From an uncultured Caulobacteraceae bacterium (GTDB lineage Bacteria > Pseudomonadota > Alphaproteobacteria > Caulobacterales > Caulobacteraceae): a stretch of 36,072 nucleotides of DNA. The notes under the pieces are model-generated. The model worked only from the letters and a program-made list of their open reading frames with translations. It was not told where the DNA came from and did not search any database. The stretch lies in contig CALMGB010000295.1 of the NCBI GenBank assembly GCA_937863535.1, forward strand, positions 1 through 36,072. The letters are read 5' to 3'. Every line of letters starts with the position of its first letter. Within the stretch, counting starts at the first letter, position 1. Both the position numbers and the translations under genes were made by a program. Of the stretch, positions 1-36,072 are shown one piece after another.

Positions 1-111
1 GACCGATCCTCCGGGCGCGCCGCCGATCTGGGCTAAGGCTGCATGGGCGGCGAGGCTCGACGCCATGGCCGTCGCGCAGCACATGGTTAGCCGCAGGGTT
101 TGAAGCTTCAT
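1..111 (-). CDS. N-terminal fragment of a secreted/exported protein (signal peptide only), truncated by window edge
   Basis: Minus strand from 111 reads MKLQTLRLTMCCATAMASSLAAHAALAQIGGAPGGSV, a Sec signal-peptide-like sequence with AxA-type cleavage region, preceded by GGGAGG ribosome-binding site; frame open to window edge. Confidence 0.6.
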   Translation of the reverse strand, partial: MKLQTLRLTMCCATAMASSLAAHAALAQIGGAPGGSV

Positions 112-358
112 AATCCTCCCCAAGTCTTCTTGTGGCGTTCCGTCGTTGCGGATCCACCTTCGATATCTCACAGCCAGAAGCCGGATAGACGCTGCTGTCC
201 TCGTAAGATCGGACGGCATCCCGCCTGTCGGGTGACCTACCAAGCGACAGGATGGAGCGCCTGCCGCTTCAGTCGAAAGGTAGGCGTGCGGATTGGAACA
301 CAGTGCGCCCTGGCCTATGCTCGTATGGGCCGAGGTGAACTCAGCTCTGGAGCCTCCC

Positions 359-625
359 ATGCGCGCAGCCCGGATCAATGGCCTGGGTGGGCGGCCGGCT
401 CTTGTCGACATTGCGGAGCCTGAGCCTCGACCCGGCGGCTCGTTGATCACCGTCATCGCAGGCGGCGGCGGGTCCATCGACCTCCAGGGCGCCAATGGCG
501 TCTTCGGCCCGATCGACGACCGGCTCGAAGACGCTGTGCTAGCCCTGGGCGGGCCAGAGCGCCGGCCCGCGCGCCAAGGTCGTCGTACGTCCATGATCCT
601 TGGCCTGCCGCGCCAGGATGTCTGA
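359..625 (+). pseudogene. Possible degenerate N-terminal remnant of a zinc-type/medium-chain dehydrogenase
   Basis: MRAARINGLGGRPALVDIAEPEPRPGGSLITVIAG resembles the N-terminus of MDR quinone oxidoreductases, but the frame loses similarity and stops after 88 codons. Confidence 0.3.
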
Positions 626-655
626 CGGCTCGCAAGCCCACACGAGGACATTTCC

Positions 656-1213
656 ATGACCGCCGCTCTCACCGACATTGCCTTCACGCGGATGGACGGC
701 GCGGGCGCGACTCTTGCAGACTTTGGCGGCAAGGTGCTGCTGATCGTCAACGTGGCGTCCAAGTGCGGCCTCACCCCGCAGTATGAAGGGCTGCAGGCGC
801 TGTACGCGGCCAGGCGACAGGACGGCTTCGAGGTGCTGGCCTTCCCGGCCAACGACTTCAATGGGCAGGAGCCCGGCACGGACGCCGAGATCATCGACTT
901 CTGCATCAGCACTTACGATGTCGAGTTTCCGGTCCTTAGCAAGATCGCCGTCACCGGTTCGGCTCGCCATTCCCTCTATGCGGCCCTGACGCAGACCGAA
1001 CCTGTCGCGGTCGGCGAAGGACCTATGCGCGCCCGTCTGGAGAGTTACGGCGTCAAGACGACCCCGCCGCCGGAAATCTCGTGGAACTTTGAGAAATTCC
1101 TGATCGATCGAAACGGACAGGTCGTAGGACGCTTCGCCCCGGATGTGCCCGCGGACGATCCACGTCTCGTGGCCAGCATCGAAGAGGCGCTGGCCGCCCC
1201 GTCGCCGAGCTAA
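656..1213 (+). CDS. Glutathione peroxidase family protein (Cys type)
   Basis: Contains NVASKCGLTPQYEGLQ active site, FPANDFNGQEPG and PEISWNFEKFLIDRNGQVVGRF motifs. Confidence 0.93.
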   Translation: MTAALTDIAFTRMDGAGATLADFGGKVLLIVNVASKCGLTPQYEGLQALYAARRQDGFEVLAFPANDFNGQEPGTDAEIIDFCISTYDVEFPVLSKIAVTGSARHSLYAALTQTEPVAVGEGPMRARLESYGVKTTPPPEISWNFEKFLIDRNGQVVGRFAPDVPADDPRLVASIEEALAAPSPS

Positions 1214-1456
1214 TCCGCACCTTCAGCTTGCGCTTCAGCGATTAGCTCATGGAGACAGCTTGGAGATCAGCGCAGCGATGATGACCAGAAGGGCGGAAGA
1301 TAGAAGGACAGACGCAGCGCCACCGACGCGCCGCGTCTGAGATGGATCGCTCCCAGCCGGCTCGGCGAAGCCAGATCGGCGCTCCGTTCCGCAGCCGGCC
1401 GTCACATCCACCGCATCACAAACCTGCCTTTAGCAAAGCTCGTGATGTCGGCTCCA

Positions 1457-2686
1457 TCAAGTATCTGCGGCCGCCCAGACCAGCGGCAGCTCCACCGGCT
1501 GGATCAGGCCGAGGTGGCTGACCACCTTGTGGCCCGGTTTGACGGCGAAGTCTGGGATCGTGCTCAGGAACTCCTCCATGGCGATGCGCATCTCGCGGCG
1601 GGCCAGGTGCATGCCCACGCAGAGATGCGGGCCGTAGCCGAAGCTCACCTGCTTGGGCTTGCGGTCTAGGATGATGTCGTCGGGGCGTTCGTACTCGTCC
1701 GGATCGCGCCCGGCCAGGGTGGTGGACATGGTCACCTTGTCGCCCGGCATGAAGGTCACGCCCTTCAGCGTCACCTCCTTGCTGCAGGTCCGAAACGTGG
1801 TGACGGCGGGGTAGGCGCGCATCAGCTCGTCGATGGCGGCCGGGATCTGGTCAGGATGGGCGCGGAGCTGCGCCTGGTGCTCGGGGTGTTCGGCCAGATG
1901 GCGGAACTGCAGGCCGATGTGGGTCGAGACCGTGTCCAGCCCGCCGATGAACAGGTTGAAGGTGAAGCCGACCAGCTCGTCCTCGGTCAGCTTGCGCCCG
2001 TCGATCTCGGCCTGGACGCCATAGGTGACGAGGTCCTCCTTCGGATTGTGCCGGCGGTCCTCGATCTCCGCCCGCAGGTAGTCCACCACTGATCGCGTGG
2101 CCGCCGCGATCTTGCCGAGATCATGGTTGTGCAGCAGCCCCATCTCCCATTCCAGGAACTGCTTGGTCCGTTCATGCGGCAGGCCCATCAGCTCCAGGAA
2201 GACCTTGATCGGGAACTCGAAGGCGAAGTCGGCCATGAATTCGCATTCGTCCCGATCCTTGAAGACGTCGATGTACTCGCGCGCATAGAAGCGGATACGA
2301 TCCTCCAGCCGGGTCATGGCCTTGGGCGTGAAGATCGGGTTGACGAAGGCGCGGTGCAGGGCGTGCATCGGCGGGTCCGATTCCGCCGGCAGGTTGTTCC
2401 AGGTCTCGCCGATCAGCTTGGAAAAGGGCGAGAAGTCCTTCACCGAGAAGTGCTCGGTGTCGAAGTACACTTGGCGCAAGTCCTCGGTCCGCCGTATCAC
2501 CCAGGCGCCCGTGCCGCCGGGATAAGCGTGCTCGGCGTAGAAGACCTCCGGCAGCTTGTGCACCTCGGCGGCCATGTCGCCGAAGGGGTCGCGCTCGGTG
2601 GTGGTGCCGAAGACGAACGGAAACGGCCGCACCAGGTCTTCGGGCACGTGGGACGGCAAGGGAATGCTGGGGAAGCTGAGGTCCAT
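1457..2686 (-). CDS. Cytochrome P450, CYP101 (P450cam)-like
   Basis: Heme-binding FGYGPHLCVGMHLARREM, I-helix FIGGLDTVSTH, ExxR region (ELMRAYP...TFR); overall P450cam-like. Confidence 0.95.
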   Translation of the reverse strand: MDLSFPSIPLPSHVPEDLVRPFPFVFGTTTERDPFGDMAAEVHKLPEVFYAEHAYPGGTGAWVIRRTEDLRQVYFDTEHFSVKDFSPFSKLIGETWNNLPAESDPPMHALHRAFVNPIFTPKAMTRLEDRIRFYAREYIDVFKDRDECEFMADFAFEFPIKVFLELMGLPHERTKQFLEWEMGLLHNHDLGKIAAATRSVVDYLRAEIEDRRHNPKEDLVTYGVQAEIDGRKLTEDELVGFTFNLFIGGLDTVSTHIGLQFRHLAEHPEHQAQLRAHPDQIPAAIDELMRAYPAVTTFRTCSKEVTLKGVTFMPGDKVTMSTTLAGRDPDEYERPDDIILDRKPKQVSFGYGPHLCVGMHLARREMRIAMEEFLSTIPDFAVKPGHKVVSHLGLIQPVELPLVWAAADT

Positions 2687-2760
2687 GCGGGTCTCCCGTC
2701 AGTTTGCACCGTTTAGCCGGGCAGCAAATCTGGCCGGCCTCTCGTCGGATAGGCTGGATG

Positions 2761-3924
2761 TCAGTAGGAGCGGGGCAGCCCGAAGCTCTCGGCTATGCCG
2801 TTGCGCACCATCTCGTTGGTGATCGGCCCGATGCGCCACAGCCGGGAGTCCCGCCAGTAGCGCTGCATGTCGGTCTCGGCGGAATAGCCCATGCCGCCCA
2901 GGATCTGGATGCCGAGGTCGGCCGCCTTGTTGGCGTTCTCAGAGGCGACGAGCTTGACCATGTTGGACTCCAGCCCGCAGTCCTGGCCGGTGGTCATCTT
3001 CCAGGCGGCGTAGTTCACCATCAGCTCGGTGGTGGTGCGCATGGTCGCGATGTCGGCCACGTAGTGCTGCAGCGCCTGGAACTGGCCGATCGGTTTGCCG
3101 AAGGCGTGGCGCTGCTTCATGTAGTCGACCGCGTCCTCCAGCACCCCGTCGATGACGCCGAGCGCGAACGAGCCGACCATGATCCGCTCGTTGTTGAGCG
3201 TCGGCAGCAGCATGTACCAGGCCTTGTCGGGGGTCCCCAGCACGTCCTCGTCCGGCACGAAGGCGTCCTGCAGACTGACCGAGCAGGAGCCCATGGACCG
3301 CATGCCGAGCTTGGACAGGGGCGTGATCTCCACGCCCGGAGTCTTTGTGGAGACCCAGAACAGGGTCAGCCCCTGGTGCTTCTTGGTGACCGTCTTGTCG
3401 GTTCGCGCCAGGCACAGCAGGTAGTCGGCCACATGCGCCGAGGAGCTCCAGGTCTTCTCCCCGGTGATCTTCCAGCCGCCCTCCACCCTCTCGGCGGTGG
3501 TGCGCATGGCGCCCAAGAGGTCGGTGCCGCCGCTGGGCTCGGTGAAGGCGATGGCCGCCTTCAGCTCGCCGGCGGCGATCTTGGGCAGGTACTTCTGCTT
3601 CTGCGCCTCGGTGCCGTAGATGCCGATGGACTTGGAGCCGGCGAAGGAGGTGATGCCCCAGATCCAGGACAGCCCGCCGAGCGAGCGGGACAGCTCCCGC
3701 GCCAGGATCATCTGCATGATGACGTCGCCGCCCTGCCCGCCATACTCTTCCGGGATGCCGACGCCGTGAAAGCCGGCCTCGGTGAACTTCTCCCAAAGTG
3801 CGTGGGGATAGTTGTGCTCGTCGCGCTCTAGCTCGCGCGACCAGCTCTTGGGGACCTCTGCGTCGACCCAGCGGTGCACGGTATCCTGGAAGGCGCGGTA
3901 TTCTTCAGCGAGCGAGAAGTCCAT
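2761..3924 (-). CDS. Acyl-CoA dehydrogenase
   Basis: Full-length ACAD: AIAFTEPSGGTDLLGAMRTTAERVEGGWKITGEKTW, C-terminal QILGGMGYSAETDMQRYWRDSRLWRIGPITNEM. Confidence 0.95.
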   Translation of the reverse strand: MDFSLAEEYRAFQDTVHRWVDAEVPKSWSRELERDEHNYPHALWEKFTEAGFHGVGIPEEYGGQGGDVIMQMILARELSRSLGGLSWIWGITSFAGSKSIGIYGTEAQKQKYLPKIAAGELKAAIAFTEPSGGTDLLGAMRTTAERVEGGWKITGEKTWSSSAHVADYLLCLARTDKTVTKKHQGLTLFWVSTKTPGVEITPLSKLGMRSMGSCSVSLQDAFVPDEDVLGTPDKAWYMLLPTLNNERIMVGSFALGVIDGVLEDAVDYMKQRHAFGKPIGQFQALQHYVADIATMRTTTELMVNYAAWKMTTGQDCGLESNMVKLVASENANKAADLGIQILGGMGYSAETDMQRYWRDSRLWRIGPITNEMVRNGIAESFGLPRSY

Positions 3925-3936
3925 GATGCTAAGGCC

Positions 3937-4656
3937 TCACCTTGTTCGTCTTGCCGTGTTCAGGGATCGATGAGCGGCCGCCTCCCCCCGCTCGCTTTCG
4001 GCCAGGGCCTCGGCGAGGCAGACGAGCTTGGCCGACAGGCGGTCGAGGCGGACCAGCACGTTTGCCGTGTCGCCCCGGGTGAAGGCGTCGAGCATAGCGC
4101 GGTGCTCCCGCAGCCCGCTCTCCGACACCGTGGAGCGGCCGCGCAGCAGGATGAAGCGGGCGATCAGGGCGCGCCGGTCCAGCGTCACCCGCAGCAGCTC
4201 GCTATTGCCGGACGCGGCGATGAACAGAGTGTGGAAGGCTTGGCCCGCCTGGATGGCGCCCAGCGAGTCGTCGCCGGCAAGCGCCGCCTCGTAGTCGCTG
4301 ACGCAGGCCGTCAGGGCCTCGAGCTGGCTCGGGCCGATGTTGGGGAAGCCCCAGACATAGCCCATCCGCCACAAGGCGCCCTGGACGCGCAGCAGGGCCG
4401 CGGCCGCGGCCGGCTCGATCGGGCTCACTCGCTTCAGCCGGTGCGCCTCGATCTCCACCAAGCCTTCGGACGCCAGCTCCACGAAGGCTTCCCGCACGGG
4501 CGTGGGGCTGACGCCGAGCCGGAAGGCCAGCTCGACCTCCCTGAGCAGGGCGCCCGGCGCAAGCTCGCCCGCCACGATCGCGGTGCGCAGATGCTCCACC
4601 ACCGCTTGGCTGCGGGTCGGCGGGGAGGCCAAGCGGCTTATGGCTGGTTGGGTCAT
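3937..4656 (-). CDS. GntR-family transcriptional regulator (FCD-type)
   Basis: N-terminal wHTH SQAVVEHLRTAIVAGELAPGALLREVELAFRLGVSPTPVREAFVELASEGLVE; start chosen at MTQPAIS. Confidence 0.92.
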   Translation of the reverse strand: MTQPAISRLASPPTRSQAVVEHLRTAIVAGELAPGALLREVELAFRLGVSPTPVREAFVELASEGLVEIEAHRLKRVSPIEPAAAAALLRVQGALWRMGYVWGFPNIGPSQLEALTACVSDYEAALAGDDSLGAIQAGQAFHTLFIAASGNSELLRVTLDRRALIARFILLRGRSTVSESGLREHRAMLDAFTRGDTANVLVRLDRLSAKLVCLAEALAESERGEAAAHRSLNTARRTR

Positions 4657-4725
4657 GGTCTTCCTCCCGCGCGGTCGGCCGGGACTAGTCGCGGCTTCTA
4701 CACCCACGCCGATACAGTACCAAGT

Positions 4726-4737
4726 ATTCTATAGAAT
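4726..4737. promoter_or_regulatory. Perfect 12-bp palindrome ATTCTATAGAAT, candidate GntR operator
   Basis: Self-complementary AT-rich 12-mer in otherwise GC-rich sequence, ~70 bp upstream of the GntR start codon in the divergent GntR/MaoC intergenic region. Confidence 0.45.
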
Positions 4738-4822
4738 GCAGAATATGAGGCGACATCGCTTGCAAACGTGCACGGCGGCTGGATTGCGATGGCAGATGCT
4801 GGGGCTCCACCTCACACTCCGG

Positions 4823-4901
4823 CCTCATCTTGAGCCTGTCGAAGGACGAGGCCGCGGCACGCCCGTTGAACGCTTGGTCCTTCGACAGGCCCAGGGATGA
4901 G
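4823..4901. repeat. Dispersed palindromic (REP-like) repeat, copy 1
   Basis: Left arm CCTCATCTTGAGCCTGTCGAAGGACGAG and inverted right arm GGTCCTTCGACAGGCCCAGGGATGAG; shares arms and the 3' flank GAATGCCA with copy 2 at 22763-22841. Confidence 0.85.
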
Positions 4902-4949
4902 CCGAATGCCAGCATTTGCGCCTGAGCCCATCTCGCAATAGCTGGCGGA

Positions 4950-5468
4950 GTGGTTGCCGACGATCAGACCGTTTTAAGACCGATGCGCTTCCTGGAGGAC
5001 CTCGTTGTGGGCGAGCGACGCCGTTCACCGAGCCGTTGGGTCAGCGAGGCGGAGATCATCACCTTCGCCCGGCAGTTCGACCCACAAGACTTCCACACCG
5101 ACCCGGAGCAGGCCGCCGCCTCCAGCTTCGGCGGGCTGGTGGCGAGCGGCGTGCATACGGCCGCCCTCTGGCGGCGCATGGACCACGAGGCCAACGGCGA
5201 CATCGCGTTCGTGTGCGGGCTGGGCTGGGACGAGACCCGCTGGCGGCGTCCGCTTCGCCCGGGTGACCTGATCCACGCCGAGTCCGAGCTGCTGAGCAAG
5301 CGTCCGTCAGGCTCGCGCACGGACCGAGGCGTCTGCTGTTTCGCCTTCTCCGTGCGGCTGGAGGACGAGACGGTGCTGCTTAGCTTCGTCGGGATCAACC
5401 TCGTCTACACGCGGGCGGGTGCGCGGCAGGTCGGAGCGGCTGACCAGCCGCTCAGCGGCAGCCGATGA
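4950..5468 (+). CDS. MaoC-like (R)-specific enoyl-CoA hydratase/dehydratase
   Basis: Hot-dog MaoC pattern: EIITFARQFDPQDFHTDPEQAAASSFGGLVASGVHT...RPGDLIHAESELLSKRPS. Start could be ATG at 4983. Confidence 0.88.
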   Translation: MVADDQTVLRPMRFLEDLVVGERRRSPSRWVSEAEIITFARQFDPQDFHTDPEQAAASSFGGLVASGVHTAALWRRMDHEANGDIAFVCGLGWDETRWRRPLRPGDLIHAESELLSKRPSGSRTDRGVCCFAFSVRLEDETVLLSFVGINLVYTRAGARQVGAADQPLSGSR

Positions 5469-6234
5469 TGCCGCCGTCCACCGGGATCTCAGCCCCCGTG
5501 ACATAGGCCCCGGCGCGGGAGGCCAGGAAGACGATGATGCCGGCGATGTCGTCCGGTCTGCCGAGCCGGCGCAGCGGGATATGGTTGTCGATCACGCCCT
5601 TGGGCGCGCCCTCGTTGTCGCGCAGGTGCGCGGTCATGGAGGTGGGGAAAAAGCCCGGCAGCACCGCGTTGACAGTGATGTTGCGTTCCGAGAGGTCGGC
5701 GGCGAGCTGGCGGCTGAGCTGGTGGATGGCCGCCTTGCTGGCCGAGTAGGAATAGGCCTGCAGCGGCTCGATCGCTACGCCCGCCACCGAGCCGATATTG
5801 ATGACTCGGGAGGGCCCGTCAGCCGCCCCGCTGGCGGTCAGCTCGGGCAGGAACTCGCGCACCAACGTGAAGGGCGTCTGCACGTTGACGGCCATGACGC
5901 CGGGCCACGCCTTGTCCGGAAAGGTCTCGATCGGACCGCCCCAGGTCTTGCCGGCGTTGTTGACTAGGATGTCCAGGCCGCCGACCGCCTCGCGGTAGCG
6001 CCTGGCCAGCTCCACGGCGGCCTCGGGCGTGGACAGGTCGGCCGGGAGCGGGGTGCACGGGCCGATCGCCGACATCTCCTGCGCCGCGCGCTCGCAGACC
6101 TCGGCCTTGCGCGAGGTGATCGCCACCTGTGCGCCCGCGCGCAGCAGGCCCTCGGCGATCATGCGGCCGAGCCCCTGGGCGCCCCCGGTGACCAGGGCGC
6201 GCTTGCCGCTGAGGCTGAACAGGCCCCTGTCCAC
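5452..6234 (-). CDS. Short-chain dehydrogenase/reductase (SDR)
   Basis: GGAQGLGR cofactor motif, NNAG, YSASKAA active site, C-terminal PVDGG; GTG start at 6234 chosen because it nearly abuts the upstream ADH stop. Confidence 0.92.
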   Translation of the reverse strand: MDRGLFSLSGKRALVTGGAQGLGRMIAEGLLRAGAQVAITSRKAEVCERAAQEMSAIGPCTPLPADLSTPEAAVELARRYREAVGGLDILVNNAGKTWGGPIETFPDKAWPGVMAVNVQTPFTLVREFLPELTASGAADGPSRVINIGSVAGVAIEPLQAYSYSASKAAIHQLSRQLAADLSERNITVNAVLPGFFPTSMTAHLRDNEGAPKGVIDNHIPLRRLGRPDDIAGIIVFLASRAGAYVTGAEIPVDGGIIGCR

Positions 6235-6235
6235 C

Positions 6236-7243
6236 TCAGGCCCCAACGCCGATGACGACCTTTCCGAAGCCGTGCCCATCTTCGAGATAGGCTAGGGCGG
6301 CCTTGGCGTCGGCCAGATCGAAGCGGCGGTCGATCACCGGCTGAATCCTGTGCTCGGCGACGAAAGCGACCATTGCCTCGAACTCCGCCAGGTTGCCGAC
6401 GTTGGTGCCGATGACCTGGACATTCTTCAGGAACAGCTCCGGCGCGTTCACCGGAAAGCTCATCCCGCCGGTGGAGCCATAGATCACCACCCGCGCGCCC
6501 ATATTGAGCGCGCGACCGTAGCTCGGATAGCCGCCGGCCGGGGCGCCGTCGAACACGACGTCGATCCCGCCCGTGGCCTTGGGCAGCGCCTTGCGGGTGG
6601 CCTCGTCCTTGTAGTTGAAGCCGCCCTTGGCTCCGAGCGCCTTGGCCTTGTCCAGCGTCTCCTGCGAGCCGCTGGTGACGAACACCTCAGCTCCCATGGC
6701 CACCCCCAGGGTCAGGGCGAAGGTGGCGACCCCGCCGCCGATGCCGGTCACCAGCAGCTTCTCCCCGGCCTTAAGCCCGCCCTTGGTCACCAGGCCCCGC
6801 CAGGCCGTCAGGGCGCCGAGCGGCAGCGCCGCGGCGGCCTCGAAGTCGAGGTGTTCGGGCTTGGCCACCGCGCTGGCGGTCGGGACGCAGATGGCGTCTG
6901 CGATCGTACCGGGCCCGGGCATGCCCAGCAGGCCGAAGGCGGCGGCGGGATAGCGGGGGTCCTCGCCCCAATCCAGGCCCGGATAGAGCACCACCGCCCG
7001 GCCGACGAGGCTTGGATCAACCCCCTCTCCGACCGCATCGATGACGCCCGCGCCGTCGGCCCCGAGGGTCGCCGGCAGGCTCATGCCTGGATACTGGCCG
7101 CGGATGATCCACAGCTCGCGATGGTTCAGGGCGGCGGCCTTCAGAGCCACGCGCACCTCGCCCGCCGCGGGCGCGGGCGTCGGCGCCTCGTCCAGCGAGA
7201 CGGCGTCCAGTCCGTCCGCGGTCTTTAGGCTGAGTACGCGCAT
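6236..7243 (-). CDS. Zinc-type alcohol dehydrogenase / quinone oxidoreductase (MDR family)
   Basis: LGADGAGVIDAVGEGVD, LLVTGIGGGVATFALTLGVAMGAEVFVTSGS, DGHGFGKVVIG; start at MRVLSLKTADG (7243). Confidence 0.92.
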   Translation of the reverse strand: MRVLSLKTADGLDAVSLDEAPTPAPAAGEVRVALKAAALNHRELWIIRGQYPGMSLPATLGADGAGVIDAVGEGVDPSLVGRAVVLYPGLDWGEDPRYPAAAFGLLGMPGPGTIADAICVPTASAVAKPEHLDFEAAAALPLGALTAWRGLVTKGGLKAGEKLLVTGIGGGVATFALTLGVAMGAEVFVTSGSQETLDKAKALGAKGGFNYKDEATRKALPKATGGIDVVFDGAPAGGYPSYGRALNMGARVVIYGSTGGMSFPVNAPELFLKNVQVIGTNVGNLAEFEAMVAFVAEHRIQPVIDRRFDLADAKAALAYLEDGHGFGKVVIGVGA

Positions 7244-7406
7244 GGGCCGAGGTTCCGACGGAATGGGGAGGCTGGCTTGGAAACGCTCGGCCGTCGATGG
7301 ACACCTATCCGACGGCAGGACGGCAGGCTTGCCAAAGCCGACCCGCACGCTCAGAATATATTTCACGAGGAGCGACCGCCAGAAGTCGCACCCGGGAGGA
7401 CTGCCG

Positions 7407-10154
7407 ATGCGTCTCGCCACTACAGCCACAACTCCGCCCCAGAGCGCCTGCGCCGTCGTGGCGCTGGGACGGCTGGACATGATGCTGGAGGCGGTCGCCA
7501 ACGCCCGGGTCGCCGTGGTCCATGCGCCGGCGGGCTACGGCAAGACCACCGCCATGCTCTACTGGGCCCGGCGCCTGCGTGAGCAGCGGCGTCCAGTGAT
7601 GTGGTTGGCCGCGCGCGCCGGGCTGGAAAGCCTGGACCACTTCACCGAAGCGCTGCGTTCCGCCGCGCTCGCCGCCGGCCTGGCGCACCCTGGCCTAGCG
7701 CCGGACGCAAGCGTCGCCGACCTCAGCGTCGCGCTGGCCGCCTGGCCGGATGCACGGCCAGTGCTGGTGGTGGACGACGCCCAGGTGCTGCCGGCCGAGG
7801 CGCTTCAGCTCCTCACCCGGATCATCGCCGTGGCGCGGGACGCCCTGACGGTGGTCATCGCCTCGCGCGGCCCCGCCGACCTGCCGCTGGGCCGCCTCCG
7901 CTCGCTCGGTTTCCTGGTGGAGATCACCGCGGGCGACCTGCGCTTCACCCTGCGCGAAACCGCCGAGTTGGTCGCCGGCGCCGGAGGCCTGGTGGACGCC
8001 GAGGCCCTGCAGCAGTTGGTGGCCGACACCGAGGGCTGGGCCTCCGGCGTGGTGCTGGCCAGCGGCCTGCACCACCGCGGCTGGCGCGAGGCGACCGTGG
8101 TCCAGCCCACCCGGCTCGGCCGGGCCTTCGGCGACTATTTCCGCCAGGAGATCCTGGAGGCGCAGAACGCCGACATGCGCAACTTCCTGGTCGACACCGC
8201 CATTCTGGAGGAGCTGACGCCCGCGGCCTGCCTGGCCGTCACCGGCCGCCAGGACAGCGGCGCCATGCTGGAGGCGGCCGAGGACGCGGGCCTGTTCGTG
8301 GAGGCGACCGATCTGGAACGGCGCGCCTTCCGCTCCCATCCGCTGTTCCGCCTGACCGTCGTCCAGCGCCTCACCTCGCATGCGCCCGATCGCGCCTGCG
8401 TCCTGCACCGCAACGCCAGCCGCTACTATGCCGGCGTGAACCAGCCTGCCCGGGCCATCGAGCACGCCAAGCAGAGCGGCGACGAGGCCTTCCTGGTCGA
8501 CCAGCTCGAGGCCATGGTCGAGCCGCTGATCTATGCCGGCTATCTCTACCGCGTGGACGAACTGGCGTCGGAGCTGTCCTGGCCGGTGCTGGCCGGTAAG
8601 CCTCGCCTGCTGCTCGGCGTCGCCTGGCGCCGCATCCGCCGCCTGGCCTTCCGCTCGGCGGAGAGCCTGATCCAGGCGGCCGAGCAGGTGGTGGCCCGGG
8701 GCGAGGCGGATGGGACTCTGCCCGCCAACGAGATCGAGCACCTGCGGCTGACCATCCGCCACCGCCGGATCATGCTCAGCGCCGCGCGCGACGAGATGGG
8801 CGCGGTGGAGCGCGAGAGCGAGGCCCTGCTGGCCGATCTCGGCGACGACTACGCCTATCTGAGCTGCACCCTGGTGGCCCAGCTCATGTCGGCCCGGCGC
8901 GAACTCTACCACTTCCAGGACGCGCTGCGGCTGGAGGCGGAGACGCAACGGGCGCTGAGCCGGCCCGGTTCGGACTTCGCCTCCATCGCGCTGAAGGCGA
9001 CCATCGCGCCGACCTGGATGGTGCAGGGCAAGGTGGGCGCCGCCCGCAAGCTGCTGGAGGGCGCCCTGGCCCTGGCCGAGAGCCGCGGCGGCCCGGGTTC
9101 GGGCCTGGCCGCCCTGCCCGCGCTTCCATTGGCCGAGCTGCTCTACGATTGCGGGGAATTGGAGCAGGCGAGCGACCTTGTCGAACGGCATCTCTGCGTC
9201 GCCCGCCAATGGGCCTTCGTGGACCAGCTTGCGGCAGGCTATCTGGTCCGCGCCCGCCTGCTGGAGGCGCGGGGCGACGGCGCGGCCGCCCTTGAGAGCC
9301 TGGAAGAGGCCCACGTCATGGCCATCGAATGTGGGCTGGAGCGGCTGCGCGCCCTAGTAATCACCGCCGAAGTGCGCATCCTGGTCAAGATGGGCAACCT
9401 CGTCCGGGCCGAGGCGATGCTGCGCGCCGGCGACATGGAGCCAGACTCCGAGCCCGTCCCCACCCTCAGCCCGAGCCGCCGGCACGAGGCCGTCGCGGTC
9501 GCCTGGCTGCGGCTGGAGATCCAGAACAACCGGCTGATCCGCGCCCGCAAGGTGGCCAAGCGCTGGGTCGAGCTGGTGCGGCGCACCGGGGCGGTGCGCT
9601 CAGCGGTCACCTTCAACCTGCTGCTGGCCGAGATCGCGGTGCTGTCCGGCGACCTGTCCGAGGCGCGCCGCGCAGTGCGCGAGGCGGTGGCCCTGGCCGC
9701 GCCGGCCGGCTGGACCCAGGTCTTCCTGGACGAGGGCGAAGCTATCGGCGCCCTGCTGGTGGACGCCTATGGCCACGGACCGGTCCTGGAAGGCGCCACC
9801 GACCAGTTCGCGGCACGCTTGGTCAACGCCTTCCGCGGCGCGCCCGAGGTGGAGACCGAGGAGGAGCCCGGCCTCTCCAGCCGCCTGGCGAGCCGCGAGC
9901 TGGACATCCTGACCATGGTGGCGGGGGGCCTGCGCAACCGCGAGATCGGCGACCGGCTCGGCCTGACCGAGGGCACCATCAAGTGGTACATGCAACAGAT
10001 CTACGACAAGCTCGGCGTTCGCCGCCGCCCCCAGGCGGTCATGCGCGCCCGCCAGCTCGGCCTGCTGATGGACGCCCGCCGGCCGGAGACGCAGAGCCGC
10101 CCGGCCACTGGCGGCCCGCGCCACGGGAACGACGCACACGGCCTCTCCATGTGA
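7407..10154 (+). CDS. LuxR-family ATP-dependent (MalT/LAL-like) transcriptional regulator
   Basis: N-terminal Walker A HAPAGYGKTT, Walker B-like VLVVDDAQ, TPR-like middle, C-terminal LuxR HTH ELDILTMVAGGLRNREIGDRLGLTEGTIKWYMQQIYDKLGVRRR; RBS GGGAGGA before ATG 7407. Confidence 0.92.
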   Translation: MRLATTATTPPQSACAVVALGRLDMMLEAVANARVAVVHAPAGYGKTTAMLYWARRLREQRRPVMWLAARAGLESLDHFTEALRSAALAAGLAHPGLAPDASVADLSVALAAWPDARPVLVVDDAQVLPAEALQLLTRIIAVARDALTVVIASRGPADLPLGRLRSLGFLVEITAGDLRFTLRETAELVAGAGGLVDAEALQQLVADTEGWASGVVLASGLHHRGWREATVVQPTRLGRAFGDYFRQEILEAQNADMRNFLVDTAILEELTPAACLAVTGRQDSGAMLEAAEDAGLFVEATDLERRAFRSHPLFRLTVVQRLTSHAPDRACVLHRNASRYYAGVNQPARAIEHAKQSGDEAFLVDQLEAMVEPLIYAGYLYRVDELASELSWPVLAGKPRLLLGVAWRRIRRLAFRSAESLIQAAEQVVARGEADGTLPANEIEHLRLTIRHRRIMLSAARDEMGAVERESEALLADLGDDYAYLSCTLVAQLMSARRELYHFQDALRLEAETQRALSRPGSDFASIALKATIAPTWMVQGKVGAARKLLEGALALAESRGGPGSGLAALPALPLAELLYDCGELEQASDLVERHLCVARQWAFVDQLAAGYLVRARLLEARGDGAAALESLEEAHVMAIECGLERLRALVITAEVRILVKMGNLVRAEAMLRAGDMEPDSEPVPTLSPSRRHEAVAVAWLRLEIQNNRLIRARKVAKRWVELVRRTGAVRSAVTFNLLLAEIAVLSGDLSEARRAVREAVALAAPAGWTQVFLDEGEAIGALLVDAYGHGPVLEGATDQFAARLVNAFRGAPEVETEEEPGLSSRLASRELDILTMVAGGLRNREIGDRLGLTEGTIKWYMQQIYDKLGVRRRPQAVMRARQLGLLMDARRPETQSRPATGGPRHGNDAHGLSM

Positions 10155-10178
10155 CGGAGCGCGGCGCAGGGCGCTCCG
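10155..10178. terminator. Candidate bidirectional terminator hairpin
   Basis: CGGAGCGC-ggcgcagg-GCGCTCCG perfect 8-bp stem located between convergent stops at 10154 (+) and 10181 (-); no T-tract. Confidence 0.4.
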
Positions 10179-10180
10179 CC

Positions 10181-11113
10181 CTACTCGGCCGGCGTCATCT
10201 GGGCCAGGGCGGCGGCCACCTCGGCCTGGGTCTGCTCGGCGCCGTGCAGCGGAACGCGTTCGCGGGCGCGCTCGGAGACCGCCTCGAACCGGGCGGCGAG
10301 CTGTTCGGGCGTATTCGGCCCCTCGCCCAGGTAGACGCCCTCGGTGAGGGTGACATAGGCCCGCTCGTACAGGCCCGCACCGGCGGCCAGGATCACGCCG
10401 TTGGGCGCCTGCTCGCTGGCGAGGTACAGCACCGCGGGCGTGACCCGTTCGGGTCGCAGCACGTCCAGCGCTTGTTGCGGCATCAGCGATTCGGTCATCC
10501 GCGTGGCGGCGGTGGGAGCCAGGGCGTTCACCCGCACGCCCGAGCGCTCGCCTTCGAGGGCGAGGGTACGCATCAGGCCCACCAGCGCCATCTTGGCCGC
10601 CCCGTAGTTGGACTGGCCGAAGTTGCCGTAGAGCCCAGACGACGAGGTGACCATGACCACCCGTCCGTAGCCCCGCTCGCGCATGCCGTCCCAGACAGCC
10701 TTGGTGCAGGTGACCGCGCCCATCAGGTGGACGTCGACCACGGAACGGAAGTCCTCCAGGCTCATCTTGGCGAAGGTCTTGTCGCGGAGGAACCCGGCGT
10801 TGTTCACCAGGATGTCCAGCGCGCCCCAGCGGCCCACCGCCTCCGACACCGTATCGGCAATGGCGGCCGCGTCGGTCACCGAGGCGGTGCTGGCCATCGC
10901 CTCGCCGCCGGCGGCGCGGATTTCCGCGGCCACGGCCTCGGCTGCGCCGGTCGCCGCACCCGTAGCGCCGTCACGGGCGACGCCGAGGTCGTTCACCACC
11001 ACCCTAGCGCCGCGGACCGCCAGGGCCAGCGCATAGAGCCGGCCCAGTCCGCCGCCCGCCCCGGTGACCATGGCGACCTTGCCGTGGAATGTGATGCCCA
11101 TGTCTTCGCCCAT
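10181..11113 (-). CDS. SDR family oxidoreductase with C-terminal extension (multifunctional-enzyme/HSD17B4-like SDR)
   Basis: VTGAGGGLGRLYALALAVRGARVVVNDLGVARDG, NNAGFLRDKTFAKM, SNYGAAKMALVG; C-terminal tail LTEGVYLGEGPNTPEQLAARFEAV typical of this SDR subgroup. Confidence 0.92.
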   Translation of the reverse strand: MGEDMGITFHGKVAMVTGAGGGLGRLYALALAVRGARVVVNDLGVARDGATGAATGAAEAVAAEIRAAGGEAMASTASVTDAAAIADTVSEAVGRWGALDILVNNAGFLRDKTFAKMSLEDFRSVVDVHLMGAVTCTKAVWDGMRERGYGRVVMVTSSSGLYGNFGQSNYGAAKMALVGLMRTLALEGERSGVRVNALAPTAATRMTESLMPQQALDVLRPERVTPAVLYLASEQAPNGVILAAGAGLYERAYVTLTEGVYLGEGPNTPEQLAARFEAVSERARERVPLHGAEQTQAEVAAALAQMTPAE

Positions 11114-11209
11114 CGAGGGTTGGCGGAGCGAGGCGGTCTGCTGGCCGGCTCCGCGCGTCTCACCTGTCCTTAGAGGGGAGACCGCCCCGGCCGCCAGCCC
11201 AGAATCCCC

Positions 11210-11953
11210 ATGGATGCAAGGGAGAGCGCCGTGGAGCTGAAGGACAAGGTCGCGGTGGTGACGGGCGCCTCCGCCGGGATCGGGGTCGCGGTGGCCAGGA
11301 CGCTGGCGGAGGCGGGGGTCAAGCTGGTGCTGACCGGTCGGCGCGAAGACCGGCTGCAGACCCTCGCAGCCGACCTGCCGACAGAGGTCGCGACGCTGGC
11401 CGCCGACATCGCCGCGTCCGACACGCCCGAGCGGCTGCTGAAGCTGGCCCAGGAGCGCTTCGGCCGCGCCGACGTGGTGGTCAACAACGCCGGGGTGCTG
11501 ACCATCGGCCCGGTGGACACCATCGACCTGGACGAGGTCTCGCAGATGATCCGCATCAACTTCGAGGCGGTGGTGCGCTCCTCCTACGTGTTCGCCAGAG
11601 CCTTCAAGGCGCAAGGGTCCGGCCACATCATCAATCTCTCCAGCATCGGCGCCTACCTGAACGCGCCCATGGCCGGGGTCTATGGCGGGCTGAAGCAGGG
11701 GCTGGAGGGCTTCACCCACGCCCTGCGCATGGAGCTGGCGGGCACCGGCGTGAAGGTCGGCTCCATCGCGCCGGGCACCACCCAAACCGAAATCTTCCGC
11801 GAAATCCGCGCTCGCGGGGAGAAGTCATGGGACGAGTACATCACGCCCCTGCAGCCCGAGGACATTGCCGACGGCGTCCGCTACATGCTCGAGCGGCCGG
11901 AGCGGGCCAACGTGGCCCGCATGCTGCTGTTCGCCTCGGCGGACGCCCACTGA
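11210..11953 (+). CDS. SDR family oxidoreductase
   Basis: VVTGASAGIGVAVA, VNNAGVLTIG, YGGLKQGLEGFTHALRMEL. Confidence 0.92.
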   Translation: MDARESAVELKDKVAVVTGASAGIGVAVARTLAEAGVKLVLTGRREDRLQTLAADLPTEVATLAADIAASDTPERLLKLAQERFGRADVVVNNAGVLTIGPVDTIDLDEVSQMIRINFEAVVRSSYVFARAFKAQGSGHIINLSSIGAYLNAPMAGVYGGLKQGLEGFTHALRMELAGTGVKVGSIAPGTTQTEIFREIRARGEKSWDEYITPLQPEDIADGVRYMLERPERANVARMLLFASADAH

Positions 11954-11956
11954 CGG

Positions 11957-12172
11957 CTATTCGTCTTCGGATAGGGCGAAGCCGATCTTCAGCATGACCT
12001 GGTAGCGGTCGACTTTGCCGCCCTTCAGGTGGCCGCGGATCTCGGTGACCTCAAACCAGCGCATGTGCTGGACAGTCTCGGCGGTCCGCTCGACCGCCCC
12101 TGTGATGGCGTCCTCCAGGCCGCTGTCGGACGTGCCGACGACTTCGATGACCTTGGCGACATGGTTGGGCAT
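11957..12172 (-). CDS. Dodecin family flavin-binding protein
   Basis: 71 aa: AKVIEVVGTSDSGLEDAITGAVERTAETVQHMRWFEVTEIRGHLKGGKVDRYQVMLKIGF, diagnostic dodecin pattern including Trp. Confidence 0.94.
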   Translation of the reverse strand: MPNHVAKVIEVVGTSDSGLEDAITGAVERTAETVQHMRWFEVTEIRGHLKGGKVDRYQVMLKIGFALSEDE

Positions 12173-12292
12173 GATCTATCCTCCTCGTTTTAGTCTGCCG
12201 AAGCGAACACCCTCGCCCCCGATCCGGTTTCGCGCCGTAAGGAGCGGCGTTCTCACGCGCGACGTTAAGGTGAGGCGCATCCGCATGGGCGC

Positions 12293-12712
12293 TCAAACGG
12301 ACGTGGCCGCCGGATTAAAGCAGACCATCACATAGCGCCGCTCGGCGATGCGCCAGCCATCGGCGGCGCGCATGAACCGGTCCTCGTAGAAGCCGGCGGC
12401 GCGGTGGACGGCGCCTGTGTCGTCCACCGTCAGCAGGGCGTCCATATAGCTCCGGGCCGTCGCGCCCTCCCCGGCCGGCGTCACCACGATGTTGCTGATC
12501 CGGTGCAGGGTCGGACCTACGTCGGCATGGGCCTGCGCCATGAAGGCGGTGATCTCGTCCCCGCTACGCCAGGCGCCGAAAACGCCGTAGTCGGCGCGCA
12601 GGTCTTCTGTGAAGCAGCTCGGCAGCAGCGGCCAGTCGCGCCCGTCGATGGCGGTGGCGTAGCGCACCAGCAGCCTGGCGATCGCCTGTTCGTCGGAGGC
12701 GCTCAGCGACAT
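12293..12712 (-). CDS. SnoaL-like / NTF2-like domain protein
   Basis: QAIARLLVRYATAIDGRDWPLLPSCFTEDLRADYGVFG...DRFMRAADGWRIAERRYV; start at MSLSASDEQ (12712). Confidence 0.9.
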   Translation of the reverse strand: MSLSASDEQAIARLLVRYATAIDGRDWPLLPSCFTEDLRADYGVFGAWRSGDEITAFMAQAHADVGPTLHRISNIVVTPAGEGATARSYMDALLTVDDTGAVHRAAGFYEDRFMRAADGWRIAERRYVMVCFNPAATSV

Positions 12713-12740
12713 ATCGGCGGCGTCTGGGGGTCGCACGGGC

Positions 12741-14024
12741 TCAACCCACAGGATCGGCGTGCAGGTCGACCGGCCGTGAAGGCGTGATCTTTGCGCCGCC
12801 CCGGGCCACGATAAGCAACACGGCCGCAACCACGCCCACGGCAAGGATGTAGGCCAGAGCGTGCGCGAGGCCGTGGGAGTCGCCGGATCGGCGGAAGGCG
12901 TCGCTAAGCAGGCCCACCAGCTGGGGGCCGAGGCCGGCGCCCAGCACGTTGCTCAGCACCACCACCAGGGCGGTCACCGTGCCCCGCATGGCCACCGGCG
13001 TGGAGGCCAGACAGACGCTGTAGCCCGGCCCGATGTAGAAGCTGTTGAAGAAGGACCAGATCGCCACCCCGGCGCACACCAGGACCGGCGTGGGCGCCAG
13101 CACGCCGCCGATGCCGAACGGGACGGCGATCAGCAGGGCGATGGCGCAGAGCCCCATCAGCTTGTCGGTCTGGGCGCCGCCCCAGCGCTGGGAGGCCAGG
13201 CCTCCCGCCAGGGCGCCGAGACCGCCCGGCGCGCCGATCACCAGAGCCGTCAGGGGCCCGGCCTGCTTCAGGCTGAGGTGCAGGACGCGGATCAGGAAGG
13301 CGGGAAACCAGTAGCTGGCGCCCAGGGTGACGCTGGCCAGCACCAGGGCGGCCATGCAGGCCGTGAGCCGGGTAGAGCCCGCCAGGGTCCTCGCCACCTC
13401 GGTGAAGCTGAGCCGGATGGCGGCGTGGCCCTCGTCGCCGAAGGCGCCTCGCGGCGGTTCGTGCAGGGTGAGCAGCGCCAGGAGCACCAGCGCCAGCCCC
13501 GGCAGGGCGGCGGCGAACAACGCCGCCCGCCAGCCGTAGGCGGCCGCCATTGCAGCCCCCAGTAGCGACCCGCCGACCAGGCCCATCACCGGTGCGGTGT
13601 AGAAGACGCCGAGCGCCAAGGGCCGGCGGCTCGGCGGGAAGGTGTCCGACAGCAGCGAGAGCATGGTGCTAGGCGCTCCGGCCTCCGTCGCGCCCACCGC
13701 CGCGCGCGAGACCACTAGGGCGGCGAAGCTGCGGGTGAGGCCGGAAAGCGCCGTCATCACGCTCCACGTCGCCACCAGGGCCGCCAGCAGCCGCTTGCGC
13801 CTCACCCGGTCCGCCAGCACCCCGAGGGGCGCCCCGGCCAGGGCGAAGGGGACCGCGTAGCCGAGGCCGGTGACGAAGCCGAGCTGGGCGTCGTTCAGCC
13901 GGTACTCGCGCCGGATCGGCTCCAGCAGGATCAGGATGATGCTGCGGTCCAGCGAATGGGTGGCGTAGATCGCCCAGATCAGCGCCAGGACGTAGATCCG
14001 GCTGCGCGTACTCGCCTGCTCCAT
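12741..14024 (-). CDS. Major facilitator superfamily transporter
   Basis: Twelve hydrophobic segments, MFS motif A GVLADRVRRKRLL; start at MEQASTRSR (14024). Confidence 0.93.
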   Translation of the reverse strand: MEQASTRSRIYVLALIWAIYATHSLDRSIILILLEPIRREYRLNDAQLGFVTGLGYAVPFALAGAPLGVLADRVRRKRLLAALVATWSVMTALSGLTRSFAALVVSRAAVGATEAGAPSTMLSLLSDTFPPSRRPLALGVFYTAPVMGLVGGSLLGAAMAAAYGWRAALFAAALPGLALVLLALLTLHEPPRGAFGDEGHAAIRLSFTEVARTLAGSTRLTACMAALVLASVTLGASYWFPAFLIRVLHLSLKQAGPLTALVIGAPGGLGALAGGLASQRWGGAQTDKLMGLCAIALLIAVPFGIGGVLAPTPVLVCAGVAIWSFFNSFYIGPGYSVCLASTPVAMRGTVTALVVVLSNVLGAGLGPQLVGLLSDAFRRSGDSHGLAHALAYILAVGVVAAVLLIVARGGAKITPSRPVDLHADPVG

Positions 14025-14173
14025 GGTGCGATCCTGCAAACGAACCGGCACGCGCGTCCCTGCCGCTGGACAGGCGCACAGCTGCGCACGATCCCGGCAA
14101 CTGGCTTCGAAACCGCGGCGGCGGACGCTCATCGAGCCTAGCGAGCCAGACAGCGGATCGGAGGAGCCCGGTC

Positions 14174-14719
14174 GTGATGCAGCCCGAAGGGTCGATCTTC
14201 GAGCTCTGCCATGTGGTGGCGGACATGGACCGGGCGCTGGTGCACTGGACGCGCGCCCTGAGCGCCGGTCCCTTCTTCCTAGCCGAGATGCGGATGGAGC
14301 ATCGCAACCGCGGCCGCTCGGCGCCCCTGGCCATCAAGGTGGCCTTCGGCTTCAGCGGCGGACTGCTGATCGAACTGGTGGAGCCCCTGGCGGACGACCG
14401 CTCCGTCTTCCGCGAGGCGCTGGAAGAGACGGGCGAAGGCTACCACCACGTCATGCTGCGGACGGATTTCGACAAGGGCTTCGAGCGCCTGACGCGGCTC
14501 GGCTTCGAGCCCGCCCTGGAGAGCACCACGCCCTATGGCGAGCGGGCCGTGCTGTTCGACACCCGGGCGGAGACAGGCGGCTTCGTGGAGCTGATGGACC
14601 TGCACATCGCCTTCGAAAGGCTGGTGGGAAAGATGTCGGCCGCTACCGAGGCTTGGGACGGCCACACCGAGCCCGTGCGCGCCCTGACCGACCTGCTCCC
14701 CTCCCAACTTCCGGTCTGA
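14174..14719 (+). CDS. VOC/glyoxalase-like superfamily protein
   Basis: FELCHVVADMDRALVHWTRALSAGPFF ... GEGYHHVMLRTDFDKGFERLTRLGF ... FVELMDL, typical VOC repeats. Confidence 0.88.
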   Translation: MMQPEGSIFELCHVVADMDRALVHWTRALSAGPFFLAEMRMEHRNRGRSAPLAIKVAFGFSGGLLIELVEPLADDRSVFREALEETGEGYHHVMLRTDFDKGFERLTRLGFEPALESTTPYGERAVLFDTRAETGGFVELMDLHIAFERLVGKMSAATEAWDGHTEPVRALTDLLPSQLPV

Positions 14720-14725
14720 GACGCC

Positions 14726-15502
14726 ATGACGGTATTGGATCGTTTCAGGCTGGATGGACGCACCGCGATCCTGACCGGCGTCGGACCCGGCGTCGGCGAG
14801 CACGTGGCCAAGGCCTATGCGGAGCTGGGCGCCAATGTGGTGATCTCCGCCCGCTCGCAGGACCGGCTGGACCGCATCGCCGCCGAGATCAACGCCGCCT
14901 CCGGAGGCCGGGCCAAGGCCGTAGCTGCGGACGCCGGCGAGAAGGCCGACCTGCAGCGGCTGGTGGACACCGCGCACGCTGCCTTCGGCCCCGTCCACAT
15001 CGTCTTCGCCAACGCCGCGGCCGGGGTGGTTTACGCCCGGGACGGCGGGCTGTGGGCCAATACCGACGAGGTCTGGAAGACCGCCATGGACGTCAACGTC
15101 CTGTCTACCTGGCGGCTGGCCGAACTCACCACCAAGGACATGCAGGCCCATGACAAGGGCTCCATCATCTCGGTTCAGAGCTGCGGCGGGTTCACGCCGA
15201 TCCCGCCGGCCGTCGCCTACGGGGTCAGCAAGGCGGCGCTGGCCTTCCTGACCCGCTCGCTGGCCAAGGCGCTGGCGCCGCACACCCGGGTCAACGGCCT
15301 GTGTGTCGGCTCCATGAGCCCGGACGGGCAGGAGGCCGACATCCACAAGGGGCTGGGCCTGGCCGAGCGCAACGCCATCAAGCGGTTCGGTGCGGCGGAT
15401 GAGGCGGTGGGCGCGGCCATCCTGCTGGCTGGCGACGCCTCCAGCTACACGACCGGCAGCGTGATCTTCACCGAGGGCGGCCGGGTGGGGACCATCAGCT
15501 GA
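14726..15502 (+). CDS. SDR family oxidoreductase
   Basis: Variant Gly motif ILTGVGPGVGEHVA, YGVSKAALAFLTRSLAKAL, C-terminal FTEGGRVGT. Confidence 0.9.
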   Translation: MTVLDRFRLDGRTAILTGVGPGVGEHVAKAYAELGANVVISARSQDRLDRIAAEINAASGGRAKAVAADAGEKADLQRLVDTAHAAFGPVHIVFANAAAGVVYARDGGLWANTDEVWKTAMDVNVLSTWRLAELTTKDMQAHDKGSIISVQSCGGFTPIPPAVAYGVSKAALAFLTRSLAKALAPHTRVNGLCVGSMSPDGQEADIHKGLGLAERNAIKRFGAADEAVGAAILLAGDASSYTTGSVIFTEGGRVGTIS

Positions 15503-15547
15503 TGGCTACCCACGCCTGCTCCCGCACGTGATCCTGGAAATGTCCTG

Positions 15548-16735
15548 ATGTCCGATGTCGCCTACGCGCCCCTGGTGCTGGACGAGGCCGAGCTGATGGC
15601 GGAGGCTCGCGCCGCCACGGGGCTGTCGGACTGGGGCGACGACCTGAGCTTCCGCGAAGGCCTGCGCGTCTTCGTCGGCGCGCTGATGGACATGCCCTGC
15701 TCCGCCCAGCTCCGCGCCGGCGCGCGGGACCGCATCCTGCAGATCCTGCAGATGCGGCTGCATCTGGTGGACGACGCGCGCCGCCATCCCGAGATCGAGG
15801 CCCAGCGCATCGAGCAGCCCCTGGTGGTGATCGGCCTGCCGCGCACCGGCACCACCATCATGTACGACTTGCTGACCCAGGACCCCGCCTCGAGGGCGCC
15901 GCGGGAGTTCGAGTGGTACATCCCCTGGCCGGCGAGCGAGGCGGCGACCTTCGCCACCGACCCGCGGATCGCGGTGGTCACGGCCATGTACGACAACTAC
16001 CTCAAACACGCCCCCGAGCTGAGCGACATCCAGCGGCTGGACTGCACCCAGCCCGGCGAGTGCAACCACGGCATGACCTTCCACTTCGCCGGCAGCAACT
16101 TCTGGGCCGAGTACGGAGTGCCGAAGTTCATGCAGTGGATCATCGACGAGGTCCCGGACGGCCTCTACCGCACCCACAAGCGGCTGCTGCAGCAGTTCCA
16201 GTGGAAGGGGCCGAAGGGCCGCTGGGTGCTGAAGTCGCCCCACCACCTGTTCGACCTGGGCGGCCTGCTGGAGACCTATCCGGACGCAGGCCTAGTCTGG
16301 ACCCACCGCGACCCGGTCTCCACCTTCTCCTCCCTGTCCGGCTTCGTGGCGGCGCTGCAGCGCGCCACCGGCGGCGGGGGCGACCTGCATGCCATCGGCC
16401 GCTCGGTGTTCGAGCTGTGGAGCGCGGCCATGGCGCGCGCCACCCGCCTCCGCCGGGAGAACCCTGAAGTCGACGCCCGCATCATCGACATCGCCCACCG
16501 CGACGTGGTGGTCGATCCCGTCGGCTCGATCCGTCGGGTTTATGCGCGCTTTGACCTGCCGTTCACCGAGGCGCTGCAGGCGCGGATCGCATCCTTCCTG
16601 GCCGACAACCCCTCGGCCTCGCGGCTGGGCCGCCACAAGCACTCGCCCGAGCAGTACGGCATCGATCCAGACGAGGTGCACGCGCAGCTGGCCGAGTATT
16701 ACGACCGCTTCGGCCACCTGCTCGCCAAGGTCTGA
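15548..16735 (+). CDS. Sulfotransferase family protein
   Basis: PAPS 5'-phosphosulfate loop VVIGLPRTGTTIMYDLL and 3'-phosphate region LVWTHRDPVSTFSS. Confidence 0.93.
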   Translation: MSDVAYAPLVLDEAELMAEARAATGLSDWGDDLSFREGLRVFVGALMDMPCSAQLRAGARDRILQILQMRLHLVDDARRHPEIEAQRIEQPLVVIGLPRTGTTIMYDLLTQDPASRAPREFEWYIPWPASEAATFATDPRIAVVTAMYDNYLKHAPELSDIQRLDCTQPGECNHGMTFHFAGSNFWAEYGVPKFMQWIIDEVPDGLYRTHKRLLQQFQWKGPKGRWVLKSPHHLFDLGGLLETYPDAGLVWTHRDPVSTFSSLSGFVAALQRATGGGGDLHAIGRSVFELWSAAMARATRLRRENPEVDARIIDIAHRDVVVDPVGSIRRVYARFDLPFTEALQARIASFLADNPSASRLGRHKHSPEQYGIDPDEVHAQLAEYYDRFGHLLAKV

Positions 16736-16738
16736 GCC

Positions 16739-17995
16739 ATGGCCGATACCAACCGCAGCCCCCTCGCCACCGACGACCAGCGCGACGTCGAGCGCCTGGC
16801 GCTGCGCCTGATCGAGACACCCGAGGTTCGCCGCGCGCGGGAAGGCGCGCGCGCCCTGCTGCTGGCCGACCCGGTGGCGCAGACGCCCGACGGCCGGCTG
16901 GGCCTCGACCGGGCGCTGGACCAGTGGACCCTGGCGCTGGCCATGCGGGTGGCCAACAGCGACGCGCACCGGCCGCGCATCGCCTGGAACGTCTACAATG
17001 CGCCCCGCACCTGGTTCGGCCACACCTACCCGGGCGCCGCGGTCGCCATCGACAACCCCGACAACGCCAACCGTGAAATCCCCGTCGAGGGCGGCTCCCG
17101 CTATGAGGTCCACGGCCGCTACGGCGCCCCGCGCACCCAGTTCACCATAGAGGTGGTGGCGGAGTTCGACGGCTATGCCGGCCTCGGACGGACGCTGTGC
17201 GCCCTGACCCGCCAGCAGATCGAGGCGGATGCCGAGGGGCGCTTCGTCATCACCATCGACGCCGATCCGGCGGGCGGACGGCCCAACCACCTGCGCTGCG
17301 AAGGTGGCGTGCAGTGGGTGTTCGCCCGCGACAGCCTGTCCGACTGGCGCCAGGTCCCGACCGCGCTGGAGGTGCGCCGCGTCGGCGGCCCGGCGGCCGC
17401 GGCCGCCCGGACCGAGGGCGAGTTCGCGCAGGACATCGCCGCCAAGATGGCGGGCTGGGTCGGCTTCTGGCGCGGGTTCAAGGACGGCTTCCTGGGCTAT
17501 CCGGAACCCAACCGCCTGGTGGGCCCGATCGGGCGCGAGGGTGGCTGGGGCTTCCTGGCCGGCGGGCGGTTCGAGATCGCCGACGACGAGGCGGTCGTGA
17601 TCCGCACGACCGACGGGAGCGCCTACTACACCGGCTTCCAGGTGGCCGACCCCTGGACCATCGCGCCGGACCCGGTGCACCGCACCGCCAGCCGCAACAA
17701 GGCGCAGGCCATGCGCGACCCGGACGGCGGCTACACCTACGTGCTGGCCGCGCAGGATCCGCGCGTGTGCAACTGGATCGACACGGTGGGCCTGCACCAG
17801 GGCTGGATGCTGCTGCGCTGGCAGGGCGTCCCGGCCGGGCTCGATCCCAAAACGCTGATCCGCGGCGTGGAGACGATCCGCTTGGCGGGCGTTGACGCCG
17901 CTCTCGCAAACACGCCCAGAGCAGACCTGGCTTTCCGGCGGACCGAAGTGGCGGAGCGCGTCCATACGCATGGCCTGCGCACCTGCCATGTCTGA
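16739..17995 (+). CDS. Uncharacterised protein, weakly DUF1214-like, translationally linked to the sulfotransferase
   Basis: Intact 418-aa ORF beginning 3 bp after the sulfotransferase stop; C-terminal segment DPDGGYTYVLAAQDPRVCNWIDTVGLHQGWMLLRWQGVP resembles DUF1214-type domains. Confidence 0.65.
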   Translation: MADTNRSPLATDDQRDVERLALRLIETPEVRRAREGARALLLADPVAQTPDGRLGLDRALDQWTLALAMRVANSDAHRPRIAWNVYNAPRTWFGHTYPGAAVAIDNPDNANREIPVEGGSRYEVHGRYGAPRTQFTIEVVAEFDGYAGLGRTLCALTRQQIEADAEGRFVITIDADPAGGRPNHLRCEGGVQWVFARDSLSDWRQVPTALEVRRVGGPAAAAARTEGEFAQDIAAKMAGWVGFWRGFKDGFLGYPEPNRLVGPIGREGGWGFLAGGRFEIADDEAVVIRTTDGSAYYTGFQVADPWTIAPDPVHRTASRNKAQAMRDPDGGYTYVLAAQDPRVCNWIDTVGLHQGWMLLRWQGVPAGLDPKTLIRGVETIRLAGVDAALANTPRADLAFRRTEVAERVHTHGLRTCHV

Positions 17996-18106
17996 GCCGC
18001 GCGCTTCGCCGCCGCGTCAACTCGGCGGGACAAGCCGGTTCAAACTATACACTCACGACAGAACGTGTTTATCTTGTACGGCTGAAAGTTGAGGCGAATT
18101 GACGTA

Positions 18107-19078
18107 ATGGCGGAAACTGATCCTACGCCGCGATGGTGGGCGCTGGCCCTCTCCGAGCAGGTCACGGGGAAAGCGCCCCTGGCGGTGCGCTGCGGCGAGG
18201 AGGAGGTGGTGCTGTTCCGTGACGCCGGAGGCGTCGCCCGCGCCCTGGAGGATCGTTGCCCCCACCGCCGCGTGCCCCTGTCACTCGGCAAGATCACGGC
18301 CGGCGGCCAAATGCAGTGCGGCTATCACGGCTGGACCTATGACGGGGCCACCGGCAAGTGCGTGGCCATCCCCAACCTGCACGATGACGAGAAGGTGCCC
18401 GAACGCTATCGCGCCGAGACCCGCGGCGTCACCGAGCGGGACGGCTTCATCTATGTGTGGATTGGCGCGCCGCAGGCGAGCGCCGCACCCCTGCCGCCCT
18501 CGCTCTACACGCCGGGCGGCCTGCGGGAACATCGGGGGTCGGTGACCCTGCCCCTGTCCCACGACGCCTTTGTCGCCGCCCTGTTCGATGGGCCCTGGGT
18601 GCTGCTCGACTTCGCCACCTCCCGCGTCACCGACTTCCTTCTCGGCGATCCCGAGATGTCGGACGGCTGGCTGATGCTGGAGCGCGGCGCCACCTGGGGC
18701 GGCCCGCACCTGCCCGACCGCTTCGTCCCGGAATGGCCGCTGGTGCTCCGGGTCACCGTCGAGCCCGTCACGGGCGAGACCCTGGTGGAGATGCTGGACA
18801 CCAACGAACGGCTGATCTCCGCCGCGGAGGTCAGCGCGGCCCCGGCCGCCCGGGGCACGACGGCGGTGATCTGGCGCTCCTATGCGGCGGACTACGGAGG
18901 CCCCGCCGGGCTGGCTACCCGCGGCCTCTCCATGGCCGGAAGGCCCGCGATTTCGGTGCGGCGCTTCGTCAATGGGCGCAAGCTGGCGAGCCTTCGGATC
19001 GCGCCGTCCCACATCTGGCGCACGACCCTTCGCGCCGCCCGAGACAACGCCCCCGCCCAACGCGACACCGCGGCCTGA
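18107..19078 (+). CDS. Rieske [2Fe-2S] protein; oxygenase-like with altered mononuclear-iron motif
   Basis: Rieske motif CPHRR...CGYHGW present; expected HxxxxH region reads LSHDAFVAALFDG (second His replaced by Ala). Confidence 0.88.
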   Translation: MAETDPTPRWWALALSEQVTGKAPLAVRCGEEEVVLFRDAGGVARALEDRCPHRRVPLSLGKITAGGQMQCGYHGWTYDGATGKCVAIPNLHDDEKVPERYRAETRGVTERDGFIYVWIGAPQASAAPLPPSLYTPGGLREHRGSVTLPLSHDAFVAALFDGPWVLLDFATSRVTDFLLGDPEMSDGWLMLERGATWGGPHLPDRFVPEWPLVLRVTVEPVTGETLVEMLDTNERLISAAEVSAAPAARGTTAVIWRSYAADYGGPAGLATRGLSMAGRPAISVRRFVNGRKLASLRIAPSHIWRTTLRAARDNAPAQRDTAA

Positions 19079-19088
19079 GGAGACGAAG

Positions 19089-20141
19089 ATGGACATGCTC
19101 GAGACCGACGTCCCCAATGCGGGCCGCGCTAACAAGCTCACGTCGCCGGTGCGCGACTGGAACCCGGGCTCCTACCGCCTGCGCGACGCCTGGTTCCCGC
19201 TCGCCCACTCCGAGAGCGTGCGCAAGCGCCCGGTAAAGCGGCTGGTGCACTCCCAGCCCTACTACCTGGTCCGCGACGCGCAGGGTAAGGCCCTCGCCAC
19301 CGAGTTCCACCCGGAGCGCTTCGCCGAGCAGCGGCGCTTGGCCAGCGAGTTCACCGGCGGCACGGGCGAGTACCCGGTGACCGAGATCTACGGCTACGTC
19401 TGGTGCTGGTACGGCGATCCGGCCCGCGCCGACCTCAGCCTGATTCCCGACATCCCCTACCTGCCCCGTAAGGGCGGGTTGCCGGGCTACATGCGCTCCA
19501 CCACCCGCTTCGATTCCTGCTCGGAGCTGAGCCTGGAGAACCTGCTCGACCTCACCCACGCCGACTATCTGCACACCTACCTGACCGGCGACGAGGAGTG
19601 CGACAGCGACACGGTGACGGTTGAATACACCTCCGAGACCGTCACCATGATCCGCGACCAGATCAACAAGAAGACGCCGGACTTCATGAAGAAGATGGGC
19701 GTGAAGTCCGAGCGGCTGGACTTCCGCGGGGTCATCCACGTCTATGTCCGCAGCAGCGTGGCGCACGCCTTCGGGCGCTTCACGCCGGGCTACAGCGTGC
19801 CGCTGTTCCACCCCTGCGTGCCGGAATCGCAGTTTCAGAACCGGCTGAACGTGACCATCAACTCCTGGGACGCGCCCTGGCTGTTCAAGCACATGATGCC
19901 GCTTCAGGGCTACACCGTCAGCCCGCAGGACAACTACGTCACCCGGCCGCAGAACGCCCGCTACCTGGAGCCGACGGACCGGCGCGACATGCACTCCCGC
20001 TTCGACGGCGCCGGCATCCGCTACCGTTTCCTGATGCAGCAGCTGGCAGAACGGCAGAGCCAGGGCGACTACTCCTACCTGCCTGACGCGGACATCGGGC
20101 GCGATCTGACCGAACTGTTCCGCACCATCCGGGTCGAGTAG
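19089..20141 (+). CDS. Rieske oxygenase-like catalytic subunit lacking the Rieske cluster motif
   Basis: LENLLDLTHADYLHTYL (NxxDxxHxxxxH-type iron site) retained; N-terminal domain WFPLAHSESVRKRPVKRLVHSQPYYLVRDAQGKALATEFHPERFAEQRRLASEFTGG... has no CxH/CxxH pair. Confidence 0.85.
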   Translation: MDMLETDVPNAGRANKLTSPVRDWNPGSYRLRDAWFPLAHSESVRKRPVKRLVHSQPYYLVRDAQGKALATEFHPERFAEQRRLASEFTGGTGEYPVTEIYGYVWCWYGDPARADLSLIPDIPYLPRKGGLPGYMRSTTRFDSCSELSLENLLDLTHADYLHTYLTGDEECDSDTVTVEYTSETVTMIRDQINKKTPDFMKKMGVKSERLDFRGVIHVYVRSSVAHAFGRFTPGYSVPLFHPCVPESQFQNRLNVTINSWDAPWLFKHMMPLQGYTVSPQDNYVTRPQNARYLEPTDRRDMHSRFDGAGIRYRFLMQQLAERQSQGDYSYLPDADIGRDLTELFRTIRVE

Positions 20142-20171
20142 GCGAGAAGCGTCAGAGCGAGCTGACCTTGG

Positions 20172-20722
20172 CTAGCTCACCTCGACTTTCACCGGGAACC
20201 GGTCGAAGCAAAACCCGAACCGGTCGCGCACCGCCCTGCGGGTCCAGGCCGAAGTCCCGCCGCAGGTTTTGGACCACCTTGCCCTGGTGGCCCGAGGGGT
20301 GGCTGTCCAGGTAGGCGTGCAGCTCCGCCAAGGTTGCATCGGTGAGCGGGAGGCCGCCAAGCTGTAGATGTCGCGCAGGATCGCGTCCGCGTTCGCGATC
20401 CACTCGTGGAGTAGACGTTCAGCGTCTGGGCCGGGGGGCAGCGCGTCCGGTCCCGCAAGCAGGCCCGCAGCAGCGTCTCGTAGCGGTCCACACAGTAGTC
20501 CACCTGCCTGCGCCCCTCCACCCGGCGACGGAACACGCGCGCGGCATAGGCCGACATGGTCGCCGCCGACGGGATGGAGGCCACCGGGTCGCGATGGGTG
20601 ATGACGAAGGCGGCGTCGGGGAAGGTGGCATGGAGCGCGGGCAGCTGCTCCATGTGGTGGGGGCACTTGATGACCCAGCGGTTCGGACCCCGGAACCAAG
20701 TCAGCACCTGCAGCACCTTTTT
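20172..20722 (-). pseudogene. Sulfotransferase pseudogene (N-terminus missing, multiple frameshifts)
   Basis: KKVLQVLTWFRGPNRWVIKCPHHMEQLPALHATFPDAAFVITHRDPVASIPSA in one frame; LHEWIANADAILRDIYSLA in a second; LTDATLAELHAYLDSHPSGHQGKVVQNLRRDFGLDP in a third; end RDRFGFCFDRFPVKVEVS* back in the second. P-loop half absent, TGA directly upstream. Confidence 0.85.
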
Positions 20723-20749
20723 CAGGTAGGCTTAGGTCCCGACTTAGTC

Positions 20750-21451
20750 ATGATTGCGATAAAAGTCGCGCCAGGGCCTGCCTGGGAGAGCCTGCCCAAC
20801 CTCTACACCATCCGCGGCGACAAGATCCGCTCGGCCCTGGAATACATGGGGTCGCTGGACCGCGTGCGGGCGCTTCAGGCCGAGATCCTGATCACCGGCC
20901 ATGGCGAGCCGGTGCGCGGCCGCGCCCTGATCGACGACACGCTGGGCCGCATGCGCGCGGCGGTCATGCACATCCACGACCAGACCGTGGCCGGCATGGT
21001 CGCCGGCAAGGACGTGCGCAGCCTGATGCGCGAGATCGAGTTTCCGGCGGAGCTGCGCGTCGCCCAGCTGCACGGCAAGACGTCCTGGAACGTGCGCGCC
21101 ATCTGGACGGAGTACATCGGCTGGTTCGACTACGGCAGCACCACCGAACTCTATGGCGTACCCCCCTCGGCCATCGCGCCGGACCTGCTGGAGCTGGCCG
21201 GCCACGACGCCCTGCTGGCCAGGGCCGCCGGGCACATGACGGCTGCAGAGCCGCTGAAGACGCTGCACCTGACCGACATCCTGCTCGCCGCCGACCCGGC
21301 CGACTTCGCCGCCGTCGCGGTCAAGAAGGATGCGCTCATCCAGATGCTGGCGGGCTGCAGCGGCGAGAACATGAGCGAGACCATGTGGCTGCGCTCCGAA
21401 ATCCTGGCGGCCGACCGCGCCCTCGGCATCGAGGCGACAACGAATGGCTGA
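20750..21451 (+). pseudogene. C-terminal half of an alkyl/aryl-sulfatase (metallo-beta-lactamase, SdsA1/BDS1-like), 5'-truncated
   Basis: SLPNLYTIRGDKIRSALEYMGSLDRVRALQAEILITGHGEPV followed by LRVAQLHGKTSWNVRAIWTEYIGWFDYGSTTELY is typical of alkylsulfatase C-terminal regions; N-terminal metal-binding HxHxDH part is absent. Confidence 0.75.
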
Positions 21452-22232
21452 GAACCTGTTCGACCTGACCGGCAAGGTCGCCCTGGTCACCGGCGCCAAT
21501 GCGGGCCTCGGCCTCGGCTTCGCCGACGCCCTGGCCCGGGCGGGGGCCGACGTGGTGATCTGGGGCCGGCGCGCGGACCGCAACGCGGAGGCGGTGAAAG
21601 CGCTCGAAGTCCATGGCGACCGGGTGCTGTCGCAGGTGGTCGATGTCACCGACGAGGCGCAGGTGGTCGCCGCGGTAGCGGAGGCCGTCGCCCGGATGGG
21701 CCGGATCGACTGCGCGATCGCCAACGCCGGCGTCGCCTCCCAGGCGCCGTTCACCGAGATGACCGGCGAGGTCTGGCACGGCCTGCTCGCCACCAACCAG
21801 CACGGCGCCTTCTACACCCTGCGCGAGGTCGCGCGGCACATGGTGGCGCGGGCCAGGGCCGGCGATCCGGGCGGCTCGCTGATCCTGAACGGCAGCCTGT
21901 CGATCTTCAAGGGCGTGCCCACCATGGCCCACTACGCCGCCGCCAAGGGCGCGCTGAACGCGCTCTCCAAGACCATGGCGGTGGAGCTCGGGCCGCACGG
22001 CGTGCGGGTCAACGTGCTGGCGCCGGGCTTCATCGTCAGCGAGATGACCAGCCACGACCCCGCCCTGCTCGAGGCCATCAGCACCCAGGTCGCCGCAAAG
22101 ACGCCGCTGGGTCGGGTGGGCTATCCGGACGATCTGGCAGGTGTGGTGGTCTATCTGGCCAGCGACGCCTCGCGCTACCATTCCGGCGACACGCTCACCC
22201 TCGATGGCGGACAGACCGCGGGATACATGTAG
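21444..22232 (+). CDS. SDR family oxidoreductase
   Basis: VTGANAGLGLGFADALARAGADVVIWGRR, NAGVAS, HYAAAKGALNALSKTMAVEL, LTLDGGQTAGYM. Confidence 0.93.
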   Translation: MAENLFDLTGKVALVTGANAGLGLGFADALARAGADVVIWGRRADRNAEAVKALEVHGDRVLSQVVDVTDEAQVVAAVAEAVARMGRIDCAIANAGVASQAPFTEMTGEVWHGLLATNQHGAFYTLREVARHMVARARAGDPGGSLILNGSLSIFKGVPTMAHYAAAKGALNALSKTMAVELGPHGVRVNVLAPGFIVSEMTSHDPALLEAISTQVAAKTPLGRVGYPDDLAGVVVYLASDASRYHSGDTLTLDGGQTAGYM

Positions 22233-22234
22233 CC

Positions 22235-22741
22235 ATGTACGCCGCCCCCAAGGCCAGCCACCAGCAGGTGGCCTACGTCACCGACGACCTCGACGCCGCC
22301 ATGGCGCTGTTCCAGCGCGAGTACGGCGCGCCCGGCTTCTACAGCTTCTCCAACGCAGACTCCGGCATGCCCATGGAAGGCCAGCCCATCCTGCGCATCG
22401 CGCTCGCGCGGGTGGGCGGAGTGGAGATCGAGCTGATCCAGCCGATCGGCGGCGCCTCGGACATCTTCACCGACGTGCTGAAGGGCGGCGCGAAGCCGGA
22501 AATCCGCTTCCACCACGTGGCGATCCGCGTCAACGGCACGCTGACCGACTGGGCCGCGCACCGCGCCGAGGTGCTGGCCAAGGGGCGCCCGCTCGCCTTC
22601 GAGGGTGAACTAGGCGAGGACCTCCGCTTCTTCTACACCGACGAGCGCGCCCTGCTCGGCCACTTCGTCGAGCACGTCTGGATGTCGCCCGGGCTGCTGG
22701 GCCAGCTGGACGCGGTGGTGCCGCGCTATCCGGCTGCATGA
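22235..22741 (+). CDS. VOC/glyoxalase-like superfamily protein
   Basis: HQQVAYVTDDLDAAMALFQREYGAPGFY ... VEIELIQPIGG ... IRFHHVAIRV ... GHFVEHVW. Confidence 0.9.
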   Translation: MYAAPKASHQQVAYVTDDLDAAMALFQREYGAPGFYSFSNADSGMPMEGQPILRIALARVGGVEIELIQPIGGASDIFTDVLKGGAKPEIRFHHVAIRVNGTLTDWAAHRAEVLAKGRPLAFEGELGEDLRFFYTDERALLGHFVEHVWMSPGLLGQLDAVVPRYPAA

Positions 22742-22762
22742 CCGGCTAAGCTCATGCGGCGG

Positions 22763-22841
22763 CCTCATCCCGAGTTTGTCGAAGAACGAGGGCGCTTCAC
22801 CGCCGTGCGACGTCTCGTCCTTCGACAGGCTCAGGATGAGG
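22763..22841. repeat. Dispersed palindromic (REP-like) repeat, copy 2
   Basis: CCTCATCCCGAGTTTGTCGAAGAACGAG ... CTCGTCCTTCGACAGGCTCAGGATGAGG inverted arms; same family as 4823-4901; sits between convergent genes. Confidence 0.87.
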
Positions 22842-22863
22842 CGAATGCCAACCTGTCGCTCTC

Positions 22864-23313
22864 TCAGGTGAAGTCGCGCTGCAGGCGGGTGAGCTTCAGC
22901 GAGCCGATGAACCAGCGGCCGTCCTGGAGCGCGTAGGTTTCCTCATAGTAGCCGTAGCCGTGCATGGATTTGAACGGCGCGCCGATCCCGTCGGGGAAGC
23001 TGACCCAGTCCTCCATGGCCCAGAAGCCGTGCGCCTGATCGGCGGCCGTCAGCTCGATGTCGGGGCTGTGCACCTGGTGCACGGTCCGGGCCGCGCCGAC
23101 GAGCCCGCTGACTTGGTCGGTGATCACCTTGCGGCCGCGGACGATCGGATCAGCGCCGCTGCCCTCCTCCACGTCGTCGCTGCAGTCCATCAAGGCGTCG
23201 GCGGTGAACAGGGCGCCCCAATCCGCCCAGCGCTTGGTGTCGATGAAGCGGCAGTAGCGGGCCTTGACCCGCCTGATCTCTTCGACGGCGTCGAGCTGTT
23301 CGAGAGTCTTCAT
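22864..23313 (-). CDS. SnoaL-like / NTF2-like domain protein
   Basis: AVEEIRRVKARYCRFIDTKRWADWGALFTADALMDCSDD ... HQVHSPDIELTAADQAHGFWAMEDWV ... YEETYALQDGRWFIGSLKLTRL. Confidence 0.92.
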   Translation of the reverse strand: MKTLEQLDAVEEIRRVKARYCRFIDTKRWADWGALFTADALMDCSDDVEEGSGADPIVRGRKVITDQVSGLVGAARTVHQVHSPDIELTAADQAHGFWAMEDWVSFPDGIGAPFKSMHGYGYYEETYALQDGRWFIGSLKLTRLQRDFT

Positions 23314-23338
23314 CGCTTAGGCTCCAGGTGCGCCGCGG

Positions 23339-24484
23339 TCAGGACAGGGCGGCGTAGGCGGCGAGGCTGAAGGGCGTGAACGGCTCACCCGCCCGCGCCT
23401 TGCGGGTCCAGTGCGGGTCGACAAGCAGGGAGCGGCCGACCGCCACGAGGTCGAACTCGCCGGCCTCGAAGCGCTCGATCACCGGTGCAAGGTTGTTCAC
23501 CGCCTCCGCGCCTTCGACGAAGGAGGTCTGCAGGTCGCGGCTCAGTCCCACGCCGCCGACCGCCATGGTCGCCTTGCCGGTCAGCTTGCGCGTCCAGCCG
23601 GCCAGGGTCAGGTCGGAGCCGGGGAAGGCCGGGGCGCCCAGCACCCGCGTGCTGGCGTCGAACACGTCCACCCCGGCGTCGACCAGCGGCTGCATCAGGG
23701 CGCCGAGCGCATCCGGTGTCTGCTCGAGCTGGGCGGCGTAGTCCTGCAGCTTCCATTGCGAGAAGCGGAACACGATGGGCAGGCCCTCGCCTGCCGTCGC
23801 CCTGACCGCCTTGACCACCTCGGCGGCGAAGCGCCAGCGCTCCCGCCCCCAGGCGTCGGGGCGCCGGTTGGTCTCGCGCCACAGGAAGCTGTCGATCAGA
23901 TAGCCGTGGGCGCCGTGGATGGCGATCCCGTCGAAGCCGACCGCGCGCGCATTGGTGGCGCTGCGGCCATAAGCCGAGATCACATCGGCTATGTCCTCTT
24001 CGCTCATCGGCGAGGTCTCCACGGCGGCCTGCTCGACATAGGCGGGCGGCATGGAGACGGTCCCGTCCAGCGGGCCCCAGACCCCGCTCGGCCGGCGGCT
24101 GGGCGCCTGCGGATGCGGTCCCGTGCCCGCCATCCGGATGACGCCCATGTGCCAGAGCTGCGGGAAGATCAGGCCGCCTGCGCGATGCACCTCGTCCACC
24201 ACCCGCCTCCACCCGGCCAGGGAGGCCTCGCCATGCAGCAGCGGCAGGTTGGTCTCGCCCATGCTGCCGGAGCCCACCGAGGCGGGGTCGTCCACCCCCA
24301 CGCCCTCGGTGATGATCAGCCCGACGTCGCCCTCCGCGCGGCGGCGATAGTAGTCGGCCACGTCGGGTCCCGGCACGCCCCCTGGCGAGAAGCCCCGGGT
24401 CATGGGCGACATGACGAAGCGGTTGCGCAGCGTAGCGCGGCGCAGCGTCAGCGGCTGGAACAACGGGTCCAGACTGGAGGTCAT
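23339..24484 (-). CDS. NADH:flavin oxidoreductase / Old Yellow Enzyme family
   Basis: LFQPLTLRRATLRNRFVMSPMTRGFSPGGVP, GFDGIAIHGAHGYLIDSFLWRETNRRPDAWG, FDLVAVGRSLLVDPHWTRK. Confidence 0.94.
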   Translation of the reverse strand: MTSSLDPLFQPLTLRRATLRNRFVMSPMTRGFSPGGVPGPDVADYYRRRAEGDVGLIITEGVGVDDPASVGSGSMGETNLPLLHGEASLAGWRRVVDEVHRAGGLIFPQLWHMGVIRMAGTGPHPQAPSRRPSGVWGPLDGTVSMPPAYVEQAAVETSPMSEEDIADVISAYGRSATNARAVGFDGIAIHGAHGYLIDSFLWRETNRRPDAWGRERWRFAAEVVKAVRATAGEGLPIVFRFSQWKLQDYAAQLEQTPDALGALMQPLVDAGVDVFDASTRVLGAPAFPGSDLTLAGWTRKLTGKATMAVGGVGLSRDLQTSFVEGAEAVNNLAPVIERFEAGEFDLVAVGRSLLVDPHWTRKARAGEPFTPFSLAAYAALS

Positions 24485-24687
24485 CGGCGGCGGTCCTGGC
24501 GTCCTTCGCGCGAGCGGGCGAGTGGTCCGGAGGCTAGGAACAGGCGCCCACCCCCGGGCCTGCCCGTCGGCAGGCGCGCGACACTGTTGGCCGCCTCCAA
24601 GCCGGGCCAGACCGAGGATAGGTGCGGCCACGGCCACCGAAGCCTCTCCTGGCGGGGCTGCGCCGCGGGCGCCGACGGGAGGACGCA

Positions 24688-25503
24688 ATGCAGAAGCTCC
24701 AGGGCAAGGTCGCCATCGTCACCGGCTCGGCGTCCGGCATCGGCGCGGAGACCGCCCGCGTGCTCGCTGGCCACGGCGCCAAGCTGGCCGTCGCCGACCT
24801 GAACGAGGCCGGCGCCCAGAAGATCGTGGACCAGATCGAGGCCGAGGGCGGAGAGGCGGTGGCCGTACAGGTCGATGTCAGCGACGAGGCCCAGGTCGCC
24901 GCCGCCGTCGCCAAGACGCTGGACGCCTTCGGCCGCATCGACATCCTGCACAACAACGCCGCCCTGGTGGCCGAGGCCGAGAACGACCGCGACCTGCTGA
25001 GCCAGGAAGTGCGGCACTGGGACCGCACCTTCGCCGTCAACGTGCGCGGGCCGATGCTGTTCTCCAAGCACGTGGTCCCGGTGATGCTCGGCCAGGGCGG
25101 CGGCTCGATCATCCATTCCTCGTCCGGCATGGGCGTCCAGGGCGAGATCACCCGCACCGCCTACCAAGCCAGCAAGGCCGCCCTGATCAGCCTCAGCAAC
25201 GCCATCGCCGCCCAGTACGGCAAGCAGCGCATCCGCTCCAACGCCTTGGTGATCGGGCTGGTGATGAGCGACACGGGCGCGCTGATGCCGCAGGCGCTCA
25301 AGGACGTGCTGCTGGCCAGCCACCTGACGCCGTATCTCGGCGACCCGCGCCACATTGCCGACGTGGTGGCTTTCCTGGCGTCGGACGAGGCGGCCTTCGT
25401 CACCGGCCACGCCATGGCCGTGGACGGCGGCTTCACCAGCCACTCGCCCACCTATTCCAGCTTCATGGCGATGTTCGCCCAGACCGGCGACAACGCGCTC
25501 TGA
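24688..25503 (+). CDS. SDR family oxidoreductase
   Basis: VAIVTGSASGIGAETARVLAGHGAKLAVADLN, HNNAA, YQASKAALISLSNAIAAQYG; RBS GGGAGGA before ATG 24688. Confidence 0.94.
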   Translation: MQKLQGKVAIVTGSASGIGAETARVLAGHGAKLAVADLNEAGAQKIVDQIEAEGGEAVAVQVDVSDEAQVAAAVAKTLDAFGRIDILHNNAALVAEAENDRDLLSQEVRHWDRTFAVNVRGPMLFSKHVVPVMLGQGGGSIIHSSSGMGVQGEITRTAYQASKAALISLSNAIAAQYGKQRIRSNALVIGLVMSDTGALMPQALKDVLLASHLTPYLGDPRHIADVVAFLASDEAAFVTGHAMAVDGGFTSHSPTYSSFMAMFAQTGDNAL

Positions 25504-25511
25504 ACCTCAGC

Positions 25512-26256
25512 TCAGCCCTTGGTGGCGACCTGGCGAAGCTCGCGGCCGCTTCGTCGCTTAGCCCCGCGCGGGCGAACAGCCGGTTGGCCAGGGCGTCGCC
25601 CACCTCCCCAGCGCCTCTAAGGCGAAGTACTCCTTCACGGACGCCGCCTGACCCGCGGGGACCGCCGCCAGCCGCTCAGCCAGGACCAGCGCCTCGGCCA
25701 GGGGCTCCTCGGCGAGCTGGTCGACCAGCCCGATCCGGTAGGCGGCCTCACCGCTCAGCGTGTCCACGCCCCAGGACAGGCGGCGCGCGGCGGGCCGCCC
25801 GATCCGCTACGCCACCGCGCTAAGGCCCCAGGTCGGGAACAGCCCGATCGGCGCCTCGAGAAGGCTCCACTTCGAGGCGGCGTCGGCCACCACCACGTCG
25901 CAGGCTGCGGCCAGCGTAAGGCCCCCGCCGATGGCGAAGCCGTGGACCGCCGCCAGCACCGGCTTGGAGAGCTGAGCGAACATGCGGGCCAGCCGGCCGG
26001 AGGCGGCCTCGAAGTGGAGGCGCGCCTCGGCGCTCATGTCGCCCAGCTGGGCGAGGTCGCTACCGGCGCAGAAGCCGCGGCCGGCGCCCGTCAGCACCCG
26101 CACGTCCAGGTCTGCGTCCAGGCGTGCTACGTCTGCGATCAGCGCCTCCACCAATTCCGAGGACATGGCGTTGCGCTGGGCCGGTCTGTTCAGCGTCAGC
26201 ACCGCCGTGGGCCCGTGTCGGACCAGGTCCACGCCTGACGCGGGGCTCTCAGCCAC
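25512..26256 (-). pseudogene. Enoyl-CoA hydratase/isomerase pseudogene (premature TAG and 3' frameshift)
   Basis: VLTLNRPAQRNAMSSELVEAL, GRGFCAGSDLAQ, AAVHGFAIGGGLTLAAACDVVVADAASKWSLLEAPIGLFPTWGLSAVA then TAG (25807-25809); the same frame continues RIGRPAARRLSWGVDTLSGEAAYRIGLVDQLAEEPLAEALVLAERLAAVPAGQAASVKEYFALEALG and then shifts to EVGDALANRLFARAGLSDEAAASFA. Confidence 0.82.
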
Positions 26257-26265
26257 CTGGCGTCC

Positions 26266-27396
26266 TCAGTGGGGCTCTTCCATCGGCGTCGTGGCGCGCA
26301 TCAGGGCGTAGAAGGCCGGCCCGAGCTCGGGCACGTCCATTCCAAGCTTGCGAGCCAGATACTGGGTCATCAGGTTGTCGGTCACCGATTTGTTGTCCGA
26401 GCGCAGCGTGCCCAGGCTGATCTGCCGGTCCACCTGGCGAAGAGCGATGATAGCCATGCGCAGGCCCGTGAGAATGTCGTAATAGTCCATATCGCGCGCT
26501 TCACGACCAGCGAAGCCTTCGTAGGTGGCGATGGTCTGCTGGCGTTCCGGCAAGCCGTCCAACCGCTTGACGCCAAAGGCGGTGCTGAACAGCTCATCAA
26601 AGTAGAGCCACCAGGCCAGGTCGATCTCGGGCGGCCCGAGCGCCGCCAGCTCCCAATCGATCAGCGCCGCAACGGTCCCGTCCTCGCGGAACATGGTGTT
26701 CGAAGGCGTGGGATCGCCCCACAGCACCGCGATCCCCGCCTCGCTCGGCCGGTTGCGTAGGACGTAGTCCAGGGCGGCGTCGGCGATGGGCTGCGGGCGG
26801 CCCTTGGCGGCCCAGGCGAACCACGCCTGCATGTAGTGGAGATACTGGTCGAGGCCCGGACGCCCGCGCTCCGGCCGGTCTAGGAACTCGAACCCCTGAC
26901 GCCAGTCCAGCCGGTGCAGCTTGGCCAGCGCCGAGAGCGCGTTGGTCCAGGCGGCGCGGCGCTGGGCGGGCTGGAGGTCGGCCAGCCAGCCCTCGACGTT
27001 GTAGTTGGGCTTCTGGGCGGCGGCCCGGCCCTCGACCTTGCCCATGACCAGGAAGGGCGCGCCGAGGACGGCGGGGTCTTCCTCCATGCCGATCCACGGC
27101 GGCCCCGGCACATCGCCGACCTTGTCCAGCGCCGCCATCACCTTGCTCTGAAGGGACAGGTCACCGCCGAGCACCAGTTCGAACGCGCCGGCCTGGCGGC
27201 GGATGGCCAGGGTGCGCTGGTGCGCGCCTGTGTCGTCGCGATAGGCCACGTCGGCGAAGAAGATCTCCGCCGACCAGCCGGAGCCCTCGTGCAGGTCGGG
27301 CGGCGAGACCCGCACCTCTTGCCAGCCTGCGATCTTCTGCGACAGCCAAGTCTGGAGGCGCGCGCGGATCGCCTCGGCGTCGGCGGGCGCGGTCAT
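26266..27396 (-). CDS. Phosphotransferase family protein (APH/ACAD10-11 kinase-domain-like)
   Basis: PFLVMGKVEGR, WGDPTPSNTMFREDGTVAALIDWELAALGPPEIDLAWWLYF; start at MTAPADAEA (27396), ATGA overlap with LLM gene stop. Confidence 0.92.
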   Translation of the reverse strand: MTAPADAEAIRARLQTWLSQKIAGWQEVRVSPPDLHEGSGWSAEIFFADVAYRDDTGAHQRTLAIRRQAGAFELVLGGDLSLQSKVMAALDKVGDVPGPPWIGMEEDPAVLGAPFLVMGKVEGRAAAQKPNYNVEGWLADLQPAQRRAAWTNALSALAKLHRLDWRQGFEFLDRPERGRPGLDQYLHYMQAWFAWAAKGRPQPIADAALDYVLRNRPSEAGIAVLWGDPTPSNTMFREDGTVAALIDWELAALGPPEIDLAWWLYFDELFSTAFGVKRLDGLPERQQTIATYEGFAGREARDMDYYDILTGLRMAIIALRQVDRQISLGTLRSDNKSVTDNLMTQYLARKLGMDVPELGPAFYALMRATTPMEEPH

Positions 27397-28475
27397 GCGG
27401 GCCGCGCCGCCAGGGCTCGGCGAAGTTCCGCCGTCAGGGGACCCATCGCCTTGGGTGAACTGCCGTGCAGCAGGATCTCGTCCGCGCCGGCGTTGAGGAA
27501 GCTCATCAGCTGGTCGGCGCACTGGGCGGCGGAGCCGACGGCGGCGCCATCGGCGATCCAGTCCGGCGGCAAGGTGCGGCTGGCTTCCACCAGCTGGTCG
27601 CGGGTGAAGGCCTGGTCGGCGGTCTGGCCGCCGAGGTTCGCGAGCGTCGGGTGGGCGCGCAGCGCATGCAGAGGTGAGTGATCCCAGCCGTTCACGTCGG
27701 CGATCATCTCGCCGAAGCCCGGCAACTGGAAGTAGGTCACCGCGCGTCCGCCGACCACCGCCTCCTCCTCGTCCTTGGGCAGATCGGGAGCCACGATGAT
27801 GTTGTGGCAGATGCGCACCGACCTGGGGTCGCGCCCGGCCTTCTCCGCCGCCTCGCGTACGATCCGGGCGGAGTTGGCTACGCCCTGGGCTGTGACGAAG
27901 GGGTGCAGCAGCACGCCGTCGCAGTGCTCGCCCGCAAAGGCCAGCGCCTTGGGCCCCATGGCCGTGAAGATGATCGGAGGCGGCGGCCCGTCGTAGCGGT
28001 CGGTGAGCTTCAGCGAGGGGAACTTGCCGAGGATGCCTTCGTACTCCACCGTCTCGCCCGCCCAGAGCCGACGGATGATGGAGATGTAGTCCGCCAGCCG
28101 CGGGAAGGTGATGTTGGGCGAGCCGAGTTCGGCCAGGTAGGACGGCACCGCCCGAGCGAACATGATCCGGAACCGGTCGCCGCTGAGCGCCTGCATCAGG
28201 TTGCCGACGCTGGCCGTGACGATCGGGTGGCGCATGGTGGCGTACATGGTGCCCACGATCCGCACCTTGTCGGTCAGCTGGCTCACCGCGCCGCTGAGGA
28301 CGGCGGGCTCCTTCACCGCATAGCGTTCGGAGATCCAGACTGCGCCGAGCCCGATCCGCTCGGCCTCGCGCGCCTCCTCCAGGCCGCGCTTAGGATCGCT
28401 GACCCGGCCCGGGAGGATGTAGGTGCCGAACTTGTCGAACAGCTCGGCCGCGCCGGCCTCTTCGGTGTCGCTCAT
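27393..28475 (-). CDS. LLM-class (luciferase-like) oxidoreductase, probably F420-dependent
   Basis: FGTYILPGRVSDPKRGLEEAREAERIGLGAVWISERYAVKEPAVLSGAVSQLTDKVRIVGTMYATMRHPIVTASVGNLMQALSGDRFRIMFARA; matches the F420-type LLM family pattern. Confidence 0.88.
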   Translation of the reverse strand: MSDTEEAGAAELFDKFGTYILPGRVSDPKRGLEEAREAERIGLGAVWISERYAVKEPAVLSGAVSQLTDKVRIVGTMYATMRHPIVTASVGNLMQALSGDRFRIMFARAVPSYLAELGSPNITFPRLADYISIIRRLWAGETVEYEGILGKFPSLKLTDRYDGPPPPIIFTAMGPKALAFAGEHCDGVLLHPFVTAQGVANSARIVREAAEKAGRDPRSVRICHNIIVAPDLPKDEEEAVVGGRAVTYFQLPGFGEMIADVNGWDHSPLHALRAHPTLANLGGQTADQAFTRDQLVEASRTLPPDWIADGAAVGSAAQCADQLMSFLNAGADEILLHGSSPKAMGPLTAELRRALAARPA

Positions 28476-28630
28476 AAGCTCGTGTCGCGCCTCTTACCGC
28501 CTGTCCCGCCGCAGCGTCTGTCGCCCGATCCAGCTTCAGGCCGACCTGCCGCCGGGTAGGACCGACGCGCCGCGGGCCGGTGCTCTCTCACGTCGATCGA
28601 AACAAATCGCCCGATGTCGCTCTGGAGAAC

Positions 28631-28837
28631 TCAGGCAGCCTTGATGGCGAGCGCCGATTGGGGGCAGGCGTCTGCGCCTTCGCGCGCCCGCTCCTCCATG
28701 CCTTCGGGCACGAGCGGATCGTCCACGTAAACGATGCCGTTTTCATCCAACTTGTAAATTTCAGGGCAGATCTCGGCGCAGATGCCGTAACCGCAGCACG
28801 CCGGCTTATCGATCACCACCCGCAAACCACTCGACAT
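28631..28837 (-). CDS. Ferredoxin, [3Fe-4S]/[4Fe-4S] variant (CxxYxxCxxxCP...CP)
   Basis: 68 aa: VVIDKPACCGYGICAEICPEIYKLDENGIVYVDDPLVPEGMEERAREGADACPQSALAI; P450/oxygenase-type small ferredoxin with Tyr at the second cluster-ligand position. Confidence 0.92.
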   Translation of the reverse strand: MSSGLRVVIDKPACCGYGICAEICPEIYKLDENGIVYVDDPLVPEGMEERAREGADACPQSALAIKAA

Positions 28838-28855
28838 CGCTTCCTCCAGAGACGC

Positions 28856-28877
28856 TTTGTTTTACAGGTTGAACAAA
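28856..28877. promoter_or_regulatory. Inverted repeat TTTGTT-N10-AACAAA in divergent promoter region
   Basis: AT-rich 6+6 bp inverted repeat between the ferredoxin start (28837, -) and the Rieske alpha start (28938, +); candidate operator for the TetR regulator at 32925. Confidence 0.35.
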
Positions 28878-28937
28878 ATCTGCGCAATGGGTACAGGATC
28901 GCAAGTCATCCTCGCGCGGTTGAACGGGAGAGCCCCC

Positions 28938-30329
28938 ATGCTGCAGAAGTCAACGCTGACGCTCAGAGACGGTACGTCGATTGACGACCTGATCGATGTG
29001 GACATGCACGAGGTGTCGCTCCGCACGATGAGCGACCCTGAACTCTATCACCATGAAATGGAACGGATTTTCGCCAAGACCTGGCTGCTGCTGGGCCATG
29101 AGACGGAAATTCCCAAATCCGGCGATTTCATCGTCCGCGACATGGGCGAGGATCAGGTGATCGTCGCCCGCGACCGCGAGGGCGCGATCCACGTCTCGCT
29201 GAACGTCTGCCCGCACCGCGGCATGAAGGTCTGCACGGGCGAGGCCGGCAACACCCAGGTCCATCGCTGCATCTATCACGGCTGGGCCTTCCGCCCGAAC
29301 GGCGACTTCATCGGCGCGCCCATTGAGCGCGAGCAGATGCACGGCGCCATGCGGCCCAAGGAGGAGCTCGGCCTGAAGAAGGCGCGGGTGCAGCTCTATG
29401 GCGGCATGATCTTCGCCACTTGGAACATCGAGGGGCCGTCGTTCGACGAGTTCCTGGGCGACTTCAAGTTCTACCTGGACCAGCTGTTCTGCCGCACCGA
29501 CGGCGGACTGGAGCTGCTGGGGCCGCCCCAGCGCTACACCATCCCCGCCAACTGGAAGACGGCCAGCGAACAGTCGGCCTGCGACGGCTTCCATACCCTG
29601 ACCCTGCACCGCTCCCTGATGGAGGGCGGCATCATGGGCGCGACGGCGGACACCATCTACGACATGGCGCCGGGCATGTACGGGGTGGACGTCAGCTGCC
29701 ACGAGGGTCACTCGCTGCGCTGCATCCCCGCGGCGACCACCTTCAAGATGTTCTCTGACATCAGCTTCGATGGAAAGACCACCGAGGAGCGGCTGCGCCT
29801 GCTGCCGCCCCCGGGCATCACCCAGGACCTGATTCCGCAGCTGATGAAGAACCTGTCGCCCGAGCAGGTCGAGATGCTGGCCACCACGCCACCCCAGGTG
29901 GGCGGGCTGTTCCCGAACTCCTCGATTATCTTCATCTTCGCGCCGCGGATGGACGGTGGGGCCTCGGGCGCCCTGGCGCTCCATACCTACAACCCCAAGG
30001 GGCCGGACGCCTTTGAGTTCGTGAACTACATCTTCGCCGAGCGCGATGCCCCCGAGGACGTCAAGCGCGACATGCTGCAGAACGCCATCCAGCAGACCGG
30101 CACCTCCGGCGTGATCGAGCAGGACGATGCGGACACCTGGCCCGCCATCTCCCGCAACGCCCACGGCGCGGTCGGCAAGACCATCACGCTCAAGTACCAG
30201 GCCCTGACGGGCGACCGGAAGCCCGAGGGCTGGGCGGGCGGCGGCTTCGTCTATGACGGCTTCACCAAGGACGACACCCAGTGGAACTGGTGGTTGAACT
30301 ACCGCCGCCTGATGGCCAGCGGGCTCTGA
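28938..30329 (+). CDS. Aromatic-ring-hydroxylating dioxygenase, large (alpha) Rieske subunit
   Basis: CPHRGMKVCTGEAGNTQVHRCIYHGWAF Rieske motif and NWKTASEQSACDGFHTLTLH mononuclear iron site; start at MLQKSTL with RBS-like GGGAG. Confidence 0.95.
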   Translation: MLQKSTLTLRDGTSIDDLIDVDMHEVSLRTMSDPELYHHEMERIFAKTWLLLGHETEIPKSGDFIVRDMGEDQVIVARDREGAIHVSLNVCPHRGMKVCTGEAGNTQVHRCIYHGWAFRPNGDFIGAPIEREQMHGAMRPKEELGLKKARVQLYGGMIFATWNIEGPSFDEFLGDFKFYLDQLFCRTDGGLELLGPPQRYTIPANWKTASEQSACDGFHTLTLHRSLMEGGIMGATADTIYDMAPGMYGVDVSCHEGHSLRCIPAATTFKMFSDISFDGKTTEERLRLLPPPGITQDLIPQLMKNLSPEQVEMLATTPPQVGGLFPNSSIIFIFAPRMDGGASGALALHTYNPKGPDAFEFVNYIFAERDAPEDVKRDMLQNAIQQTGTSGVIEQDDADTWPAISRNAHGAVGKTITLKYQALTGDRKPEGWAGGGFVYDGFTKDDTQWNWWLNYRRLMASGL

Positions 30330-30339
30330 GGACGGATTG

Positions 30340-30933
30340 ATGCAGCAGCCCGTAAAGACGCTCGAGCGCGCCACCGCCGCCCCGGACAAGTCCGGGGTGA
30401 TGCGGGGGCTCAGCTCCAAGATCCGCGTGCCCGTGGGGTCGGAGGTCTACAACCGCGTCGTCGAGACCCTTTACGACGAGGCGGCCTCCCTCGACGAACG
30501 CCGCTTTGACGACTGGGTGGCCATGCTGTCCCAGGACCTGGTCTACACCGCGCCGCTGCGGTTGACCCGCACCGGGCCGAACCGCGATCGCGACGTGGTG
30601 CGCACGACCTCGCACTTCGACGACACCTACGCCTCCATCCTCCAGCGCACGGGCCGCCTGACCAAGAGCGCTTGGGCGGAGGACCCGCCGTCGCGCACCC
30701 GCCGCTTCGTCACCAACATCCGGGTGGGCGAGCGCGAGGCCGCAGGCGAGTACGAGGTGGTCAGCTACCTGCTGGTCAAGCGCAGCCGGGGCGAGAACCC
30801 GCACACCGAGGAGGTCTCGGCCGAACGGCGCGACGTCTGGCGCGAAGTGCAGGGCGAGTACAAGCTGGCCCGGCGCGAGATCATCGTGGACCAGTCCACG
30901 ATCCTGATGTCCAACTTCGCGATCTTCTTCTGA
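30340..30933 (+). CDS. Ring-hydroxylating dioxygenase small (beta) subunit
   Basis: EVYNRVVETLYDEAASLDERRFDDWVAMLSQDLVYTAPLRLTR ... TRRFVTNIRV ... WREVQGEYKLARREIIVDQSTILMSNFAIFF. Confidence 0.94.
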   Translation: MQQPVKTLERATAAPDKSGVMRGLSSKIRVPVGSEVYNRVVETLYDEAASLDERRFDDWVAMLSQDLVYTAPLRLTRTGPNRDRDVVRTTSHFDDTYASILQRTGRLTKSAWAEDPPSRTRRFVTNIRVGEREAAGEYEVVSYLLVKRSRGENPHTEEVSAERRDVWREVQGEYKLARREIIVDQSTILMSNFAIFF

Positions 30934-30937
30934 TCCG

Positions 30938-32119
30938 ATGACCCAGCGCAGCGTCCCAGCCCATGTGGTGGTGGTCGGCAGCGGCCTGGCCGGCTATGGC
31001 GTGCTGCGCGAGCTGCGCCGCCTGTCGCCCGAGGCCCGGCTGACCCTCGTCACCCTGGACGACGGCCACTTCTACTCCAAGCCAGCCCTGTCCACCGCGC
31101 TAAGCAAGGGCAAGGCCGCCGACACGCTGGTCACCACCTCCGGCGAGAAGATGGCCGCCCAGCTCAGGCTCGACCTGCGCTCTGGCCGTGCCGCCGAGGC
31201 CATTGATGCGCAAGGACAGGTGCTGCTCACCACCGGCGGCCCGATCTCCTATGACGGGCTGGTCCTGGCGCTGGGCGCACTTCCGATCCAGCCCACGCTG
31301 GAGGGCGATGCGGTCCACCGGCTGGTGTCGGTGAACCACCTGGATGACTACCGCCTGTTCCGCGAGCACTTGGCCGACGGCGCACGCGTGCTGATCCTGG
31401 GCGCGGGCCTGGTGGGCACGGAGTTCGCCAACGACCTCTCCGCCAACGGCTACAGGCCTACCGTGGTGGACCCCCTCGCCCACCCGCTCGCCCAGCTTAT
31501 TCCCTCGGAAGCTGGCGAGACTGTGCGCACCGCCCTGGCGGACGCCGGGGTGGACTGGCGGCTCGGCCGCAAGGTGGTCGCGGTTGATCATGCCGGCGCC
31601 GGATTCCGCGCCACCCTGGACGACGGGAGCGCGGTGGAGGCAAATGCGGTGCTCTCCGCTATCGGCCTGCGCCCGCACGTCGATATCGCCGTGGAAGCGG
31701 GACTGGAGGTCGGACGCGGCGTCAAGGTAGACGCCACGGGCCGGACCAGCGATCCGCGCATCTACGCTATCGGCGACTGCGCCGAGTATCAGCGGGGGGT
31801 GGCGGCCTATGTCACCCCGATCATGGCCGCCGCCCGCGCCATTGCGCCGAGCGTGCTCGGCCAGCCGACAGACATACGCTTCCCCCCCCTGTCCGTGCAG
31901 GTGAAGACCACAGCCTGCCCTGTCGTGCTGCTGCCGGCGCCCTCGGGCGCGGCGGGCGCTTGGTCGAAGACGGAGGAGGGGCCGAAGGGCTCCAAGTATC
32001 TGTTCCGTAGCGAGCAGGGCGAGGTGCTCGGCTACGTGCTCACCGGCGAGTTGTGCGAGGAGCGCGTCTCCATGGACCGGTCCCTGGTCCAGGCCACGAC
32101 GAAAGGGATGGCGGCGTGA
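30938..32119 (+). CDS. FAD-dependent ferredoxin/rubredoxin reductase (GR-type)
   Basis: VVVVGSGLAGYGVLRELRR FAD motif, VLILGAGLVGTEFANDL NAD motif, IYAIGDCAEY, and rubredoxin-reductase-like C-terminus VQVKTTACPVVLLPAP. Confidence 0.9.
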   Translation: MTQRSVPAHVVVVGSGLAGYGVLRELRRLSPEARLTLVTLDDGHFYSKPALSTALSKGKAADTLVTTSGEKMAAQLRLDLRSGRAAEAIDAQGQVLLTTGGPISYDGLVLALGALPIQPTLEGDAVHRLVSVNHLDDYRLFREHLADGARVLILGAGLVGTEFANDLSANGYRPTVVDPLAHPLAQLIPSEAGETVRTALADAGVDWRLGRKVVAVDHAGAGFRATLDDGSAVEANAVLSAIGLRPHVDIAVEAGLEVGRGVKVDATGRTSDPRIYAIGDCAEYQRGVAAYVTPIMAAARAIAPSVLGQPTDIRFPPLSVQVKTTACPVVLLPAPSGAAGAWSKTEEGPKGSKYLFRSEQGEVLGYVLTGELCEERVSMDRSLVQATTKGMAA

Positions 32120-32928
32120 GCGGCCTGCTCAACGGCAAGGTCGCCCTGGTCACTGGCGGCGGCAAGGGCCTGGGCGCCGGCATTGCCCGGCGCATGGCTC
32201 GCGAAGGCGCGCGCATCGTCATTGCCGAACTCGACGCTGAGGCCGGTGAGGAAACAGCGGCCGCCATCTCCCGGGATTGCGGCGTGGAGACCCTGGCGGT
32301 CGCCACCGACGTCTCCGACAAAGCCAAGGTCGAGGCGGCGGTGGCCGCGGCGGTCGCGCGGTTCGGCGGCCTGGACACCCTGGTCAACAACGCCGCCATG
32401 TTGTCGCCCAACATCGTTCTGGAGGCCAAGACCGACGAGATGCTGGCGCGCACCCTCGGCGTCTGCCTCTGGGGCAGCTGGTGGGGCATGCAGGCGGCCC
32501 TGCCGCACTTCCGCGCCCGCGGCGGCGGCACGGTGGTGAACTTCTACTCCATCGACGCGGAGACCGGCGCTTGGCTGCACGCCGACTACAACATCGCCAA
32601 GTCGGCCCTGCTGGGCCTCACCCGCAGCGCCGCGGTGGAGTGGGGCCGCTTCAACATCCGGGTGAACGCCATCGCGCCTACAGGGCTCGGCACCGTCTTC
32701 GCCCAGCTGGTGCGCGACGTGCCGGGCTTCCTGGAGATGGCGACGGCCACCAATCCGCTCGGCTGGGCCGGCGATCCCGAGGCCGACATCGGCCCGGCCG
32801 TGGTGTTCCTGGCCTCGGAGATGTCGCGCTTCATCACCGGCGAGATGATCCACGTCGACGGCGGCCAGAACCTGCCCGGCTACAGCAGCAAGCCCGCCGA
32901 TCTCCTCGCGGTAGGGGCTAAACCATGA
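32116..32928 (+). CDS. SDR family oxidoreductase
   Basis: VALVTGGGKGLGAGIARRMAREGARIVIAELD, VNNAAM, YNIAKSALLGLTRSAAVEW, HVDGGQNLPGY; GTG start overlaps the preceding TGA (GTGA). Confidence 0.93.
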   Translation: MSGLLNGKVALVTGGGKGLGAGIARRMAREGARIVIAELDAEAGEETAAAISRDCGVETLAVATDVSDKAKVEAAVAAAVARFGGLDTLVNNAAMLSPNIVLEAKTDEMLARTLGVCLWGSWWGMQAALPHFRARGGGTVVNFYSIDAETGAWLHADYNIAKSALLGLTRSAAVEWGRFNIRVNAIAPTGLGTVFAQLVRDVPGFLEMATATNPLGWAGDPEADIGPAVVFLASEMSRFITGEMIHVDGGQNLPGYSSKPADLLAVGAKP

Positions 32929-33581
32929 ACCTGCTTAGCGCCCTGAACACGTCCACCGAGGGTGTCGACCGCGACGGCGCGATGATCCCGCGCAGCGTGC
33001 TCAAAATCCTGGACGGGGCGTTGAGCGCTTTGATCACGCGGGGCGCGCGGCGGCTCTCCATGAGCGACATCTGCGACGCCAGCGGCGTCTCGCGAGGCAC
33101 GCTGTACCGCTACTTCTCCACCAAGGACGAGGTGTTGGCGGCGGTCAGCGAGTTCGTCTCGCTGAGCTTCGAGAACGGCGTCCGCCAAGTCGCCGCCGCC
33201 GAGAGCGATCCCATGGAGCGTTTCCGTGCGGTGATGCGATTCTACTCGAAGTACACCCACGACCGCACGCCCGACCGCGTGTTCGAGGTGGAGCCCGGCT
33301 TCCATCTCGACTTCTTCCGGAGCCACTTTAAGCGGCACAAGGCGGCCGTGGAAAGCGCGCTCGACCTCACCTTCGACTACATCGACACCCTGCTCGATGC
33401 GCCCGTGAACCGGGATGGCGTCGCCGAGGCTCTGGTGCGGCTGCAGCTCAGCACCCTGGTCGTCCCAGGAAGCGACGACTGGACGAAAATCTGGGACAGC
33501 GTCCCCGAAGTCCTGGAGCGCTGGATCGTCATACTGGCCGGCCGAACGCCCGCCAAGAAGGAGCAACGGTCATGTCTGTAA
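32925..33581 (+). CDS. TetR/AcrR family transcriptional regulator
   Basis: HTH RRLSMSDICDASGVSRGTLYRYFSTKDEVLAAV; ATGA overlap with the SDR stop. Confidence 0.93.
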   Translation: MNLLSALNTSTEGVDRDGAMIPRSVLKILDGALSALITRGARRLSMSDICDASGVSRGTLYRYFSTKDEVLAAVSEFVSLSFENGVRQVAAAESDPMERFRAVMRFYSKYTHDRTPDRVFEVEPGFHLDFFRSHFKRHKAAVESALDLTFDYIDTLLDAPVNRDGVAEALVRLQLSTLVVPGSDDWTKIWDSVPEVLERWIVILAGRTPAKKEQRSCL

Positions 33582-34807
33582 CCGCCCTCAAGCTGAACAC
33601 CGAAGACCGCGACAGCTTCGCCAAGCCCGGAGTTGCGGACGCCCTGGTGGCCAAGGCGCGCGAGCTGAAATCTTTCTTCCAGGCCGAGGCCCCTAAGGGC
33701 GAGAAGCTTCGCGCCCCTACGCCCGAAGCCGACAAGGCGATGAAGGAGAATGGGCTTCTGACTATGCTGATGCCGCGGCGCTGGGGCGGCGCGGGCCTGT
33801 CGATGACCGACTTCGCTCGGGTGCAGATCGAGCTGGCCAAAGGCGATCCCTCGATCTCCTGGGTCGCCCAGATCGTCAACGGCACCACCTGGGTCGCCAG
33901 CCTGACCTCCGACGCCACCCAGGAAACCCTGTTCGGCGCCGGGCCCAAGCTCGTCTGCGGCGCCTACAACCCGCCGGGCACGGGCCGCAAGGTCGACGGC
34001 GGCTACATCATCAACGGCGCCTGGCCCTACACCTCGGGTTCCCGCCAAGCCGACTGGGCCCAGTGCGGCGTGCTGCTGGAGAACACCGGCGGCCCGGTCG
34101 TCCCTGGCATCAACATGGTCTACATCCCGTTCTCTGAGATCGAGATGCGCGACACCTGGTTCATGAACGGGATGCAGGGCACCGGTTCCGACACCAGCGT
34201 GGCCAAGGACGTCTTCGTGCCCGACCACCTGATGGTGACCATGGACAAGCCGTTCGGCCACGTGGAGCCCGGCAAGCGCCACACCGGCGCCCCGTCCGAC
34301 CGCCTGCCGGTGGTGCCCACGGTGCGAGCCACCGGTCTCGCCCAGCTGGTGGGCGCGGCGGAAGCCATGCTGGAGATCGTGGAGGCGGACTCGCCCAAGA
34401 AGCCGATCATCACCACGACCTACAAGACGCGCACCGAGTCCGGCGCGATGATGTACGAGATCGGCCGGATCGCCGCGAGCCTGGACACCGCCAAGCTGCT
34501 GCTGTTCTCCGCCACGGGCCTGCTGGACGAGGTGGCGCTGAGCGGACGCGCCCTGGCCGATGGCGAGCGCGCCAAGCACAAGGCCCAGTGCGCCCAGATC
34601 GTAGAGCTGGTGCACGGCGCCATCGAGGGCCTGATGTTCATCGCCGGCTCCTCAGCCTTCTCCCTGACCAACCCGCTGAGCCGCTATTGGCGCGACGTCC
34701 ACGTGGGCCTGCGCCACATCACCAACATCCCGATGCTGAGCTACGAGATCTACGGCCGCGACCGCCTGGGCCTGAAGCCGAACATCTCGCCGTCGGGCGC
34801 CTACTAG
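33572..34807 (+). CDS. Acyl-CoA dehydrogenase-fold flavin-dependent monooxygenase (group D, HsaA-like oxygenase component)
   Basis: LTMLMPRRWGGAGLSMTDFARVQIELAKGDPSISWVAQIVNGTTW ... VDGGYIINGAWPYTSGSRQADWAQCGVL ... NPLSRYWRDVHVGLRHITN; Arg/His-rich C-terminus typical of this family rather than of true ACADs. Confidence 0.85.
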   Translation: MSVTALKLNTEDRDSFAKPGVADALVAKARELKSFFQAEAPKGEKLRAPTPEADKAMKENGLLTMLMPRRWGGAGLSMTDFARVQIELAKGDPSISWVAQIVNGTTWVASLTSDATQETLFGAGPKLVCGAYNPPGTGRKVDGGYIINGAWPYTSGSRQADWAQCGVLLENTGGPVVPGINMVYIPFSEIEMRDTWFMNGMQGTGSDTSVAKDVFVPDHLMVTMDKPFGHVEPGKRHTGAPSDRLPVVPTVRATGLAQLVGAAEAMLEIVEADSPKKPIITTTYKTRTESGAMMYEIGRIAASLDTAKLLLFSATGLLDEVALSGRALADGERAKHKAQCAQIVELVHGAIEGLMFIAGSSAFSLTNPLSRYWRDVHVGLRHITNIPMLSYEIYGRDRLGLKPNISPSGAY

Positions 34808-34820
34808 CGCCAGATGCTTG

Positions 34821-34851
34821 GGCGGCTCGGCGTCTTCAGCGCCGGGCCGCC
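34821..34851. terminator. Candidate bidirectional terminator hairpin
   Basis: GGCGGCTCGGCG-tcttcag-CGCCGGGCCGCC: 12-bp stem (one G.U) with 7-nt loop between convergent stops at 34807 and 34872. Confidence 0.6.
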
Positions 34852-34871
34852 ACCAGCTGCGGAAAGTCTCC

Positions 34872-36072
34872 TCAGACGAGCGCTTCGGCCTGAGCGCCAT
34901 AGACGGTGGAGCGTTGGACCGCGTTGCGGCCGATGCCCTCCGCAAGGGCCTGCATGTCGTCCACGCCCATCAGTTGCCCGTTCACGCCGCCCGCGGCCCG
35001 GGTGATTGACTCGTTCATCAGCACGCCGCCGAGGTCGTTGGCCCCGGCCTGCAGCGCGAGCGCCGCGCCCTCCCGCCCCATCTTTACCCAGGAGGTCTGC
35101 ACGTTAGCCACCAGCGGGTGCAGCACCAGCCGCGCCACCGCGTGCATCAGCAGCGCCTCGCGGAACACCGGGCCCGAGCGCGACTGACCCCGCCGCCATA
35201 TGGGCGCTTCCATGTGCACGAAGGGCAGGGGCACGAACTCGGTGAAGCCGCCCGTCCTCGCCTGGAGCGCGCGCAGCCGCAGCAGGTGGCGCGCCCAGTG
35301 GCGGGGATGGTCGACGTGACCGAACATGATGGTGGCGGTGCTGCGCAGCCCCACCTCGTGGGCGGTCTCCATCACCTCCAGCCACTCGGCGGTATTGACC
35401 TTGTCGGGGCAGATGCGGTCGCGCACCTCGTCGTCCAAGATTTCCGCCGCGGTGCCCGGCAGCGTGGCCAGCCCCACAGCCTTCAGCCGGCGCAGATAGG
35501 CCTCCAGGGAGAGACCAAGCGTGCGGGCGCCGTGGAAAACCTCCAGCGGCGAGAAGGCGTGCACGTGCATGTCCGGCGTGGCCGCCTTCACCGCCTGGAC
35601 GATGGAGAGGTAGGTGTCGCCCGTATAGGCGGGATGGATGCCGCCCTGCAGGCAGACCTCGGTGGCGCCTGCGGCCCGCGCCTCCACGCTCCGGCGGGCG
35701 ATCTCCTCCAGGTCTAGGCGGTAGGCGGGACCGCGGGCGTCGCGGGCGCCGCCGCCCTTGGAGAAGGCGCAGAAGCTGCAGTGATGCAGGCAGATGTTGG
35801 TGTAGTTGATGTTGCGGTTGACCACGAAGGTGACCGCGTCCCCCACCACCTCGCGCCGCAGCCCGTCCGCTGTATGCACCACCGCCTGGAAGTCGTCGTC
35901 CTCGACGGCGAACAGGGAGACGATGTCGGCCTCGACCAGCTCCCGTCCAGCGCGAACGCGGTCGAGCAGGCGGGCGATCCCCGGCGAAGCCGCGCACGGC
36001 GGACGCGCGGCCACCCGGGCGCGCAGCTGCGGCGATACGGGCGTGACCGAGCCGGCGAACCAGTCGTCAATG
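34872..36072 (-). CDS. cofH: F420 biosynthesis radical SAM protein, CofH / C-terminal half of an FbiC-type protein (5' end beyond window)
   Basis: VTFVVNRNINYTNICLHHCSFCAFSKGGG radical-SAM CxxxCxxC, AGATEVCLQGGIHP, MHVHAFSPLEVFHGA, LPGTAAEILDDEVR, GHVDHPRHWARHLLRLRALQARTGGFTEFVPLPFVH, QTSWVKMG..GANDLGGVLMNESITRAAG. Reading frame stays open upstream of GTG 36014 to the window edge (IDDWFAGSVTPVSPQLRAR). Confidence 0.92.
   Translation of the reverse strand, partial: IDDWFAGSVTPVSPQLRARVAARPPCAASPGIARLLDRVRAGRELVEADIVSLFAVEDDDFQAVVHTADGLRREVVGDAVTFVVNRNINYTNICLHHCSFCAFSKGGGARDARGPAYRLDLEEIARRSVEARAAGATEVCLQGGIHPAYTGDTYLSIVQAVKAATPDMHVHAFSPLEVFHGARTLGLSLEAYLRRLKAVGLATLPGTAAEILDDEVRDRICPDKVNTAEWLEVMETAHEVGLRSTATIMFGHVDHPRHWARHLLRLRALQARTGGFTEFVPLPFVHMEAPIWRRGQSRSGPVFREALLMHAVARLVLHPLVANVQTSWVKMGREGAALALQAGANDLGGVLMNESITRAAGGVNGQLMGVDDMQALAEGIGRNAVQRSTVYGAQAEALV

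Follow-up and report, generated by a model that had tools for sequence, protein, structure and literature searches.

Two adjacent genes in the window (the whole stretch of DNA that was analysed, 36,072 nucleotides) encode degenerate Rieske oxygenase chains that have lost opposite metal sites: P1 keeps the [2Fe-2S] cluster and P2 keeps the mononuclear iron. The two very probably form one Rieske oxygenase, an obligate heteromer whose electrons would cross from the cluster of P1 to the iron of P2. An obligate hetero-oligomer with inter-subunit transfer had been put forward in the original prediction, and both the ligand alignment and the failure to find an orphan of either gene in the genomes and plasmids surveyed support it. 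The physical complex, the electron path, the stoichiometry and the oxygenase activity described below are predictions from sequence comparison.

Genes, family assignment and metal sites

The features of the window and the further occurrences of the pair are given in Table 1. As originally predicted, the two genes are adjacent, 10 bp apart and of VanA/DMO type; the coordinates and the family agree with the translations, Pfam and profile comparison, and both reading frames are fully open. In Pfam searches P1 matched Rieske alone (E = 4e-22), with its catalytic domain unmatched, and P2 matched VanA_C alone (E = 2e-28), with Rieske unmatched. Profile comparison with intact relatives aligned P1 over 304 columns (E = 2.5e-40), weakly in the C-terminal half, and P2 over 327 columns (E = 6e-38). 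The nearest solved relatives of both chains are dicamba monooxygenase (DdmC/DMO; PDB entry 3gb4) and guaiacol O-demethylase (PDB entry 7qwt). Neither chain reached the curated cut-off of any NCBIfam family; against 4beta-methylsterol monooxygenase SdmA (NF052579; cut-off 600), P1 scored 67 bits and P2 29 bits, so they are not members. Judged by these profiles, P1 and P2 are distantly related to oxygenases of the dicamba monooxygenase/VanA type, and are degenerate siblings rather than unrelated parts.

Table 1. Features of the window and places at which the pair, or part of it, was found.
Feature	Position or locus	Strand	Basis or remark
P1, Rieske-only subunit, 323 aa, ATG start	18107..19078	+	translation; Pfam; profile match; AF2 and Foldseek
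Rieske [2Fe-2S] ligands of P1: C51, H53 ... C71, H74	18257..18328	+	alignment
Degenerate iron site of P1: P149, H152, A157	18551..18577	+	columns aligned to P2 D154/H157/H162
P2, mononuclear-iron-only subunit, 350 aa, ATG start	19089..20141	+	translation; Pfam; profile match
Vestigial Rieske region of P2, both cluster-binding loops deleted	19281..19379	+	alignment
NLLDLTHADYLH of P2: bridging D154, iron ligands H157, H162	19539..19574	+	alignment
D281 of P2, carboxylate ligand of the facial triad, in SPQDNYV	19929..19931	+	alignment
418-aa protein just upstream of the pair	16739-17992	+	no Pfam match
Incomplete sulfotransferase	20189-20716	-	positions 94-191 of the 216-position Pfam model only
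ORF with alkyl sulfatase dimerization domain only	about 20700-21448	+	
Luciferase-like oxidoreductase	27396-28475	-	
Ordinary Rieske ring-hydroxylating dioxygenase (alpha, beta) and ferredoxin-reductase-like gene	28857-32116	+	
CofH (FO synthase part)	34875-36071	-	contig edge
Second family of the same order as the window	L002		adjacent P1-P2
Contig fragment of another genome	L003		adjacent P1-P2
Acidocella aquatica	L031		adjacent P1-P2
Acetobacteraceae MAG	L032		adjacent P1-P2
Novosphingobium resinovorum SA1 plasmid pSA2	L035		adjacent P1-P2
Croceicoccus marinus plasmid pCME4A9I	L036		adjacent P1-P2
Massilia putida plasmid (Betaproteobacteria)	L037		adjacent P1-P2
Second C. marinus plasmid	NZ_CP060053		P1 and P2 matches in neighbouring positions
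P1 orthologue	L041 (G276:C250), 32-799		runs off contig start

Ligands were assigned from an alignment of the window pair and its orthologues (seven complete pairs) with 27 intact VanA-type relatives; a DNA motif scan, which returned 18 Rieske-motif loci, was used solely to supply alignment rows. Neither chain is a conventional alpha subunit with both metal sites on one polypeptide, as judged by Pfam and the alignment. The cluster ligands CxH...CxxH were found in P1 only, and the 2-His-1-carboxylate set with its bridging Asp in P2 only, as the two-chain reading predicts. An intact 2-His-1-carboxylate site in P1 or a displaced [2Fe-2S] site in P2, which the original prediction had named as evidence against itself, was not seen in the alignment with the 27 intact relatives.

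The cluster ligands of P1 lie in the motifs CPHRR (C51, H53) and CGYHGW (C71, H74) and are invariant in all seven complete P1 sequences and in 27 of 27 intact relatives. The iron-site columns, which read Asp, His and His in 27 of the 27 intact relatives, have drifted in P1. Across the seven P1 sequences the bridging-Asp column reads P, P, G, A, S, A, A (P149 in the window), the first-His column HTQHHHF (H152 in the window; His kept in four of seven) and the second-His column A, L, S, S, D, A, D (A157 in the window). The position of the third ligand, which is the least certain column of the alignment, holds Asp in six of seven and Asn in the window. With the first His kept in four and this Asp in six of the seven sequences, the iron site of P1 is broken, not wiped out, and P1 may retain residual metal binding. 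The original prediction had read CPHRR...CGYHGW and, in LSHDAFVAAL, a second His changed to Ala; the alignment confirms A157, with H152 present, and adds the loss of the bridging Asp (Pro149), which had been overlooked.

The remainder of P1 is a C-terminal domain of ~190 aa without an iron site, in which G144, D161, P163, R193, W197 and R257 are invariant in all orthologues. An AF2 model of P1 built from a five-row alignment gave pLDDT values of 80-95 for the Rieske domain and low confidence for the C-terminal domain. Dicamba monooxygenase gave the best Foldseek match to this model (E = 5e-13, 273 columns), and the alignments with it, SxtT and KshA spanned roughly 270-300 columns with a TM-score of ~0.45, so the search backs only the family and the two-domain layout of P1, and the coordinates were not used. 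These data bear on the possibility that P1 is a dissociable Rieske-ferredoxin-like carrier making transient contact with P2 as a stand-alone iron oxygenase, an arrangement closer to NdmD serving NdmC. The Rieske domain is indeed the best conserved and the only confidently folded part of P1, and nothing else in it was matched in Pfam, which likewise gave no FMN, NAD or plant-type ferredoxin domain. However, a Rieske ferredoxin of ~105 aa has no need of the C-terminal domain that P1 retains with its invariant residues, and P1 resembles both domains of intact oxygenases in Foldseek and profile comparison. We therefore regard a mobile carrier as unlikely.

The P2 motif NLLDLTHADYLH lines up with DLGHAQYVH in dicamba monooxygenase, where the Asp is the bridging D157 and the two His are the iron ligands H160 and H165. 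The corresponding positions D154, H157 and H162 are invariant as D/H/H in eight of eight P2 sequences, and the position of D281 holds Asp in seven of seven complete P2 sequences and in the 26 of 26 intact relatives that cover that column. The columns of the four cluster ligands (C51, H53, C71 and H74 in P1) read P, A/V/E/D/gap, S/T and T in the seven P2 sequences; no ligand is left because both cluster-holding loops have been deleted, with ~25 residues between the strands that flanked them. An intact iron site, the loss of CxH and CxxH and a compressed span between had all been predicted, and the alignment agrees in each respect. A single-sequence AF2 model of P2 (pLDDT 31) was discarded.

Conservation and genomic setting of the pair

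Adjacent P1 and P2 genes were found at seven further places and on one contig fragment. The order is P1 then P2 in every pair, the spacing ranges from -4 to +31 bp among the seven measured pairs, and the complementary ligand pattern (cluster in P1, iron site in P2) is identical in all seven complete pairs aligned. Among 72,556 plasmids, long P1 matches and close P2 matches fell in the same four records (4/4 co-occurrence). Among 299 genomes of the order, full-length P1 was found in four (at least 248 bits, against at most 103 for all others among the matches listed); P2 adjoins it in three, and the fourth (G276) is cut by a contig end. No orphan P1 or P2 was found in the 299 genomes of the order or in the 72,556 plasmids. 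The original prediction had called for a search for conserved tandems and had counted homologues living alone as evidence against it; the tandem is conserved, and no lone homologue came to light in these two collections. Surveys of the class (395 genomes), the phylum (399), the Acidocella order (200), the G259 genus (42) and the window's own genus (3) turned up no P2 beyond these; the family is thus rare, patchily distributed and in part plasmid-borne.

Viral contigs were scanned with A2, P0001 and an intact relative, and no relatives were found. Separately, two IMG/VR viral contigs (L076:1947-2903 and L077:7563-8519) carry nearly identical intact Rieske oxygenases of 319 aa, which are possibly virus-carried metabolic genes.

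The identities of P1 and of P2 between genomes are correlated (r = 0.96), and dN/dS between two Acidocella-type copies is ~0.15 for P1 and ~0.06 for P2, which indicates purifying selection on both. P1 groups apart from the 27 intact relatives with 99% bootstrap support, and P2 apart from 26 with 100%. The window comes from a fragmented draft assembly (434 contigs, 86% complete), which might raise the suspicion of a decaying duplicate or of an assembly or frameshift artefact. We hold this to be extremely improbable, as the frames are fully open, the pattern is repeated in complete plasmids and in genomes of two classes, and both genes are under purifying selection. Chance and decay are excluded by the pattern in seven complete pairs together with the selection and the open frames; frameshift, pseudogene and chance were accordingly rejected.

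It is also very unlikely that one chain works while the other is a regulatory or scaffolding pseudoenzyme, with the missing metal site supplied by a third protein. Pair-bearing genomes do encode other Rieske oxygenases, and two of the clusters have a 2Fe-2S ferredoxin close to the pair; yet the cluster ligands of P1 and the iron ligands of P2 are all invariant, which is hard to square with an idle metal site, and neither gene was found without its partner in the collections surveyed.

Many of the window's genes have counterparts near the pair at other loci. An SDR (86% identity) and a sulfotransferase (61%) recur near the Croceicoccus pair; another SDR (63%), a VOC protein (56%), the luciferase-like oxidoreductase (75%, to a pSA2 protein annotated as F420-dependent) and a phosphotransferase (55%) recur near the Novosphingobium pair; and CofH recurs near both (64-66%). 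Near the Massilia pair are counterparts of the ordinary ring-hydroxylating dioxygenase alpha and beta genes (58% and 47%, respectively) and of a glutathione peroxidase (52%). The 418-aa protein is 30% identical in its C-terminal part to a DUF1214 protein near the N. resinovorum pair. In Novosphingobium and Croceicoccus the surroundings of the pair also include further F420 genes and a 2Fe-2S ferredoxin; the closest relative of this ferredoxin in the genome of the window is on a different contig, at 37% identity. Directly downstream of the pair, the partial sulfotransferase and the alkyl sulfatase ORF look like a rearranged or decayed junction. The cluster around the pair looks catabolic, and the sulfotransferases, SDRs, luciferase-like oxidoreductases and, in some of the clusters, F420 biosynthesis genes point to an uncharacterized catabolic pathway. 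The presence of CofH and the luciferase-like gene in the window, and of F420 genes beside the pair in Novosphingobium and Croceicoccus, suggests that mobile DNA of Alphaproteobacteria carries a catabolic pathway that uses F420.

Proposed electron path and assembly

With no intact triad in P1, no displaced cluster in P2 and no orphans in the surveys above, an obligate heteromer with inter-subunit transfer is the best reading. Electrons from a ferredoxin/reductase donor would enter the [2Fe-2S] cluster of P1 and cross the interface between the chains by way of D154 of P2, reaching the iron bound by H157, H162 and D281, where O2 and substrate would react. The window has no dedicated reductase gene immediately adjoining the pair. 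In ordinary Rieske oxygenases the cluster lies ~12 Å from the iron of the neighbouring subunit and transfer takes place between subunits (PMC12445004). Every subunit of such an enzyme thus takes part in two interfaces. Since inter-subunit transfer is usual in the family, a pair with complementary losses keeps one working and one dead interface: that from the P1 cluster to the P2 iron would be retained, and in the opposite one, which would run from P2 to P1, both metal sites are gone. That both halves of the dead interface are free of metal is what would be expected once the heteromer had become obligatory.

Dicamba monooxygenase and guaiacol O-demethylase are homotrimers. Two kinds of subunit cannot take turns around a canonical alpha3 ring, so P1-P2 must either be built differently or be productive only in part; candidate assemblies are a heterodimer, a ring with an even number of subunits, a stacked arrangement and a trimer that is partly productive. 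A non-trimeric assembly, either a heterodimer such as P1-P2 or an even ring such as (P1P2)2, is put forward tentatively, as a possibility rather than an expectation; one type of interface would then carry all transfer and the reciprocal one would be metal-free. If true, it would break the three-fold symmetry common in the family, and in the resulting asymmetric system the cluster and the iron could be mutated, loaded and titrated separately.

Known systems and implications

Kunugi et al. reportedly found in 2013 that the chlorophyllide a oxygenase (CAO) of Micromonas pusilla consists of one chain with the Rieske motif and another with the iron motif, both required for activity. P1-P2 resembles it in having two paralogous chains with complementary loss of metal sites; the likeness is one of architecture only, and no descent is claimed. 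Micromonas CAO is eukaryotic and serves chlorophyll biosynthesis, whereas P1-P2 is bacterial, of dicamba monooxygenase/VanA type and set in a catabolic gene cluster. The two chains of Micromonas CAO are suggested to form a heterodimer and are active in vitro with VanB; a trimer-of-dimers arrangement has been proposed for them and structural work called for (PMC9615114).

NdmC, the caffeine N7-demethylase of Pseudomonas putida CBB5, has no Rieske cluster of its own and receives electrons from that of another protein; the Rieske domain that it lacks is joined to the reductase NdmD in a fusion, and a GST-like protein, NdmE, is needed as well (PMC4408171). P2 is like NdmC in being a bacterial oxygenase chain without a cluster. 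Unlike in NdmC/NdmD, the cluster of P1 sits on a degenerate oxygenase paralogue with no reductase fusion. The original prediction cited NdmC/NdmD as precedent, which holds but is the looser parallel; its guarded remark that the paired arrangement is not a standard textbook class needs correcting, as Micromonas CAO, which it did not cite, is an exact precedent. NdmA/NdmB (PDB entries 6ICK and 6ICL) form an alpha3-alpha'3 hetero-oligomer with both metal sites in both chains (PMC12445004); a hetero-oligomer of two related oxygenase chains is predicted for P1-P2 as well, but each Ndm chain keeps both metals. Dicamba monooxygenase and guaiacol O-demethylase, unlike P1-P2, also carry both metals on every chain, and the ligand motifs of the former align with those of the pair.

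No published description of the bacterial P1-P2 pair was found in the open-licence literature, nor anything relevant there on F420/sulfotransferase/Rieske clusters or split Rieske enzymes. P1-P2 is a distinct bacterial family, apparently undescribed, whose catabolic gene clusters are mobile and in some cases include F420 genes. Its occurrence suggests that splitting the work between complementary chains has more than one origin, with the bacterial case separate from algal CAO. Distant bacteria carry the pair as a conserved unit with one metal site in each chain, so P1 and P2 most likely work only together; either one, annotated as an ordinary oxygenase subunit and expressed alone, would be expected to fail. 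Homotrimers carry both metals in each chain, and inter-subunit transfer is therefore hard to test in them. In a natural pair with one metal each, inter-subunit transfer, Rieske-to-iron gating and assembly symmetry would become testable by mixing, metal loading and mutation of single chains.
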